Program-made: the position numbers and the translations under genes
In this document: positions 1 to 64,000 of the stretch, one piece after another
Layout: each line of letters starts with the position of its first letter
Position numbering within the stretch: position 1 is the first letter of the stretch
Notes under the pieces: generated by a model
Told to the model about the DNA's origin: nothing
The model's input: the letters and a program-made list of their open reading frames with translations, nothing else
Database searches by the model: none
Source: Coprothermobacter proteolyticus DSM 5265
Lineage (GTDB): Bacteria; Coprothermobacterota; Coprothermobacteria; Coprothermobacterales; Coprothermobacteraceae
Direction: 5' to 3'
NCBI RefSeq assembly: GCF_000020945.1
Contig: NC_011295.1
Coordinates: forward strand, 744,001 to 808,000
Length of the DNA stretch: 64,000 nt

Positions 1-28
1 TTTCACGATTCATGAAGGAGGTAGAGAT

Positions 29-1597
29 GTGATGCAATTGATTATAAGGATAATTCTAGGTTTTGTAGTTGGTGCCGCAGCTGGCGGTTTGATTACCTAT
101 CTTTACGTAACGACTTCTGCAAAATCTAAGATACAAGAAATGCTGGATAATGCCGAAAAGGAAGCTTCTTCAATCATAAAGTCAGCTCGTGAAGAGGAGA
201 AGAAAGCGCAAGAGCGCTCTGAGGCATTGCTGAAACAGGCTCAAGAGCAGGTTTCTTCGATGCTTTCTGAAGCAGGTAAAGAGCTAAAGTCCAGGCGTGA
301 GCAGCTTGAAAAGTTGGAACAACGTTTATCTCAAAGAGAACAACAGCTTGATCGACGTCTTGACTCGGTAGAGGCAAAAGAAAGAAAAGCAGAACAGAAG
401 CTACAGCTTGCTGAGGAGAAATTAAGGTCAGCAGAGGCCTTTGAGCAGGAAGCTGTAAAAAAGCTTCAGGAAATCGCTGCCATGAGCACCGAGGAAGCAA
501 AACAATTTCTGTTCTCGAGATTGGAAGAGGAACTAAGAGAAGAATTCGGTGAAAGGATTAGACGTTTCGAGGAGAATTTCAAGGAAGAAGCAGATAGAAA
601 AGCGTCAGAGATGATTGTCGCGGCTATGCAACGTGTCATAATGGAAAAACCTGAAGATCCTGTGATTTCGGTAGTGGAATTGCCATCTGAGGAGATAAAA
701 GGGAGAATCATAGGTAGAGAAGGAAGAAACATTAGGACCTTTGAACGAATAACGGGAGTTGACCTAATCGTGGACGACACTCCTGAGGTAGTGGTGTTGT
801 CCTCTTTTGATCCAGTGCGCAGAGAAATCGCAAGAAGAACACTTGAAAAGCTCATCCTTGATGGACGTATACAACCTGCTCGTATTGAAGAAATCTTCAC
901 GAAAGAGAAAGAAGCCATTGAGCAAGAAATCATTGAAGCTGGCGATAAAGCTGTTCGTGACTTAGGCATACGTGAAATGCATCCTGATTTGAAGCACTTA
1001 GTGGGACAGTTGAAATTCCGCTCGTCCTACGGCCAAAATGTATTGCACCACTCCATAGAGGTTGGTTTTATAGCGGGTATGTTAGCTAGTGAGCTTCATT
1101 TGGATACTCAATTAGCAAAAAGGGCTGGCCTTTTGCACGATATCGGTAAAGCTCTAGATCATAATGTGGAAGGCAGTCATGCTTTGATAGGGGCTGAGGT
1201 GGCTAGGAAATACAGAGAGAATCCATTGGTAGTAAACGCTATAGCTTCGCATCACAATGAAGTGGCACAAGAAAGCATATACGCTGTCATAACACAGGTA
1301 GCTGATGCTATAAGTGCTTCTAGGCCCGGAGCTCGTCGAGAAAACTATGCTGCATATATCAAGAGAGTTCAGCAACTAGAGGAGATAGCAAAGGGTTTTG
1401 ATGGTGTTGAATCAGCATTTGCCATACAAGCTGGTAGGGAGATCAGAGTCATAGTTCACCCAGAGGTAATCGGTGACAATGAGGCTTTCGCTTTAGCTCG
1501 TGACATAGCTAAGAAAATTGAAGAGGAATTGATTTATCCTGGTCAAATAAAGGTTACAGTGGTTCGCGAGACTAGGGTGGCCGAATACGCAAAATGA
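29..1597 (+). CDS. rny: Ribonuclease Y
   Basis: Membrane-anchored endoribonuclease that starts mRNA decay. The 522-residue product has the family's usual length and order: an N-terminal membrane segment (about residues 4-26), a long charged coiled coil (about 30-200), a KH RNA-binding domain with GREGRNIR near residue 229, and an HD phosphohydrolase domain with LLHDIGK around residues 367-373, whose His-Asp pair binds metal. The GTG at 29 lies 7 bases after AAGGAGG; an ATG directly follows at 32 and is an equally possible start. It is first in an operon with ymdB (4-base ATGA overlap), miaB and miaA, as in Firmicutes. Identification is secure; only the exact start is open. Confidence 0.97.
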   Translation: MMQLIIRIILGFVVGAAAGGLITYLYVTTSAKSKIQEMLDNAEKEASSIIKSAREEEKKAQERSEALLKQAQEQVSSMLSEAGKELKSRREQLEKLEQRLSQREQQLDRRLDSVEAKERKAEQKLQLAEEKLRSAEAFEQEAVKKLQEIAAMSTEEAKQFLFSRLEEELREEFGERIRRFEENFKEEADRKASEMIVAAMQRVIMEKPEDPVISVVELPSEEIKGRIIGREGRNIRTFERITGVDLIVDDTPEVVVLSSFDPVRREIARRTLEKLILDGRIQPARIEEIFTKEKEAIEQEIIEAGDKAVRDLGIREMHPDLKHLVGQLKFRSSYGQNVLHHSIEVGFIAGMLASELHLDTQLAKRAGLLHDIGKALDHNVEGSHALIGAEVARKYRENPLVVNAIASHHNEVAQESIYAVITQVADAISASRPGARRENYAAYIKRVQQLEEIAKGFDGVESAFAIQAGREIRVIVHPEVIGDNEAFALARDIAKKIEEELIYPGQIKVTVVRETRVAEYAK

Positions 1598-2349
1598 GGA
1601 TACTGTTTTTTGGGGACGTCGTAGGCAAAAGCGGTCGCCAAGCTATTCAAAAGTATTTGAAGAAGTTGAGAGATGAACTAAGCGCTGACGTAGTGGTCGT
1701 CAATGGAGAGAACTCAGCTGGAGGATTGGGTATAAACCGTAAATCCATAGAGGAGCTTCTTGACGCTGGAGCGAACGTTATAACCACTGGAAACCATGCG
1801 TTTCACTGGAAGGAATGGAAAGAGGTTTTTGATAACTACCCCATGGTGCTCTTTCCTGCAAATTATCCTGGGCTCTTGGAGCGATCGCATTACACCACAA
1901 GTAGCGGTCTCACAGTTATGAACATACAAGGGCGAGTTTTTATGGAATGCATTGACAATCCTTTCTTAGCAGCTGACAGGCTTCTAGAGGTTGTACCAAA
2001 AGACACCTTTAAGCTGGTGGACTTCCATGCCGAAGCAACCAGTGAAAAACTAGCCATGGGCTACTATCTCGATGGGCGCGTCCATGCTGTGGTAGGTACC
2101 CATACTCATATTCAAACGGCAGACGAACGCCTTTTGCCTAATGGAACTCTTTATATTACCGATGTAGGAATGACTGGCCCCTATGATGACTCAATACTGG
2201 GCATGCATAAGGATGCTGTAATCTCGAAGTTCCTCAACAACAGACCAGCACGCTATGAAGTTGCAAGCGGTAGGTGTACGGTAAATGCCGTATTGATAGA
2301 GATTAACAAGGAAAATAGGGACATTAAGCGTTTGTCATTTATCGAATAA
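1594..2349 (+). CDS. ymdB: YmdB-family metallophosphoesterase
   Basis: Calcineurin-like phosphoesterase of the TIGR00282/YmdB family; the Bacillus homologue hydrolyses 2',3'-cyclic nucleotides and affects developmental decisions. The 251-residue protein shows the dinuclear-metal ligands in order: [10 protein letters not shown] at the N-terminus, NGENSAGG near residue 40, GNHAFHW near 67 and [10 protein letters not shown] near 172. The ATG overlaps the rny stop (ATGA), so translation is probably coupled. Pairing of this phosphodiesterase with RNase Y is conserved and suggests handling of RNA ends or cyclic nucleotides, but the physiological substrate here is inferred. Cytosolic; no signal peptide. 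Confidence 0.93.
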
Positions 2350-2363
2350 GGAGCGATGTTCAC

Positions 2364-3644
2364 GTGAAATACTACATTTTTACTTACGGTTGCCAAATGA
2401 ACAAGAATGATAGCGAAATGGTTAGCGGTATTCTAAAAAGCTCCGGCTGGGAAGAGGCAAAAAACGTCGTTGATAGCGACTTAGTTGTTATCAATACGTG
2501 TTCGGTAAGGTTACATGCAGAAGAAAGGGCTATCGGAACAATTTCAGCTTTAAAAAAACTTGGCAAGAAAGTGGTAGTGATGGGCTGCATGTCTGAAGTA
2601 AGGGGAAACGAGATTATGAGTCGGTTTCCTCATGTTCAGGCTGTGCTGGGCCCGTCCTATGAAGCTCATATTTTAGATGTCTTAAATGGTGAAAGACGAA
2701 TTCTTGTTGGAGATGAGAAAGTCGACTTTGAAAAATACAGCAGCGCAAACAGAAAGGAAAAGCATTCTGTTTATGTAAGTATAATGAAAGGCTGCGATGA
2801 TTTTTGTACTTACTGCATAGTCCCGTTCACTCGAGGCCGCGTTCAATCGAGGGATCCAGAATCCATACTAGAGGAAGTGCGCGTGTGTGTAGACAACGGC
2901 GCTGTGGAGATTACTCTTCTTGGCCAGAATGTCAATGATTATGGTAAAGACCTCAGCGGGTGGGATTTTGTTTCCTTGGTTGAGCGAGTTGCCACTATCG
3001 ACGGCGTAAGAAGGATACGGTTCATGTCGCCTCATCCAGCCAATTTCAAAAAAGATGATATTACCCGTTTGGCTAATCTTCCTCAGGTAGCACCGTATTA
3101 CCATCTGCCTTTGCAGTCTGGCGATGATGAAATACTGAGGCGTATGAATAGGAAGTACACAACAGGTGAGTTTGCGGAATTAGTTGGTTTTATAAGAGAA
3201 AGCGTGCCTAATGTGGCGATTGGTACAGACCTCATCGTTGGCTTCCCAGGAGAATCTGATGAGCACTTTCAAAACACCTTTAAATTTCTCGAAAAAATGC
3301 AGTTTGATGTTGTCTATATGGCGATTTACTCTCCACGACCAGGTACTGCAGCTGCCCGCCAAGAGACTTCCTTTGTGCCTGCTGAGGTGGCTAAAGCTCG
3401 CTATGATGAGCTTCTCAGACTTCAAGAGAAAATTTCCTATAGTATCAACCAGCGATACGTAGGAACCTTGCAAGAGGTTTTGATAGACCGTGAAGACAAA
3501 ACCACTGGTAAATTCATAGGTAGAACTCCTACAAATAAGACTGTAGTCTTTACGAGTATTCGTCATGTTTCACCAGGCGAGTTTGTTGACGTCAGGATTA
3601 ATGAAGCAAAATCATGGGTGTTGTATGGGGAAGCCGCTGATTAG
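2364..3644 (+). CDS. miaB: tRNA-2-methylthio-N6-isopentenyladenosine synthase
   Basis: Radical-SAM methylthiotransferase that converts i6A37 to ms2i6A37 in tRNAs reading UNN codons. The N-terminal UPF0004 domain supplies Cys10, Cys46 and Cys75 for the auxiliary 4Fe-4S cluster; the radical SAM motif GCDDFCTYC supplies Cys144, Cys148 and Cys151; a TRAM RNA-binding domain closes the protein. At 426 residues it is normal length. The start is GTG at 2364, preceded by AAGGAGCGA. Its 3' end overlaps miaA, whose product makes the i6A substrate, so the two consecutive tRNA modification enzymes are co-translated. A second methylthiotransferase (MtaB type) is encoded at 56719-57885. Confidence 0.96.
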
Positions 3645-4563
3645 TATTCTTGGCCCAACTGGTGTCGGAAAAACAGACTTGGCTTTTCGCTTAGCATGTT
3701 CTTTGGATAAGGCTAATATCCTCTCCGTGGACACTGGATCCTTTTACAAAGCTGCCACCATTGGAACGGCGAAGCCACCTAAAGAGTTCACGAGCCGTGT
3801 GAGGCATTGGTTTATCGATATACTTGAATGCCAAGAAGTGTACTCTGTGGGAGCGTTCGTTTCTGATTGCTCTTCTATCTTGCAAGATCTTTGGGCTGAG
3901 GGAGTAACGCCGATTGTTGTGGCTGGAACACTGTTTTATTACTACGCACTTGTTGGGGAACGTTCTTTCTCTGCCGTCCCTAGTGATAGCACTGTTAGGG
4001 AAAAAGTGGAAGAAAAGGCAAGAGTCTACGGTGAAGAATACCTCAGACAGGAACTTCGAAAAGTTGATCCAGAAAGAGAAAAAAACATACTTCCCGGGGA
4101 CATTAGAAGACTGACTCGAGCTTTGGAAATAGCCGAATTGGGATTTAAACCAACGGAAGCTGTTGTTACTAATAAACTTGATTTTGATATAAACCTAAAG
4201 ATAGGTTTAAAAATGCCGAGGGACCTTTATCGCACTAGACTGAGGGATCGCGTGGAGTACATGATCAGCGCTGGACTCATAGAAGAAGTGCAAGATATTT
4301 TGAGCAAGACTGGTAATAGTAGTCTTCCATGTCTTAACCAAATCGGATATAAAGAAGTTTGCTCTTATTTGAAAGGTGAGATAAAAAACAAGGATGAACT
4401 GGTTGAAAGGATCTTTCTGAGCCATTGGACATACGCTAGAAAGCAAATCAAATGGCTTAAGAAAGACAAAACAATAGTCTGGTTTGATGTGTCTGAAAAG
4501 TCTCCAGACACGCTAGTCGAGGAGGTTTTAACTCTTGTTCAATCAACTTTGGAAAACTGCTGA
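3625..4563 (+). CDS. miaA: tRNA dimethylallyltransferase
   Basis: Transfers the dimethylallyl group of DMAPP to N6 of A37 in tRNA, the step before MiaB. The open frame runs upstream to 3565 inside miaB, but the protein proper begins with [10 protein letters not shown] at ATG 3625, giving 312 residues (family 290-320) and a 20-base overlap with miaB. The P-loop GPTGVGKT is at residues 10-17, followed by the [16 protein letters not shown] segment that corresponds to the family's D-S-x-Q/F-Y-x-x-x-x-I-G-T-x-K-P motif. The C-terminal part contains the usual Q(I)GYKE motif. Isoprenoid donor supply is represented in the window by ispDF. Confidence 0.95.
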
Positions 4564-5626
4564 ATCAAATTCTGTGAAGGTACTAAAGGCTCTTAAAGAG
4601 GTTCGTCTTGCAGAATCAGATCTTTGGGGAAGTACAGGCTATGGTTTAGATGACTTTGGACGTGAAAAACTTGAAAAGGCATACGCTTATTGTTTTGGGG
4701 CTGAAGCCTCACTGGTCAGACCGAACATTTCTTCTGGCACTCATGTAGCATACCTGGTAGCCATGAGCCTGGATTTAGCAAAAAAGAAGGTTGCTTTTTC
4801 CCCTTGTGAGCCTTATGATAGTGTTTTTGAAAATATTAAGCACCTGCTGTGGAAGTGGGTTGTTTGGGATTTAAACGATGAACCAATCAATGCTGATGTT
4901 CTGTGGCTACAAAGGTCTGGAGGCTACAGATGGCACGAAGGGTTGAACATAGATGAGCTAAGGAAGGCTATCGACCTGTTTAGGTCGTTAAACCCTGATG
5001 CTGTCATTGTGGTGGACAATTGTTATGGCGAGTTCGTTGAAGACTTAGAACCATCTCAGGTGGGGGCAGATATTGTGTTTGGTTCCCTGATAAAGAATTT
5101 AGGAGGTACTGTGACGCCTACTGGTGCCTATGTTGCTGGCAAGAAAGAACTAGTAGACAAGGTTAGCGAAGTCTTATTTGGCCCTGCCCTAGCAAAAGAG
5201 CAAGGAGCAACTGGTAATTTTCTTAAAGGTGCTTTTCAAGGATTGTTCTTGGCTCCCATAATGGTTTATAACGCTTTGCTCTCTAAGCAGCTAATGTTAG
5301 AACGCTTGAACAACACACTTAAGGAACGCTTTCCTTTTTCGGACATCATAGTGCGTACCAGATGGGATGATGAAGAGCACATGCTGGCCGCCGCTCACAT
5401 CATACAATCGACTGGTCCAGTGAACAGTCATGTAACTCCCACACCATTTGAGATGGGTGGCTATGCAGACCCGATTGTAATGGCATGGACCGGCTTTATA
5501 CAGGGCGAGTCGTTGTCTTTAAGTGCAGATGGCACTGTCAAACCGCCTTACGAACTGTTTATCCAACCTGGTGTTAACCCTTTCATAATCGAAGGGTTAT
5601 CGGCAGAGTTGAAGTCGTTGCTCTGA
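4535..5626 (+). CDS. Methionine gamma-lyase family PLP enzyme (YnbB type)
   Basis: Fold-type I PLP-dependent protein of the family often labelled methionine gamma-lyase or aluminium resistance protein (PF06838), commonly found downstream of miaA/hfq in Firmicutes. The 363 residues include FGSLIKNLGG, with Lys187 the likely PLP Schiff-base lysine, preceded by VVDNCYGEF carrying the PLP-contacting Asp. The start is a TTG at 4535, 9 bases after GGAGG and overlapping the end of miaA by 29 bases. Hfq, often between the two, is absent. The actual substrate is not known for the family; a sulfur amino acid lyase role is only inferred. Confidence 0.85.
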   Translation: MFNQLWKTAESNSVKVLKALKEVRLAESDLWGSTGYGLDDFGREKLEKAYAYCFGAEASLVRPNISSGTHVAYLVAMSLDLAKKKVAFSPCEPYDSVFENIKHLLWKWVVWDLNDEPINADVLWLQRSGGYRWHEGLNIDELRKAIDLFRSLNPDAVIVVDNCYGEFVEDLEPSQVGADIVFGSLIKNLGGTVTPTGAYVAGKKELVDKVSEVLFGPALAKEQGATGNFLKGAFQGLFLAPIMVYNALLSKQLMLERLNNTLKERFPFSDIIVRTRWDDEEHMLAAAHIIQSTGPVNSHVTPTPFEMGGYADPIVMAWTGFIQGESLSLSADGTVKPPYELFIQPGVNPFIIEGLSAELKSLL

Positions 5627-5637
5627 GTGTGTTATCA

Positions 5638-5643
5638 TATAAT
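5638..5643 (+). promoter_or_regulatory. -10 box for tRNA-Val(GAC)
   Basis: TATAAT lies exactly 6 bases before the mature tRNA 5' end, so transcription is predicted to begin at or within a base of tRNA position 1. The -35 region (around TCGTTG, 17 bases upstream) is poor. The spacing matches that of the leaderless mRNA promoters elsewhere in the window. Confidence 0.6.
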
Positions 5644-5649
5644 CCAGTT

Positions 5650-5724
5650 GGGTGCGTAGCTCAGTGGTAGAGCGCTACTCTGACACAGTAGAGGTCGAAG
5701 GTTCGATTCCTTCCGCACCCACCA
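5650..5724 (+). tRNA. tRNA-Val (GAC)
   Basis: Cloverleaf with acceptor GGGTGCG/CGCACCC, D-arm GCTC...GAGC, anticodon stem CTACT/AGTAG around loop CTGACAC (anticodon GAC, valine), T-arm with TTCGATT, discriminator A and an encoded CCA. It stands alone between the YnbB-like gene and thrS. A second valine isoacceptor, TAC, is at 61581-61655. Confidence 0.96.
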
Positions 5725-5749
5725 TTTAACTGCTATTGGGGTGATGTGA

Positions 5750-7648
5750 ATGGACTCCGTAAAAATCAACGTGAACCCAGGCGAAACATATAAGGTAAAA
5801 GATCTGATTTCGAAGGCTGATGTGGATGCCTTTGGTATAATAACCCGCGGTTTACTATTTACTGCTGATGAAAGCGCTACCGTGGGTGAAGATGGCGTTG
5901 AGTTTATCTCTAAAGAAGAGGCTTTATCAGTACTAAGGCACTCCGCATCTCATCTAATGGCTCAAGCTGTCAAAAATCTTTTCCCAGGTACTAAACTAGG
6001 CATTGGCCCTGCCATCGAAAATGGTTTCTATTACGACATGCTCATACCAGAAGGTTTGACTGAAGCCGATTTGACACGGATTGAAGAAGAAATGGTAAGG
6101 CTTTCTAAAGAGAGTTTGCCCGTAGAACGTCAGGTGATGACTAAGGAAGATGCTAAGAAATTGTTTCAGTCTCTAAATGAACCATTCAAAGTTGAACTCA
6201 TAGAAGAAATTGAAGGCGATTATGTCACCGTTTACAGACAAGGAGAGTTTGTGGATCTTTGCCGGGGTCCGCACGTTAACAATACGGGGCTCATTAAACA
6301 CTTCAAGTTACTTAGTATAAGTGGCGCTTATTGGCGTGGTGACGAAAACCGTGAACAGCTTACTAGAATCTATGGAACCTGTTTCTGGACTAGCGACGAA
6401 CTCGAGGAGTTCTTGCATAACTTAGAAGAAGCCGAAAGAAGGGACCACCGTAAACTTGGCAAACAACTCGATTTATTCTCCATAAACGAGGACATTGGCC
6501 CAGGCCTCATACTCTGGCACCCCAATGGTGCTGTTATTAGAAAAGAAATTGAGGACTTTTGGAGGCAGTCACACATCGACAACGGATACCAACTTGTCTA
6601 TACACCTCATGTTGCTCGAACTAAGCTTTGGGAGATCTCAGGGCACCTCTCCTTCTACAAGGAAAACATGTTCCCTTCGATGGAGCTTGAGAATCAATCG
6701 TACCTGGTAAAACCAATGAACTGTCCGTTCCATGTACAAATTTATAAAACGAAAACAAGAAGTTACAAAGAGCTCCCCATAAGGTTTGCTGAGCTTGGAA
6801 CCGTATACCGATTCGAGAGAAGCGGGGTGCTACACGGCTTACTAAGAGTCCGTGGTTTTACGCAGGACGATGCACACATCTTCTGCGCTCGTGAACAGGT
6901 CGAGGAAGAAGTGGAAAAGGTCTTGGACATGGCATTGGGAATTTACAGATTGTTCGGTTTTGAGGACTTGAGAATTGAACTTTCAGTCCGTGATCCGAAG
7001 AACAAGGATAAGTATGTGGGTGACGACGATGTTTGGGAACTGGCGGAATCAGCTTTGTCGGGTGCACTCAAAGCAAGAGACTTAGATTTCACAGTAGCTG
7101 AAGGTGAAGCTAAATTCTATGGGCCAGCTATTGATATCAAAGTGAAAGACGCACTGGGCAGATATTGGCAGGGGCCAACCATACAAGTGGATTTCAACTT
7201 GCCTAGAAGGTTCAACATGAAATACACTGGGCAAGACGGTTTAGAACATGAGCCAGTCATGATACATCGTGCGCTTCTCGGTTCATTGGAGCGGTTCTTT
7301 GCACTTCTCATCGAGCAATACAGTGGTTGGTTCCCACTGTGGGTAGCTCCTGAGCAGGTTCGCATATTGCCCATAACAGAAGACCAAATGCAGTATGCTC
7401 AGAGCGTTGCAGAGGGTTTGAAGGAGTTTAGGGTGAAACTAGACACTGACACTGGCTCGAAACTGGGATATCGCATCAGAAGAGGTCAAACGGAAAAGGT
7501 GCCCTACATGCTAGTTGTAGGTTCTAAGGAAGTCGAGTCTGGTGTTGTCTCGGTCAGACATGGTGTAAAAGGTGATCTGGGACAAATGTCCTTAGACGAA
7601 TTCAAAAGCATGATAAAAGAGGAAATAGAAAACAAGGTTCACTTATGA
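5750..7648 (+). CDS. thrS: Threonyl-tRNA synthetase
   Basis: Class II synthetase that charges tRNA-Thr. The 632 residues hold an N-terminal TGS domain (about 1-60), the second editing domain with HSASH (His64, His68) and CRGPH near 170-174 that form the Ser-tRNA-Thr hydrolytic site, the catalytic domain with MNCPFH near 322 and HGLLRVRGFTQDDAH near 361 (zinc ligands and motif 2) and motif 3 near 505, then the anticodon-binding domain. The ATG follows a GGGGTGATGTG stretch. No T-box leader or other riboswitch is visible in the 25 bases between the tRNA and the gene. The next gene overlaps it by 4 bases. Confidence 0.97.
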   Translation: MDSVKINVNPGETYKVKDLISKADVDAFGIITRGLLFTADESATVGEDGVEFISKEEALSVLRHSASHLMAQAVKNLFPGTKLGIGPAIENGFYYDMLIPEGLTEADLTRIEEEMVRLSKESLPVERQVMTKEDAKKLFQSLNEPFKVELIEEIEGDYVTVYRQGEFVDLCRGPHVNNTGLIKHFKLLSISGAYWRGDENREQLTRIYGTCFWTSDELEEFLHNLEEAERRDHRKLGKQLDLFSINEDIGPGLILWHPNGAVIRKEIEDFWRQSHIDNGYQLVYTPHVARTKLWEISGHLSFYKENMFPSMELENQSYLVKPMNCPFHVQIYKTKTRSYKELPIRFAELGTVYRFERSGVLHGLLRVRGFTQDDAHIFCAREQVEEEVEKVLDMALGIYRLFGFEDLRIELSVRDPKNKDKYVGDDDVWELAESALSGALKARDLDFTVAEGEAKFYGPAIDIKVKDALGRYWQGPTIQVDFNLPRRFNMKYTGQDGLEHEPVMIHRALLGSLERFFALLIEQYSGWFPLWVAPEQVRILPITEDQMQYAQSVAEGLKEFRVKLDTDTGSKLGYRIRRGQTEKVPYMLVVGSKEVESGVVSVRHGVKGDLGQMSLDEFKSMIKEEIENKVHL

Positions 7649-9036
7649 GAACTTTAGTAAACATTGAAATTTCAATTGAATCTGCAGTTTATAAAGTTGC
7701 GCATAAGGCATTGCCAGACCCTAATGCCCCAGAACGCCATCTCATTGTTGTGAGCAAGAATGAAAAACTGGCAAATGTACTTCTTCGAGAGCTGGAAAAC
7801 CGAGAGACTCTGGAGGAATACAAAGAAATAGCTGACTTTTATGAAAATGAGCAACCATGGCTTTTCATCGCTATTTACGGGATGAATCTGCTGGTCATAA
7901 ACAACTCCAACCTGGTGGTGTATCATGAACAATCAGGCAAAACCACCTGTTTGACAGACCCTCTGTTTGATTTTACTCACAGGCTGACATGGCAAGAGGA
8001 AGAAGGAAGCAGGGTTAAGACGGTTAGCCAAGCTACTGCTCATGAAGACGACGTACTACGTATCGAAGAGAATGGACTTAGAGTGGGTAGGATTTTTATA
8101 CGATACATCGAGCAGTTATTCGATGAAGAAATGTATGAGGAGTCTTCGGCAACTCGGGTTCACGTCAGTCCGCTTAGGTCAAAAGCTGCTCCCTTAATCT
8201 TGGTGGCAGTAATTCTTGTTACAGTCATGGGCCTTCTAATTGGATTCAACAGTTCTCATTTCATTGGATGGCGAAAACCAACTCCAGTCGTTCCTGAAAC
8301 TCCCACTACTTCTACCACCAATATAGGTAGCGAAGTTTTGGAATTCGTAAAAACTGCCACGAAAGCAAGTCTGGGAAACGTAAGTGGAAAGTGGGTTGCA
8401 GTAAAGAATAGTCATTGGTACGTGTCAGATGGCTCCTATCTTTATACTGACTATGGGAAGAATGCCGTGAGTTCGTCGAAAGGAATTTACGTTGGGAAGC
8501 TGTGGTATGTGGACAGTATTTGGTTCTTGGAGTACAGCGATGGCATGGTTCATCTTAGCTCCCTTAAAGGTAACCAGGTTTCTTTAATAGGAACAGACAA
8601 GTCGGATTTTGATAACATTGTTGACTTTACAACTTATTCTTCAGAAAAAACTGCTACAGCTTTAGTGCTCGTTGAGGATGGAATGCACATTTACAGTGGT
8701 GAAAACTATTTGTCACTAAAAAGAAGTGTTGGCTATCCTAGCGGCTATAAGTACTTTGGAACAGTAGGTAGAGATCCTTTAACGTTTTTGGTGAGCAACG
8801 GCAAGGATGTCAAAATCTTGCGTGTAAAAGGTGAAGTTTTGGAGAACGTCGGCAGCGTTGATTCTTCTCGGTGGGCAATGCTTTATGGCAATCAGGTGTA
8901 TACTATTGACGGTAACGTATTTCATACTCAGTCAGTTGATTTACAACTTCCGTTTACTGCAAGTCGCATAGCTGCCATCGATGGAAATAACGTATTGCTG
9001 AAACAACCGTGTGAACTATTGGAAGTAAAACCATAA
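7645..9036 (+). CDS. Single-pass membrane protein of unknown function
   Basis: No family recognised. The 463-residue product has a cytosolic-looking N-terminal domain (about 1-170), one hydrophobic helix (about 183-203, LILVAVILVTVMGLL), a Pro/Thr-rich linker and a C-terminal region of about 240 residues with repeated Tyr/Trp/Gly-rich beta strands that could form a propeller outside the cell. Part of the N-terminal domain (GMNLLVINNSNLVVY, LTDP, then EDDVLRIEENGL) faintly resembles the core order of PP2C phosphatases but without their metal-binding Asp residues; this is speculative. It overlaps thrS by 4 bases (ATGA) and precedes gcvH, so it is co-transcribed with housekeeping genes. Confidence 0.8.
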   Translation: MRTLVNIEISIESAVYKVAHKALPDPNAPERHLIVVSKNEKLANVLLRELENRETLEEYKEIADFYENEQPWLFIAIYGMNLLVINNSNLVVYHEQSGKTTCLTDPLFDFTHRLTWQEEEGSRVKTVSQATAHEDDVLRIEENGLRVGRIFIRYIEQLFDEEMYEESSATRVHVSPLRSKAAPLILVAVILVTVMGLLIGFNSSHFIGWRKPTPVVPETPTTSTTNIGSEVLEFVKTATKASLGNVSGKWVAVKNSHWYVSDGSYLYTDYGKNAVSSSKGIYVGKLWYVDSIWFLEYSDGMVHLSSLKGNQVSLIGTDKSDFDNIVDFTTYSSEKTATALVLVEDGMHIYSGENYLSLKRSVGYPSGYKYFGTVGRDPLTFLVSNGKDVKILRVKGEVLENVGSVDSSRWAMLYGNQVYTIDGNVFHTQSVDLQLPFTASRIAAIDGNNVLLKQPCELLEVKP

Positions 9037-9061
9037 CACATATCCAAGGAGGTAGGTAAAG

Positions 9062-9445
9062 ATGAAAGTTTTGGAAGGTTTAAAGTATTCGAAGGAACAC
9101 GAGTGGGTAAAGGTCTTGGAAGACAACAAGGTTTCAGTGGGTATTACGGACTTTGCCCAGGACGAGCTGGGAGATATTGTATTCGTTAACCTGCCAGCAG
9201 TGGGTCAGGAAATTAAGGTGGGAGAGACGTTAGCTTCATTAGAGTCTGTGAAGTCTGCAAGCGATGTATACAGCCCTGTTTCAGGAAAAGTGGTAGAAGT
9301 TAACGAGAAACTCAAGAACTCTCCAGAAATCATAAATGATGATCCTTATGGAGAGGGATGGATTGCGGTTATTGAACTGAGTGACGTCAGTGTATTAGAC
9401 ACATTGATGAGCGCTGAAGAATATAAGCAATTCATCGGAGAATAA
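9062..9445 (+). CDS. gcvH: Glycine cleavage system H protein
   Basis: Lipoyl carrier protein that shuttles the aminomethyl group in the glycine cleavage system. At 127 residues it is full length; the lipoyl-accepting lysine is Lys64 in ESVKSASD, within the typical beta-hairpin, and the N-terminal YSKEHEWVKV is characteristic. A strong ribosome binding site (AAGGAGGTAGG) precedes the ATG. No gcvT, gcvP or lpd is nearby, so it may serve a distant gcv operon or act as a lipoate relay for other complexes; a lipoate ligase is encoded at 27574-28260. Confidence 0.95.
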   Translation: MKVLEGLKYSKEHEWVKVLEDNKVSVGITDFAQDELGDIVFVNLPAVGQEIKVGETLASLESVKSASDVYSPVSGKVVEVNEKLKNSPEIINDDPYGEGWIAVIELSDVSVLDTLMSAEEYKQFIGE

Positions 9446-9475
9446 TCAACGAAAGTGTATGTAGGAGGGAAATAA

Positions 9476-10861
9476 GTGGATTTAGTTACGATACAGAAGG
9501 AGATTCAAAACAAGAAGATCTTCGAGCTGCGTCAAATAGCGAATCAGCTTGGCGTTAAAAACGTAAAGACTATGACAAAGCAAGAACTCATTGATGCCAT
9601 ATTAAAGTTGGCTGAGGCAGAACTGCAAGGTGAGCAAAAGCCAGGGGAGACTAAACCTCAAAGTTCTGCTCAACCTATAGAGGTTAAAGACAAGAGCACT
9701 GCTCGGGCGGGAGAAGAGGAAAGTGCACCTACTGCCACTACTGAGCATAGAGGTTCTGGCATACTGTATTTCCCCGATGAACAGCAGGGTTACGCGTTGC
9801 TTAAGAGCAAATTTGGACCCACAGGTGTGGACATTTACCTGTCCATATCACAGGCGAGGAAATTTAAGCTCCGTGAGGGTGATTACGTAGAAGGTATCAT
9901 CCGTCCACCACGCGAAAAGGAAAAATACCCGGCTTTACTTCGCATTGAAAAAGTGAACGGAATCCCTGTTGAGAAGATAGCAGATCGTGTCAAGTTCGAT
10001 GAACTTGTTCCTGTATTCCCTCATGAACGCTTTAACTTGTATTTGGGGCCTCAAGAAATAACTAACAGAATGATTGACCTGTTTGCACCCATTGGTAAAG
10101 GGCAAAGGGGACTCATCGTTGCACCGCCAAAGGCTGGAAAAACCACAATCCTGAAAAAAATAGCTCAAGCAGTTACTACTAATCATCCCGAAGTCCATGT
10201 GATCATTCTTTTGGTAGACGAAAGGCCCGAAGAAGTAACAGATATGATTAGGTCTGTACCAGGAGCAGAAGTTGTGGCATCGACTTTCGATTTACCACCG
10301 GAAAACCATATACAGGTGGCTCACATTGTCCTGGAGAGAGCAAAGCGTTTGGTAGAACTTGGTAGAGACGTGGTTATTCTACTTGACGGTATAACTCGTC
10401 TGACTAGGGCATATAACCTTGTTATCCCGCCTTCTGGAAGAACTTTGTCAGGAGGGCTTGACCCAGCATCTATTAGGGGTCCGAAACATTTCTTTGGAGC
10501 AGCTAGAAAAGTGGAGAGTGGAGGTAGCTTAACCATATTAGCCACGGCTCTAGTAGAAACGGGATCTCGGATGGACGAAGTAATCTTTGAAGAATTCAAA
10601 GGTACTGGTAATATGGAGCTCATATTGGACAGAAAACTCGCTGAACGTAGGTTATTCCCTGCAATTGACATTAAGAGGTCAGGAACTAGGCACGAAGAAA
10701 AACTTTACACACCTGAAGAGCTTGAAGCCATTTGGAAACTTAGAAGAGCCATAGCTGGTCAAGAGCTTGAAAATGCCGTCGAGGAAGTTATAAAGTTTTT
10801 GGCTAGAACAAAGGACAATTCTGAATTCTTGGAACAGATTAACAGGCTCCAGATTCTCTAA
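9476..10861 (+). CDS. rho: Transcription termination factor Rho
   Basis: Hexameric RNA-dependent helicase that ends transcription. The 461-residue protein has the Rho N-terminal helical domain (about 1-45, with LRQIANQLG), a low-complexity Gln/Glu/Pro-rich linker (about 48-85) that is longer than in E. coli, the cold-shock-like primary RNA-binding domain (about 88-160), and the RecA-like ATPase with Walker A PPKAGKTT at 217-224 and Walker B VVILLDGITRL near 298-308. The start is GTG after GTAGGAGGGAAATAA. The rho...tdk-prfA-prmC order is Firmicutes-like, with thyX in the place where rpmE usually sits. Confidence 0.97.
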   Translation: MDLVTIQKEIQNKKIFELRQIANQLGVKNVKTMTKQELIDAILKLAEAELQGEQKPGETKPQSSAQPIEVKDKSTARAGEEESAPTATTEHRGSGILYFPDEQQGYALLKSKFGPTGVDIYLSISQARKFKLREGDYVEGIIRPPREKEKYPALLRIEKVNGIPVEKIADRVKFDELVPVFPHERFNLYLGPQEITNRMIDLFAPIGKGQRGLIVAPPKAGKTTILKKIAQAVTTNHPEVHVIILLVDERPEEVTDMIRSVPGAEVVASTFDLPPENHIQVAHIVLERAKRLVELGRDVVILLDGITRLTRAYNLVIPPSGRTLSGGLDPASIRGPKHFFGAARKVESGGSLTILATALVETGSRMDEVIFEEFKGTGNMELILDRKLAERRLFPAIDIKRSGTRHEEKLYTPEELEAIWKLRRAIAGQELENAVEEVIKFLARTKDNSEFLEQINRLQIL

Positions 10862-10880
10862 AAAGAGGTTGAAATCCACT

Positions 10881-11570
10881 GTGAGTGATATCAAAGTAAA
10901 ACTGCTTTCATGGACGAACGATCCCGAGAAGATAGTTGGCTATGCAGCAAGGATTTGCTATAGCGCTGAGGAGCCCTTGAAACTTCTCGAGAACCTAGGG
11001 TCAGAGCAAATTCAAAAAAGCATTAGAACAGTGAAGAAGAGAGGACATCTTAGTGTGCTGGAACATGCTTCTTTTACTTTTCTCATAGATGGTTGCTCAA
11101 GGGTCTGTACCCACCAATTGGTAAGGCATCGGCTAGCCTCGTATTCTCAGCGTTCACAACGCTATGTGAACGAAGAAGATGAGGGATACGTGGTACCTAA
11201 TACTATTGCGAAGGACTCAGGTGCTCTGGAAGCTTATCGAAAGCACATAGATGAAAGTAAAGAGCTTTATAAACAGCTTTTGGCTATGGGTATACCAAAA
11301 GAGGATGCTCGGTTTGTTATACCTCAGAGTGTAAAAACAACTATCGTTGTTACCATGAATGCGCGGGAGCTATTGCACTTTTTTGGTTTGAGGATGTGTC
11401 GAAGAGCACAATGGGAGATAAGAGAAGTTGCAGCATTGATGCTAAATGAGGTTAAAAAAGTGGCACCGACAATATTTGAGGATGCAGGTCCAGAATGCAT
11501 ATCGAAGGGATTCTGTCCAGAAGGTAACATCAAATGTTACGAAGAGGTAAAACAGCAATGGAAATCATAA
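10881..11570 (+). CDS. thyX: Flavin-dependent thymidylate synthase
   Basis: FAD/NADPH-dependent enzyme that methylates dUMP to dTMP with methylenetetrahydrofolate. The ThyX signature is RHRLASYSQRSQRY near residues 83-96; Ser replaces the more common Asn in the middle, as in many thermophile ThyX proteins. The frame stays open from a TTG at 10869, but that codon is only a base or so from the AGAGG Shine-Dalgarno; GTG at 10881 has about 12 bases and gives 229 residues. It overlaps tdk by 13 bases, so de novo and salvage routes to dTMP are translationally linked. Confidence 0.93.
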   Translation: MSDIKVKLLSWTNDPEKIVGYAARICYSAEEPLKLLENLGSEQIQKSIRTVKKRGHLSVLEHASFTFLIDGCSRVCTHQLVRHRLASYSQRSQRYVNEEDEGYVVPNTIAKDSGALEAYRKHIDESKELYKQLLAMGIPKEDARFVIPQSVKTTIVVTMNARELLHFFGLRMCRRAQWEIREVAALMLNEVKKVAPTIFEDAGPECISKGFCPEGNIKCYEEVKQQWKS

Positions 11571-12154
11571 CTCAGGATGGATGGTTAGAAGTAATAACTG
11601 GATGCATGTTCTCAGGAAAAACCGAAGAATTAGTAAGAAGACTCAGAAGAGCAGTTATAGCCAAGAAGGAGACCATCGCTATAAAGCCAGCTTTAGACAC
11701 GCGATATGATCTGGTAGCTGTGGTTTCTCATTCAGGTTTTAGCTTCAATGCTATTCCAGTTGAAGATCCCAAAAGTATTCTAGGTATGGCAAAGGATGCT
11801 GAAGTGGTAGGCATCGATGAAGCTCAGTTTTTCACGGGAGAGTTGGTACCTGTCATACGAGAGCTGCTGCAGAACAAAAAAAGAGTTATCGTAGCTGGCT
11901 TGGACCTAGATTTTAGGGGAGAGCCTTTTGGGATTATGCCAACCTTGTTGGCATTAGCAGACGAAGTCACCAAACTTCATGCCATATGCAGCGTTTGTGG
12001 AAACATTGCCACCAAGACGCAAAGGCTTATAAATGGAAGACCAGCTCGATATGATGACCCCACCATCTTGGTTGGTGGACTGGAGACGTATGAAGCAAGA
12101 TGTAACTTGCACCATGAAGTTCCCGGTAAAACGCTTACGCTTTTCAAGGAGTGA
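11558..12154 (+). CDS. tdk: Thymidine kinase
   Basis: Type II thymidine kinase (ATP plus thymidine to dTMP). The P-loop GCMFSGKT is at residues 15-22, the catalytic Glu is in GIDEAQFF near residue 88, and a zinc site is formed by CSVC near 145 and the later RCNLHH. The open frame begins at ATG 11534, but ATG 11558 has AGAGG ten bases upstream and gives the usual 198 residues. It is packed between thyX (13-base overlap) and prfA, the same position relative to prfA-prmC as in Firmicutes. Confidence 0.95.
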
Positions 12155-12159
12155 TAGTT

Positions 12160-13242
12160 TTGGCCCTAGATAATATCATTCGTGCTATGGAAGAACGTTA
12201 CGAATCTTTGGTAAGAGATCTTGAGAATCCTGAGATTGCATCGGATCCGGAACAGCTGATGAAACTCATGAGAGAAAAAAGTCAGCTTGATCCGATTATA
12301 GAGAAAATCGCAGACTATAGGAAGCTGATTAGGGATATTGAATCAGCAAAAGCTATCCTCGAAGAACCAGGAGAAGACGAGCTTAAAGAACTAGCAGAAG
12401 AAGAACTTCGAAATCTAGAAGACATTCTTCCTCAAAAAGAAAAGGAACTAAAGCTGCTGCTGGTGGAACCTGACCCTATGGATGAGAAACCAGTCATTGT
12501 AGAGATTAGAGCTGGTGTGGGCGGTGAGGAAGCAGCTTTGTTTGCAGGAGATCTTTTCAGAATGTACACTAGGTATGCTGAGAGAAAGGGTTGGAAGGTA
12601 GAACTAGTTGACTCTAACCCCACAGATCTTGGTGGATTCAAAGAAGTTGTCTTCTCAGTGGAAGGGGATAGGGTATATTCGCGGCTCAAATACGAATCCG
12701 GGGTTCACCGCGTTCAAAGGGTGCCTGAAACAGAATCCTCTGGAAGGATTCACACGTCAACTGCGACGGTAGCAGTTTTGCCTGAAGTAGATGAGGTAGA
12801 AATTGAAATAAACGAGGAAGACTTGGAAATAGACACTTTCAGAGCAGGTGGACATGGTGGCCAAAACGTGCAGAAAAACGAAACCGCCGTCAGAATAAAG
12901 CATAAACCAACAGGTATAGTGGTTACTTGTCAAGACGAAAGATCTCAGCTACAAAACAAAATGAAAGCACTCAAAGTGCTCAGGGCAAAACTTTACGAGC
13001 GTCAGCTCGAAGAAAGACAAAAAAGCATGTCAAGTTTCCGTAGATCGCTCATCGGATCAGCCGAACGAGGAGAAAAAATACGGACGTACAACTTCATGCA
13101 AAATAGGGTAACAGACCACAGGATCAATTACACAATCTACTATTTGGACAGGTTTTTGGACGGAGACTTGGACGAGATGATCGACGCATTGGAAACAGCA
13201 GATAGGGAAACCAGACTGCTGGAAATGGATGAAAGCGCTTGA
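12160..13242 (+). CDS. prfA: Peptide chain release factor 1
   Basis: Class I release factor that reads UAA and UAG. The GGQ peptidyl-tRNA hydrolysis motif is at about 233-235 (GGHGGQNVQ) and the codon-recognition PxT motif is VQRVPETES near residue 187, which marks RF1 rather than RF2 (SPF). The frame opens at GTG 12151, but AAGGAG at 12146-12151 overlaps that codon; TTG 12160 is 8 bases downstream of it and gives 360 residues, the family norm. PrmC, which methylates the GGQ glutamine, is encoded directly downstream with a 14-base overlap. Confidence 0.96.
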
Positions 13243-14029
13243 TTTATTCAAGACGCTAAGACGTTCTGCTTCATCTGATGTTCCAGATTCTACCATCTAC
13301 AACTTAATAAGTTATGTTTTCGGTGTTAGCAAAATAGATGTTGCTCTTGACAAAGACATTATTGTTGACGAAGGTGAGTTCAGGAGGGTTATTTACTTAC
13401 TTGGTGAAAACGTTCCCTTTGCCTACATCACAGGCTACGAAGCTTTTTATGGAAGAGACTTTTATGTATTGCCAGGCGTTTTCATCCCACGTAATGAAAC
13501 AGAGCTTCTAGTGGAGCTTGCACTAAAGGAGCCGTTCAATTCTTTTCTGGACTTCGGAACCGGCAGTGGTGCAATTGCTATCTCTTTGCTTTTGGAGAAT
13601 CCTAAGAGCCAAGGCGTTGCAGTTGAAATATCACATGTAGGTCAACTGTGTACGAAATACAACGCAGAGAAATTTGAAGTTCAAAACAGACTTGCTATTG
13701 TTAGTACTTTGCCCGAAAACGGTATGTTTGACCTTATCATTTCCAACCCACCGTACGTTGCTTATGAATTGTTTGAAGAGGTGGATTACAGCGTGAAAGC
13801 TTTTGAACCTCTTCAAGCGGTATTCCCAGAAGATCCTGTTTTGGTTTTCCGTGATATTTTGACCTACTCTTTGTCACACTTGTCTGATGCAGGCAGAGTA
13901 ATACTCGAAATAGACAGCTATGTTGAAAGCGACCTGCAGAAGCTTGCTTCATCCTTAGGTTTCTATTACCAAGTTACTAAGGACCTTTCACAATTCGATC
14001 GCATCTGTATTCTTTCTCGAAGTTCGTGA
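13229..14029 (+). CDS. prmC: Release factor glutamine methyltransferase
   Basis: SAM-dependent methyltransferase that N5-methylates the Gln of the GGQ motif in RF1 and RF2. It has the N-terminal helical domain (about 1-85) and a Rossmann methyltransferase domain with [13 protein letters not shown] near residue 109 and the substrate-binding NPPY at 173-176. At 266 residues it is slightly short for the family (about 280) but complete. The ATG overlaps the last 14 bases of prfA, so enzyme and substrate are co-translated. Confidence 0.95.
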
Positions 14030-14033
14030 TTCT

Positions 14034-14174
14034 TTGCTAGATACAGTAAGAAAGGAACTCAAGTATTACCTAAAATCTCCGCCATCCTTGTTCTTGTTGT
14101 TTTCCGTCCTTAAAGATGGTGAAAATGTTCATTCTGCTAAGTGGTTTAAAGAACCTAAAGGAAAAGGTTTTTAG
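14034..14174 (+). CDS. Possible small ORF downstream of prmC (46 aa)
   Basis: A 46-codon frame starting at TTG 14034, five bases after the prmC stop, ends in TAG three bases before the terminator stem. The peptide begins LLDTVRKELKYYLKSPPS, continues FLLFSVLKDG and ends WFKEPKGKGF; its basic and aromatic composition looks protein-like, and it fills the space between prmC and the terminator. The frame stays open upstream within prmC, and no clear Shine-Dalgarno is seen, so expression would have to be coupled to prmC. No homologue is recognised; it may be chance. Confidence 0.3.
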   Translation: MLDTVRKELKYYLKSPPSLFLLFSVLKDGENVHSAKWFKEPKGKGF

Positions 14175-14176
14175 TG

Positions 14177-14210
14177 AAAACAAGGCGGCAATCCTATGCC
14201 GCCTTGTTTT
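14177..14210. terminator. Bidirectional intrinsic terminator
   Basis: A perfect 14-base inverted repeat (AAAACAAGGCGGCA, six-base loop, TGCCGCCTTGTTTT) between the convergent prmC and sugar-permease operons. The stem is flanked by A and T runs on the correct sides for termination in both directions. Confidence 0.92.
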
Positions 14211-14230
14211 AGCTTCTAATATGGACTGAT

Positions 14231-15430
14231 TTAGTGCACCCGAGAACGTGTAGCTACGTCAAAGATAACGGCAATGGCAAGAACTACACCTAAGATGATG
14301 TATTGAAGTGAAACGTCTACTCCCAGCAACAACATGCCATTCTGCAATGTTTGCATGACGAAGGCGCCTATAAGTGAGTTAACGACTTTTCCTACACCTC
14401 CTGCAGCTGATACACCGCCTATGTATGCTCCAGCGATAGCGTACAGCTCGAACATTGTTCCTGCAGTGGTAGTGGCAGATTTTAGTCGTGAGGCGAACAG
14501 AATACCAGAAAGGCCCGCCAGCATCCCCATGGACGTGAAAACGATGAGGATGATCTTTTTCACATTGATACCACTGAGTTGAGCAGCTTCTGGGTTACCT
14601 CCAACAGCATAAATGTGGCGACCAAGCACTGTTCTCTCGGTTATAAAGTAGTAGATCATCGTTACACCAAGAACTATGAGTAGTGTCCAAGAAATCCCGT
14701 TGTAGGCTGCAATTTTCAGTGTTATATAAAACAAACCAGCTGTAATGAATATCATTTCTAGTATGAACATGTCAAAGGGTATGGGCTCAATGCCTCTCTG
14801 AATTTGGCGACGGCGGCTGGATATGGAAGAGAAGATTATGGCAATAATGGCAACAATACCAAGAAAAAGCGTAAGTTTATGGTAACCAGGCAAAAAGTTT
14901 TCAAGACCAGGTATGTCTGGTATGAACCCGTTTCCTATGGCATTAAAGGTTTCATTTTTTATGATTATGGTACCCATACCACGAGTTGCTAAGAGTAAAG
15001 CCCCACGGTATGCCATCCACCCCGCCAATGTGGCAATAAAAGAGGGGATACCCAAATAGGCAACCATGGATCCATTAAGTAAACCAGCTAATGCACCTAA
15101 AAGTAGAACTACCAGAATTGCTGTAAAAGCGTTGAAGTGATAAAACATCATCAGATTAGCTGCCACAGCTCCGAGAAATCCTGACAAGAAACCAATGGAC
15201 AGGTCTATGTGTCTTATAACTATGACTAGGGTCACACCAATAGATAGAACTGCAAGATATCCTGTCTGGTTAATCAAGTTTGTTATGTTATCAGGAGAAA
15301 GGAATGTCCCACCAGAAAGCACTTCGAAAACGATCATTATTGCAATCAGTGCTACGAACATCGCGTAGTCACGTACATTTTCCACTAAGAATTTCTTCAG
15401 GTGCTGCCCAAAAGAATTCATCTCTGACAC
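14231..15430 (-). CDS. mmsB: Monosaccharide ABC transporter permease (MmsB/GguB-like)
   Basis: Inner-membrane permease of the CUT2 sugar importer family (BPD_transp_2). The 399 residues form about ten hydrophobic segments, with the conserved GAVAANLM and GRHIYAVGGNPEAAQLSGI cytoplasmic-loop motif that contacts the ATPase. It is the last gene of a three-gene - strand operon (binding protein, ATPase, permease), 6 bases after the ATPase gene, and ends at the terminator at 14177-14210. Similarity of the binding protein to ChvE suggests xylose, glucose, galactose or arabinose as cargo; the exact sugar is not readable from sequence. Confidence 0.92.
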   Translation of the reverse strand: MSEMNSFGQHLKKFLVENVRDYAMFVALIAIMIVFEVLSGGTFLSPDNITNLINQTGYLAVLSIGVTLVIVIRHIDLSIGFLSGFLGAVAANLMMFYHFNAFTAILVVLLLGALAGLLNGSMVAYLGIPSFIATLAGWMAYRGALLLATRGMGTIIIKNETFNAIGNGFIPDIPGLENFLPGYHKLTLFLGIVAIIAIIFSSISSRRRQIQRGIEPIPFDMFILEMIFITAGLFYITLKIAAYNGISWTLLIVLGVTMIYYFITERTVLGRHIYAVGGNPEAAQLSGINVKKIILIVFTSMGMLAGLSGILFASRLKSATTTAGTMFELYAIAGAYIGGVSAAGGVGKVVNSLIGAFVMQTLQNGMLLLGVDVSLQYIILGVVLAIAVIFDVATRSRVH

Positions 15431-15436
15431 CTCCTC

Positions 15437-16960
15437 TTAGTCGATGGCATATTTCATCACAGTTTCCTGATCAGCTTGGTCAGCTGAGAGTTCTCCAGTA
15501 ATACGACCACGACCCATAACGTAGATCCTATCGCTCATTCCGAGTATCTCCGGCAGTTCAGAGGAAATAAGTAAGATCGCCTTTCCTTCCTTTGCCAGTT
15601 CTCTCATAAGGGTGTAGATCTCAAACTTTGCGCCAACGTCAATACCTCGTGTGGGCTCATCCAAAATAAGCACCTTCGGCTCAGTAAATAGTCCCTTCGC
15701 TACTAGCACTTTTTGTTGCGTTCCTCCACTTAGGGTAGAGATCTTCGCCTCCACATTGGGAGCTTTTATGCTCAGTCGTTTAACAAAATTATTAGCTACT
15801 TGAATTTCTTTTTCATCATCCACTATCAGACCTCGAGAAACAGCTTCCAAATTTGCCAGTGCAATGTTCTTCCTTATGGTTTCTATGAGGATTAGGCCTC
15901 TTTCTTTTCGGTCTTCAGTTAAGTAAAAAATACCGTTTTTTATAGCTTCAGCGGGTGATCTTGGGTTCACCTGCTTACCTTCAACGAACATTTCACCTTG
16001 CACAGTGTAGCCGTAAGGATTCCCAAAAATGCTCAGTCCGAGCTCTGTGCGACCGGCTCCTATTAACCCAAAAAGCCCAACAATTTCGCCTCTGTGGATT
16101 TTTAGGTTTACGTCTTTAGCTAGGTAACGTCCGGTACTCGGATTTATCACGGTCCAGTTCTTTAATTCAAAAACAACTTCATCGGTTGGCTCTGCTATTT
16201 TGGGTGGGTAGAGATTCGCGATCTCGCGTCCCACCATGTATTTTATTATGGTCGCTTCATCCACTTCCTGCTCACGTCGGTCAAAATATGCCACAGAGCG
16301 CCCATCGCGGAGCACAGTAATGGAATCAGCTACTTGCAGCACTTCTTTTAGACGGTGACTTATAAGTATTATGGTCATGCCTCTCGCTTTTAGTTCTTTG
16401 AGTAGGTTAAGTAGGTTTTCACTTTCTAGTTCACTCAAAGCAGAAGTCGGTTCGTCCAATATGAGAGCTTTTGGTTTACTACTTAAGGCCTTGGCTATCT
16501 CAACTAACTGCTGCATACTTACACTGAGGTTTTTCACTTTTGCCGTGGGACTGATGTAGTCGGCCTTAACCATTTTTAGCAACCTTCCTGCTTCGTCGAT
16601 TTCCTTTTCCGTATCTACAACCAGCCCTTTTCTGATTTCGTTGCTCAAGAAAATGTTTTCATAAACCATCATTTCGGGAACCAAGGAGAGTTCTTGATAT
16701 ATTATGGAGATTCCAGCTTTTTCACTGTCTCTTATTGAGTGAAACTGGACGGGGTGCCCCTCAATGAGTATTTCTCCGCTGTACTGTCCATAAGGGTACA
16801 CCCCACTCAGGATCTTCATCAGAGTGCTCTTTCCTGCGCCGTTTTCACCGACTAGGCAGTGAATTTCGCCTTCCTTGACTTTCATATTGACATCAAAAAG
16901 AACTTGGACTTCGCCAAATGACTTGCTTATGTTTCTAAGCTCTATGAGTGGGGTGTCCAT
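15437..16960 (-). CDS. mmsA: Monosaccharide ABC transporter ATP-binding protein (MmsA/GguA-like)
   Basis: Double-cassette ATPase (507 residues) of a CUT2 sugar importer. The first cassette has Walker A GENGAGKS at residues 38-45, signature LSVSMQQ and Walker B KALILDEPTSAL. The second has a degenerate Walker A (GLIGAGRTE), the intact signature LSGGTQQK and Walker B KVLILDEPTRGID. An altered second P-loop is normal in this family, so one competent ATP site is expected. It lies between the binding protein and the permease gene in a tight operon. Confidence 0.94.
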   Translation of the reverse strand: MDTPLIELRNISKSFGEVQVLFDVNMKVKEGEIHCLVGENGAGKSTLMKILSGVYPYGQYSGEILIEGHPVQFHSIRDSEKAGISIIYQELSLVPEMMVYENIFLSNEIRKGLVVDTEKEIDEAGRLLKMVKADYISPTAKVKNLSVSMQQLVEIAKALSSKPKALILDEPTSALSELESENLLNLLKELKARGMTIILISHRLKEVLQVADSITVLRDGRSVAYFDRREQEVDEATIIKYMVGREIANLYPPKIAEPTDEVVFELKNWTVINPSTGRYLAKDVNLKIHRGEIVGLFGLIGAGRTELGLSIFGNPYGYTVQGEMFVEGKQVNPRSPAEAIKNGIFYLTEDRKERGLILIETIRKNIALANLEAVSRGLIVDDEKEIQVANNFVKRLSIKAPNVEAKISTLSGGTQQKVLVAKGLFTEPKVLILDEPTRGIDVGAKFEIYTLMRELAKEGKAILLISSELPEILGMSDRIYVMGRGRITGELSADQADQETVMKYAID

Positions 16961-16983
16961 CTTATCTCACCTATTTCTCTTTG

Positions 16984-18096
16984 CTACTCAGTGGGCCAAG
17001 TGAAATCACTTTCACTGTAGTACCCAGAATCTATTAGAATTTCTCTAACATTGCTCTTGTCAACTACTTGAACTTCAGAAGGCTTAGAAGGAACATCTTT
17101 AACGCCATTGTTGTATGTGGTAGTAGCTTCAGGCTCTCCGCCTTCAAGATAAGTTATGGCAGCGTTAATTGCATCTCTTACCAAAACGCGTACGTCCTTA
17201 AATACTGTCATGGATTGCTTTCCATCGATAATGTACTGCACTGATGGCTTCTCAGCATCCTGACCGGTAATCACATAGGATGTGATGTCTGGATCTGCGG
17301 CAAACGTGTCAGCAATAGATCTTGCAGTTCCGTCGTTAGGGGCAAGTATGAAGACATTACCTTTAAGGGTCTTTGGAGCTGATGACAAGTTCGCCTGAGC
17401 AAGGTTCTTAGCAGTATTGAAGTCCCAGTTAGTAGTTATTTGACCAATAATATCAGCTATTTCGTCTCTAGTGAGGCTATTCTTGTCTTTTAAAGCCTCA
17501 GCCTTAGTGGAGTTGGCAATCACGAATGTGCCGTCAGCTATCTTCGGCTGCAGAACTTCCCAAGCCCCCTGGAAGAACAAGAATGAGTTGTTATCAGATA
17601 GAGCACCAGCATACAGGTACAATGGGTTATTCTGTCCCGACGCGTGGTCTACGAGATATTGTCCCTGTTTGCGACCAACCTCAACACTGTCGAACGTTAC
17701 ATAGTAATCAACAGCATCAGTGTCAAGAATGAGCCTGTCGTAAGAAATCACTTTGACACCAGCGTCTCGTGCTGCTTCGGCAGATGCTGCTGCTGCAACA
17801 GCATCGTGAGCACAAAGAATTAACACTTTTATGCCTTGTCCGATTAAGGTCTCCACATTCTGCTTCTCACGTGCAGGATCGCCCTGACTGAACATGATTT
17901 CAGCACTGTAGTCTGTGTCCTTTAGTGCATCATTAAACCTTGTTTCATCCTGAATCCAACGTGGTTCGTCTTTAGTGGGTAGCACAATACCGATGACCTT
18001 TTGCTTTGCTGCCTGCTTAGGAGCACACCCAGCGAGGATGCTAACTACCAGCAGTAACGCTACGAGGACTAACGCTGTCCCTTTGAACCGTTTCAT
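16984..18096 (-). CDS. chvE: Sugar-binding lipoprotein (ChvE-like)
   Basis: Extracytoplasmic binding protein of the adjacent sugar ABC importer. The frame is open to 18138, but ATG 18096 is preceded by GGGAGGTG and starts a lipoprotein signal: MKRFKG, hydrophobic core, and lipobox LAGC with the lipidated Cys24. The mature part is a periplasmic-binding type 1 fold with IVLPTKDEPRW, HDAVAAAASAEAARDAGV and YDRLI, characteristic of the ChvE multiple-monosaccharide group. Total 370 residues. It is the first gene of the operon and sits 23 bases upstream of the ATPase; no intervening terminator is visible, unlike the bmpA operon in this window. Confidence 0.93.
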   Translation of the reverse strand: MKRFKGTALVLVALLLVVSILAGCAPKQAAKQKVIGIVLPTKDEPRWIQDETRFNDALKDTDYSAEIMFSQGDPAREKQNVETLIGQGIKVLILCAHDAVAAAASAEAARDAGVKVISYDRLILDTDAVDYYVTFDSVEVGRKQGQYLVDHASGQNNPLYLYAGALSDNNSFLFFQGAWEVLQPKIADGTFVIANSTKAEALKDKNSLTRDEIADIIGQITTNWDFNTAKNLAQANLSSAPKTLKGNVFILAPNDGTARSIADTFAADPDITSYVITGQDAEKPSVQYIIDGKQSMTVFKDVRVLVRDAINAAITYLEGGEPEATTTYNNGVKDVPSKPSEVQVVDKSNVREILIDSGYYSESDFTWPTE

Positions 18097-18206
18097 ATAC
18101 ACACCTCCCAATATTAAACTAAATACATTGTAGGTCACGGCTAGGCAAAATTGCCGTTAAAACCAGGTTAAAAATTCACTATGTGCAACGTTAAAAACAA
18201 ATTCGG

Positions 18207-18212
18207 TATAAT
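18207..18212 (+). promoter_or_regulatory. -10 box for rubredoxin
   Basis: TATAAT 21 bases before the rubredoxin ATG, predicting a leader of about 15 bases that holds only the AGGAGGTGG ribosome binding site. No good -35 hexamer is seen. Confidence 0.45.
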
Positions 18213-18233
18213 CTTCATAGGAGGTGGAAGAAT

Positions 18234-18392
18234 ATGAAGTACGTTTGCCAAGTTTGCGGTTTTATTTATGATCCAGAGGTTGGCGATCCAGACAATGGTG
18301 TAGCACCAGGAACCCCCTTTGAAGAGCTACCAGAAGACTGGGTTTGCCCAGTTTGTGGTGCATCCAAAGACATGTTCGAACCTGCAGAGTAG
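18234..18392 (+). CDS. Rubredoxin
   Basis: 52-residue one-iron electron carrier. The two Cys knuckles are complete: CQVC (Cys5, Cys8) and CPVC (Cys38, Cys41), with the typical [20 protein letters not shown] loop between them. AGGAGGTGG precedes the ATG. It is monocistronic, with its own terminator at 18420-18447. In anaerobes rubredoxin usually feeds electrons to rubrerythrin, flavodiiron protein or superoxide reductase for oxygen defence; no such partner is in the window, so the role here is inferred. Confidence 0.97.
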
Positions 18393-18419
18393 TTTGTAGA
18401 TCAAGTTTAATTTGAGGTA

Positions 18420-18447
18420 AAAGAGGCGAGCATCTGCTCGCCTCTTT
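18420..18447 (+). terminator. Intrinsic terminator after rubredoxin
   Basis: Twelve-base inverted repeat AAAGAGGCGAGC, loop ATCT, GCTCGCCTCTTT, 28 bases after the rubredoxin stop. The T run after the stem is short (TTT). Confidence 0.85.
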
Positions 18448-18532
18448 GCATATTAAGAGCGCATATTGGGTATATATTAGTAGGCCTTAAAAAAGTCAAC
18501 CTATTCAATTTAAAGGAGGTGCAAACGAAAAT

Positions 18533-21013
18533 ATGTTTGATGATATATTCCAACAGTTTTTCGGAAACGAGTTTTCAGATTTGTTTCCAGAGTTTTTTGA
18601 AAGGAGAAAAAGAGATATAACAGATTATCTATCATCTTCTTCTTTGTCCATCTTGCAGAATGCAGCAAACCTAGCAGGGGCTGCTGGTTATGATGAACTT
18701 ACGCCTGAGCATTTGGCCTATGCTTTACTCCAATACGAGCCTTTGGCAAATGTACTTGTGGAACACGGCGTTAATGTCGAAAAGATAAAAGAAGAGCTAG
18801 AAGAAAGCCTAACCCCAAAGGGTGAGGCAGTTAGCGAGGTAACAGTTTCGCCGCAGCTTAAGTCGGTCCTAGAAAGAGCAGCAGATATGGCACGAAACAC
18901 ATTCCGTGGTGAGGCTACTCCGGAACAGCTCTTGTTTGCCATTCTAGAAGATGGAGGATATGCCGCAAGCATCTTAGAAAGAAACAACCTGAAGCTGAAC
19001 AATTTAATGGATATTATCGAGGAGGAAAGTCGCACACGTCCTTCTGCAGGTGCTTCACCTTACCAAAGAGGAACACAGACAGCGACCACGGAACTAGAAA
19101 AGTTCGGAAGAGATCTTACAGAGCTAGCTAGACAAGGGAAACTAGATCCTATAGTAGGTCGAGACTCCGAAATACAAAGGGTTCTGGAAATTCTTTCCCG
19201 TCGTACTAAGAATAATCCCATTCTAATAGGTGATGCTGGTGTTGGTAAAACGGCCATTGTAGAAGGCATTGCCCAGAGAATTGCCTCTGGGGATGTACCT
19301 GATGCTTTAAAAGGTAAAAGAGTAATCCAATTGGATATCGGTTCTCTGGTGGCTGGTACTAAGTACCGTGGCGAATTCGAGGAAAGAATGCAGAAAATAC
19401 TTGATGAGGTAATCAAGCAAAAGGACAAAATCATACTGTTCATAGATGAAATTCACACCATAATTGGCGCTGGCGGTGCAGAAGGCGCAGTAGATGCGTC
19501 GAATATGCTAAAACCTGCTTTGGCTCGCGGCGACCTACATGTCATAGGTGCAACAACCATAGATGAATATAGAAAGTACATTGAAAAGGACCCAGCTTTT
19601 GAAAGACGTTTCCAACCCGTGTATGTACCAGAGCCATCGTTAGAAGATACCATTGCCATACTAAAAGTTCTAAAAGACAAGCTTGAGGCGCACCATAAAG
19701 TAAAGATCACCGACAACGCGATAAAGGCTGCAGTTTATTTGTCTGATCGCTACATCTCAGACCGCCATCTACCTGACAAGGCTATTGATTTACTAGACGA
19801 AGCATGCGCAAAAGTACGGTTAAGAGCTTCAAGTGTTCCCAAAGAACTTAAAGAATTGGATCAAAAGATTGATGAATTGCAGAAGCAACTGAGGTCAGCT
19901 GTAGATGCTAATGAATTTGAAAAAGCTGCACAACTTCGAGACGAAATAGCCAAGCTCAAAGAGGAAAGAGAAGAGTTTGAAAAGAAGGTAAGGCACGCTT
20001 CCTCTAATGATCTTACAGTGACAGACCAAGAAGTAGCAGAGGTTGTGTCAGCGTGGACAGGAATTCCTGTAACCCAGCTAGAGGAAAGCGAAAAGGAAAA
20101 ACTAGCTAAACTGGAAGAAATTCTTCATCGTAGGGTAGTGGGCCAAGATGAAGCCATTTCTGCTGTAGCTCAGGCAATTAGGCGCGCTAGGACGGGCTTG
20201 AAGGATCCAAAGAGACCCATTGGCAGTTTCATATTCTTGGGTCCGACGGGCGTTGGTAAGACAGAACTGGCCAAAGCTTTAGCTGAAGTACTTTTTGGCG
20301 ATGAGTCGGCGCTAGTACGCTTTGACATGTCTGAATACATGGAGAAGCACACCGTAAGCAGACTCATAGGTTCTCCGCCTGGTTACGTGGGATATGAAGA
20401 GGGAGGGCAACTCACCGAAGCAGTTCGCAGGCGTCCTTACAGTGTCATCTTATTCGACGAAATCGAGAAGGCTCACCCCGATATTCACAATTTGTTGCTG
20501 CAAGTGTTAGATGATGGACGGCTCACCGACGCGAAGGGCCGTATCGTAGACTTTAAGAACACCATCATCATTATGACTAGCAACTTAGGAAGTCACATTC
20601 TAATGAATGCTGCTCAAGAGGGTAGGCCTTTTGAGGAAGCTGAAAAAGAAGTTATGGATCTGCTCAAGAGTTACTTCAGACCAGAATTCCTAAACAGGGT
20701 AGATGACATCGTGTTCTTCAAGCCGCTTACTATGGATGAAATAAAGGAGATCGCTAAGTTGCAGCTCTCATATGTGGCTCAGCGCCTTTCACAGCAACAG
20801 ATATACGTGGAATTTACTGATGCCGCCATAGAAAACCTTGCTAAGGTAGGGTTTGATCCAGAACTTGGAGCTAGGCCTCTTCGGAGAGCAATACAGAAAG
20901 AAATTGAGAACAGAATAGCCGAAAAAATGGTTCTAGGAGAAGTTGCGCCAGGTGACCACATAAAGGTGGATTTCAAAGAGGGAAGTTTCACCGTTCAGAA
21001 AATTAGTAGCTAA
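18533..21013 (+). CDS. Clp/Hsp100 AAA+ ATPase without ClpP-docking loop
   Basis: Hexameric unfoldase or disaggregase of 826 residues. An unusual Phe/Glu-rich extension (about 1-28, [14 protein letters not shown]) precedes the double Clp-N domain. AAA1 has Walker A GDAGVGKT near 234-241 and Walker B ILFIDEIH; a short UVR-type middle segment ([15 protein letters not shown]) follows; AAA2 has GPTGVGKT near 573-580. The UVR segment is ClpC-like, and there is no long ClpB coiled coil. The AAA2 loop that carries (I/V/L)GF in ClpC reads [18 protein letters not shown], with no such tripeptide, so ClpP binding is not expected. Its paralogue at 44282-46699 keeps IGF. AAAGGAGGTG precedes the ATG. Likely a ClpP-independent chaperone; function inferred. 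Confidence 0.93.
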
Positions 21014-21017
21014 GCTT

Positions 21018-21082
21018 TTTTCCCAGCTTGGACCAGCGTAATAAAGACTTGAACGCGGTTCAGGCTGGGAAATTCTTTTTTA
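21018..21082 (+). terminator. Probable terminator after the Clp ATPase gene
   Basis: TTTCCCAGCTTGGA and TTCAGGCTGGGAAA can pair as an outer stem of about 9-12 bases with a loop of roughly 35 bases, followed by ATTCTTTTTT. The large loop is unusual, but the position and U tract fit termination. Confidence 0.65.
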
Positions 21083-21119
21083 ATAACTATGTGGTATTAT
21101 GAACAAAAGAGGTGGGAAG

Positions 21120-22238
21120 ATGCTTGTAGATTTAAAAGAGTTTTCTATGGCTGAAATTCTTGGTATTGCTGAAAAATCCAGAGGTGACTTGGTTACTCTA
21201 AGAATGACAGATCCACATCTTTTCATGGTGTACGGCGACGGTCATGTTATCTACGCATCCTACCGAAAGCTCTTAGGAGAAGAGGCGTTTCTTTCCGCTT
21301 TGTTACTTGATGAGGGTGTTGTGGAAATAACACATTTGGCCCTAGACATAAGGATCAGGCCAAATATTACCTATGTTTACGACGAGTTGCTTCAAGAAGG
21401 TTCAAAAAGAGTGGAAGAATTCAGATCCATGATGGCACAGCTTGGGTCTTTGAAAGTTGTCCCTAAGGTCTGCAGACAGCTTAAAGTAGAGGAATTGTGC
21501 ATAAATGCGTTACACTGGGGGATCATAGTTGGCGCGTTCAAAGGTTTAACTGTTTACTATCTTGCTGATGTTCTTCGGGTTTCAGAGTACGACTTAGCCA
21601 AGGCTGCACTAGATTTAGTGAATGTGGGCGCTATAACAATGTCTGAAGGGAGTCATGAACCTGTTGTTGAATCTGTCTTAGTTGAAAAAAGATCCTTAGG
21701 AAGCCAGCGACTTAGTGAAGTTAAAAAGCCAATACATCAGGTAAAGGAGGGGTTGGGGACAACTCTCCTAGTTGGCCAACCCCATGGGAGACTTAAGGAG
21801 ATTGATTTCGCAGAGGAGAATGTTAAATCAGAATCTGCAAATAATCCTAAAGGTGTGCCTATAAAAACACCTGAGAACAAAAAAGCCACGCTCCATACGA
21901 AATTACCTGACTCAAATGGTATTGAAGTCACAGTGACTGTACTTCCATTCGGGGCCAGCCTAGGAACTAGTGATACCATTGATGACGGTTGTTTGGCTTT
22001 AAATGCCGACCTGTTTCAGATGATTCAACAGTCAGTAGGTGAGAACTCAACTCAGGCTTACATATTAAACCCCGAGAAAGAAGACATAGAACCTCTCTTG
22101 GTTAGATTAGTCCCAACTAAACAAGTTCTGTCAGCTGCATTGACAGTAGGTGCTTTTTTAAAGCTAGGAGCAAGAAACGGCCAAACTGTGAAGGTCTTGC
22201 CACTAACAACAAATTCTTCAAACAGTAAAGAGGAATAA
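21120..22238 (+). CDS. PATAN/DUF4388-like regulatory protein, paralogue A
   Basis: Function unknown. The 372-residue protein has three parts. Residues 1-95 (MLVDLKEFSMAEILGIAEKS, GDGHVIYASYRKLLGEEAF, EGVVEITH) resemble the PATAN/DUF4388 pattern. Residues about 100-200 look like a winged helix (HWGIIVGAFKGLTVYYLADV, LAKAALDLVNVGAIT). A low-complexity linker leads to a C-terminal beta-rich domain of about 105 residues (VTVTVLPFG ... NGQTVKVLPL). The frame opens at ATG 21099, but ATG 21120 has AGAGGTGGG just upstream and aligns with the start of paralogue B, which follows after 3 bases. Cytosolic; no membrane segment. Identification of the domains is by eye. Confidence 0.85.
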   Translation: MLVDLKEFSMAEILGIAEKSRGDLVTLRMTDPHLFMVYGDGHVIYASYRKLLGEEAFLSALLLDEGVVEITHLALDIRIRPNITYVYDELLQEGSKRVEEFRSMMAQLGSLKVVPKVCRQLKVEELCINALHWGIIVGAFKGLTVYYLADVLRVSEYDLAKAALDLVNVGAITMSEGSHEPVVESVLVEKRSLGSQRLSEVKKPIHQVKEGLGTTLLVGQPHGRLKEIDFAEENVKSESANNPKGVPIKTPENKKATLHTKLPDSNGIEVTVTVLPFGASLGTSDTIDDGCLALNADLFQMIQQSVGENSTQAYILNPEKEDIEPLLVRLVPTKQVLSAALTVGAFLKLGARNGQTVKVLPLTTNSSNSKEE

Positions 22239-22241
22239 AGT

Positions 22242-23300
22242 ATGAAGGCATCTCTTTCCGAGTTTAGTATGGCTGAACTCATGGGATTAGCGAGAAGAGC
22301 CAAAGACAAAGTTGTTGCTCTAAAAATGGAAGATCCATTTGTGAGGATAATTTTCGAAGCGGGAGAGCCTGTTTTTGCTGTCTACAGAGGTCTAAAGGGT
22401 AGGGAAGCCTTTTTGGCGTCAATGTTTGTTGAAGATGGTGAAGTAGAAATAACTCCCATAGTAACTCAGGCTAAGATTAGAAGCAATTTGGATGCGTCTT
22501 TTGACCAGCTGCTAAGTGAATTCGCTTCTGAACAAGAAGTTTACGCGGAGGCTCGTTCTTTGATCGATAATCTAGATAACACAGTTGGCGCCACCCTTGC
22601 GATAGAAAAGGATGAGACGATACGCGTGGGTCAAAAAGAATGGAGTGTCCTCATTTCACTGTTAAAGGGACTAACTCTTAAAGAAGCTGCTGTAGATTCT
22701 GGCACTGCTGAATACATAGTTGTTGAAACGGTCTCGAACTTCCTTAGACTAGGCCTATTGTCGGTGAATACTTTTAAGCAAACTGAAGATGAGCAGGCGT
22801 TTACGCAGGAAATTGCTAACCAATCTTCGCAAATCGATTCGTCAGTAGCTACGCTAGATGCAGATGTTGATGCCATGAGTTGTGATGTATTAGAAAACAA
22901 TGTGGAATTTACTGATACCCAGACTTTTCAGGCTGAATCTAACATTAAAGAAGGTATAGTAGAGGACCGGCACCACAGCGCTCAGCTAGTAGAGGATTTC
23001 GAACTAAAGGTTACGATGCTTCCTATTATAAGCGACTTCCTAGATAACCCCGAGATTGATGACGAAACTATAGTAATTAACGAAGCACTGTTTCAAGATC
23101 TTGTAGCACGATGTGGTCGAAGTTTTGGCCGCTGTATGGTTAGCAATTTGAAGGACGAGCACACTGACCCCTTGATAATGAAGATATATGTCCATAGTGC
23201 TGTAGAGGAAACTGCTATAAGCACTGCGGCGCTTTTCAGACTGAAAGTGTGGAGTGGCTCAGCCGTGAGGGTAAAGCCACTATTTGAGGAAATTGGTTAA
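22242..23300 (+). CDS. PATAN/DUF4388-like regulatory protein, paralogue B
   Basis: Tandem paralogue of the preceding gene, with the same three-part plan in 352 residues. The N-terminus (MKASLSEFSMAELMGLARRA, GEPVFAVYRGLKGREAF, DGEVEITP) and the C-terminal domain (LKVTMLPIISDF, EIDDETIVINEALFQDLV, SGSAVRVKPL) align clearly with paralogue A, whereas the linker (about 185-245) is unrelated and rich in Asp, Gln and Ser. The middle winged-helix-like part reads EWSVLISLLKGLTLKEAAV, then FLRLGLLSV. The pair forms its own operon between terminators. Divergence after duplication, perhaps forming a heteromer, is inferred. Confidence 0.85.
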   Translation: MKASLSEFSMAELMGLARRAKDKVVALKMEDPFVRIIFEAGEPVFAVYRGLKGREAFLASMFVEDGEVEITPIVTQAKIRSNLDASFDQLLSEFASEQEVYAEARSLIDNLDNTVGATLAIEKDETIRVGQKEWSVLISLLKGLTLKEAAVDSGTAEYIVVETVSNFLRLGLLSVNTFKQTEDEQAFTQEIANQSSQIDSSVATLDADVDAMSCDVLENNVEFTDTQTFQAESNIKEGIVEDRHHSAQLVEDFELKVTMLPIISDFLDNPEIDDETIVINEALFQDLVARCGRSFGRCMVSNLKDEHTDPLIMKIYVHSAVEETAISTAALFRLKVWSGSAVRVKPLFEEIG

Positions 23301-23358
23301 CCATCATGCGTATTTTTCGTTCATTTATCGCTTCCGATAATGTGCATTATGTTTCAAA

Positions 23359-23400
23359 AAAGAGGGCCTGGAGTCCCGCTTTGAGCTCCAAGCCCTCTTT
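23359..23400. terminator. Bidirectional terminator
   Basis: AAAGAGGGCCTGGAG and CTCCAAGCCCTCTTT pair (one bulge) around a 12-base loop, between the convergent PATAN-like pair and the PTS genes. A and T runs flank both arms. Confidence 0.88.
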
Positions 23401-23420
23401 GCCGCTAGTTTTTCGCTCTC

Positions 23421-23723
23421 TTATTTCTGAAGCTCTTCGAGCGCCTGCTGAAGCTTTTCTTTCATTTCATTAGCGTCAACGTAGTTCTTTATGAGAACAA
23501 GTTTTTCTTTTGAGCTAGAAAAAGAACTTGCAAATTCGGGTGAAGTCACTACAATGTCCGCACTTTGAGATTTGGCACTGCTTACGTCTGAAACATTAAC
23601 AATGGCGCTGATACCAAGTTCCTTTAAGACCTTTTCAATTGTCATTTTTAGAACAACACCAGAACCCAAACCCATACCACATACAGCCAGTATTGATAGT
23701 TTCTTACCTTGGTTTAAAGACAT
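23421..23723 (-). CDS. ulaB: PTS IIB component, ascorbate/lactose type
   Basis: Phosphocarrier domain of a sugar PTS, 100 residues. The phospho-accepting cysteine is Cys15 in ILAVCGMGLGSG, the P-loop typical of UlaB/SgaB. It is 12 bases downstream of the UlaA-like membrane component. No IIA, HPr or enzyme I gene is in the window, and no catabolic ula gene (UlaD/E/F) is adjacent, so cargo and phosphate source are unknown. The gene name reflects family similarity only. Confidence 0.88.
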   Translation of the reverse strand: MSLNQGKKLSILAVCGMGLGSGVVLKMTIEKVLKELGISAIVNVSDVSSAKSQSADIVVTSPEFASSFSSSKEKLVLIKNYVDANEMKEKLQQALEELQK

Positions 23724-23735
23724 TAAGAATTCCTC

Positions 23736-25091
23736 CTATGCTACTGATTTCCTCGCGCGGACAGAAACAATACTAGCAATAGCCAGAAGTACCACGCTTA
23801 CTAAGATTATACCTAAGTAAGCCCCGGTAGTGCCTAATCTTGATATGCTTCCGCCTAGAATACCAGCCCAGCAAAAATCACTATCTCCAAAGGTTGTATT
23901 GGCTAACCCAAGGTTACCCATGAATGACAGCAGCAAGGCTGGTAAGAACGTTATCAAAAGCCCGTTCACGAAAGATCCCACAACAGCACCTGTTAGTCCT
24001 CCTGTAGAGTTGCCATAAACCCCTGCTGTACCACCGTCAAAAAAGTGTGGAATCATGCCTGGGATAATCAATGCTAGTCCCAAGGGGCCCACCAAAAACA
24101 TACCCACAATTCCACCTATGACACTGAATATGAACCCAATAACTACAGCATTCGGAGCATAAGGAAATACCGTGGGACAGTCAAGTGCAGGTACCGCGTT
24201 TGGAATTAAACTCTGAGCAATACCTTGGAAAGCTGGTACCAATTCAGCGAGTATCATCCTTACACCATAGATAATGATACCTATGGCAGCTCCAAATGTT
24301 AGGCCTTGCATAATTGCATACATAATGTAATTTCCACCCTCGGCGAACTCCTCAAGTACGGCTGGTCCCGCCATTAACGCAAGAAATACGTAAATTATTA
24401 TCATGACCACGCTAGTAATAACCAAGGGTTCCTTTAAGAAAGAGAGGTTCTCTGGCACCTTTATGTCTTCTGTGGACCGACTCCCCTTCCCCACTAAGCC
24501 GCCTATGAGTGCGGAAACTAGATATCCTAGTGAGTTGTAGTGACCTAAAGCAAAACCAGCATCATTAGTGAGTTTCTTAGTAAACGGATGCAACAGAGCT
24601 GGCATAACGGTGGCTATGGTACCTTGAAGAATGGCTCCCAAGATGATCAAATTTGCCCCTTTTATACCTGCGCTGCCAATAACCACAGCTAAAACTGTAG
24701 CCATGTAAAGCAAATGATGCCCTGTTAAGAAAACAAATTTAGCAGGCGTAATCAAAGCAAATATAAGGTTCACAACGAAACCAAGTGCCATTATGGCAGC
24801 CACTTCTGTGGCAAAGTCCTTAAGTGCAAGCGCTACAATTGCTTCGTTTGTGGGAATTACACCGTGAAGGTTGAACGCCTCCTTTACCATAACTTCCAAT
24901 GGGCCCAATGTGGAAATGACCACGCTGGCTCCAGCAGACAGAATGAGAAAACCCAAAATGGTCTTTACCGTGCCACTAAGTACATCACTAAAGGATTTTC
25001 TCAAAGCCACAAGCCCGACAAAGGACATCAAACCTACTAATAATGCAGGTTTGCTGAGAATCTCGTTGACAATAAAGTTTAAAACAGACAT
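23736..25091 (-). CDS. ulaA: PTS IIC membrane component, UlaA/SgaT family
   Basis: Polytopic membrane transporter of 451 residues with about eleven hydrophobic segments, family SgaT/UlaA. Recognisable stretches are FLTGHHLLYMATV, GFALGHYNSLGYL, PHFFDGGTAGVYGNSTGG and LDCPTVFPYAPNAV. In E. coli the family carries ascorbate, but many members have unknown substrates. GAGGAGGTCAGTTA precedes the ATG. A -10 box at 25140-25145 probably drives ulaA-ulaB, divergently from the dehydrogenase operon. Confidence 0.92.
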   Translation of the reverse strand: MSVLNFIVNEILSKPALLVGLMSFVGLVALRKSFSDVLSGTVKTILGFLILSAGASVVISTLGPLEVMVKEAFNLHGVIPTNEAIVALALKDFATEVAAIMALGFVVNLIFALITPAKFVFLTGHHLLYMATVLAVVIGSAGIKGANLIILGAILQGTIATVMPALLHPFTKKLTNDAGFALGHYNSLGYLVSALIGGLVGKGSRSTEDIKVPENLSFLKEPLVITSVVMIIIYVFLALMAGPAVLEEFAEGGNYIMYAIMQGLTFGAAIGIIIYGVRMILAELVPAFQGIAQSLIPNAVPALDCPTVFPYAPNAVVIGFIFSVIGGIVGMFLVGPLGLALIIPGMIPHFFDGGTAGVYGNSTGGLTGAVVGSFVNGLLITFLPALLLSFMGNLGLANTTFGDSDFCWAGILGGSISRLGTTGAYLGIILVSVVLLAIASIVSVRARKSVA

Positions 25092-25139
25092 TAACTGACC
25101 TCCTCCTCATATCTATTCCAGCAAGAACTGGTTAAGAAC

Positions 25140-25145
25140 ATTATA
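25140..25145 (-). promoter_or_regulatory. -10 box for the ulaA-ulaB operon
   Basis: TATAAT on the - strand with a weak TTAAGG-like -35 at 17 bases. On the + strand of the same spacer, TTGACT and GATAAT with a 16-base gap (about 25188-25215) may drive acoA. Confidence 0.45.
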
Positions 25146-25271
25146 CACTGAAGCTTATCTTTCCTTAAGTGACAGTTTTCCGTATTTTGACTGTTTCTAT
25201 TGTGCAAAGATAATTATGCCTGCTTTCTTCAACTTTGTGCTATCATTTTCCATAGGAGGTGATACTGAATC

Positions 25272-26267
25272 ATGGAGATTTCTGAGCAGGTACTATTATC
25301 TTTGTACAGAACCATGTATAAGATTCGGTACTACGAAGAAACACTGGGTAAGATTTACTACGAAGGCAAATCCCCCATTTTCGACATTTCTGCAGGACCC
25401 ATTCCAGGTGAGTTGCACCTTTCTAGCGGTCAAGAATCCTCCGCTGTGGGTGTCTGTGCTCATTTGAAGCCGGAAGATGCAGTGGTAGGGACCCACCGTA
25501 TCCACCACTTCGCCATTGCAAAAGGCGTGGATCTTAGAGCCATGACCGCCGAAATCTTTGGAAAACGCACGGGGCTGTCTGCTGGCAAAGGTGGACATAT
25601 GCACCTGTTTGACCCAAAGGTGAATTTTAGCTGTAGCGGTATTGTGGGCGCAAGTTTTCCTCAAGCGGTAGGTGTAGGCATTGCTGCCAAACAGCAAGGA
25701 GCTGACTATATTGCTGTGGCAGTTGGTGGAGAAGGTGCTGCAAATCAAGGTACGTTCCATGAATCCCTAAACTTAGCAGCGCTCTGGAAGCTACCTGTGA
25801 TCTTCGTAATCGAAGACAACTCTTGGGCTATATCAGTACCAAAGGATAAATCTACGTCCCTTTCAAGAAACAGTGAAAGAGCTAAAGCGTATGGCATTCC
25901 TGGGGTGTATGTGGATGGTAAAGACGTCGTTGCTGTGTACGAGGTAGCCAAGGAAGCAGTCGACAGGGCTAGAAATGGCGAAGGGCCCAGTCTCATTGAA
26001 ATAAAAGTTTATAGGCTAAGGGGACACTTTGAAGGTGACGCACAGATTTACAGATCAAAAGAAGACTTAGAAAAAGCCATGAATAATGACCCGGTGAAGT
26101 ATTTGGAAAAACAATTACTTGATAGAAATTTAGTTAGTGAAGAAGAACTGCAGAATCTGCAAAAAGCTATAATGGCTGAGATAGATGAAATTATCGAGTA
26201 CGCGAGACAAAGCGAGTACCCCGAGGAGCATGAAGCTCTTGAAAATGTTTTCATAGGGGGTGAGTAG
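25272..26267 (+). CDS. acoA: 2-oxoacid/acetoin dehydrogenase E1 alpha subunit
   Basis: Thiamine-diphosphate-dependent E1 alpha subunit of 331 residues. The ThDP-binding motif appears as GGEGAANQGTFHE near 153-165; GKGGHMHLFD and YRLRGHFEGD are the other family landmarks. AGGAGGTGAT lies upstream of the ATG. AcoX at 28270-29262 favours an acetoin dehydrogenase rather than pyruvate dehydrogenase, but E1 sequences alone do not settle the substrate. It is followed by acoB after one base, then by a free lipoyl protein; E2 core is on the opposite strand. Confidence 0.92.
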   Translation: MEISEQVLLSLYRTMYKIRYYEETLGKIYYEGKSPIFDISAGPIPGELHLSSGQESSAVGVCAHLKPEDAVVGTHRIHHFAIAKGVDLRAMTAEIFGKRTGLSAGKGGHMHLFDPKVNFSCSGIVGASFPQAVGVGIAAKQQGADYIAVAVGGEGAANQGTFHESLNLAALWKLPVIFVIEDNSWAISVPKDKSTSLSRNSERAKAYGIPGVYVDGKDVVAVYEVAKEAVDRARNGEGPSLIEIKVYRLRGHFEGDAQIYRSKEDLEKAMNNDPVKYLEKQLLDRNLVSEEELQNLQKAIMAEIDEIIEYARQSEYPEEHEALENVFIGGE

Positions 26268-26268
26268 A

Positions 26269-27279
26269 ATGGCAAGAAAGCTACCCATGTACATGGCTAT
26301 AGCGGAAGCAATTGCGCAGGAAATGGAGCGCGACAGCTCAGTATTTGTTATGGGTGAAGACATTGGAGCATATGGTGGCATATTCGGAGCCACCACCGGA
26401 CTTCTTGATAAGTTCGGCCCCGACCGAGTAAAGGATACGCCTATAAGTGAATCTGCCTTCATAGGAGGAGCTTTAGGTGCTGCTTCAAAGGGAATGAGGC
26501 CAGTTGTAGAGCTTATGTTTGTGGACTTCTTTGGTGTCGCTATGGATCAAATATACAACCACATCGCCAAAGTCACCTACATGTCCAATGGAAATGTAAA
26601 GGTTCCAGTGGTAATTATGACTGCCATAGGAGCTGGATATAGCGATGCTGCACAACATTCTCAAACCTTGTATGGTATTTTTGCACATGTACCCGGACTA
26701 AAGGTGGTTGTTCCGTCCAACTCTTATGATGCAAAAGGTCTTATGATATCAGCTATAAGGGACGATAACCCAGTCATGTATTTCTTCCACAAAGGACTCC
26801 AAGGGCTCGGTTGGATGCCTTCACCTGAGGAGGCAGCTGTAGAAGTTCCAGAAGAACCTTATACTATTCCCTTTGGGCAAGCTAAGATCGTCCGTGAAGG
26901 TGGCGACATTACCATAGTTACCGCGTCTAGGATGGTATATGAAGCACTGTGGGCTGCACAGGAACTGGACAAAGAAGGAATAAGCGTTGAAATTATTGAT
27001 CTTCGAACACTTGTGCCCCTTGACAAGCAAACCATTCTGAACTCCGTTGCAAAAACTGGCAGGCTCCTAGTTGTAGATGAGGATTATCTAAGCTATGGAT
27101 TAACTGGAGAAATAATCGCGGTGGTAGCTGAAAGTGGTTTAGCTAGCCTTAAAGTGCCTCCAAGAAGAATAGCTGTACCTGATGTGCCACTACCCTACAG
27201 CAGACCTCTGGAAAAGTTCGTGTTGCCATCTAAAGACAAGATTGTCAAACTTGTAAAAGAAATGTGTGAGGAGAGTTAA
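26269..27279 (+). CDS. acoB: 2-oxoacid/acetoin dehydrogenase E1 beta subunit
   Basis: Transketolase-like E1 beta subunit (336 residues) that pairs with AcoA. Landmarks are the N-terminal AIAEAIAQEMERD and FVMGEDIGAYGG with its ThDP-contacting Glu, then RPVVELMFVDF, the central DAAQHSQTLYGIFAHVPGLK and the C-terminal transketolase domain (IIDLRTLVPLD). The frame opens at GTG 26260, but ATG 26269 has AGGGGGTGAG upstream and begins one base after the acoA stop. Usual family length. Confidence 0.93.
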   Translation: MARKLPMYMAIAEAIAQEMERDSSVFVMGEDIGAYGGIFGATTGLLDKFGPDRVKDTPISESAFIGGALGAASKGMRPVVELMFVDFFGVAMDQIYNHIAKVTYMSNGNVKVPVVIMTAIGAGYSDAAQHSQTLYGIFAHVPGLKVVVPSNSYDAKGLMISAIRDDNPVMYFFHKGLQGLGWMPSPEEAAVEVPEEPYTIPFGQAKIVREGGDITIVTASRMVYEALWAAQELDKEGISVEIIDLRTLVPLDKQTILNSVAKTGRLLVVDEDYLSYGLTGEIIAVVAESGLASLKVPPRRIAVPDVPLPYSRPLEKFVLPSKDKIVKLVKEMCEES

Positions 27280-27280
27280 T

Positions 27281-27508
27281 ATGGTGGAAATAAAAGTACC
27301 TGTCATTAGTACCGAAGGCAAAGTAGGTTACGTAGTTAGGTGGTATAAGAATGATGGTGATGAAGTAAAAGAGGGTGAAGAAATAGCCGAGGTTATGATT
27401 GAAAAAACCACGCTGCACATACAGGCTCCTCTATCGGGAAAATTGAAAATCGTTAAGAATCCAAACGAGGAAGTCCGCGAAGGAGAAATCATCGGATACA
27501 TAGAATAG
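27281..27508 (+). CDS. Stand-alone lipoyl domain protein of the dehydrogenase complex
   Basis: A 75-residue protein consisting of a single biotinyl/lipoyl domain: KVPVISTEGKVGYVVRWY, DGDEVKEGEEIAEVMIEKTT with the predicted lipoylated Lys42, and LSGKLKIV ... VREGEIIGYIE. In ordinary E2 proteins this domain is fused to the peripheral-binding and acyltransferase domains; here those are encoded separately at 29320-30105. The frame opens at GTG 27266 within acoB, but ATG 27281 with GAGGAGAG upstream starts the domain cleanly one base after the acoB stop. It presumably acts as a mobile acyl carrier like GcvH. Confidence 0.92.
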   Translation: MVEIKVPVISTEGKVGYVVRWYKNDGDEVKEGEEIAEVMIEKTTLHIQAPLSGKLKIVKNPNEEVREGEIIGYIE

Positions 27509-27530
27509 CACCCTACAGGAAACAAAGCAA

Positions 27531-27575
27531 AGCAGGAGACGGGACCTTCAATACACCAAAGTCCCCTCTCCTGCT
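27531..27575. terminator. Bidirectional terminator between the two aco operons
   Basis: AGCAGGAGACGGGAC and GTCCCCTCTCCTGCT pair over about 15 bases with one mismatch around a loop of some 14 bases. The distal arm overlaps the lplA stop codon. It separates the convergent acoAB-lipoyl and acoC-acoX-lplA units. Confidence 0.8.
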
Positions 27576-28260
27576 AACCTAGGAACATGACGTCCTTTGG
27601 TGCTAAAGTATGAACGAACTCACAAATGATTGCTTCTTTGACCATGTTTAATGTGACGTTCGGTGCATATTCTGACAAATTCGCTACTTGAGATCTTTTG
27701 CTTTTGACGAAATCGTGTTGATCCTCGGGATATGTCTCTTCCCATCTCAGGCACTCTTTAAGCGCCTGCAAATCAGAATTCACAAGCAATGTCGAGTGAT
27801 AGAAAAACTTATGTGCCGTAATCGCTGTGCTAGAGCCTGATATTTTTCTACCTTCTATGAAAATGCTGGCACGGTCGTCAACCACCACGGGAGCTTTAGT
27901 CAGTTTCCTAACTGTTTCTGCCAATATGTTAGCTATGGCTTTTGCTTCGTCCAGGACGTAATGAGAAAAAACAATGTTGTCTTTCTCCTTACATAAGGTG
28001 ATGTTAAGATTCCCTAAGTCTTGGTACACCGTTCCACCGCCGGTAAACCTGCGAATAACCGGTATTTTTCTTGCATGCACGTAGTCCAGGTTAACTTCAT
28101 AATCGGGATTCTGGAATCTGCCCACAACTACGCAACATTCGTTTTGCCATAGCATCAATACCACATCACCATGTAGTTCGAGCTCTAAAAGGTTTTTCTC
28201 AACAGATAAATTCTCCAAAGGGTCAGTTCTATCGTTTCTTAGTATTCTGAGGGTGTTCAT
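27574..28260 (-). CDS. lplA: Lipoate-protein ligase A
   Basis: Attaches lipoate to lipoyl domains using ATP. The 228 residues show RRFTGGGTVYQDLGN (Arg70-Arg71, Gly-rich loop 73-76) and GRKISGSSTA, containing the lysine that contacts lipoyl-AMP. It lacks the extra C-terminal accessory domain of E. coli LplA (338 residues), like the short ligases of many Firmicutes and archaea, so it may act in two parts or as a transferase. Its place in the acoC-acoX-lplA operon suggests it modifies the stand-alone lipoyl protein and perhaps GcvH. Confidence 0.9.
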   Translation of the reverse strand: MNTLRILRNDRTDPLENLSVEKNLLELELHGDVVLMLWQNECCVVVGRFQNPDYEVNLDYVHARKIPVIRRFTGGGTVYQDLGNLNITLCKEKDNIVFSHYVLDEAKAIANILAETVRKLTKAPVVVDDRASIFIEGRKISGSSTAITAHKFFYHSTLLVNSDLQALKECLRWEETYPEDQHDFVKSKRSQVANLSEYAPNVTLNMVKEAIICEFVHTLAPKDVMFLG

Positions 28261-28269
28261 TGCTCAAAG

Positions 28270-29262
28270 TTAGTTTTTAAACAAGCCTTCCTCTACGCCT
28301 AACTCCAAGGCTTTTGGGACATTCACTGTCAAAGGGCCTTGGCAGGAAAGCTCTATGGCAAACTCTGTTGGGCGAAAGACTTCAATTTCTCTTTCACCAT
28401 CCAAAGCTACAGTCCCGTCACGCAAAACGAAAGTGAAAGGTTTGTTTTCTTCGAAATGGCCGTACTCCCCTACTTGCACGCGTTCAATCTTCCCTGGAGC
28501 CATGGGAAACAATATTGACTCTCCAGATGAGTCTAATATGGCGTAAGAACCGTACGGGTCGTACTGGTTAGATGGACAGAGAAAGCCCAAAAGCGAAGAA
28601 AAACCAACGTTCTCAGGTCGGGCTCTGGAGCAAAATACCGCGCTTATGGATTTTGGATCCCAAACAGCTCTGGAACCTACAAAACGTTCCTTCGTGAAAG
28701 CTATATCTATCAAAGCTATATCCTCATTGCCGTCCCATGAAATTTTGAGGAATTTTTCTTGATTGGTGACCTGCTTTTGATCTATTATTTCTGAGGTCAT
28801 AGTCCAAGCAGCGAGAGCAGCAATAGTTGCTTCGACCATAGAAGGAAAGACATTATTGGTTCCCGTTGATATGCTAACAATTGGGGTGGAATCCTTTGGA
28901 TTAAGCCCTTTGATCGCTGCTCTGTTTGTTCCATCTCCGCCTATTACCACGATGGCGTCCACGTTTCCTTGCATTAGTGAAGCCGCCATTAATGTATCTT
29001 TGTCTGTAAAAAGTGGTTTCATGTCAAGCTGCTCAAGATTAACTCTTAAGTTTCTAATACGTTCTGCTGCTCTGTAAACAATGTTGTAGGAATCTGGCAT
29101 GAACAGCACAGAACTTAGCCCCATCGTGTTCCAAGTGGCTAGAAGCCTCTCCACAATGTTGACTTTTTCCTCGTTATCAAAGACAGAAGCGTGAGCTACT
29201 AGTCTCCTTATGTCTCTACCTGACTGGGGATTGGCAATGATGCCAATAGAGTGTTTCTTCAT
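28270..29262 (-). CDS. acoX: AcoX-like NAD-kinase-fold protein
   Basis: Protein of 330 residues related to ATP-NAD kinase, with GGDGTNR at 108-114 and SISTGTNNVFP shortly after; these match the nucleotide-binding motifs of the NAD kinase/diacylglycerol kinase fold. The N-terminal GIIANPQSGRDIRRLVAHAS is typical of AcoX, found in acetoin dehydrogenase operons and of unproven role. It lies between acoC and lplA (9 bases from lplA). AAAGGAG stands before the ATG. The presence of AcoX is the main reason for calling the complex acetoin dehydrogenase. Confidence 0.87.
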   Translation of the reverse strand: MKKHSIGIIANPQSGRDIRRLVAHASVFDNEEKVNIVERLLATWNTMGLSSVLFMPDSYNIVYRAAERIRNLRVNLEQLDMKPLFTDKDTLMAASLMQGNVDAIVVIGGDGTNRAAIKGLNPKDSTPIVSISTGTNNVFPSMVEATIAALAAWTMTSEIIDQKQVTNQEKFLKISWDGNEDIALIDIAFTKERFVGSRAVWDPKSISAVFCSRARPENVGFSSLLGFLCPSNQYDPYGSYAILDSSGESILFPMAPGKIERVQVGEYGHFEENKPFTFVLRDGTVALDGEREIEVFRPTEFAIELSCQGPLTVNVPKALELGVEEGLFKN

Positions 29263-29319
29263 AGTGGCTAAAAACTCCTTTCAACCTTAAGAACTGATGC
29301 CGCTCTTCGCGAATCTTGG

Positions 29320-30105
29320 CTACTCAAGTGCACTCGCATTCTCAAAATATTCTTTAACTTTTTGTAGAAAACGAGCTCCTGGAGCGCCATCTACAACTCG
29401 GTGATCAACGCTCAAAGAAAGTGTCATGCTTTTTGCTAAGCGTGGTTCATTGTTTTCAAGTACCACAACATCCTTGATTCTGTTTATACCGAGAATAGCC
29501 ACCTGCGGTGGGTTAATTACTGGTGTGAAGGAATCCACTCCCAGCATACCCAAGTTTGTTATTGTAAATGTTCCACCCACAAAATCCTTTTCTTTTAGCT
29601 GGCCTGCTCTTGCTCGTGAAACCACATCCTCGTATTCCGTTACTAGGTCTGCAACGCTTTTCTTGTCAACATCTCTTATTACAGGTGTAACCAACCCATA
29701 GGGAGCATCCACTGCTACACAGATGTTTACGGAATCATACACCTTTATCACATTGTCTTCCAAAGTAGCATTTAAATTTGGACAATCCTTTAGTGCAAAA
29801 GCAACTAGTTTTAGCATTATTACAGTCAAGCTCGGGTTACCCTGTGTTTTCTCTTTTAGAACAAGCAAATTAGTAGGATCGATATCCATGTTAATTGTCA
29901 CGTGCACGGCATTCCTATAGCTTTCTGATAGCCGCTCAGCTATAACTTTTCTAAAACCTAGTACTTTCTCCTCTTTCTGAATTCTCGGATAAAAGTGCTC
30001 GACAATATACGCTTGAAGCACTTCTAAGCTTACCTCTCCCTTCTCAACCTGAAGCTGCTCTAGATCGATGTCGTATTGATCTGCTATTGCTTTTAAGTCA
30101 ACCAC
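29320..30105 (-). CDS. acoC: Dihydrolipoamide acyltransferase E2 core lacking a lipoyl domain
   Basis: Catalytic E2 of 261 residues. A short N-terminal segment (about 3-34: LKAIADQYDIDLEQLQV ... LEVLQAYI) looks like a degenerate peripheral subunit-binding domain. The rest is the CAT-like acyltransferase core, with FRKVIAERLSES, GTFTITNLGMLGVDSFTPV and the active-site DHRVVDGA (His235, Asp239). There is no lipoyl domain, which normally forms the N-terminus; a separate lipoyl protein is encoded at 27281-27508. The frame opens at TTG 30132, but GTG 30105 follows GGGAGGGG by the right distance. It heads the acoC-acoX-lplA operon. Confidence 0.92.
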   Translation of the reverse strand: MVDLKAIADQYDIDLEQLQVEKGEVSLEVLQAYIVEHFYPRIQKEEKVLGFRKVIAERLSESYRNAVHVTINMDIDPTNLLVLKEKTQGNPSLTVIMLKLVAFALKDCPNLNATLEDNVIKVYDSVNICVAVDAPYGLVTPVIRDVDKKSVADLVTEYEDVVSRARAGQLKEKDFVGGTFTITNLGMLGVDSFTPVINPPQVAILGINRIKDVVVLENNEPRLAKSMTLSLSVDHRVVDGAPGARFLQKVKEYFENASALE

Positions 30106-30163
30106 AAAGCACCCCTCCCAATTTATGGACAACTCAGATGCCGTCCATTGTAAGTGTATGGAT

Positions 30164-30172
30164 ATTATAACA
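30164..30172 (-). promoter_or_regulatory. Extended -10 promoter for the acoC operon
   Basis: TGTTATAAT (extended -10) on the - strand with TTGTAT about 19 bases upstream. Immediately downstream, TCCAT and ATGGA form a short dyad (30144-30162) that could be an operator. Confidence 0.5.
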
Positions 30173-30204
30173 CTTAAACGAAAGAAAAATACAATAGTTA
30201 AAAA

Positions 30205-30840
30205 TTATATTGTTGGCCTTTTCTCTGTCTTCTGTGGCCTTACCGATCTACCTCTATATAGCGTTTTGAATAACTTTGAGAATTGTATGAGATCAGCGTC
30301 GGTACCTTTAAGTCCGTTAAGACCATTGCGAGCTACCTTAAAAGAAATAGCGTTGTTCTTATTACCGTCCTTGAGTAGGCTCTGACCATCAACGGTTAAA
30401 GGAGCCTTAACTACTGATATTACTAAAGCAATAGTTGGTAGAAAGAACCAGATCCAGAGAATGGATGTCACATGTAAAAAGTAAAAGGGCACCCAGCCCA
30501 CAAGACTTATAAGCCACATCCACAAACTCAAATTGTTGAGCAAATTCTCAATATCCCACCTAATGTAAGGTTCGCTGCTTTTTATAACCCAAAGGAAGAA
30601 TTTTTCACGCAAAGAAAATGCGAAGTCTGCTAAATCAGTAACATTTGCTGATGAACCGATGACATCAAACACTGGATGTCCAATAATCTCATTGCTCTTT
30701 CTAACCAGACACAACTGGTTGTCCTCATGCTCTAGTGAGAAGGTACCGTTCTCCAAGAGGAATAACATGTCTGCAAGTATTAAATCTTCATTCTCTTTTC
30801 TGCTTCTAACGAAGGCATATAATGACGGCCAATAGTTCAT
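30205..30840 (-). CDS. Unknown membrane protein with two transmembrane segments
   Basis: No family recognised. From ATG 30840 it is 211 residues: a soluble N-terminal part (about 1-100, MNYWPSLYAFVRSRKENEDL), two adjacent hydrophobic helices (about 105-145, rich in Trp and Phe), then a basic tail of about 65 residues ending RPQKTEKRPTI. The open frame extends to 30918, but TATAAT at 30847-30852 lies exactly 6 bases before ATG 30840 and there is no ribosome binding site, so a leaderless mRNA starting at that codon is the best model. It lies just upstream of acoC on the same strand, but acoC has its own promoter. Confidence 0.7.
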   Translation of the reverse strand: MNYWPSLYAFVRSRKENEDLILADMLFLLENGTFSLEHEDNQLCLVRKSNEIIGHPVFDVIGSSANVTDLADFAFSLREKFFLWVIKSSEPYIRWDIENLLNNLSLWMWLISLVGWVPFYFLHVTSILWIWFFLPTIALVISVVKAPLTVDGQSLLKDGNKNNAISFKVARNGLNGLKGTDADLIQFSKLFKTLYRGRSVRPQKTEKRPTI

Positions 30841-30846
30841 AATCAT

Positions 30847-30852
30847 ATTATA
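30847..30852 (-). promoter_or_regulatory. -10 box placing the start site on the ATG (leaderless)
   Basis: TATAAT, preceded by TAC, 6 bases upstream of ATG 30840; the -35 region is weak (TTATCG). The predicted +1 is the A of the start codon. Confidence 0.6.
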
Positions 30853-30897
30853 GTAGACACGATACCAAACGATAAGAAAGTGCAGGTTCAAAACGTT

Positions 30898-31707
30898 ATG
30901 GTTTACACAGGTATACATCTCAACATAAGCGATGGGACAGACGCAATCCTAAAGCAAATAGACGAGCTGCAAATAGATTCGTTCCAGATTTTTCTGGAAA
31001 GTCCACTGTCATGGACTCCTATGAAAGGACTTTACCGCTTTGAGAGTCTCATAGAGAGGGCAAGGAACGATTTTGGCGTGAAGACTGTGTTTGTGCATTC
31101 ACCTTATCTAGTACACTTAGCAAGTCCTAGGGGGTCTGTCAGGACAAAGTCATGGAAAAAACTTAAAGAAGATCTTTCATTGGCATCAGACCTTGGTATA
31201 GATGGTTACGTAGCTCACCTGGATATGCAACACCCAGAACAAGAGCTTGTTTTCCTTGAAGAATACTCGCGATACCTCTCGATGATATCATCCAATATTC
31301 CACTTCTCTTGGAAAACGTTGCAGCGGCAAAGTTTGTTGGCGCGGATCCTTATTTCGTTTTGGATGTAGCTCGTCAGGCATCTACCTCATATCCTGCCGC
31401 CATATGTCTAGATACTGCACATCTAGCTGCAGCTGGGTTTGACATTTTGCAGATTCTCGAAGACAAGCGATTCGAGGAGTTAGCTCTCCGCATCCGAGTA
31501 GTACATTTGAACGATTTGAAAACGCCTATTGGTTCATCTAGGGATGTACATGAAAACTTGGGCGAAGGCTCCATTGGATACGGCCCGTTAAAGAAAATGG
31601 TGAGGGCTCAGAACAACGGCACATCGATAATACTAGAAACACCCCAGGACAAACCCGATAACAATAGAAAAAACGTTGCGGTTTTAAAAAAGATGTTGGT
31701 CGAATAA
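30898..31707 (+). CDS. nfo: Endonuclease IV (AP endonuclease)
   Basis: Zinc-dependent apurinic/apyrimidinic endonuclease of the xylose-isomerase-like TIM barrel family, for base excision repair. Family landmarks are VHSPYLVHLASP, LLENVAAAKFVGADP, CLDTAHLAAAGFD and VVHLNDLKTPIGSSRDVHENLGEGSIG, containing metal-binding His, Glu and Asp residues. From ATG 30898 it has 269 residues, normal length; GTG 30880 is an alternative start in the same frame and neither has a strong ribosome binding site. Divergent from the unknown membrane protein gene. Confidence 0.93.
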   Translation: MVYTGIHLNISDGTDAILKQIDELQIDSFQIFLESPLSWTPMKGLYRFESLIERARNDFGVKTVFVHSPYLVHLASPRGSVRTKSWKKLKEDLSLASDLGIDGYVAHLDMQHPEQELVFLEEYSRYLSMISSNIPLLLENVAAAKFVGADPYFVLDVARQASTSYPAAICLDTAHLAAAGFDILQILEDKRFEELALRIRVVHLNDLKTPIGSSRDVHENLGEGSIGYGPLKKMVRAQNNGTSIILETPQDKPDNNRKNVAVLKKMLVE

Positions 31708-31710
31708 GAA

Positions 31711-31744
31711 AAGGGTCCAAGCCCCCAAGGAAGCTTGGACCCTT
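31711..31744. terminator. Terminator after nfo
   Basis: Twelve-base perfect inverted repeat AAGGGTCCAAGC and GCTTGGACCCTT with a 10-base loop, 3 bases after the nfo stop and before the convergent permease gene. It can serve both directions. Confidence 0.88.
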
Positions 31745-31764
31745 GTAAAATTAAATGTTTATGC

Positions 31765-32652
31765 TTAACCTTCACCTTTTTCAAAAATGACACCGTCAGC
31801 CTTAGGCGGTTTTGTCTTTCCCAAGAACCCGGCCAGAACAATAAGAGCAAGGACATACGGGAAAGCCTTAATCAGTATGGGGGATATGCCACTCAGCAGA
31901 GGTATCTGGTTTTGGAAGTACGTGAGCGTTTCAGCATATCCAAACAACATAGCCGCTAACACAGCATACAGTGGATTGTAGTTACCAAAGATCATTGCTG
32001 CCAACGCTAAGAAACCACGCCCTGCAGTCATGGCATCGATCCACTGATGTGGATAAAGCGTTGCAGCAGCAAGGCCAGCGAAAATGCCAGACAAAATGAC
32101 ACCAGCATACTTGTATCCATAGACATTCACTCCAAGGGAATCTGCCGCCCAAGGATTCTGCCCACAGCTGCGAAGACGCAAACCAAAACGCGTCCTATTA
32201 AGCAACCATACGGTAAATATGGCCAAAGGTATGAAAAAATAAGCAATTACGTTTATTCGCAGAAATGTGGGGGGTGTATAAGGATTGACAGCACTCTGGG
32301 TTTCCATGCCGAAGACTTGCATGCTAAGGAATCTTGTAAGTCCTGATGCCAATATGTTTAATGCAGTGCCGCTTACAACATGGTCAACCTTGAAGGTTAT
32401 AGTGGCCAATCCATGAATCAGTGATATGAGGACAGCTCCTACGATTGCAAACAGTAGTCCGGCTATCCAGCTCTTAAAAAGCGTTGCTCCCCAGACGAAG
32501 AAGAAAGTACCGGTGAGCATCATACCTTCTACTGCAATGTTCACTACACCGCCAGTTTCAGAGTAAACCGCACCTAAAGCACCATATGCCATGGGTGCGC
32601 TTAACTGTAAGCCCCTCAACAAGAAATACCAAAAGTCGAACATGCTAACCAA
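31765..32652 (-). CDS. Nucleoside-type ABC transporter permease 2
   Basis: Inner-membrane permease of the BPD_transp_2 family (295 residues, about eight to nine hydrophobic segments) resembling YufQ/RnsD of BMP-type nucleoside importers. Landmarks are YSETGGVVNIAVEGMML near residue 30 and GLRLRSCGQNPWAADSLGV, the coupling loop. It is the last gene in the order bmpA, ATPase, permease 1, permease 2, and overlaps permease 1 by 8 bases. Nucleosides are inferred as cargo from the family. Confidence 0.9.
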   Translation of the reverse strand: MVSMFDFWYFLLRGLQLSAPMAYGALGAVYSETGGVVNIAVEGMMLTGTFFFVWGATLFKSWIAGLLFAIVGAVLISLIHGLATITFKVDHVVSGTALNILASGLTRFLSMQVFGMETQSAVNPYTPPTFLRINVIAYFFIPLAIFTVWLLNRTRFGLRLRSCGQNPWAADSLGVNVYGYKYAGVILSGIFAGLAAATLYPHQWIDAMTAGRGFLALAAMIFGNYNPLYAVLAAMLFGYAETLTYFQNQIPLLSGISPILIKAFPYVLALIVLAGFLGKTKPPKADGVIFEKGEG

Positions 32653-33781
32653 CCTCTCTTCTTCTTAAAGTGCGTGCGTAACGCCTGAGAATTTGGTCAA
32701 TAACTACCACGGAGAGTATCATAAGCCCTGAAATAATGCCAATTAGAGAATTAGGAACTTTAGTGTACATTTGAAGTCCATACCCGGCACGACTCAGGAA
32801 AGAGAAAAGCAAACCTGAGAGGATGACACCAAGAGGATTGTTTCTAGCTAGGAGTGCTACCGCAAGCCCTGTAAAACCAAGCCCTCTGGTTATATTCGGA
32901 GTGAAAAATTTCGATATGTAGGCTACTTCCTGTAAGCCAACTAGACCACCGATGGCCCCTGATATGAGCATGGTTACAAGGAGTGTTTTCTTTACATCTA
33001 CGCCCGCGTAAACAGAAGCTGATATGTTTTGTCCCACCCAGCGTACTCTAAGTCCAAAAGATGTCTTAAACAGCACAAACCACATAAGGAGTACTACAAT
33101 AAGGGCTATTAGCCAGCTTAAGTCCACCGCAACATAATGCGGAAATTCAAAGCCGAAAAGACCAGTAATACTGTTTATGACGTTGTGCAAAGATGGAAAC
33201 ACTGCAGTGGGTTTTAGGTAAGGCGTACGCAAATTGAAAGACTGCGCTTCACCCCTAACTCCGTTAAAAGGGCCATCTACTAGGTACAAAATGACTGCAG
33301 AGGCTATTTGGTTCATCATAATAGTGCTTATGACTTCGTGCACGCCTTTGTACACCTTTAGCAGAGCGGGAATCAGGATCCATATCATACCGCCGAGCAT
33401 TCCAGCCAGAATAACCACCGGAATATGAATGTACGTAGGGAGATCTAGATAAGCTCCAGCCACCCCCGCACAAAGAGCCCCAAATAGGTACTGGCCCTCT
33501 ACACCTATGTTGAAGACCCCCGCCTGAAAAGCGATGGCGTTCGCTTCACCAGCTATTATTAGCGGTATGGATTGAGAAACAATATAAGCTATGCCAGCTT
33601 GACTGAAAGAAAAGGTCAAGATGGCACTTAAAGCCTTAATCGGACTTTCACCTATGAACTGAACTGTTACCATCATTACTACCATGGCAAACAAAAAGCC
33701 TAAGACTGGAGCCGAACCTTCAATAAGTCTGTATTTCCACTCCATACTTTTGGGTTGCGCTTTTACCTGTTCTTGTGTCAT
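32645..33781 (-). CDS. Nucleoside-type ABC transporter permease 1
   Basis: Permease of 378 residues related to YufP/RnsC, larger than its partner, with about ten hydrophobic segments. The motif AGVFNIGVEGQYLFGAL is the signature of this branch, and GLRVRWVGQNISASVYAGV is the ATPase-coupling loop. It overlaps the ATPase gene by 4 bases and permease 2 by 8 bases, indicating fixed subunit ratios. Expected to form the heterodimeric channel with permease 2. Confidence 0.9.
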   Translation of the reverse strand: MTQEQVKAQPKSMEWKYRLIEGSAPVLGFLFAMVVMMVTVQFIGESPIKALSAILTFSFSQAGIAYIVSQSIPLIIAGEANAIAFQAGVFNIGVEGQYLFGALCAGVAGAYLDLPTYIHIPVVILAGMLGGMIWILIPALLKVYKGVHEVISTIMMNQIASAVILYLVDGPFNGVRGEAQSFNLRTPYLKPTAVFPSLHNVINSITGLFGFEFPHYVAVDLSWLIALIVVLLMWFVLFKTSFGLRVRWVGQNISASVYAGVDVKKTLLVTMLISGAIGGLVGLQEVAYISKFFTPNITRGLGFTGLAVALLARNNPLGVILSGLLFSFLSRAGYGLQMYTKVPNSLIGIISGLMILSVVVIDQILRRYARTLRRREVG

Positions 33782-35313
33782 TCTTCCTTCACTCCCAGCA
33801 TATACAGTCCAATGATTTCCGGTGTCGCTTCTTCTCTCCTGAACTCTTTTATTATCTTTCCTCTGTAAAGAACTCCAATACGATCAGACAAAGCCAAGAT
33901 CTCTTCAAGGTCCGCGGATATAAGCAGAATGGCTTTCCCTCTGACTTTTTCATCTATGAGTTGCTTGTATATGAATTCGGTGGCCCCTACGTCTACGCCT
34001 CTGGTGGGGTAAGCAGCCAGCAAAAGGGTTGGATCAAAGCTTATTTCACGTCCCACAACAAATTTCTGCTGATTTCCGCCACTTAAAGCACTGGCAGGCA
34101 CTTCCACAGAAGGAGTTCTGACGTCGAAATTCTTTACTACGGTGCTTGCAGTAGACCTCATTGCCTTGTAATCAAGAATACCCCTTTTTTGAAATTCCTG
34201 TCGCCAATGCCACCCAACCACCACATTTATGTACAAAGGCATATCAATGAATAAACCTTGTGCCTGTCGGTCTGCTGGGATGTGACCCACGCCAAGTTGT
34301 CTGCGTCCCAAAGGAGGGATTCTATTGACTAACTTATCGGTAATACGTATTTCACCAGCTGACGGGTAAATCTCACCTGAGACTATTTTAAGAAGCTCTT
34401 CTTGCCCATTGCCTTCAACGCCAGCTACCCCGTAAATCTCACCAGCATGAACAGAAAAGCTGATCCCATCAAGTTTCTTGACACCGTTTTCTTCATAAAC
34501 AACATCTTTAAGCACCAAACAATCTTCGCCAACTTCAACCCGAGGGTTTTCTACCTCCAGCACCACTGGTTTGCCCACCATCATCTCGGCGATTTTTTCC
34601 TTGCTAGCTTCCTCAATGGGCATTTCACCCACTACTCTGCCCCTTCTAATAACAGTGATTCTGTCAGCTATTTCTAAAACTTCGTTTAGTTTATGAGAAA
34701 TAAATATTATGCCCCGTCCCTGTTCTTTAAGAGCCTTAAGCGTTTTAAACAGCTCTGTTGTTTCCTGTGGAGTTAACACAGCTGTTGGTTCATCAAGAAC
34801 CAGAGTTTCTGCACCTCGGTACAGCAGTTTAAGTATTTCAACACGCTGCTGTAGTCCCACTGGCAAATCCTCAACATAGGCATCAAGATCCACAGGCATA
34901 GCGTTCTTTTGCATAATGTTTTCGATCTTCTGTCGCGCCGATTTTGTGTCTAAAACCGCATTCTTTACAGGTTCACTGCCCAAGATGATGTTTTCAAGAA
35001 CTGTTAAACCCGGCACCAGCATAAAGTGCTGGTGCACCATACCTATGCCAAGTGCCACTGCTACTGATGGATTCGTAATTCTTACAGGGTTCCCTCTTAC
35101 CAAAATCTCACCTTTGTCTGCACGGTATTCCCCATAAAGAATTTTCATAAGCGTGGTCTTACCAGCTCCGTTTTCACCAACTAATGCATGAATTTCCCCT
35201 TCGTAGAGCGTCAGATGAATGTCATCGTTAGCCACAACGCCTGGAAAAGCCTTTGTTATACCCTTCAATTCTATCAGAGGAATCCGTTCTTTGACTGTGT
35301 CAACCTTGCTCAT
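33778..35313 (-). CDS. Nucleoside-type ABC transporter ATP-binding protein
   Basis: Double-cassette ATPase of 511 residues (YufO/RnsB-like). Cassette 1 has Walker A GENGAGKTT, signature-region LPVGLQQRVEIL and Walker B TLVLDEPTAVL; cassette 2 has a degenerate P-loop (GVEGNGQEE), signature LSGGNQQK and Walker B-like LLLAAYPTRGVD, where the usual DEPT is replaced by AYPT. The second site is thus probably non-hydrolytic, as in this family. The frame opens at GTG 35322; ATG 35313 with GGGTG upstream is preferred. A 5' leader of about 170 bases from the promoter at 35492 holds no recognisable riboswitch. Confidence 0.92.
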   Translation of the reverse strand: MSKVDTVKERIPLIELKGITKAFPGVVANDDIHLTLYEGEIHALVGENGAGKTTLMKILYGEYRADKGEILVRGNPVRITNPSVAVALGIGMVHQHFMLVPGLTVLENIILGSEPVKNAVLDTKSARQKIENIMQKNAMPVDLDAYVEDLPVGLQQRVEILKLLYRGAETLVLDEPTAVLTPQETTELFKTLKALKEQGRGIIFISHKLNEVLEIADRITVIRRGRVVGEMPIEEASKEKIAEMMVGKPVVLEVENPRVEVGEDCLVLKDVVYEENGVKKLDGISFSVHAGEIYGVAGVEGNGQEELLKIVSGEIYPSAGEIRITDKLVNRIPPLGRRQLGVGHIPADRQAQGLFIDMPLYINVVVGWHWRQEFQKRGILDYKAMRSTASTVVKNFDVRTPSVEVPASALSGGNQQKFVVGREISFDPTLLLAAYPTRGVDVGATEFIYKQLIDEKVRGKAILLISADLEEILALSDRIGVLYRGKIIKEFRREEATPEIIGLYMLGVKEE

Positions 35314-35491
35314 CTTTATCACCCATTTCTTACGTTTTGAGCAGATAAGCCAAATGAATACGAACCAGCTTCAAAGACTTTTACGAGCTCGCGCGTAACT
35401 AGGAACGTGGTACAACACTCACTACAAAATGATTGCAGAAACAACAACTACATCACCTCTGCTTATAACTTACTTGACATTCCGCTTTTTC

Positions 35492-35500
35492 ATTATAACA
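35492..35500 (-). promoter_or_regulatory. Extended -10 promoter for the ATPase-permease genes
   Basis: TGTTATAAT on the - strand, downstream of the bmpA terminator; the -35 is poor. It would give the ATPase and permease genes their own transcript of lower or separately controlled level. Confidence 0.5.
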
Positions 35501-35502
35501 TT

Positions 35503-35540
35503 GAGAAAAAACAAAAAGGGCTACCCGCACGGTAGCCCTT
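35503..35540 (-). terminator. Terminator after bmpA
   Basis: AAGGGCTACC and GGTAGCCCTT form a 10-base stem with a 5-base loop, followed on the - strand by CTTTTTGTTTTTTCTC. It lies between bmpA and the rest of its transporter operon. Confidence 0.9.
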
Positions 35541-35568
35541 AAATCTTAATTGTGAGAAATGCTAATAC

Positions 35569-36720
35569 TTAGGGTAATTGGAACGTTTGTAGTTCTTCGT
35601 TGTTGGTTGGAACAACAATCTCGCCATTTATGATCTTCTGTTTAAGTTCATCTACTTGGGGCATAACATCCTCAATAAGAGATCTATTGTAGTCGTTAAC
35701 CGCATATCCGACGCCTTCTACGTCTAATCCAAAATCTCTATATCCACCCTTCCACTGGCCTTCCATGAACTCTTTTCCAGTAAGATACACAGATGTATCG
35801 ACCCTCTTCAGCATGGAGGTCAGAATACGGTCACCAATAGCCTGCTGTTCGGGATCGTCGCTGCTCTTATAAACCAAGCCTTGGTCACTATCTACGCCAA
35901 TGGCCCACACATCTTTACCATTCTTGTAGGCATCATAAACTGCTTGGAACACACCAGCACCTGACGCACCAGAAGCGTGGTAAATAATGTCTGCGCCCTG
36001 ATTAAGGAACGTTGAAGCTATTTCTGTCCCTCTAGCGGGGTCTTTAAAGGCGTCCCCAGTAGTACCTATGTACTGGGAGAGAATGCTTCCAGCTTGTCTC
36101 AGATTAGGATTGACGTACATGGCTCCTGCCTTATAACCAACCTCGAACTGCTCAATTAGTGTACTCTGCATACCACCCACGAAACCTACTTTGTTTGTAT
36201 TGGTCTTGAGGCCTGCAATAGCCCCTACTAGGAATGAGCCTTCATTCTGCTTAAAGTTCAAGCAGACGATATTGCTCTGCTCATTAAGCCCCTCAATGCT
36301 ACCGTCTACAATGGCAAACTTTGTGTCTGGGAAGTCTTTTGCAACATTGATCATGGGGTCAGTGAACATGAAACCGATACCAAAGATAAGATCATAACCC
36401 TCTTCAGCTAAAGTACGAAGAAGCTGTTCTCTGTCTTGGCCACCCTCTTTAGGTTCCAAGTACTTAAGCTCCACCTCGGTCCCGTAGTTAACATTGTCTG
36501 GGTCGTCTTTGATGTAACCTTTGAACTCTTCTGCCAAACGAACTAGCCCGTTATAAGCAGAATCGTTAAAAGAGTGATCTCCTCTTCCACCGATATCAAA
36601 CACAAGACCGATCTTGTACTTCGGTTCCGTAGTACTTGGCTGTGAAGGCTGTGAACAACCGCTCAAAACCAGTGAGACAGCTAATAGAGCGACTAAAATA
36701 CCAACTGTAAACTTTTTCAC
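35569..36720 (-). CDS. bmpA: BMP-family nucleoside-binding lipoprotein
   Basis: Extracytoplasmic substrate-binding lipoprotein of the BMP (basic membrane protein/Med/RnsA) family, 383 residues. The signal peptide ends in LVLSGC, with the lipidated Cys22, followed by a Ser/Pro linker. IGLVFDIGGRGDHSFNDSAYNGL is the family's N-terminal pattern in shortened view, and ADIIYHASGASGAGVF and VDSDQG are further landmarks of purine-nucleoside binders. The start is GTG after GGGGAGGAGCAGAG. It is transcribed from a near-consensus promoter and terminated separately from the ATPase and permeases, which would give an excess of binding protein. Confidence 0.93.
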   Translation of the reverse strand: MKKFTVGILVALLAVSLVLSGCSQPSQPSTTEPKYKIGLVFDIGGRGDHSFNDSAYNGLVRLAEEFKGYIKDDPDNVNYGTEVELKYLEPKEGGQDREQLLRTLAEEGYDLIFGIGFMFTDPMINVAKDFPDTKFAIVDGSIEGLNEQSNIVCLNFKQNEGSFLVGAIAGLKTNTNKVGFVGGMQSTLIEQFEVGYKAGAMYVNPNLRQAGSILSQYIGTTGDAFKDPARGTEIASTFLNQGADIIYHASGASGAGVFQAVYDAYKNGKDVWAIGVDSDQGLVYKSSDDPEQQAIGDRILTSMLKRVDTSVYLTGKEFMEGQWKGGYRDFGLDVEGVGYAVNDYNRSLIEDVMPQVDELKQKIINGEIVVPTNNEELQTFQLP

Positions 36721-36747
36721 CTCTGCTCCTCCCCTTTCGTCATTTTT

Positions 36748-36768
36748 AGCGGAAGTTTCCCTTCCGCT
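36748..36768 (-). promoter_or_regulatory. Hairpin in the bmpA 5' leader
   Basis: Perfect 8-base stem AGCGGAAG/CTTCCGCT with a 5-base loop, just after the predicted start site of bmpA. It may stabilise the abundant mRNA; no terminator U tract follows on the coding strand. Confidence 0.45.
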
Positions 36769-36776
36769 TCCGTAAT

Positions 36777-36803
36777 ATTATACTACGTTTAAGTGAGTGT
36801 CAA
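36777..36803 (-). promoter_or_regulatory. Promoter for bmpA
   Basis: TTGACA (36798-36803) and TATAAT (36777-36782) on the - strand, with a 15-base spacer; TAATAT two bases further gives 17. Confidence 0.65.
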
Positions 36804-36891
36804 TTGTTGCCATAACAAACTTTTAAACACGCTTTCTTCAATGCTGGCGTAAAATATGGTGGACTAGTCTGCATATAAAGGAGGTACTAAT

Positions 36892-37926
36892 GTGGATAAC
36901 ATAAAGCGACTTGGCGTTTTAACCGGTGGAGGCGACGCACCTGGACTAAATCCAGCTATTCGGGGAGTTTTCTACAAAGCTGTGGAATTGGGATATGAGG
37001 TCATAGGTATTAAGGATGGTTGGAAAGGCCTTTTAGAAAAAGAAACCATAGTGCTATCCAAAGCTGATGTAGACAGTGCTCTTACAAAGGGTGGTACTAT
37101 TCTGGGCTCAAGCCGTACCAATCCTTACAAAAGAGAAGGCGGGAAAGAAATTGCCTATGAAAACTTCAAAGAACTTGGGCTCAGTGGTCTTATTGCCATA
37201 GGTGGCGAAGATACCTTAGGCGTTGCTGGGCAGCTTGTCAGAGATTACCAACTACCCATAAACGGAGTGCCAAAGACGATTGATTTTGACGTTCCCGAAA
37301 CTGATTTTACGTTAGGTTTCTTTACAGCTCTGGAAGTTACCACGGACATACTTGAAAGGCTGCAAGACACCGCTAAGAGCCACCATCGTGTCATGGTATT
37401 AGAAGTTATGGGACGTCACGCAGGATGGCTGGGTCTTTTTACTGCCGTAGCTGGCGGCGCCGATTACGTGTTAGTTCCTGAAAAGAAAGCTGACATAGAA
37501 GAGCTTATTGCGAAGACAAAAAGAGCTCTCTCTGACAAAGGGTTCGCTGTAGTAGTGGTATCAGAGGGGGCTGTTTTAGACGAAAGCATGCTCAAAGACA
37601 GACCTGTTGATGAATTTGGCCATGTTCAACTGGGTGGCATGGGAGAAGTGGTTGCGCAGTTCTTAGAAAAAAGCTTGAATACGGAAGTGAAATGCGTTAT
37701 TCTAGGCCATGCTCAAAGAGGTGGTAAACCTTCTGTGATAGACAGAATACTTCCACAACTTCAAGCGCTTAAAGCGGTGGAATGGTTAGACAAGGGACAG
37801 ACTGGTGTCTTAGCTGCATACAAAGAAGGTACCATTAAGCCGGTTGATCTTACACTGGTTGTGGGGAAAAACAGGCCTCTTCCTGAGTCTTTAATAGACG
37901 ATTTTGGAGTCTTTTTCAAAGGATAA
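36892..37926 (+). CDS. pfp: 6-phosphofructokinase, probably pyrophosphate-dependent type
   Basis: Phosphofructokinase-family enzyme of 344 residues for the fructose-6-phosphate to fructose-1,6-bisphosphate step. The N-terminal GVLTGGGDAPGLN is standard. The donor-site motifs read IGGEDTLG, with Asp107 at the position of Gly104 in E. coli PfkA, and VPKTIDFD, with Lys128 at the position of Gly124. Asp plus Lys is the signature of PPi-using enzymes, so a reversible PPi-PFK is inferred. Phe132 replaces the very conserved Asn of TIDND, which is unusual. GTG start after AAAGGAGGTACTAAT. The ATP-type paralogue follows after 3 bases. Confidence 0.9.
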   Translation: MDNIKRLGVLTGGGDAPGLNPAIRGVFYKAVELGYEVIGIKDGWKGLLEKETIVLSKADVDSALTKGGTILGSSRTNPYKREGGKEIAYENFKELGLSGLIAIGGEDTLGVAGQLVRDYQLPINGVPKTIDFDVPETDFTLGFFTALEVTTDILERLQDTAKSHHRVMVLEVMGRHAGWLGLFTAVAGGADYVLVPEKKADIEELIAKTKRALSDKGFAVVVVSEGAVLDESMLKDRPVDEFGHVQLGGMGEVVAQFLEKSLNTEVKCVILGHAQRGGKPSVIDRILPQLQALKAVEWLDKGQTGVLAAYKEGTIKPVDLTLVVGKNRPLPESLIDDFGVFFKG

Positions 37927-37929
37927 ATC

Positions 37930-38880
37930 ATGAAAAGAATCGGCATACTAACGTCCGGGGGTGATTCCCCCGGAATGAATGCAGCTATTTGTGGAGCTGT
38001 CATAGCCGCCGAACAGAGAAATATTGAAGTCATAGGTGTGCGCAATGGTTTTGATGGGCTTCTGGAGGAGCAATTTTTGCCCTTAAGTTCCAGCCGAGTC
38101 AGAGGAATAAACTCTCTCGGCGGGACTATTCTTGGGACGTCTCGGAGTGATAGATTCCTGCTTCCTGAATGGAGACGGCGAGTGCCAGATACGCTTTCCT
38201 CTACTGGCATCGACGGGCTCATAGTAATTGGGGGAAATGGGTCCTTGCGAGGTGCAATGGCTTTAGAGGAAGCAGGCATCCCCACTGTGGGAATCCCAGG
38301 GACTATTGATAATGATTTGGGAGGCACTGACTTCACACTGGGATTCATAACAGCCGCTGAAACAGCGGTAAAAGCAGTTCGTCGGCTAACTGATGTGGCG
38401 TTGTCTGAAAGGGGAATTTTCTTTGTTGAAGTTATGGGACGAAATTCTGGTTATATAGCCATGTTTGTAGGTCTGGCAACCGGAGCTGATTTTGTCAATA
38501 TACCGGAAGCCCCAGCAACATCTGAGGAAATCTATACAAAGATAAGCCAAGCCGAAGGTAGTGCCATCGTCATATGGGCTGAAGGCTGCGGAGATCCATC
38601 ACCGCTTGCGGAGTGGCTAAGAGAAGAATTGAATAGAGACATAGAGATTTCTCGCATTGGTCATTTGCAGAGGGGTGGTACTCCGGCAACCTTAGATTCT
38701 TTCCTAGGTTTTACCATGGGAGCAGCTGCGCTTTATACCATATCTGAAGGACGCCACTCTATTATGATAGGGACTAGAAATCTACAGCCTGTTGAAGTAC
38801 CTTATGAAGTGGCAATTGAGCCAAACCCACTTCCTCCCTACCTTCAGTCCATGCTACTACCGCTTTTAAACTCACGTTGA
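37930..38880 (+). CDS. pfkA: ATP-dependent 6-phosphofructokinase
   Basis: Canonical-looking ATP-PFK of 316 residues (E. coli 320). IGGNGSLRG has Gly104, and GIPGTIDNDL has Gly124 with catalytic Asp127 and Asp129, so ATP is the expected donor. Asn103 replaces the usual Asp103, which in E. coli binds Mg-ATP. Other landmarks: ILTSGGDSPGMNAAI at the N-terminus, FVEVMGRNSGYIA, and IGHLQRGGTPATLD. It is the second gene of a tandem PFK operon; its last 37 bases overlap the 3' end of rlmB on the other strand. Confidence 0.93.
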   Translation: MKRIGILTSGGDSPGMNAAICGAVIAAEQRNIEVIGVRNGFDGLLEEQFLPLSSSRVRGINSLGGTILGTSRSDRFLLPEWRRRVPDTLSSTGIDGLIVIGGNGSLRGAMALEEAGIPTVGIPGTIDNDLGGTDFTLGFITAAETAVKAVRRLTDVALSERGIFFVEVMGRNSGYIAMFVGLATGADFVNIPEAPATSEEIYTKISQAEGSAIVIWAEGCGDPSPLAEWLREELNRDIEISRIGHLQRGGTPATLDSFLGFTMGAAALYTISEGRHSIMIGTRNLQPVEVPYEVAIEPNPLPPYLQSMLLPLLNSR

Positions 38881-39560
38881 CGTTTTGCTTCATACAAGGC
38901 AATACTAAGGGCAACGTGAACATTAAGGCTCTCGAAGTCAGTTGGTATGTTGCCAAAATGGTCACATAGTGTTCTCACGGTTGTACGGATACCTTTATCT
39001 TCAGACCCAACGACTAATGCAACTTTTCCTGTTAAATCCAAATGATAAACTTTTGTTCCATGGTGTGCTTCCAGTCCTACTACTGAGAAACCGTTCTCTT
39101 TAAGCCTCGGGATAGCCTGTTTAATGTTTAATCGCCATACGCGTGCCCTTAAAGCTGCTCCACGGGAAATCTCAACAACCTTCGGCGTTACTGACCCAGT
39201 GTTGTGAAGATCAAGGATTATATTGGGAGATGAAAGTGCCACCGACGCCCGAAAAATGGCCCCCAGATTTGTGCTGTCTGTTACCCCATCCACAATCACA
39301 ACCATGTTTCCTATTTCAGGCAGTTCTTCCCATCCTAAGTAGTCAATTTCCGAAGGGAGAAAACCGACCCATTCTTTTTCAGGAAAGAATTCCTTAGGAA
39401 CAGCTACTAAAGGAATTGGTCTGTTCTTCTCTAGTCTATCCACTAGCTGCTTAACCTTTGACATTTTGTCTACTCGTACCCAGATTTTTTCAACCTTGCC
39501 AGATCTGAGTGCTTCTTCCAAAGGACTAAAACCGTATGTAAGCTCTTTCTTTAGACTCAT
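38844..39560 (-). CDS. rlmB: 23S rRNA 2'-O-ribose methyltransferase, TrmH/SpoU family (RlmB-like)
   Basis: SpoU-family methyltransferase with a deep trefoil knot; RlmB modifies G2251 of 23S rRNA. The N-terminal substrate domain begins ELTYGFSPLEEAL, like the YGxNxVxEAL pattern of RlmB. The three SpoU motifs are VDGVTDSTNLGAIFRAS, ALVVGSEDKGIR and LNVHVALSIALYE. ATG 39560 has GGGAG upstream (GTG 39563 is also possible), giving 238 residues. Placement after cysS matches the Firmicutes cysS-mrnC-rlmB order with mrnC missing. Confidence 0.92.
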   Translation of the reverse strand: MSLKKELTYGFSPLEEALRSGKVEKIWVRVDKMSKVKQLVDRLEKNRPIPLVAVPKEFFPEKEWVGFLPSEIDYLGWEELPEIGNMVVIVDGVTDSTNLGAIFRASVALSSPNIILDLHNTGSVTPKVVEISRGAALRARVWRLNIKQAIPRLKENGFSVVGLEAHHGTKVYHLDLTGKVALVVGSEDKGIRTTVRTLCDHFGNIPTDFESLNVHVALSIALYEAKRQREFKSGSSMD

Positions 39561-39564
39561 CACA

Positions 39565-40947
39565 TTACTCCCTTATCCATCGGGTACCTTCTTTGGTATC
39601 CTCCAACACTATGCCGTGTCTTAGGAGCATATCCCTTATGGCGTCTGCCTCGGAAAACTTCTTTTGCTTTCTAAAGTCATTTCTCAACTCAACCATATCT
39701 TGAATCAAAGATTCATCTACCTTTCCGTTTTTAGTTAATCGCAGTCCAAATACGGTTCTTAAGCCATGGGTAAGGAATTGTTTGACTATGGAAGCTTCGC
39801 TGGTGTTTAGGTCTTCCACTCTTAGCTGAGCAATCAGCTTGTGCACCTCAGCCAATGCCGCAGATGAGTTCAAATCATCTTCAAGTGCGCTATGAAAAGT
39901 TTCTTTTGCACTTGCTACGAGGCTAACTACTTGAGTTCGAGCTTCCCCATCTCTACTCACCCAATCAAGTCGCTCGAAATAGGATCTGAGGTTGTTCACC
40001 GTGTTTGCTGCCTGGTTATAGACTTCTTCGGAGAACGTGACAGGATCTCTGTAGTACGTTGACAGGAGCAAATACCTCAACACATCTGGGTCGTACTTTG
40101 CCATGATTTCGGTGGCACCTATGAAATTACCCAAGCTCTTGTGCATCTCTTCTTTGCCGATGCGTAGCATACCAGTATGCATCCATGCCCTTGCGAAAGG
40201 TTCTTGACCCATGAGAGCTTCTGACTGTGCCTTTTCATTCTCATGATGAGGAAATATCAGATCTGAACCGCCCCCATGGAAATCCAATGGAAACCCGGCG
40301 AATTTAACAGAAATGACAGTGCATTCAATGTGCCACCCAGGACGGCCGTCTCCCCACGGGCTATGCCACCAAACAGTCTCATTCGGTTTCCTACTCTTCC
40401 ACAGTGCGAAGTCCCTAGGATCTTTTTTAAACGGCGAAGGCTCTACTCTAGATTCAAGTAGCGATATGTCTTCGACTTTTCTGCCTGAAAGTTCACCGTA
40501 ATTCGGGAAACTGGGCACTGAGAAATAAACCCCATCAGGAGTCACATAAGCATGCTTTTTATCAATGAGTTGTTTTATAGCTTCGATTATGTCTGGAATG
40601 ACTTGAGACACTCTGATGTATGCGTACAGCGGTTCTACGTTAAGAAAATCCATGAGTTTGTAATAAAGCCTTTCATAAATCTCGGCCAAGGCAAAAGGAT
40701 GAATGGATAGCTGTACTGATCTTTCGATGATTTTATCGTCGACATCGGTGAAATTTGAAACAAATACTGGCTTGTACCCTTGAGCTTTAACATAACGATG
40801 AAACAGGTCAAACACTAAAGCTGTTCTTACATGGCCCAAATGAGGTTCATCGTATGGCGTTATGCCACACACATATCCTGCAATCTTTTCTCCGGGCTTC
40901 TTTTCAAGATCAACGAATTTTCTACTAAGGGTGTCATACAGCTTCAT
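39565..40947 (-). CDS. cysS: Cysteinyl-tRNA synthetase
   Basis: Class I synthetase of 460 residues. The zinc and HIGH regions are YVCGITPYDEPHLGHVRTA, and WHIECTVI gives the second zinc Cys. The KMSKS loop is altered to EEMHKSLGNF: His replaces the first Ser, while the ATP-contacting Lys-Ser is kept. Length and the C-terminal DALR/helical region are normal. It overlaps ispDF by 4 bases in the clpC-radA-yacL-ispDF-cysS-rlmB operon. Confidence 0.95.
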   Translation of the reverse strand: MKLYDTLSRKFVDLEKKPGEKIAGYVCGITPYDEPHLGHVRTALVFDLFHRYVKAQGYKPVFVSNFTDVDDKIIERSVQLSIHPFALAEIYERLYYKLMDFLNVEPLYAYIRVSQVIPDIIEAIKQLIDKKHAYVTPDGVYFSVPSFPNYGELSGRKVEDISLLESRVEPSPFKKDPRDFALWKSRKPNETVWWHSPWGDGRPGWHIECTVISVKFAGFPLDFHGGGSDLIFPHHENEKAQSEALMGQEPFARAWMHTGMLRIGKEEMHKSLGNFIGATEIMAKYDPDVLRYLLLSTYYRDPVTFSEEVYNQAANTVNNLRSYFERLDWVSRDGEARTQVVSLVASAKETFHSALEDDLNSSAALAEVHKLIAQLRVEDLNTSEASIVKQFLTHGLRTVFGLRLTKNGKVDESLIQDMVELRNDFRKQKKFSEADAIRDMLLRHGIVLEDTKEGTRWIRE

Positions 40948-42032
40948 CTTTTCACCTCAACACAATTCACAAAAGATAATGAAATCATGCCATTCAGATC
41001 TTTTCCGATTATCCCCTCGCTTCGCGTAACTGAAAGGTAGACTGGGGCGTTCAATAACGAGGATAAATTTCTCGTGATAGGATCTATCCAGTGTTTCAAC
41101 ATTGGTTTGTCTGCTAACAACAGAACTGTGGCTTTTTCCAAAAGAACATGTTTCTTTCTCATTCTTTCCATTACATCAGCCAAAATGTCGGTAGAAGAAC
41201 CACCTTTCCATAGCTGGCTATTGGGATAGAGGGTTCCTAAGTCACCTTGTCCTAAAGTTGATAGAAGAGCATCAGCAACGGCATGAATTATTACATCGCC
41301 GTCAGTCCAAGATTCTAGGCCCACATCTGCATCTTCTATCCTGACTCCACCAAGAATAAGAGGTGCGTTTTCACTAAACCTGTGAAAATCCCACCCAATC
41401 CCTTCTAGCCGCCTAAACATGAGCTCTTGTAAAAAAACGTCCTCGGGGAATGTAACCTTTAAGTTTTTCCTTTCCCCTCCCACAACGTGAATTTCCCATC
41501 CAAGCCGCTGTGCCACACTTGCTTCATCAACATCTTCATCTGATGTTTCTAGCACCGCTTTTAGTACCTCATACCTGAAACCCTGTGGCGTTTGTACTCT
41601 GATGAGATCCTCTCTAGGAAAAGGCACCGTACTACTTCCCTCTTTCTTTCTTAAAGCGTCTTCAACATCTATAGCTGGAACCACCACTGGAAAAAGGTCT
41701 AGCCATGCCAATACACGCTCAAACAGAGTGTCAGTCGCAAGCGGCCGTGCAGCATCATGGACTAAAACCTTATCTACTCTTGCAAGTTTCTCAAAACCAT
41801 TTGCCACAGATTCTTTCCTTGAACTCCCTGGAAGTGCGACTTTTATGTTCTCTAAGTCCATGGGACTATCGGTGACTACGACAACATCTTGAAATAAGTT
41901 TTTTAGCGTTTCAAGGCGAACTTGCCAATAATCCAATAAAGACCAACCTTTAAAGACTCTTAGCTGAGCCTTTCCCTTGCCGCCGGAAAATCTTTGTCCC
42001 TTACCACCAGCAACCAAAATCAGGCCGTTCAT
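40944..42032 (-). CDS. ispDF: Bifunctional IspD/IspF (MEP pathway)
   Basis: Fused enzyme of 362 residues for two non-consecutive steps of isoprenoid synthesis. Residues 1 to about 205 are IspD (CDP-ME synthesis): LILVAGGKGQRF, KVLVHDAARPL and DEDVDEASVA. Residues about 210-362 are IspF (MEcPP synthase): IGWDFHRF with the zinc-binding Asp and His, and SWTDGDVIIHAVADALL. Fusion is common in epsilon/alphaproteobacteria and scattered thermophiles, but in Firmicutes the genes are usually adjacent and separate. It directly follows yacL (3-base gap). DMAPP from this pathway supplies MiaA. Confidence 0.94.
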   Translation of the reverse strand: MNGLILVAGGKGQRFSGGKGKAQLRVFKGWSLLDYWQVRLETLKNLFQDVVVVTDSPMDLENIKVALPGSSRKESVANGFEKLARVDKVLVHDAARPLATDTLFERVLAWLDLFPVVVPAIDVEDALRKKEGSSTVPFPREDLIRVQTPQGFRYEVLKAVLETSDEDVDEASVAQRLGWEIHVVGGERKNLKVTFPEDVFLQELMFRRLEGIGWDFHRFSENAPLILGGVRIEDADVGLESWTDGDVIIHAVADALLSTLGQGDLGTLYPNSQLWKGGSSTDILADVMERMRKKHVLLEKATVLLLADKPMLKHWIDPITRNLSSLLNAPVYLSVTRSEGIIGKDLNGMISLSFVNCVEVKR

Positions 42033-42035
42033 GAT

Positions 42036-43040
42036 TTAGTCAGCAACCTTGGTAAATATGATTTTCCCCGTGTCACTAACGTGGACGTTGGTGACCACAA
42101 CACGTACTGTGCTTCCAATTAGGTCTGCTGCATCCTCAACTACGACCATGGTGCCATCGTCCAAGAACCCTACTCCTTGCTGACGAATTTTTCCTTCTTT
42201 TACAATCTTTATGGTAAGTTCATCTCCTACGTTAATGTTCGGGCGCAGAGCTAAGAACACTTCACTGAAATTAATCACATCTGTGTTATGTAAACGGGCA
42301 ATCTTTGCTAAATTAGAGTCCAAGGTCACAATGGTGGCTTTCCTGTCACGAGCATATTGGATTAACGCGTCATCAACGCCCTTTACCCCTCGGGGTGTAT
42401 AATCCACCAGTGCAAGACGCTTGCTCGACGCCTTTAGTTGTTCTAACACTTTCAATGCTCTTTGACCTTTATCCCGCTTGACTGGGTCTGTGCTGTCAGC
42501 CAGTTGCCTTATCTCATCAACAACAAAGGAAGGTACCACAACTCTACCTTTGAGCAAGTCCAAATTCATGATATCCAAAATACGTCCATCTACTAGTACA
42601 GATGTATCCAAAACAAATTCGGGCTGGTCGGTTGTTATTCCTTCTCTTCGTTCTCTAACTCTAAAGATAAAGATTGCGCCCCATATGGCCAAAACATCAA
42701 GTACCACCAAGATAGCTACACCCAAGGCATGCTCGCCAGCATATATGAGAGGTATCAAAATAGGTACTCCAACTATGTTCGCTAAAATAATGCCAACACC
42801 AATGTACTGGAATTGTTGAAAAGAGAAAGAGGCAGCTCGCTGAAAAGCCTGTTCAATCCATTTGTCAAAGGTGGATAAGAAGCCGTACCCTACTGCAAGT
42901 GCTATCGCAGCCAAAACACCTAGCACAATATTTTGGTTTTCCTTTAGAAGCTGCAAAGGAATAAAACCAACTAGAACATAAAGCAAAATAAATGCGATGA
43001 AAGAATAGAATAAACCTCTAAAAAAACGTAAAAAACGCAT
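42036..43040 (-). CDS. yacL: PIN/TRAM-domain membrane protein (YacL)
   Basis: Integral membrane protein of 334 residues with about four N-terminal transmembrane segments (residues 1-125), then a PIN nuclease-like domain (VLDTSVLVDGRILDI, with acidic metal ligands; later VDDALIQYA and VTLDSNLAK) and a C-terminal TRAM domain (about 275-334). The family is conserved between radA/disA and ispD in Firmicutes; its RNA or DNA target is not established. GTG 43049 opens the frame; ATG 43040, 9 bases after GAGG, is preferred. Confidence 0.92.
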   Translation of the reverse strand: MRFLRFFRGLFYSFIAFILLYVLVGFIPLQLLKENQNIVLGVLAAIALAVGYGFLSTFDKWIEQAFQRAASFSFQQFQYIGVGIILANIVGVPILIPLIYAGEHALGVAILVVLDVLAIWGAIFIFRVRERREGITTDQPEFVLDTSVLVDGRILDIMNLDLLKGRVVVPSFVVDEIRQLADSTDPVKRDKGQRALKVLEQLKASSKRLALVDYTPRGVKGVDDALIQYARDRKATIVTLDSNLAKIARLHNTDVINFSEVFLALRPNINVGDELTIKIVKEGKIRQQGVGFLDDGTMVVVEDAADLIGSTVRVVVTNVHVSDTGKIIFTKVAD

Positions 43041-43061
43041 CAAAATCACCTCACAATAAGA

Positions 43062-44285
43062 TTAGAAAAGTTCTTTAATTAATTCTACAACAGTGGAAGC
43101 GTTTGTTCTTTTCAACTGAGCTCCTCTGACTAATCGGTCTAGTTGTGTCTCAGGGTGAGGAGACCTTATATCACCTGTTAGCAAAACTTCCCCATACACT
43201 AATGTATTTCCAGAAATCGGCATTTCCTTCAAACTGGAATAAACTGCTGCTACTATTGCGGCATCAACACCATAATCGTTTACAAAAAAATCCGTAGTGA
43301 GATCTACATAGATGTCGTATTTGTACAGCGGGAGCCTAAGATATTTTTGCATAACTGCCGTTAGAAGCAACAACCGATTATTTGGGTACCTTGAGCTTAA
43401 ACGCTTAGGTATTTGCCCATAGGAATCAGTTACCAGTGCGTGCACCTGTACGAACTCGAATCTAGTCCCTGTGTTTACAGCACTAAGAACTAACCCTGTT
43501 TGGTTCCTATCTAATCCACTAACCTCTACTTCGGAAGGAGTTAAGCCTGAACTTTGCATCTCGAGCAAAATCTGGTCTGTACTAGGCCCAAACCTGTTTT
43601 TAACTAACTTAAGTAGGCGCTTGTCACTAGTTCTGTCGCCTTCTAGGTACAGCACCACATCTACCATATGTTCCACCGTGCGAGGGCCTGCTATTACGCC
43701 TTCCTTTGTAACGTGTGCGACAATTAGTGCAATGCCGTTCGATTCTTTTGCCCATTTTACTAAATATCCAGCTATTTCTTTTACCATGGCAGGTGATCCT
43801 GGAGCACCCATGTCCCCAAAACGAATGGTCTGAAGGCTGTCCACACAGATCAAGCCGTAATTATCTAAATCAACAGCGCCAAGGTCAGATTCTGACACCA
43901 CATTTATGTTTCTCAAACCAATACGTTCAGCGCGTTCAAGAACTTGCTCTCTTGTTTCCTCCGAACTAACATATACAGCATCCGTATCTGCATTGCCAAG
44001 GATTTGCAGTGCCAGTGTTGACTTACCTATACCAGGTTCGCCACCAAGCAGCAACACTGAGCCGCTCTTGAGACCTCCTCCCAAAACAAAATTGAGCTCA
44101 GGTAAGAAAGTTGGAGTTGTTTTTTGAGGTTTCTTTGTGTAACTAAAATTTACTTTCCGCTCTTGTTCGGCTATGGGTTTTCTTACAATAAATGTACCAA
44201 ATTGGCCGCACTGCGGGCACCTTCCCAGCTTAACTGAGGAAACGTACCCGCAGTTTGAACATTCGTACTGACTTTTCTCACTCAA
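43062..44285 (-). CDS. radA: DNA repair protein RadA
   Basis: RecA-like branch-migration ATPase (Sms). The N-terminal C4 zinc finger is CSNCG ... CPQCG; Walker A is GGEPGIGKST; the family-specific KNRFG occurs in LLKLVKNRFGPS; and a Lon-like C-terminal domain follows. At 407 residues it is somewhat short (usual about 450). The start is a TTG whose TTGA overlaps the clpC stop. DisA, normally next in Firmicutes, is missing here and yacL follows directly. Confidence 0.94.
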   Translation of the reverse strand: MSEKSQYECSNCGYVSSVKLGRCPQCGQFGTFIVRKPIAEQERKVNFSYTKKPQKTTPTFLPELNFVLGGGLKSGSVLLLGGEPGIGKSTLALQILGNADTDAVYVSSEETREQVLERAERIGLRNINVVSESDLGAVDLDNYGLICVDSLQTIRFGDMGAPGSPAMVKEIAGYLVKWAKESNGIALIVAHVTKEGVIAGPRTVEHMVDVVLYLEGDRTSDKRLLKLVKNRFGPSTDQILLEMQSSGLTPSEVEVSGLDRNQTGLVLSAVNTGTRFEFVQVHALVTDSYGQIPKRLSSRYPNNRLLLLTAVMQKYLRLPLYKYDIYVDLTTDFFVNDYGVDAAIVAAVYSSLKEMPISGNTLVYGEVLLTGDIRSPHPETQLDRLVRGAQLKRTNASTVVELIKELF

Positions 44286-46699
44286 ACTCTACTAACTTCC
44301 TCGTCTGGTACCTTGTTGATTGTAATTTCGCCATCTACGAAATCCATAAACAATGTTCCACTGATGTTTTCGTGTTTGAGCATGTACTCGGCCAAAGGAT
44401 CTTTTACAAGCCTCTGAATAGCTCTTCTCAATGGTCTAGCACCGAACCTTGGTTCATATCCTTCTGTGATTATTTGATCTAACATTCTGTCAGAGATTTT
44501 AACCGTAAGGTTTTGAGAACGAAGCTGTTTGTTTAGTTCGTCCATCATGATACCCACGATTTGTCTTAGATCGTCGTTTGTTAAGTGATGGAATACTACT
44601 ATTTCATCGATCCTGTTTAAGAACTCGGGCTTAAAAAACTTCTTCACGGCATCCATGACAAGGTTTTCCATGTTTTCAAATTTGACTTGATCTTTTAAGA
44701 ATCCTATGGTTGTACCTGCGCTTATATCTCTGCTACCCAGGTTCGAGGTCATTATTATGATCGTGTTCCTAAAATCTACTACACGACCTTGACCATCGGT
44801 TAGCCGGCCATCTTCGAATATTTGAAGCAATATATCGAAGACATCTGGATGTGCTTTCTCAATCTCATCTAGAAGCACAATACTGTGCGGTTTCCTTCTA
44901 ACCGCTTCAGTAAGCTGTCCTCCTTCTTCGTATCCCACATATCCTGGAGGAGCGCCGACCAAACGGCTCACATTGAACTTTTCCATGTACTCTGACATGT
45001 CAATGCGTATCAGGGCCTCTTCTTCACCAAACATGAACTCGGCTAAAGCACGCGCAAGTTCTGTCTTTCCTACTCCTGTGGGGCCAAGGAAAAGGAAGAC
45101 ACCGATGGGTCTTCGATCATCTTGCAAGCCCGTTCTGCTTCTTCTAATAGCTTTAGCTACAGCAGTAACCGCTTCGTTCTGTCCAACAATTCTGCGGTGC
45201 AGATAATCTTCGATCTCTAATAGTTTCTTCTTATCATCCAAGCGCAGTTTTGCCACAGGTATGCCAGTCCAAGAAGATATGGTGTACGCAACGTCATCGA
45301 AAGACACCGTGGGCTGATTCTCATCCATGCTACGTTCATAGAGCCAAATCTCTTCCATCCTTGAGTACTCTTCTTTGAGAGCTTTTTCCTTATCTCGCAA
45401 TGCAGCCGCTTCTTCAAACTGTTGAGAGTCAATAGCCAACTGTTTCTGCAATCTAACATTTTCAATTTCGTCAAGCAACGCCCTGAGATTGCTAGGCAAG
45501 ACCTCGTTTGCAAGCCTTACTTTGGCACATGTTTCGTCCAACGCATCTATGGCTTTATCAGGCAGGAATCTTTGCTTCACATATTTTTTCGTCAATATGG
45601 CAGCTGCTTCTATGGCGTCATCTGCTATCTTTACGTTGTGGAATTTTTCGTAAATGGGACGTAACCCAATAAGAATTTGCTTAGTTTCTTCCAGGGAAGG
45701 TTCTTCTACTTGAACTGGCTGGAATCTACGTTCAAAAGCGGGGTCCCTTTCAATGTACTTTCTGTAGTCATCATAGGTTGTTGCACCAATAACCTTTATC
45801 TCACCACGAGCCAAAGATGGTTTCAATATGGATGCAGCATCGATGGCACCTTCAGCAGCTCCAGCACCAATGACGGTATGGATTTCGTCAATAAACAAAA
45901 TCACTTGACCATTGGTGCGCTTCACTTCATCAAGGATCTTCTTCATGCGTTCTTCAAATTCGCCTCTGTACTTAGTTCCAGCAACTATGGAAGAAATGTC
46001 AAGCTGTACAACACGCTTCTTCTTTAGCGAATAAGGCACCTTACCAGAGGCAATTCTTTCGGCTAACCCTTCAACTATGGCCGTCTTACCCACGCCAGGT
46101 TCTCCAAGCAATATGGGATTGTTCTTAATTCTGCGGCTCAATATCTCAATGATCCTGTTGAGTTCGGTTTCACGACCTATGACAGGATCCAACTTTCCTT
46201 TTTCAGCCAAAGAAACAAGGTCCTTGGAGAACTTGTCCAGAACAGGGGTTTTTGTTTTTCCCTTTTCCTCTGGTTCTTGCTCGCCCATTTCTATGACCTT
46301 TTTTCTTACGTCGTCATAAAAAACACCGTTCTCATTAAGTATGGAGCTAACTCTGGATGGTTCCTTGAGTATTGCCAGTAACAAATGTTCTGTGCCTACA
46401 TAGGAGTGAGCAAGCTTGCGTGCTTCTTCACTGGCAATATCCAAAAGTCTTCTAGCTTCACTAGATAGTTCGGGATACTGCAAACTTGAAGCCATGGGCA
46501 TTGGAATATCTTCAATAGAACTCCTTATATTATCGGCATCCGCACCTAAAGAATCGATTATTGAATATGCCCTCGTATCTTCATTGAGCATAGCTAGGAC
46601 TAGGTGCTCTCTGCCAACAAAACTACTGTTAAGGCGCCGCGCTTCTTCCTGGGCATCCTTAAGTGCTTTTCTTGCTTCTTCAGAAAATCTGATAAACAA
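44282..46699 (-). CDS. clpC: ClpC ATPase (ClpP-partner type)
   Basis: Hsp100 unfoldase of 805 residues. It has the double Clp-N domain starting FIRFSEEARKALKDAQEEA, AAA1 with GEPGVGKT and [13 protein letters not shown], a UVR segment (QFEEAAALRDKEKAL), and AAA2 with GPTGVGKT. Between the AAA2 motifs, SAGTTIGFLKDQ contains the IGF tripeptide that docks on ClpP, so it should feed a ClpCP protease; clpP is not in the window. The start is TTG 46699 after AAAGGAGGG. CtsR, McsA and McsB, usual upstream neighbours, are absent; trxB lies upstream instead. Confidence 0.95.
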   Translation of the reverse strand: MFIRFSEEARKALKDAQEEARRLNSSFVGREHLVLAMLNEDTRAYSIIDSLGADADNIRSSIEDIPMPMASSLQYPELSSEARRLLDIASEEARKLAHSYVGTEHLLLAILKEPSRVSSILNENGVFYDDVRKKVIEMGEQEPEEKGKTKTPVLDKFSKDLVSLAEKGKLDPVIGRETELNRIIEILSRRIKNNPILLGEPGVGKTAIVEGLAERIASGKVPYSLKKKRVVQLDISSIVAGTKYRGEFEERMKKILDEVKRTNGQVILFIDEIHTVIGAGAAEGAIDAASILKPSLARGEIKVIGATTYDDYRKYIERDPAFERRFQPVQVEEPSLEETKQILIGLRPIYEKFHNVKIADDAIEAAAILTKKYVKQRFLPDKAIDALDETCAKVRLANEVLPSNLRALLDEIENVRLQKQLAIDSQQFEEAAALRDKEKALKEEYSRMEEIWLYERSMDENQPTVSFDDVAYTISSWTGIPVAKLRLDDKKKLLEIEDYLHRRIVGQNEAVTAVAKAIRRSRTGLQDDRRPIGVFLFLGPTGVGKTELARALAEFMFGEEEALIRIDMSEYMEKFNVSRLVGAPPGYVGYEEGGQLTEAVRRKPHSIVLLDEIEKAHPDVFDILLQIFEDGRLTDGQGRVVDFRNTIIIMTSNLGSRDISAGTTIGFLKDQVKFENMENLVMDAVKKFFKPEFLNRIDEIVVFHHLTNDDLRQIVGIMMDELNKQLRSQNLTVKISDRMLDQIITEGYEPRFGARPLRRAIQRLVKDPLAEYMLKHENISGTLFMDFVDGEITINKVPDEEVSRV

Positions 46700-46713
46700 A
46701 CTTTACCCTCCTT

Positions 46714-47655
46714 TTACAAACCTTTCTCATTTATATAGCGAAACGCGCTTTCAGCTGCTATTGCACCGTCAGCTGCAGCAGTCACTATTTGACCAAGTGC
46801 TCCTTGCCTTACATCACCAGCTGCGAATATCCCTTCTTCCGACGTCTTCATATCCTCGCTAACTTTTATATACCCATTTTCATCCATGTTTACTAATCCC
46901 TTTGCCAAATCCGTCTTTGGTACGTGACCTACCTGAATGAAGACACCGTCAACAGGCAAAACAGACTCTTCTTTGGTGACAACATCCTCTAGAAGCAAGC
47001 TCTCGACCTTGTTTTGTCCATTGATTCTTTTTACTACTTTGTTAAGAAGTGGTTCCACTTTCGGGTGTGAAAGAACTCTGTCTACTAGTACCTTTTCCGC
47101 CCTAAAACCAGAGCGTCTATGCACCAAATAAACCTTAGAAGCTATATTCGCCATGTATTCAGCGCTGGCAAAAGCAGAACTTCCTCCTCCTACTACAGCT
47201 ACCACTTTGTTTCGGAAAAATGCACCGTCACATGTAGCGCAAAACGATACCCCTCTTCCCAACAGCTCCAGCTCACCAGGAACACCTAATTTTCTGTAGT
47301 CAATGCCCATGGCCAATATAACAGCCTTTGCCGTGTAAGTATCGTATCCGTGCAGCACAAAATACTGCTCTTTTTTTTCAATCTTTTCAATCTTTTCCTC
47401 CAGCAGTTCCGCTCCAGCATTTAGGGCATGCTGCCTAAAACGGTCGGCGAGCTCAGCACCTGATACACCTTCAGGGAAACCAGGGTAATTTTCGATAATA
47501 GCCGCGTTGTTCAGCGTGCCACCAAAAATATCCGCAGATGCAACAGCAACACGCAAACCATTTCTGGCGCAGTAAATAGCAGCACTTAATCCTGCAGGTC
47601 CACCACCTACTATGAAAACATCGAAAAGCCTTGATTCATTCATGTCTATGCTCAC
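46714..47655 (-). CDS. trxB: Thioredoxin reductase
   Basis: FAD-dependent disulfide reductase of 313 residues. FAD site FIVGGGPAGLSAAIYCARNG at the N-terminus, redox-active CATC near residues 139-142 (GVSFCATCDGAFF), NAD(P)-binding VAVVGGGSSAFASAEY, and the C-terminal FAD motif GIFAAGDVR. The start is uncertain: GTG 47655 is too close to AGAGGT, and ATG 47643 rather far. It overlaps the DUF501 gene by 20 bases. It is not the E3 (Lpd) for the dehydrogenase complex, as its CxxC position and length are those of TrxB. Confidence 0.95.
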   Translation of the reverse strand: MSIDMNESRLFDVFIVGGGPAGLSAAIYCARNGLRVAVASADIFGGTLNNAAIIENYPGFPEGVSGAELADRFRQHALNAGAELLEEKIEKIEKKEQYFVLHGYDTYTAKAVILAMGIDYRKLGVPGELELLGRGVSFCATCDGAFFRNKVVAVVGGGSSAFASAEYMANIASKVYLVHRRSGFRAEKVLVDRVLSHPKVEPLLNKVVKRINGQNKVESLLLEDVVTKEESVLPVDGVFIQVGHVPKTDLAKGLVNMDENGYIKVSEDMKTSEEGIFAAGDVRQGALGQIVTAAADGAIAAESAFRYINEKGL

Positions 47656-48121
47656 ACCTCTTATCTTTACAATATGTTCTCTCTAATTCGGCAAGCACCA
47701 ATTGCGCGGCAACGCCTCTATGAGAGACAAGATACCACGCTATTAAGGCATGTATGCACTTGAATGTTAAAGGAAATCTACTACCGCCGACATATAACTC
47801 TCTGTTAAAACCTTGCCGTTTCAAATATTCAGAATACAACTTTTCGCTTTGCAGCTCCTCAGTAGAGGCAGCTCTGTCCTGACGAATTCGCTTCATGATG
47901 TCTACTTTCACTGGACCACTTTCCATTCTTGAAATCTCTTCTTTTAGGTAAGGGCAAGTGAGCCAAAATAACGTAGGAAAAGGTGTGCCATCTTCAAGAA
48001 ATGGTTCAGTCTCAATTACCATTGGAAACCCGTAGGGACAAAAAACCCTTGGCCACCAATTGCCTCTAGGGGGCCGGTCCAGTTGGTATTCAACGATTGA
48101 ATCTAATGACCGTTGCACCAT
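47636..48121 (-). CDS. DUF501 family protein
   Basis: Conserved protein of unknown function, 161 residues from ATG 48121 (a TTG precedes at 48124). It matches the DUF501 pattern by eye: YQLDRPPRG, RVFCPYGFPMVIETEP, GTPFPTLFWLTCPYLKEEI and a C-terminal CIHALIAWYL ... ALAELER-like region. In actinobacteria and Firmicutes DUF501 is often beside septum-formation (FtsB/DivIC) and eno genes, and here it also overlaps a DivIC-like gene by 32 bases, so a link to cell envelope or division is suggested by context only. Confidence 0.85.
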   Translation of the reverse strand: MVQRSLDSIVEYQLDRPPRGNWWPRVFCPYGFPMVIETEPFLEDGTPFPTLFWLTCPYLKEEISRMESGPVKVDIMKRIRQDRAASTEELQSEKLYSEYLKRQGFNRELYVGGSRFPLTFKCIHALIAWYLVSHRGVAAQLVLAELERTYCKDKRCEHRHE

Positions 48122-48380
48122 CAACGTTTCTCTTTAGAATGTCTACAATGATCTTCTCATTGTAATACTCGCTTTCAACAAAACGAACTTCGTTTTGAAG
48201 CGCCTCTTTCTGATCCTGAAGTACATTTAGTGTAGTTTCCAGCTGTTTTAGCTGGCTCTGCACTGACACATCTACGAACACCAACAATACCATTAGCACA
48301 CATAATGTGACAGCAGTCACACTGAGCACTTTTATGATGTGTCTTAGTTTTTTATCCTTCTCACAAAACGTAGTGTCCAT
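48090..48380 (-). CDS. FtsB/DivIC-like septum formation protein
   Basis: Small bitopic protein of 96 residues: a short charged cytosolic N-terminus, one transmembrane helix (about 14-36, IIKVLSVTAVTLCVLMVLLV) and an extracytoplasmic coiled coil (about 38-75, LKQLETTLNVLQDQKEALQN). This architecture fits the FtsB/DivIC divisome family, though the sequence is too short for a certain call. It overlaps the end of pyk (20 bases) and the start of the DUF501 gene. Confidence 0.75.
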   Translation of the reverse strand: MDTTFCEKDKKLRHIIKVLSVTAVTLCVLMVLLVFVDVSVQSQLKQLETTLNVLQDQKEALQNEVRFVESEYYNEKIIVDILKRNVDGATVIRFNR

Positions 48381-50010
48381 TGTAAATCTTTCCTGTTTCT
48401 AAGTCCACGGTTATAACTGCTCCGTCGTTGGGCTCCTGTATCCAGACAACCTTACCGAACAGGTCGCCCTCCTTATCACCTTTACCAAAAAACTGCTTTT
48501 CGCCTTTTCCTGACTCATAGTACGCAATACCGTTGAGTCTTTTTAAATAGTGGCCCACCATGTACCCTTTGCTTGGCTTTAGGATTTCCACATTTCCGAT
48601 GACAGTAGGTATCCTATATATTTTAACAGAGTTCGTGCTTCCAGCCACGCCAGTTAAGTCCCCAAAAATATAAAGCAGTAAATCTCCCTTGTTTGCAATT
48701 CTATGATCCAACGACCATTTAACACTAGTCTTTAGAACTTCTTCTGCTGATGCTGAAGCTTCCGTTTTTATGGGTATTACTGCCCTACTGAGGCATAGCT
48801 GACGTTGCAAGCGATCGTTGTGAGTGACAGCAAGTATGGGGACCACAGAACGAAAGGCAGAAGTAATTCGCGCAGAGGCCCCAGTCTCAGTAGCAACCAC
48901 TAGAAGTTCTGCTCCACTACGTTCAGCAATCCGTACTGCGCTTTCCACAAGTGCCTCTCTTACGGATTTTGGCGTTAGAAAATTAGGTGTTCTAAACGGA
49001 TATGTCTCAGCAGTTTCGATTATACGTTTCATGGTTTCAATAGCTAGAATGGGATACTTCCCAAAAGCTGTCTCACCAGACAGCATTACTGCATCGCTTC
49101 CATCCATGACTGCATTAGCAACGTCCGTTATCTCTGCTCTACCTGGGAAAGGTCTTTCTATCATGGAGTCAAGCATTTGCGTTGCTACAATAACAGGCTT
49201 GCATTTTTCAACACATATCCTTATAATCTCTTTTTGCACCAAAGCCAAGTCTTCCAATGGAATGTCAAGAGCTAGATCGCCACGAGCAACCATGATCGCG
49301 TCTGACACATCCACGATTGCATTCAAATCTTCAAGTGCTTCATGCCTTTCGATTTTTGCAATAATACCAACGTCATTGCGTCCAGCTTTGTCAAGTCGTC
49401 TACGAAGATCCATTACATCTTCGGGCTCTCTAACAAAACTCAGGCCAACAAAATCGATATCCTGCGTACACAGAAAATCTAGGTCTTTCAGATCTTTCTC
49501 TGTCAGTGCCGGAAGACGCAGCCGAGCACCTGCAAAGCTAATACCTTTGTGGGATGTAACAATACCTCCTGCAACTACTTGAGCTGTTAGTTCATGATTA
49601 TCTTTTGAAATTACTCGAAGCTGAATCTTGCCGTCGTCCAAATAAACCAAAGAACCAACTTCCACATCTTCTACCAAGTAAGGATAATCTACATACAGAA
49701 CTTCTCCAGTGCACGCATCTGAACCGTAGCGCAGCTTAATGTCCTTACCTTCTTGTAAAGCAATCCCCTCTTCTGTTACAGTGCTTGTAATCCTGATCTT
49801 TGGCCCTTGCAAATCAGCTAAGATGGCTAAAGGCCTTTCTATCTCTTTTTCAACAGCTCTTATATTCTCAATCCTTTTAATATGCTCATCGTACGAACCG
49901 TGAGACAAGTTGAGTCTGAATACATCTGCACCGGCCTTAGCTGCTTCCCTTATTTTATCCAGATCTTCTAGGGATGGTCCCGTAGTAACAACGATTTTTA
50001 CCAGCTTCAT
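48361..50010 (-). CDS. pyk: Pyruvate kinase with an atypical C-terminal extension
   Basis: Last enzyme of glycolysis, PEP plus ADP to pyruvate plus ATP. The barrel core shows RLNLSHGSYDEH, LADLQGPKIRI, the catalytic-lysine region IIAKIERHEAL, ARGDLALDIPLE and MDGSDAVMLSGETAFGKYP. The standard protein ends near residue 468 (GVAGSTNSVKI). About 80 further residues follow (from VIGNVEILKPSKGY to IYNGHYVL), rich in Gly, Lys and Tyr and unlike the PEP-utiliser domain that extends Bacillus Pyk (no TSH motif). ATG 50010 after GAGGTG is preferred to GTG 50019. 549 residues in all; the extension's role is unknown. Confidence 0.95.
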   Translation of the reverse strand: MKLVKIVVTTGPSLEDLDKIREAAKAGADVFRLNLSHGSYDEHIKRIENIRAVEKEIERPLAILADLQGPKIRITSTVTEEGIALQEGKDIKLRYGSDACTGEVLYVDYPYLVEDVEVGSLVYLDDGKIQLRVISKDNHELTAQVVAGGIVTSHKGISFAGARLRLPALTEKDLKDLDFLCTQDIDFVGLSFVREPEDVMDLRRRLDKAGRNDVGIIAKIERHEALEDLNAIVDVSDAIMVARGDLALDIPLEDLALVQKEIIRICVEKCKPVIVATQMLDSMIERPFPGRAEITDVANAVMDGSDAVMLSGETAFGKYPILAIETMKRIIETAETYPFRTPNFLTPKSVREALVESAVRIAERSGAELLVVATETGASARITSAFRSVVPILAVTHNDRLQRQLCLSRAVIPIKTEASASAEEVLKTSVKWSLDHRIANKGDLLLYIFGDLTGVAGSTNSVKIYRIPTVIGNVEILKPSKGYMVGHYLKRLNGIAYYESGKGEKQFFGKGDKEGDLFGKVVWIQEPNDGAVITVDLETGKIYNGHYVL

Positions 50011-50078
50011 CTTGATCACCTCAAGGGTATTATAAGTCAGAAGGCTCTCTTTATGTGATTATTATGTCAAAAGTGGGT

Positions 50079-50084
50079 TAAAAT
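50079..50084 (+). promoter_or_regulatory. -10 box placing the start site on the ftsK ATG (leaderless)
   Basis: TAAAAT ends exactly 6 bases before ATG 50091, and no Shine-Dalgarno sequence is present; the -35 region is weak. Confidence 0.55.
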
Positions 50085-50090
50085 ACCGAC

Positions 50091-52010
50091 ATGGCACGAG
50101 GTAAATCTAAATCTACCAATCAGAAAAAGGTTGTAGTAAATGAGCCAAGAAAAAGAACAATAAAAACAAAAGCAACCACTAGATCTAAACGGAAAAAGAA
50201 AAACAACAGTAAAAAGCTTTTCGTTGCACTAATAGTGATACCCAGTATCCTGGTCTTCCTAAGCGTGGTCTTTTACTTTATCGGAAAGATTCTTCTGCAA
50301 TCTGTGGTTGTATGGCAAGAGCTCTTTACAATAATAGGATTACCTGCTTGGTTAGTAAGCCTTATATTAGCGGCTGCTGTGCTACTCATTATCATGGGAG
50401 TTGTGTCAGTGAAGCGTATACCCCAGCCTACCATACAAGCGCCGTTCCGTCCAACAGATGCTTTTGAAACAAATAACAGTCAACAGACCCCAGTAATCAT
50501 AGACGTTAAAAGGGAGAAAAGCAAAGCAAATGACTCCAAACTTTCTCCAAAACCAATGCCCGAACCAACAGATGAAGGCCTGCTAAGTCACACCTCTAAA
50601 CCTGAACAAGCCACAGCTGACACCCGGAGAAAGTTCAAAGGGCGTACGTTCTTACCTCCTGTAAGTCTTTTAGAGGCACCCACAAAGCTATCGTTTGGTG
50701 CTACTACGGAGACACAGACTCTAGCAAAGAAAGTCCAAGAGGTTCTAGATACTTTTAGCATAGGAGGAAAAGTTGTTAACTTCATAACAGGCCCTCACGT
50801 AGTAAGGTTAGAGATTGAGCTTCTAGCAGGGACTCGTGTGTCTACTGTAACTGCTAGAAGTCAAGATTTTGCAGTGCGTTTGGGTATACCTGAACTACGT
50901 ATTGACGCACCTGTAGCGGGAAAACCCAATACGGTGGCGATAGAGGTGCCGAATCCCAGAAGACAAATAGTAAGACTTTCCAACCTAATGGGAGCCTTGG
51001 CTGATAAATATGCCAACATTGCGCTCCCGATTGGACTCACCGTGGATGGGAAGCCCATAATCGAAGACCTCACCAAAATGCCACACTTGCTGGTAGCAGG
51101 TGCTACTGGCGCGGGTAAAAGTGTGGCTCTTCAGAGTTTCATTGTGTCGTTCTTGATGAATTTCAGTCCTGATGACGTACGTTTAGTTTTAGCTGACCCA
51201 AAGCATGTAGAATTCTCCTTTTATCAAGGCCTTCCTCATCTTTTATACCCGGTGATTAATAATCCGCAGCAAGTACTAATCGTTCTTAAAGAATTGGCCG
51301 CAGAGATGGAAGAAAGGTATCAAATACTCGCGCAATCCAAGTCCAGAAGCATTGTTGATTACAACAAAGCAAACCCGGAGGAGAAAATACCCATCATCAT
51401 AGTGGTAGTTGACGAATTGGCTGATATCATGCTTACAGCACCCTCCGAGATGGAACAAGTAGTAGCAGTATTGGCTTCTAAAGCAAGGGCAGCAGGCATT
51501 CATCTCATCATGGCTACCCAGAGGCCTTCGGTGGATGTTATCACAGGACTGATAAAAGCAAACATCCCCCATCGTATTGCGTTTGCCGTAAGTAGTCAAG
51601 TGGATTCACGGGTAATTCTAGACGTCACTGGAGCAGAACGGCTAATAGGAGCTGGTGACTTTCTGTATTCAAACCCTGCCGTGATGAAGCCCATAAGAGG
51701 TCAAGCTCCTTTCATCTCAGATGTGGAAATCATGCGTGTGGTGGAGTACTGGAAGTCGCAGCCTTTGGAAACCCAGCTTCGAGAAATCCCAATGATGGAG
51801 TCTATCTCAGGAAACTTTGATAGTTCTGATCCCATAATGAATGACGTGATTAACATGATAAAGAACATGGATAGAGTTTCTACATCTCTCATACAGCGAC
51901 GGTTTAAGATTGGCTACAATAGGGCCGCACGTATTTTGGACGCACTAGAAGAACAGGGTTATGTGGGTCCATTGGAAGGCGCCAGAGGCAGAAAAGTCAT
52001 AAAACACTAA
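50091..52010 (+). CDS. ftsK: DNA translocase FtsK/SpoIIIE
   Basis: Membrane-anchored hexameric DNA pump for chromosome segregation at the septum, 639 residues. A very basic N-terminus (1-40) precedes two clear transmembrane segments (about 42-68 and 82-106) rather than the usual four; a linker follows (to about 190). The motor has Walker A GATGAGKS near 337-344 and Walker B IIVVVDELADIM; the gamma winged helix (STSLIQRRFKIGYNRAARI) lies at the C-terminus and would read KOPS/SRS-like sites. The predicted mRNA is leaderless. It is monocistronic and divergent from pyk. Confidence 0.95.
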   Translation: MARGKSKSTNQKKVVVNEPRKRTIKTKATTRSKRKKKNNSKKLFVALIVIPSILVFLSVVFYFIGKILLQSVVVWQELFTIIGLPAWLVSLILAAAVLLIIMGVVSVKRIPQPTIQAPFRPTDAFETNNSQQTPVIIDVKREKSKANDSKLSPKPMPEPTDEGLLSHTSKPEQATADTRRKFKGRTFLPPVSLLEAPTKLSFGATTETQTLAKKVQEVLDTFSIGGKVVNFITGPHVVRLEIELLAGTRVSTVTARSQDFAVRLGIPELRIDAPVAGKPNTVAIEVPNPRRQIVRLSNLMGALADKYANIALPIGLTVDGKPIIEDLTKMPHLLVAGATGAGKSVALQSFIVSFLMNFSPDDVRLVLADPKHVEFSFYQGLPHLLYPVINNPQQVLIVLKELAAEMEERYQILAQSKSRSIVDYNKANPEEKIPIIIVVVDELADIMLTAPSEMEQVVAVLASKARAAGIHLIMATQRPSVDVITGLIKANIPHRIAFAVSSQVDSRVILDVTGAERLIGAGDFLYSNPAVMKPIRGQAPFISDVEIMRVVEYWKSQPLETQLREIPMMESISGNFDSSDPIMNDVINMIKNMDRVSTSLIQRRFKIGYNRAARILDALEEQGYVGPLEGARGRKVIKH

Positions 52011-52024
52011 AAGAACTGGAAGCC

Positions 52025-53323
52025 TCAATTGCCTAAAAACGCTGCTGCCCTTTCGTAAATTAGATCTACCTTTGCGTGAAGATCTGAAACATCTGTTATG
52101 CTTTGCAATTCTTCTTCTGAAAGCAAACCAGAGGAGCGAAGAGCTTCGATGAAGTCTTCTGCTTCGCCATCCAAAACCTGCCTAGACAAATCCTGAACAC
52201 GCTTATATGCCGCTTCTCTACCAAGCTTCTGTTGAATCAGAGACAATGCCCTGGACGAATAAAGCAAGTTCTTAGAATTAGACATGTTCGCTAGCATTCT
52301 TGAGCTGTCAAAAACACTATTACTAACAAGTGATTTGGTTTCTTTTAGCATGAAAGCAATCAAATCAAAGCACAACGGGTACACTATTCTTTCAGTACTA
52401 GAATGAGAAATATCTCGCTCAAACCATAATGAAACATTTTCCAGCGCAACGTTAACTTGCGAACGCAAAACCCGGCTTAGACCCGAGATACGTTCCCACC
52501 GCACCGGGTTTCTTTTGTGCGGCATAGCAGAAGAGCCCGCTTGACCACGTTTAAATTCCTCTTGGGCTTCACCTATTTCCGTAATCTGAAGAATTCTCAT
52601 GTCCTGAGCAAGCTTATCTAGAATACTCGCTTCTAGCGCCAAGTAGAACAACACGGGTGCATAAACGTCACGAGGTACTATTTGAGTACTAACTGGAAGT
52701 GCACTGAGACCCAGAATTCTGAGAAATTCCGATTCTATATCCGGGTCCAAATTAGTGTAAATACCCAGAGCACCTGATAGTTTCCCAGGTATGCTCTGCT
52801 CAAGAGCAGCAAGCATGTTTAATGACCTTTTGAGAGCCACAGCAACAGTTAAAAAACGGAGTCCAAAGAAATAAGGCTCTGCGTGCACGCCATGAGTCCT
52901 ACCGGCGCACGCGTTGTGTTTGAACTGATCTGCCTTTTCTGTTAAGACCTTTATGGTTTCATCGGTGAGTGCATTTATGTGGCGTAAAGACTGCTTTATC
53001 TGAAGAGAAAAGACCGTATCCATGATATCAGAGGAGGTAAGCCCTCTGTGGAAATACTCGGTGTACTTATCAAGTTTACGACTTACTACATTTATGAATG
53101 CGACTACTTCATGGCGAGTAATCTTTTCTTCATTTTCTATCTCTTCTGCACTGAAGGATGGCCTGTTTCTCTCCAAATAATCTGGGATGTCAGCTGGAAT
53201 TTTTCCCAGCATCGCTTCAGCCTTCAAATAAGCCAATTCCACTTCGTAAAACAGATCATACCTGTTATCTTCGTTCCAAATATTCTCAATAGATGAGTCA
53301 CGGTATCGGCTCAAAATATCCAT
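52025..53323 (-). CDS. purB: Adenylosuccinate lyase
   Basis: Fumarase/aspartase-superfamily enzyme that releases fumarate from SAICAR and from adenylosuccinate in purine synthesis. The superfamily signature is GSSAMPHKRNP; HRGLTSSDIMDT and AGRTHGVHAEP supply the active-site His and Thr regions. 432 residues, normal. The ATG lies inside the end of fumB (26-base overlap), so it is the third gene of a fumA-fumB-purB operon. Co-expression with fumarase would remove the fumarate product; that is an inference from layout. Confidence 0.96.
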   Translation of the reverse strand: MDILSRYRDSSIENIWNEDNRYDLFYEVELAYLKAEAMLGKIPADIPDYLERNRPSFSAEEIENEEKITRHEVVAFINVVSRKLDKYTEYFHRGLTSSDIMDTVFSLQIKQSLRHINALTDETIKVLTEKADQFKHNACAGRTHGVHAEPYFFGLRFLTVAVALKRSLNMLAALEQSIPGKLSGALGIYTNLDPDIESEFLRILGLSALPVSTQIVPRDVYAPVLFYLALEASILDKLAQDMRILQITEIGEAQEEFKRGQAGSSAMPHKRNPVRWERISGLSRVLRSQVNVALENVSLWFERDISHSSTERIVYPLCFDLIAFMLKETKSLVSNSVFDSSRMLANMSNSKNLLYSSRALSLIQQKLGREAAYKRVQDLSRQVLDGEAEDFIEALRSSGLLSEEELQSITDVSDLHAKVDLIYERAAAFLGN

Positions 53324-53771
53324 CTACATCACCACCCACACAAACATAAAATGGAAAATCCTGAACTTCTGCAAGGAAGAACCCTTCTGCTCCCAAAGAT
53401 TCATATTTTCTACTTAAGACTTGCTTTATTTTGGTACCGTAGAATGCACCAGCACCGCCCACAGCAATACCATATGAAAGACCAATACGCCGAAAAGTTT
53501 CTAGAACGCCATCGCTAACACCTTTCGCTATGACTAGTTGAACCCCAAGCCTATTCATAGCCTCTAAAAATGGCAACATCCTACTAACGCTGGTAGGTCC
53601 ACACGATCCCAATGGCGCTTCTTTCGCAGCCATTAAAGTCGGACCGGCTAAAAAAACTACCCCTGGAAGGTGTTGACCCTCTTCGCAAATTGTCTGTAAA
53701 CCTCTATCTCTGGTTATACCTATTACGCCTCTACAACTGTACCACTGCTTTTCTCTAAGCACCAAGGTCAA
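53298..53771 (-). CDS. fumB: Class I fumarate hydratase, beta (C-terminal) subunit
   Basis: Small subunit (157 residues) of a two-subunit Fe-S fumarase or related hydro-lyase. VFLAGPTLMAAKEAPLGSCG followed by PTSVSRMLPFLEAM corresponds to the family's GPTTSGRMDPF region, and GAFYGTKI to the later Gly-Ala motif. It overlaps fumA by 17 bases and purB by 26. L-tartrate dehydratase (TtdB) is a close relative; the neighbouring purB favours fumarate. Confidence 0.88.
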   Translation of the reverse strand: MTLVLREKQWYSCRGVIGITRDRGLQTICEEGQHLPGVVFLAGPTLMAAKEAPLGSCGPTSVSRMLPFLEAMNRLGVQLVIAKGVSDGVLETFRRIGLSYGIAVGGAGAFYGTKIKQVLSRKYESLGAEGFFLAEVQDFPFYVCVGGDVDGYFEPIP

Positions 53772-54531
53772 TCCACTCCGCTCTATATGGCCAACACATA
53801 AAGCTCATGCTCACAGGTACTGCCGACATATGAGTAGGAAGAATCCGTAGAAAAACATCTCCCGCCCAGCTTTCACCGTTTTTTAGCGGGTCGACTGTGC
53901 TCGCTCTAAGAGCGTTGACAAGTTCTTCATAAGCATGCTCATAGCAGGTTGGAAAATTGTTTCCGAAAAGGAAACTCAGTTTGGACTGCTTAACGGCTTC
54001 AGCTGCTGTACCGCCTACAGCCACGCCAAAATGAACTGGAGGGCAAGCCAGAGAGGCCCTTTTCGAAGACCAGCCCTGCAAATCATCAACTACTGTTTCC
54101 CAAGAAGCTGTACCTGGGTATACCTTTAGAAAACAATGCGTTTCCGTACCTGCTCCTGAAATAACCGCACCTAAACCCCTCTTATCACGGACTTCCTCAA
54201 GAAAGCATACTTGGTGTCGCCCTAACGGATGTTGCCCGAAAAAGGGTGAAGAAAGCATTGAGGGTCGTGCAAGATCGTTGAAACAGTTTTCAAAAGCAGT
54301 TTTAATTTCCAACAACTCATCTCGCGTTAATGAGTCATGCCCCACTACAAGGGTAACTACTCCTGTATCTTGGCAAACAGGCAGGTTCAACCTATTACTT
54401 AGGTCAAGGTTTTCTTCAAGCACCTCAAGAAACGTTTCATCTTTAACCAATGAAAGAGATCGCCCTACTCGTGTGGGGTGCAAGAGTAAACAACGAACAA
54501 GATTTTCTATATTTTCCAAATAGGCATTCAT
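53755..54531 (-). CDS. fumA: Class I fumarate hydratase, alpha (N-terminal) subunit
   Basis: Large subunit (258 residues) of the oxygen-sensitive 4Fe-4S fumarase, converting fumarate to malate. Cluster cysteines are expected in LPVCQDTG (near residue 54), in the GTETHCFLKV region and in LACPPVHFGVAVGGTA. The ATG has no ribosome binding site; TTTAAT 5 bases upstream could be a -10 for a leaderless mRNA, which would fit since a strong rpsU terminator ends 9 bases before the gene. TtdA is the alternative family assignment. Confidence 0.88.
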   Translation of the reverse strand: MNAYLENIENLVRCLLLHPTRVGRSLSLVKDETFLEVLEENLDLSNRLNLPVCQDTGVVTLVVGHDSLTRDELLEIKTAFENCFNDLARPSMLSSPFFGQHPLGRHQVCFLEEVRDKRGLGAVISGAGTETHCFLKVYPGTASWETVVDDLQGWSSKRASLACPPVHFGVAVGGTAAEAVKQSKLSFLFGNNFPTCYEHAYEELVNALRASTVDPLKNGESWAGDVFLRILPTHMSAVPVSMSFMCWPYRAEWIDLGA

Positions 54532-54540
54532 GGCAAATTA

Positions 54541-54568
54541 AAAGAGAGGGGAGTAATCCCCTCTCTTT
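54541..54568 (-). terminator. Terminator after rpsU
   Basis: Perfect 12-base stem AAAGAGAGGGGA/TCCCCTCTCTTT with a GTAA loop. The proximal arm overlaps the rpsU stop codon, and TTTTAATTT follows on the - strand. Confidence 0.9.
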
Positions 54569-54713
54569 ATTTTTTCTTTTTCTTCTTTGTCTTCGGCGTG
54601 TAAATCTCGTGTTTCCTGAAGTCCTCCAATATTTTATCCTTTTCTACTTCTTTACGAAACCGTCGCAGCATGTCATCCAAAGACTCATTTTCTCGCTTTT
54701 TTACTTCGGCCAT
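54567..54713 (-). CDS. rpsU: 30S ribosomal protein S21
   Basis: Small-subunit protein of 48 residues with the S21 pattern: EVKKRENESLDDMLRRFRKE, then EVEKDKILEDFRKHEIYTP and a poly-lysine tail (KTKKKKKK). AAAGGAGGGGAGC precedes the ATG. The gene is too short to show in long-ORF searches. The order mtaB, HIT, rpsU is Firmicutes-like, although here two ABC genes are inserted between mtaB and HIT. A terminator lies on its stop codon. Confidence 0.95.
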   Translation of the reverse strand: MAEVKKRENESLDDMLRRFRKEVEKDKILEDFRKHEIYTPKTKKKKKK

Positions 54714-54740
54714 TGCGCTCCCCTCCTTTCGGTATCTGCT

Positions 54741-55070
54741 TTATCCTGGAGGCCAACCAAAAGGCCTTCCTCCCAGTAGATGAACATGAGCATGATAAAC
54801 AGTCTGACCGCCATCGGGACCATTGTTTATGACAATTCTATAACCGTTACTAAAGCCTTCTCGTGTAGCCAAGGCTTTTGCTGTCTCCAACATTGCTAGT
54901 AGTATATCATTTGGAACGTTGTCAATGCTGGGGAAATGTTCTTTCGGCATAATTAATAAATGTATCGGAGCTTGAGGATTAGTATCCCTTATAGCAATAA
55001 CCTTTTCATCCTCCCATTCTACCGTGGCAGGACTTTTTCCTTGAACAATGTTACAAAAAACGCATTCCAT
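54741..55070 (-). CDS. HIT family protein (HinT-like)
   Basis: Histidine-triad nucleotide hydrolase of 109 residues, probably cleaving adenosine phosphoramidates. The triad is HAHVH at 93-97 (TVYHAHVHLLGG). The N-terminal CVFCNIVQG has the two Cys often seen in bacterial HinT, and NNGPDGGQTVYH is typical. GAAAGGTAG precedes the ATG. It is 27 bases upstream of rpsU and likely co-transcribed. Confidence 0.93.
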   Translation of the reverse strand: MECVFCNIVQGKSPATVEWEDEKVIAIRDTNPQAPIHLLIMPKEHFPSIDNVPNDILLAMLETAKALATREGFSNGYRIVINNGPDGGQTVYHAHVHLLGGRPFGWPPG

Positions 55071-55128
55071 TTCTACCTTTCGGCACCGCCTTTACTCCTA
55101 ACCATTTTACCACAGTTTGACCCTACTA

Positions 55129-55134
55129 TATAAT
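55129..55134 (+). promoter_or_regulatory. -10 box placing the start site on the GTG of the FecCD gene (leaderless)
   Basis: TATAAT ends exactly 6 bases before GTG 55141; TTACCA about 18 bases upstream is a possible -35. No ribosome binding site is present. Confidence 0.6.
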
Positions 55135-55140
55135 GGTACT

Positions 55141-56088
55141 GTGAAGGACGAACGAAATGTCTTGGCATTGCTGCTACTGCTCTACGTGATAACGTTCTTT
55201 GTATCTTTGTCATGGGGGCAGGTCAAGGTAAGTTTGATATCGCCAACGCAAGACGAACTTACACTTCTTTATTACCGTTTGAATAGGTTCGTTACAGCGT
55301 CCATAGTTGGCGCGGTACTTTCGTGTACTGCTTTGACGCTGCAAACCGTGACGCGGAACTACTTAGTTGACAGTGGGTTACTCGGGGTAAATTCAGGTGC
55401 AGTACTTGGAAAGGTACTCTCAATGTTCTTAAAAGTTGGGCCAAGCCAGTTGATTGCGCTAGCTGGAAGCATGATCGCACTGATTGCAACCTTCACCCTG
55501 GGAAGTTTGGGTGGGAGTGATATTTTAAGGCTTGTAGTAGCTGGAGTTGTGGTTAACTCTGTCCTCTCCAGTGCCATTTCACTAATTTCTCTCTACCTCT
55601 ACACATCTGCAGCTAGCGTTTTGTCATGGACTCTAGGGCATATTAGGACTGTGAGCACCAGTGAACTGATTATCATGGTTGTTTCTTTAGTGCTCTGCTT
55701 CGTTCTTGTGTCCCGTAGTAAACAACTGGACATCCTGACCTTGTCAAAGGAAGAAGCAATGAGCTTAGGTGTGAATTACAAGAGTGAAGTGTTCTTACTC
55801 ATTGCAGTTTCCGCATTAGCAGGTAGCTTAATTTCATCCATTTTTGGTGTATTCAGTTTCGTTGGAGTGGCAGCTCCCAATATGGCTCGTCGCATTGTTT
55901 CAGGCGGTCACTTAAAGCTGTTCTTATTTTCGAGCATCATTGGAGCATTGCTTATGGCTGTTTCTGATGTGATTGCAAGAACATCACTAGCAGGTATTGA
56001 AATCCCCACTGGTCTCGTGGTTAGTTTTGCTGGCGCAGTCTTTTATCTGTATTTCTTCTGGAGTATGTCTCGTGATTATAGTTCCTGA
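55141..56088 (+). CDS. FecCD-family ABC transporter permease
   Basis: Integral membrane permease (315 residues, about nine to ten helices) of the BtuC/FecCD type used for iron-siderophore, heme or cobalamin uptake. Landmarks: RLNRFVTASIVGAVLSCT with TLQTVTRNYL, corresponding to the RLPR ... GAxLAxxGxxxQxxxRNPLA pattern in altered form, GLLGVNSGAVLGK, VAVSALAG-like segment, and FVGVAAPNMARRIV. The frame is open from TTG 55117, but promoter spacing and the sequence point to GTG 55141. The next gene, its ATPase, overlaps by 17 bases. No binding-protein gene is adjacent, so cargo is unknown. Confidence 0.87.
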   Translation: MKDERNVLALLLLLYVITFFVSLSWGQVKVSLISPTQDELTLLYYRLNRFVTASIVGAVLSCTALTLQTVTRNYLVDSGLLGVNSGAVLGKVLSMFLKVGPSQLIALAGSMIALIATFTLGSLGGSDILRLVVAGVVVNSVLSSAISLISLYLYTSAASVLSWTLGHIRTVSTSELIIMVVSLVLCFVLVSRSKQLDILTLSKEEAMSLGVNYKSEVFLLIAVSALAGSLISSIFGVFSFVGVAAPNMARRIVSGGHLKLFLFSSIIGALLMAVSDVIARTSLAGIEIPTGLVVSFAGAVFYLYFFWSMSRDYSS

Positions 56089-56731
56089 AACAAGCTTTTC
56101 CTATAACGCACATTTTAGTTTGTCTTTACCTAGCACTACCATTGATACTTTTCCCACGTTTCTCATAGGACCAAATGGTTCCGGAAAAACTACATTACTA
56201 AAGATTTTGGGTGGTTTTTTCAAGGTATCGCCTCCTGTGAAGGTAAAATGGCAAGGTACTCTCCGTGAAACAAGACCAATCTACTTCGCGTACATGCCAG
56301 CAAAGCCCACGTATGATCCTAACTTTACTGTAAGAAATTACTTGATGCTCTCTGGTAACAAAAGACAACTTGAGACTATAGCTAAAGAACTAGAGCTTAC
56401 CAAGTGGTTAGGACGCAGGATGGGCACGCTTTCTTCTGGTTGGCTGCAACGTGTGTTCATAGCCAGAATACTCCTTCAAGATACACCCTATGTACTAATG
56501 GATGAACCTACAAGCTTCTTGGACCCTGAAGCGAGAAAGGATCTCATTGAGAGCTTATCTAGGCACCCCGAGAAACATTTTGTGATTTCATCGCACGACT
56601 TGTCTTTTCTATCAAGTTTCGGCAAATTTGTGATTGGGCTGCGTGATGGTAATGTAGTTTTCCGCGGTTCCACAATAGACTTCTTTGAAAGAGGTATAGA
56701 GGACGTTTTTGTCACAGGCTACATAATGTAG
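56072..56731 (+). CDS. ABC transporter ATP-binding protein (partner of FecCD permease)
   Basis: Short ATPase of 219 residues from GTG 56072, with GGAG upstream; the open frame extends into the permease gene. Walker A is GPNGSGKT at 33-40 and Walker B YVLMDEPTSFLDP, with the H-loop in FVISSHDLSF. The signature is degenerate, LSSGWLQRV instead of LSGGQxQR, so hydrolysis may be slower or regulated. The last 13 bases form a palindrome shared with the 3' end of mtaB. Confidence 0.87.
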   Translation: MIIVPETSFSYNAHFSLSLPSTTIDTFPTFLIGPNGSGKTTLLKILGGFFKVSPPVKVKWQGTLRETRPIYFAYMPAKPTYDPNFTVRNYLMLSGNKRQLETIAKELELTKWLGRRMGTLSSGWLQRVFIARILLQDTPYVLMDEPTSFLDPEARKDLIESLSRHPEKHFVISSHDLSFLSSFGKFVIGLRDGNVVFRGSTIDFFERGIEDVFVTGYIM

Positions 56732-57885
56732 CTGTTTTCTACAATGGGCACGTGTTTAATGCCCGAAAAAGGTTCACTTGGGACATAAATGTAATTGTCC
56801 GTCAGTGCCAGGTTCTCACTTCTTAAGTACACAGCCGGCCTATAGCTTTTTTTCTGCGATTCTATGAAACTCTTCTTAAGAGTTTCACCCAGTTCATTTA
56901 GTAATGCAGCGCGTTTTCTAACCACAGTACTCGGAAGTGTCCTCATCTGCGAAGCTGGAGTGCCAGGTCTCACTGAAAAAGGAAACACATGAACTTTCGA
57001 AAAGCGTAAATCCGAAAGAAAACTCATAGTCATAAGAGAATCCTGCACTGTTTCGGTGGGATAGCCCACTATGATGTCAGCTGTGAAAGCAAATCCGCTA
57101 TCCAGATTCCTAAGCTGAAGCAACATCTGAGTAAGATCTCCCAAGGGGGCTCTGTTCATGCTTTTTAGAACCTTATCTGAGGCGCTTTGCAAGGAAATAT
57201 GAAGATGCCTAGCCAATGGATAAACACAAAAGAGCTCAATCATTCTAGCATTAATCATTTCCGGGTATACTGAGGAAAGCCTGACCCTCATATTGTATTC
57301 AGCAGCTACCTTTGATACACATTCTATTAGATCGAGATAATTCTTCTCCCCTTCTCGCCATAACATTAAGTTTGTGCCTGTCAATACAACCTCAGAAATG
57401 CCTCTTTCTGACATCAAACGTATCTCCTGCAGTATTTCCCCCAGAGGCCTGCTACGTACTTCTCCTCTTTCCAAAGAACTTACGCAGTATGTGCAACGCC
57501 AATTACAGCCTTCTTCCACCTTAACGAAACCACGACTACGATCAGGATAGAAAGGTATAACCTTAGGTGCCGAAAAACTCCCCAACTGCTGCATAAAACT
57601 ATCTAACTGGTCCACACGTACTAAAGTGACACTCTCATCTGCCAGATCCGTAAGGGTGATGTTTGTTCCGCAGCCCGTTAGTATGATTTTCTTGCCTTGA
57701 GCTTTCCATTTTTGCACAAAGCGTCTTACTTCTGCTTCTGCTTTGTGTGTTACAACGCAGCTGAACAAAACAATGATATCGGCGTCATTAGGCTGAGCCA
57801 CATAGTTTTTACCCAAACCAATAGTCCAGCGTGCTGCATCATACTGGTTAACTTTGCATCCGAAAAAATGAACTGCAAACTTCAT
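56719..57885 (-). CDS. mtaB: tRNA N6-threonylcarbamoyladenosine methylthiotransferase (MtaB)
   Basis: Radical-SAM methylthiotransferase that makes ms2t6A37 in tRNAs reading ANN codons, 388 residues. The N-terminal VHFFGCKVNQYDA has the first Cys of the auxiliary cluster and the GCKVNQYD motif that separates MtaB from MiaB; the radical SAM motif is EEGCNWRCTYCVS. The C-terminal TRAM region is short. It overlaps rsmE by 4 bases. Together with MiaB it covers both common 2-methylthio modifications. Confidence 0.92.
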   Translation of the reverse strand: MKFAVHFFGCKVNQYDAARWTIGLGKNYVAQPNDADIIVLFSCVVTHKAEAEVRRFVQKWKAQGKKIILTGCGTNITLTDLADESVTLVRVDQLDSFMQQLGSFSAPKVIPFYPDRSRGFVKVEEGCNWRCTYCVSSLERGEVRSRPLGEILQEIRLMSERGISEVVLTGTNLMLWREGEKNYLDLIECVSKVAAEYNMRVRLSSVYPEMINARMIELFCVYPLARHLHISLQSASDKVLKSMNRAPLGDLTQMLLQLRNLDSGFAFTADIIVGYPTETVQDSLMTMSFLSDLRFSKVHVFPFSVRPGTPASQMRTLPSTVVRKRAALLNELGETLKKSFIESQKKSYRPAVYLRSENLALTDNYIYVPSEPFSGIKHVPIVENSYIM

Positions 57886-58610
57886 CCTACAAGCCCTTTG
57901 ATAAAATCAATAGCCATTACGGCAACGGAAGCTGCCCACCTGCTTCTGAATATGACTGCACCCAAGCTCGTAGTAATTGCGCGTTTGGAAAGCTCCTCTG
58001 CTTCAGATGGGTCGAAACCCCCTTCTGGACCTACCACTAGTGCAATATGATTAGCTCTTTCAATTTCCGTAGTGTAGTTTCTTAGGTTAGCTTCTGCGTT
58101 TTCGTACAGAAAGAGTACCAAGTCAGCTTCATTGAACAGCGCCAGAGCATCTCGTAGAAAAAGCGGCTGCTTTATCTCAGTTGTACTGCAAAATCCACCT
58201 ACTTTGCAAGATTCTAAAGCAATACGTTGCCAACGCATCAGTTTATTGCTACCCACTTGTTTTACAGTGGTTCTAGCTGTGATCATTGGGTATACTTGAT
58301 CAACTCCAAGCTGCGAACAGAGAGCTATGATGTCATCCATTGCAGTGCCTTTTGGAACAGCCTGGAACAGTGAAATGGAGAAGCTTTTTTGTATACAATT
58401 AGAAACCACATCTTCAATGACCAAAGACTTAGTTTCGATGTCGTATGTGGTGATATACTCTTTTCCACTACCATCAAACACCACTATTTTACAGTCCTGA
58501 GCTCCTCTTAAAACCTGTTCTATGTAACGCTGCAGACTCTTGTCAATGGTAACGACTCTTTCGTCCAGATCAATGAGGCTGTTTTCTACAAAGACTCTAT
58601 ATTTGCGCAT
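57882..58610 (-). CDS. rsmE: 16S rRNA m3U1498 methyltransferase
   Basis: SPOUT methyltransferase of 242 residues. An N-terminal PUA-like domain (about 1-70) precedes the knotted domain with LFQAVPKGTAMDDII, CSQLGVDQVYPM, and the SAM-binding IALVVGPEGGFDPSEAEEL; the C-terminal SLGAVIFRSRWAASVAV corresponds to the LGxRILRxETA motif, here with variant residues (FRSRWAA). It lies 3 bases after prmA, as in Firmicutes. Confidence 0.93.
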   Translation of the reverse strand: MRKYRVFVENSLIDLDERVVTIDKSLQRYIEQVLRGAQDCKIVVFDGSGKEYITTYDIETKSLVIEDVVSNCIQKSFSISLFQAVPKGTAMDDIIALCSQLGVDQVYPMITARTTVKQVGSNKLMRWQRIALESCKVGGFCSTTEIKQPLFLRDALALFNEADLVLFLYENAEANLRNYTTEIERANHIALVVGPEGGFDPSEAEELSKRAITTSLGAVIFRSRWAASVAVMAIDFIKGLVG

Positions 58611-58613
58611 AGT

Positions 58614-59405
58614 TTATGTTCTTCTATAGAGAAAAGCAATCCAGTCTTCCCCAAAAACGGCTAAATAAGGCTCACCAAAGGATTCCACGATTCTATTGTA
58701 ATCTTCAAAAGGAATTCCAGAAAGTACTAAGAATTCTCTTGCCAAAGGTTGTAAAACCTCTCTGAGGCCCAAGAGAAGATCAGTAACTAAGTTAGCTGAC
58801 ACAACATCGTACTCACCCTTTAATTCGTAGGCGTCAGCTACTTCAAAGCTTATGTCTACATCGTTTAGTTTTGCGTTGTCCAAAGCGTTCTCTACGGAAA
58901 TGGGATCAATATCTACGCCTGTCACCTTAGAGCATCCTCGTTTCTTTGCGTAGATAGCTAATATACCGCTTCCCGTTCCAACGTCAAGAAGGCTTTTTCC
59001 CTGCAGTGGAAGAATACTAAGAAGAACCAAAGCCAGTTGTGTGCTCGCGTGTTCTCCGGTTCCAAATGCCATGCCTGGATAGATTAGTAGGTCATCTTCA
59101 CGATGTTCTTCCCATGGTGGTAAAATTCGAGTTCCAGCCACACTAACCCCTTTGAATTTACCCCTTAGGTCATCTAGCCATTGCTGGTTATCATAACCCA
59201 GCTCTTCTATGGGCCAGCGTTGGGAAATATCTTCTGGCAGTTTAGCATCTTCAGGAAGGTACAACTCGACTATGCTTGTTCCATTTGCATTTTGCACGAG
59301 ATAACCCATGTTAGGAAAACGTTCATGTAGGTCAGCTAATAACTTCTCAAAATCTTGTTCGTCTTCCACCTTAATCGCATATCTTTTGAATTTCTTTTCT
59401 GGCAA
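58614..59405 (-). CDS. prmA: Ribosomal protein L11 methyltransferase
   Basis: SAM-dependent methyltransferase that trimethylates ribosomal protein L11. The 263 residues include PGMAFGTGEHASTQLAL and LDVGTGSGILAIYAKKRG for SAM binding, and VVSANLVTDLL in place of the usual NI(L) motif. The N-terminal substrate domain is shorter than in E. coli (293 residues). It overlaps the end of hrcA by 35 bases, so the two are translationally linked. Confidence 0.93.
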   Translation of the reverse strand: MPEKKFKRYAIKVEDEQDFEKLLADLHERFPNMGYLVQNANGTSIVELYLPEDAKLPEDISQRWPIEELGYDNQQWLDDLRGKFKGVSVAGTRILPPWEEHREDDLLIYPGMAFGTGEHASTQLALVLLSILPLQGKSLLDVGTGSGILAIYAKKRGCSKVTGVDIDPISVENALDNAKLNDVDISFEVADAYELKGEYDVVSANLVTDLLLGLREVLQPLAREFLVLSGIPFEDYNRIVESFGEPYLAVFGEDWIAFLYRRT

Positions 59406-60348
59406 TATCCTTCACACCTTTCAAAGTATCAATTACTTTTTCTAAATCTTTATCGCGCCTTACAAAAGTACCCATGAAACTCATAACTTTGCTAGTACTT
59501 ATGTCTGCAAACATGCCAACGCTTTGATTCACCAAAACTTTATCCAAGAGAACACCAAGATCTATCCTCCACAATATTCTGTTATAGACATATGCAGGAT
59601 TCTGTTTAGCTACCTCGAGTAGCGTGTTTATCTCTTTAATGGTTTCGGGCGAGGGATTGTCGCCTAGAAAGTATACTGCCTTCGGGTTACCAGCATTTTG
59701 TTTAAGTAAACGGTATAGTACATCCCTTACAGGTCCGTACTTTTTGTCAAATAGGTCTGTTTTATCTTTTATGATATCGGCGGCGTCAGAACACGATTTA
59801 TTCTTAATCAGCTCATCTAAGAGAGAGCTAAGCAGTTCCATACTTGCTTCTGTAACTGCCATCTCAAGGTTCGCTATACCTGATTCCACAGTACCATCGT
59901 CAAAAACTACTACCAGCGCAACCTTTGTAGCAGTTATAGGGATAAATCTAACAGTAGAGACCATCGGCTTTGCAAAGGCTATACCAATGGAGGGAGAACC
60001 GACGTCTTCGCTAACCCACTGAACACCATTTACTAGTACATCTTCTACTGTAGCTGCCTCCATTTGCCTAAATTCTGTGTTAGTTTCATATGTATTCTTT
60101 AAGAGAGCCTCAATTAGTTTCATGCCAAAGTACAGACTTACTCCTTCTTCAGTAGGCTCATAAGGAGATACCCTTGTGTCCTGCTTTAGATATCCTTTTT
60201 TAGCAAGCACTGCCAGTTCATTACGTATGGTGGCACTGCTCCACTGTTCGTTTAGCATTTCTGACAACTGCGCAGAAGAAGGCGCACGGCCATTTTTTAG
60301 GTAAGAGTCAACAAGAGTAATCAATATGTTTCTTTGCCTTTCTGTCAT
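59371..60348 (-). CDS. hrcA: Heat-inducible transcription repressor HrcA
   Basis: Repressor of class I heat-shock genes that binds CIRCE. The 325 residues start with a winged helix (TERQRNILITLVDSYLKNG, SSATIRNELAVLAKKGYL), followed by the GAF-like HrcA domain. In most Firmicutes hrcA is followed by grpE-dnaK-dnaJ and then prmA-rsmE-mtaB; here prmA follows directly. TATAAT ends 11 bases before the ATG and no Shine-Dalgarno is present, so the leader is at most about 5 bases. No CIRCE palindrome was found near it. Confidence 0.93.
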   Translation of the reverse strand: MTERQRNILITLVDSYLKNGRAPSSAQLSEMLNEQWSSATIRNELAVLAKKGYLKQDTRVSPYEPTEEGVSLYFGMKLIEALLKNTYETNTEFRQMEAATVEDVLVNGVQWVSEDVGSPSIGIAFAKPMVSTVRFIPITATKVALVVVFDDGTVESGIANLEMAVTEASMELLSSLLDELIKNKSCSDAADIIKDKTDLFDKKYGPVRDVLYRLLKQNAGNPKAVYFLGDNPSPETIKEINTLLEVAKQNPAYVYNRILWRIDLGVLLDKVLVNQSVGMFADISTSKVMSFMGTFVRRDKDLEKVIDTLKGVKDIARKEIQKICD

Positions 60349-60359
60349 AACTTTGATTT

Positions 60360-60365
60360 ATTATA
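60360..60365 (-). promoter_or_regulatory. -10 box for hrcA
   Basis: TATAAT on the - strand, 11 bases from the hrcA ATG; predicted leader about 4-5 bases. Confidence 0.5.
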
Positions 60366-60406
60366 TCAATAATAGGAACAGACAACACTCTGAGGAGGTG
60401 GCAATT

Positions 60407-60892
60407 TTGGTGGAAATCCTATTAGTGCCTGTGGAGAAGGAAGAGCAGCAAAATGTTATTTTAGGACAAGCACATTTTATAAAAACGGTTGAAGATCTCC
60501 ATGAAGCCATAGTAAACAGTAACTACAATATACGTTTTGGGCTCGCATTCAATGAAGCTTCTGGCCCACGGCTGATCAGGTTTAGTGGCAATGACGACAA
60601 GCTAATCGAATTAGCTAAGAAGAATGCCATGAACATTGGTGCAGGTCACTTTTTTATCATCGTCATGGAAGAAGGTTACCCAATCAATGTGCTAAATGCC
60701 ATTAAGAATGTCCCTGAAGTGGCTCACATTTATGCTGCAGGCGCTAATCCTATGCAAGTAATAGTTGCTAAAACTGACATGGGGAACGCTGTTCTTGGAG
60801 TGGTTGATGGCTTTTCTCCACTTGGTTTTGAAGACGAGGAAGCCGTAAAAGACCGTAAAGATTTACTTAGAAAGATTGGCTACAAGCTTTGA
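60407..60892 (+). CDS. Adenosine-specific kinase-like protein (PF04008)
   Basis: Small protein of 161 residues from TTG 60407 (GTG 60410 is an alternative), 8 bases after GAGGAGG. It matches the DUF355/adenosine-specific kinase family common in archaea and thermophiles: FGLAFNEASGPRLIR, KKNAMNIGAGHFFII, PINVLNAIKNVPEV, IYAAGANPMQVIVAKT and AVLGVVDGFSP. The family name rests on structural and limited biochemical work, so catalytic activity is not assured. Divergent from hrcA. Confidence 0.88.
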   Translation: MVEILLVPVEKEEQQNVILGQAHFIKTVEDLHEAIVNSNYNIRFGLAFNEASGPRLIRFSGNDDKLIELAKKNAMNIGAGHFFIIVMEEGYPINVLNAIKNVPEVAHIYAAGANPMQVIVAKTDMGNAVLGVVDGFSPLGFEDEEAVKDRKDLLRKIGYKL

Positions 60893-61146
60893 GTAGTATG
60901 TGAATGTGACATCCTACTTCAAAACGAATACAATCCATACAAAGGGCGCAACAGGGTGCAAACGGGTGCAAATGTATTTTACCTCTTTCGTTTCGTTGTG
61001 TTATTAGTTCAGCGTTCCATATCGCTAGTATGAAGAGAATCGAGCCAGGCAGGAAAAGCCGGAAATTTGGGCTTTGAAATAGCTTCTTGCACCGTTTTGT
61101 CCTATTGCGAGAAATGAGCAGAGATCCTGAAGCACGAGGCATTTTA
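60893..61146. other. Intergenic region with a 10-base direct repeat
   Basis: No gene is recognisable in these 254 bases. Positions 60944-60973 hold three consecutive 10-base units, GGGCGCAACA, GGGTGCAAAC and GGGTGCAAAT. A related inverted copy (TTGCACCGT) is at 61087-61095. The region is the distal flank of the tRNA-Gly/Cys unit. Confidence 0.5.
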
Positions 61147-61220
61147 TGGAGGCGCCTGGCGGAGTCGAACCGCCCTACAGGGATTTGCAGTCCCGTGCCT
61201 AACCGCTCGGCCAAGGCGCC
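61147..61220 (-). tRNA. tRNA-Cys (GCA)
   Basis: Acceptor GGCGCCT/AGGCGCC region, anticodon loop CTGCAAA (anticodon GCA), discriminator T (U73, a cysteine identity element) and encoded CCA. It lies 6 bases after tRNA-Gly in the same unit. Confidence 0.96.
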
Positions 61221-61226
61221 ACTTTT

Positions 61227-61301
61227 TGGAGCGGGCAACGGGATTCGAACCCGCGACCCTCAGCTTGGGAAGCTGATGTTCTACCACTGAACTATGCCCG
61301 C
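61227..61301 (-). tRNA. tRNA-Gly (CCC)
   Basis: Acceptor GCGGGCA with 3' TGCCCGC, anticodon loop TTCCCAA (anticodon CCC), discriminator T and encoded CCA. First tRNA of the Gly-Cys unit, 9 bases after a -10 box. Confidence 0.96.
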
Positions 61302-61310
61302 ACCCAATAA

Positions 61311-61338
61311 ATTATACCAAAGCCCGGAAGTTCTACAA
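61311..61338 (-). promoter_or_regulatory. Promoter for tRNA-Gly and tRNA-Cys
   Basis: TTGTAG (61333-61338) and TATAAT (61311-61316) on the - strand, spacer 16. Predicted start 2-3 bases before the tRNA-Gly 5' end. The 115 bases separating it from tRNA-Phe also hold a T8 run just after tRNA-Phe that may end the upstream unit. Confidence 0.65.
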
Positions 61339-61416
61339 AGGTATGCCTAGTACTTTGTGTTTTGGAATAATCGTTTTATCATTTTGGGAAGGCCGCGTAA
61401 AAAGTGGCAAAAAAAA

Positions 61417-61492
61417 TGGTGCCGAGGGACGGAATCGAACCGCCGACACGGGGATTTTCAGTCCCCTGCTCTACCGACTGAGCTACCTCGGC
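61417..61492 (-). tRNA. tRNA-Phe (GAA)
   Basis: Acceptor GCCGAGG/CCTCGGC, anticodon loop CTGAAAA (anticodon GAA), discriminator A, encoded CCA. A run of eight T residues follows on the - strand. Last of the Leu-Val-Asp-Phe unit. Confidence 0.97.
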
Positions 61493-61499
61493 ACTAAAA

Positions 61500-61576
61500 T
61501 GGCGGGCTCGAGGGGATTTGAACCCCCGATCTCCGGCTTGACAGGCCGGCGTGTTTGGCCCCTACACCACGAGCCC
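61500..61576 (-). tRNA. tRNA-Asp (GTC)
   Basis: Acceptor GGGCTCG/CGAGCCC, D-arm beginning TGGTGTAG, anticodon loop CTGTCAA (anticodon GTC), discriminator G (an aspartate identity element), encoded CCA. Confidence 0.95.
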
Positions 61577-61580
61577 GCTT

Positions 61581-61655
61581 TGGTGGGCGGTAGAGGTTTC
61601 GAACCTCTGGCCTCTTGCTTGTAAGGCAAGCGCTCTACCACTGAGCTAACCGCCC
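61581..61655 (-). tRNA. tRNA-Val (TAC)
   Basis: Acceptor GGGCGGT/ACCGCCC, anticodon stem CTTGC/GCAAG with loop CTTACAA (anticodon TAC), discriminator A, encoded CCA. Four bases after tRNA-Leu. Confidence 0.96.
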
Positions 61656-61659
61656 ACCA

Positions 61660-61747
61660 TGGTGCAGGGGGCGGGACTTGAACCCGCACGGTCTCAACAA
61701 CCACAGGACCCTCAATCCTGCGCGTCTTCCTATTCCGCCACCCCTGC
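61660..61747 (-). tRNA. tRNA-Leu (GAG)
   Basis: Class II tRNA of 88 bases with a long variable arm; acceptor GCAGGGG/CCCCTGC, anticodon loop TTGAGGG (anticodon GAG), discriminator A, encoded CCA. First of a four-tRNA unit. Confidence 0.96.
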
Positions 61748-61762
61748 TTTGGGGTCTTTTTC

Positions 61763-61792
61763 ATTATATCTTATGGCTGTTAGTTATGTCAA
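61763..61792 (-). promoter_or_regulatory. Consensus promoter for the Leu-Val-Asp-Phe tRNA unit
   Basis: TTGACA (61787-61792) and TATAAT (61763-61768) on the - strand with an 18-base spacer. It is the best sigma-70-type promoter in the window. Confidence 0.85.
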
Positions 61793-61864
61793 GTAAGGTA
61801 ATTCTGGCGTTTTCCTTGCTATGTCCATACAAAACCATGGGGCTTAAGGTAAAATAGAATACGT

Positions 61865-61939
61865 GGGGATGTAGCTCAGTGGGAGAGCGCTTGCTTCGCA
61901 AGCAAGAGGTCGCCGGTTCGAATCCGGTCATCTCCACCA
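61865..61939 (+). tRNA. tRNA-Ala (CGC)
   Basis: Acceptor GGGGATG/CATCTCC, giving the G3:U70 pair that identifies alanine tRNAs; anticodon loop TTCGCAA (anticodon CGC), discriminator A, encoded CCA. TAAAAT at 61850-61855 or TAGAAT at 61855-61860 is the probable -10. Confidence 0.96.
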
Positions 61940-61952
61940 ATAGCTTTCCTCA

Positions 61953-62813
61953 TTAAGTGAAATTCTTAGTTCTGGAAACGATAACAACTCCCAATGAGAA
62001 AAAGAGCACGGCAGTTCCTAAAATCACTAGCACATGCATCCAAGGTTCCATTGGTTGCCCTCCAAAAGAAAACACCACTCCAAGCGTTTCCTTCACATCA
62101 AGTACTTTGTCCACAGGAACTGCGCCAAATCCCAGCGACAACGGTTTATCCATGATAATCTGCCTAAGCAATGCTCCTGCATGAGAAACTGGAAACAACT
62201 TTATCACCCACTGCATAGAGTTGGACAGTACCCCAGTAGGAACATAAATGCCAGTTATAAAACCAATTAGGGTTCCGACAAGGGTACTAGCAGCAGAAAA
62301 TGAAACAGGAGTGGAAAAGAAAGATACAAGTACAAACAATAAACTGTTATTCATCACCGAAGTGATTATCAGAGCTCCGATGACCTCTATGAAGGAGAAA
62401 ACATCCAACCATTTACCTCCGTTAGATACAATGTAGACTTCGCCCAGCACCAATGTAATCACACCTACAATAAACCCTGTAACAAGCGCTGACAGTACAT
62501 AACCTGCCACTATGTTTTTTCTACTAACCGGGCTGGCATAAAAATCCTTTGAGATTCCTCTTGCTTTGTCTTCCACCATGACCCCATAAGCGCCCATGGC
62601 CGAAGTAAAAGAGGTGATTGTCAAAAGACCCGCAATGAGCCAACTATCCATGATCTCTTGCCCGTTAACTATGCTTTCAAGGTTTGAGGTCCACAAATCT
62701 CCGAGAAAGAATATATAAAGACCAAATACAATCAAAGCAGATAAGAGCGAAAAGAAAACAGCTGCCTTATCACGGAAAAACACTGTTAAGTTTCTTCGAG
62801 CAAGCATGATCAT
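61953..62813 (-). CDS. ABC-2 type exporter permease (DrrB-like)
   Basis: Membrane subunit of 286 residues with about six hydrophobic segments, ABC-2 family. The N-terminal ARRNLTVFFRDKAAVFFSLLS and the central DFYASPVSRKNIVAGYVLSA are characteristic of daunorubicin-type exporters. Its start overlaps the stop of the ATPase gene by 4 bases. An antibiotic, lipid or peptide export role is possible; the cargo cannot be inferred. Confidence 0.88.
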   Translation of the reverse strand: MIMLARRNLTVFFRDKAAVFFSLLSALIVFGLYIFFLGDLWTSNLESIVNGQEIMDSWLIAGLLTITSFTSAMGAYGVMVEDKARGISKDFYASPVSRKNIVAGYVLSALVTGFIVGVITLVLGEVYIVSNGGKWLDVFSFIEVIGALIITSVMNNSLLFVLVSFFSTPVSFSAASTLVGTLIGFITGIYVPTGVLSNSMQWVIKLFPVSHAGALLRQIIMDKPLSLGFGAVPVDKVLDVKETLGVVFSFGGQPMEPWMHVLVILGTAVLFFSLGVVIVSRTKNFT

Positions 62814-63733
62814 TCCCTTATCTCCTTCCCTGTAATTGCTATGAATGCTTCGTCCATGGAACCCAAGACAACTTCAAAGGAAAGTAAATACTGCTTACAA
62901 AGCTCCAATAATGGCAATGCATCAAGCGATGTTTTTAAAGCAACACTGATTTTGTCACCATTCACGGCAAAGTCAACACCTCTGGTGCGAAAGAGCTCTA
63001 CAACCTTGCTAGTGTTTGAACTCACTAAGATTAACCTGTCAGAAGCGTACTTTTCTTTTAGTTCCAAGGGGGTGCCTTTAGCAACGATTTGTCCATCATC
63101 GATGACGATAACATAGTCAGCCTGTGCTGCCTCTTCCATGTAATGAGTAGTTATAAACACAGTAGTGCCAAGCTGTTCCTTCATATGAATAATCAGGTCC
63201 CACATTCTTTTTCTGGTTTGAGGATCCAATCCCGTAGTAGGTTCATCCAAAAAAAGTACCTTCGGTGTATGAACTAGCGCCCTGGCAATGTCGCATCGCC
63301 TACGCTGCCCGCCAGAGAGGTTTCCATAGGGGCGGTTAACGATCTCGGTTACTGCTGCCAACTGGCAAGCACGTACCACCGCTTCTCGAGCAGATGCCAT
63401 GTCAAGCCCATATAAGGAAGCCCTGAACATTAGGTTTTCCCATACTGTCAGCGTTTTATCTAAAACACCATATTGGAACACCACTCCTATGGACTGCCTT
63501 ATGGCATCATCTTCTTTTCCCAAAATGTTGCCGTCAATGACCACAGTCCCGCTATCGGGCTTCAGTACAGTGCAGAGTATGTCAACAGTTGTAGATTTCC
63601 CAGCTCCATTGGGACCAAGAAAGGCAAACAGCTTCCCTTCCTCAACATAGAAACTGATTCCTTTGACTGCATGTACATCCCCATACGATTTTTCTAAGTT
63701 ATCCACTTCAATGATCTTTGAATTGCCTAACAA
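62810..63733 (-). CDS. ABC exporter ATP-binding protein (DrrA-like)
   Basis: Single-cassette ATPase of 307 residues. Walker A GPNGAGKST, signature NLSGGQRRRCDIA, Walker B KVLFLDEPTTGLDP and H-loop FITTHYMEEA; the C-terminal SLDALPLLELCK ... SMDEAFIAITG is the DrrA extension ending in the family's LxDVFLxLTG-like motif. The frame opens at 63808, but TTG 63733 lies just after AAGAGGTGAT and starts at the domain edge. It precedes and overlaps the permease gene. Confidence 0.92.
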   Translation of the reverse strand: MLGNSKIIEVDNLEKSYGDVHAVKGISFYVEEGKLFAFLGPNGAGKSTTVDILCTVLKPDSGTVVIDGNILGKEDDAIRQSIGVVFQYGVLDKTLTVWENLMFRASLYGLDMASAREAVVRACQLAAVTEIVNRPYGNLSGGQRRRCDIARALVHTPKVLFLDEPTTGLDPQTRKRMWDLIIHMKEQLGTTVFITTHYMEEAAQADYVIVIDDGQIVAKGTPLELKEKYASDRLILVSSNTSKVVELFRTRGVDFAVNGDKISVALKTSLDALPLLELCKQYLLSFEVVLGSMDEAFIAITGKEIRE

Positions 63734-64000
63734 TGCATCACCTCTTGTTCGGGAATGATTCACTTGCTTGCAGACCATTCCGGTCTTTTTGTTATTCAGG
63801 CTGCTCAACGATGCAGATTATGTTATTTTCGATATTAGCAAGATTGTGGCAATATACAACAAAATTGGATAAGGAGTCCTAAAATACCAGCGTCAAAACT
63901 CCTGTTCTCCTTTGTTGTAGTTGTGCTACTTAGCCTTCAATCAACAGTATAATGAATTTGCTGTCAGTACCTTACCCAACAGGTCCGTAATAATTTGAAG
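63734..64000. other. Non-coding window edge
   Basis: No convincing gene, RNA or hairpin was found in these 267 bases. A TATAAT at 63948-63953 on the + strand could be a -10 for something beyond the window, without a good -35. Confidence 0.4.

Follow-up and report, generated by a model that had tools for sequence, protein, structure and literature searches.

A duplicated DUF4388-winged helix protein pair with a predicted C-terminal double-psi beta-barrel in Coprothermobacter

What may two neighbouring paralogous proteins do in a bacterial cell, when neither of them shows an evident enzymatic, receiver or membrane part? This question is raised by genes A (21120..22238, plus strand; 372 aa, ORF 21120-22235 without the stop codon) and B (22242..23300, plus strand; 352 aa, ORF 22242-23297 without the stop codon), which are located in the 64,000-nucleotide stretch of DNA analysed here (the window), being a part of the single-contig, 1.42 Mb genome of Coprothermobacter (G000). 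The initial annotation considered them a possibly undescribed regulatory pair of a common three-part plan, composed of a DUF4388/PATAN-like N-terminus, a winged helix-like middle and a beta-rich C-terminal domain, the last not recognised.

The gene pair, its surroundings and its distribution

Both genes lie downstream of a clpC-like gene (18533-21010) and are convergent with PTS genes of the ascorbate type. As a good ribosome site (AGAGGTGGG) precedes the ATG at 21120, this codon was taken as the start of A, an in-frame ATG further upstream (21099) being the less probable choice. The two co-directional ORFs can be aligned end to end with 25% identity and 47% positives (E = 4e-34), as expected of the adjacent paralogues which they had been called, and every motif quoted earlier was found in them: SMAEI/SMAEL, GEEAF/GREAF, EGVVEIT/DGEVEIT and VKVLPL/VRVKPL. 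A genome-wide count of paralogues, which had been proposed as a check, gave A and B as the sole two copies in G000, with no third one found. The closest named record containing the pair is Coprothermobacter sp. UBA10526, with A 89% identical.

A hairpin followed by a T-run (21019..21072, plus strand; fold -32.1 kcal/mol, z -6.67) is the likely terminator of the clpC-like gene, and the terminator-like hairpin after clpC is also strong in UBA10526. Another hairpin (23359..23400, no strand assigned; fold -24.4 kcal/mol, z -3.8) separates the pair from the convergent PTS genes; as its U-tract is clear on the minus strand, this hairpin may chiefly act for the PTS genes. The earlier description of an operon between terminators is thus mostly right, its upstream boundary being strong and the U-tract of its downstream hairpin lying on the opposite strand. 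A simple sigma-70 two-hexamer scan flagged no promoter site upstream of A. A candidate extended -10 promoter for both genes, TGgTATTAT, is present at 21092..21100 (plus strand), and the same extended -10 element (TGcTATTAT) stands upstream of gene A in G004, which belongs to another genus. Elsewhere in the window, seven tRNA genes are clustered at 61150-61936, six on the minus strand and one on the plus.

A and B were both found in G000, G002, G003 (where A ends at the contig end) and G004, in the order clpC-A-B in G000, G002 and G004, and they are missing together from the congener G001 (two contigs), where clpC and the PTS genes are immediate neighbours, without the pair in the middle. Since clpC-A-B also occurs in G004, which is the outgroup genus, it is simpler to assume a loss in G001, and the absence also indicates that the pair is dispensable. 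Joint retention and loss of adjacent genes need not mean that their products form a complex, because one deletion suffices. Other Coprothermobacterota (G005, G006, G007) have single homologues at other loci, which share with A/B the order DUF4388, winged helix, linker and beta-rich C-terminus ending in V.V.P, and differ from them in being single genes elsewhere in the genome, with weakly supported homology of the C-terminus. In the tree, the A and B sequences form one clade with a long stem, the placement of B from G004 being unsure; duplication in Coprothermobacteraceae is the best explanation.

The N-terminal half and its relatives

Neither Pfam nor NCBIfam returned a family above cut-off for A or B, and the Pfam DUF4388 model (PF14332) matched them below its cut-off with E = 0.018 and 0.0011, respectively. 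A profile was built of DUF4388-winged helix (wHTH) proteins of other phyla only; searched in 266 ORFs of the window, it matched solely A (5.8e-14) and B (5.6e-19), across both domains. Membership of this family is also backed by the G007 homologue, at 8e-16. Comparison of this kind of protein with the A/B family by hhalign gave 99.3% over 172 columns. In A, the DUF4388/PATAN-like domain covers residues 1-100 (21120..21419, plus strand; outgroup profile, hhalign) and the winged helix residues 101-176 (21420..21647, plus strand; AF2 model, hhalign), the AF2 model having helices at 130-140, 145-152 and 156-168 and a wing strand, with pLDDT mostly >83. Because the outgroup profile matches across both domains, the first two parts of A/B are those of an ordinary DUF4388-wHTH protein, and both assignments of the initial annotation, a DUF4388/PATAN-like N-terminus and a winged-helix middle, stand. 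So does its remark on a missing catalytic or receiver domain, as apart from DUF4388 Pfam recognised just one insignificant match in A/B, no receiver or ATPase domain among them. Sequence searches of the PDB with A/B gave chance matches only. A second DUF4388 match in the genome (G000:C1:933209-933532), which is below cut-off, contains stops and overlaps the start of pilB, was rejected.

The whole-family profile matched 66/290 genomes, mostly at positions 1-185, which comprise DUF4388 and the winged helix, so this arrangement is a widespread plan and not a new one. Its members vary by lineage in their C-terminal regions, some of them being fused to receiver domains. The plan of A/B is thus undescribed only in part: its DUF4388-wHTH half was already known, and the pair is set apart by the barrel described below, by duplication and by having no GTPase switch.

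Elsewhere, DUF4388 genes often have an MglA-like GTPase gene as their neighbour. DUF4388 was found in 112/290 genomes and the roadblock/LC7 domain (MglB-type) in 86/290, with both in 80; in other words, 80/86 roadblock genomes have DUF4388 vs 32/204 without roadblock (Fisher p ~2e-37, a value ignoring phylogeny and genome size). The distance between the two is <=6 kb in at least 25 genomes, and in L044, L053 and L054 the neighbour of a DUF4388-wHTH gene encodes an MglA-like GTPase. PATAN genes have been described in the vicinity of certain MglA and MglB genes (PMC4316618), and an Anaerolinea gene list places a DUF4388 gene beside one for an Srp102-like GTPase (PMC8756737). The co-occurrence in 80/86 genomes exceeds what has been published as 'occasional' proximity. 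At two further loci (L041:1498-2663 and L045:1498-2660), situated between phosphofructokinase-like and lipoprotein genes, a DUF4388-wHTH gene and a small GTPase gene (ATP_bind_1 and Ras matches) have a single base in common, and each locus looks like a two-gene switch without an adjacent roadblock gene.

The proteins of L044, L053 and L054, found beside an MglA-like GTPase and roadblock, resemble A/B in the DUF4388 core followed by a winged helix (~172 columns) and in having no enzyme domain. A/B differ from them in the doubled gene, the added barrel, a DUF4388 match under the Pfam cut-off, and a genome devoid of both partners: roadblock/LC7 (PF03259) had no match in G000 and none in Coprothermobacteraceae, and the Arf/Ras search for an MglA-like small GTPase in G000 gave only 428- and 589-aa GTPase-type frames, the Arf-type matches of Coprothermobacteraceae being long frames of this type. 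G005 and G006 have kept adjacent GTPase and roadblock genes, away from their DUF4388 gene. The GTPase link is therefore not directly applicable to A/B, and the co-occurrence with MglA-like GTPases that had been suggested as a check is borne out family-wide, through roadblock, and fails in G000, which has neither.

Receiver-DUF4388 response regulators (L051, L056, L057, L058, L060; PixE/PatA type, cyanobacteria) likewise have a DUF4388/PATAN-like core and a winged-helix-like region, whereas A/B are without the receiver and the domain order differs. Together with the MglA-like neighbours and the published examples (PMC4316618), these fusions agree with the earlier statement that PATAN domains elsewhere work with GTPases or response regulators. 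PixE, a cyanobacterial PATAN response regulator, is thought to bind PilB1 (PMC7690835), and by analogy A/B might control a type IV pilus-like machine through an action of DUF4388 on the PilB motor. G000 does encode PilB, PilC and a pilin, with a PilM-like match too, but G001 keeps its PilB-PilC-pilin cluster in the same order without the pair, which is thus not needed for having such a machine, and A/B-type genes are away from pilus genes in all Coprothermobacterota genomes looked at; we regard pilus control as unlikely. PilM was discarded as a marker of type IV pili, being too unspecific (248/290 genomes positive, with matches in E. coli and B. subtilis).

The linker, the predicted barrel and the upstream Clp protein

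The AF2 model of A, made from few sequences like our other models (8-11), is confident over residues 1-176, disordered over ~177-265 and forms a barrel at ~266-362, so that the structure prediction called for at the outset returned a winged helix, a disordered linker and a double-psi beta-barrel (DPBB), in accordance with the three-part plan. The linker (residues 177-264; 21648..21911, plus strand) has pLDDT of 26-32 over most of its length and evolves fast (dN/dS ~0.34). In gene A of G003 (L031:8592-9248) the 16-residue repeat VEGKIPTTEPVVGHTP occurs in it three times, which suggests that the linker changes freely.

The C-terminal domain, which had not been recognised, is indeed beta-rich and is predicted by AF2 and Foldseek to be a DPBB, located in A at residues 265-362 with a tail (21912..22235, plus strand) and in B, by full-length alignment to A, at 22992..23297 (plus strand). 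Modelled alone, the domain of A reached a mean pLDDT of 84 and pTM of 0.76, with a strand-strand-helix-strand unit occurring twice. Top Foldseek matches were the DPBB of Cdc48/VAT and archaeal VCP-like ATPases (E 9.5e-5, TM 0.72 by target length), and N-domains of p97, NSF and PEX1 were also among the matches; the predicted fold of A/B thus appears closest to the N-domains of Cdc48/VAT/NSF/PEX1, with TM ~0.7 to 7dbo by target length. The barrel of A/B differs from Cdc48/VAT in its ~14% identity, in not being fused to an AAA+ ATPase and in that the DPBB half alone was matched, and Foldseek similarity does not give a function. By sequence, Pfam scans of the barrel domains yielded sub-threshold matches in single homologues only, and the domain was seen in Coprothermobacterota alone: a profile including Coprothermobacterota rows matched seven genomes of this group, its sole match outside being marginal (E 0.005). 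With the C-termini of G005-G007 the barrel is weakly joined (hhalign 46%, 19 columns); homology is plausible by position and pattern and weak by profile comparison. No literature was found on a DPBB combined with a winged helix.

The N-terminal extension encoded by the clpC-like gene that precedes the pair is unusual. The loop of the gene product is devoid of the [LIV]GF ClpP-docking tripeptide, and this Clp may therefore be a ClpP-independent disaggregase; in the window's other ClpC (44285-46699, minus strand) the loop has IGF. A/B could then be imagined as an adaptor of the upstream Clp-type AAA+ protein, bringing clients by means of the Cdc48-N-like barrel, and the conserved order clpC-A-B, the nearness of the barrel to N-domains of AAA+ machines and the possible disaggregase nature of this Clp would all suit such a role. 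The genes are, however, separated by a strong terminator, this Clp is retained in G001, where the pair is missing, the related gene does not adjoin clpC in G005 and G006, and in Cdc48 the barrel is a part of the ATPase itself and not a separate protein, which makes the adaptor role very improbable. Still more doubtful is a wider version, in which A/B would represent a GTPase-free branch of MglA-type signalling with the barrel handing clients to the ClpP-independent Clp; if true, A/B would be a bacterial adaptor made of small-GTPase-signalling parts and p97-type unfoldase parts.

Selection and the proposed working of the pair

According to NG86 estimates between Coprothermobacter strains, A and B are under purifying selection (gene A dN/dS ~0.20-0.26), with ~0.11-0.21 for the N-terminal parts and C-terminal domains vs ~0.34-0.43 for the linkers. 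Divergence of the linkers, noticed earlier, is hence seen as a rate two to three times that of the flanking domains. Both genes evolve faster than clpC, and this, along with the loss in G001, the missing GTPase and roadblock partners in G000 and a DUF4388 sequence drifted below the Pfam cut-off, would fit a decaying and now functionless remnant of a lost MglA/roadblock system. Such decay is hard to reconcile with genes that are intact wherever their sequence is complete (both in G000, G002 and G004; B in G003), with the low dN/dS of the domain cores and with a promoter-like element kept across genera, and we give it very little credence.

Could A/B instead be a heterodimeric transcription regulator, with winged helices binding DNA, and DUF4388 and the barrel sensing a ligand or partner? 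The AF2 model of A has a winged helix in its middle, the metafold of the barrel includes DNA-binding AbrB/MazE relatives, and the G007 homologue gave a sub-threshold MazE match. Moreover, a winged helix that binds DNA has been suggested for a conserved protein whose gene lies close to Group 3 MglA genes (PMC4316618). Against this, the third helix of the wHTH is nearly free of basic residues (A SEYDLAKAALDLVNVG, B TAEYIVVETVSNFLRLG), and net charges are +1 and -4 for the winged helices of A and B, and -30 for the whole B. This charge pattern argues against specific DNA binding; with non-basic winged helices and a strongly acidic B, contacts between proteins are likelier than contacts with DNA, and a DNA-binding regulator seems to us rather improbable.

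We consider it probable, with much reserve, that A and B are cytoplasmic non-catalytic adaptors of the DUF4388/PATAN-wHTH type, duplicated and GTPase-independent, with the DPBB binding a client. The DUF4388-wHTH part works in relatives beside an MglA/roadblock GTPase switch or a receiver, and such a switch is missing here. Complex formation, the client and the pathway are what we infer here: A and B would associate via their N-terminal DUF4388/wHTH cores, and the linker-tethered DPBB may capture or present a client protein, as the N-domains of Cdc48 and NSF do. The pair would accordingly act as a scaffold, on which the barrels serve as mobile heads for binding clients, and not as a regulator that binds DNA.

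DUF4388 is a common domain, yet barely studied and named by one paper among the full texts searched, and its co-occurrence with roadblock suggests a core role in bacterial small-GTPase signalling. A lineage which has DUF4388 and is deprived of the GTPase amounts to a natural experiment, in a small genome, on the role of the domain alone.
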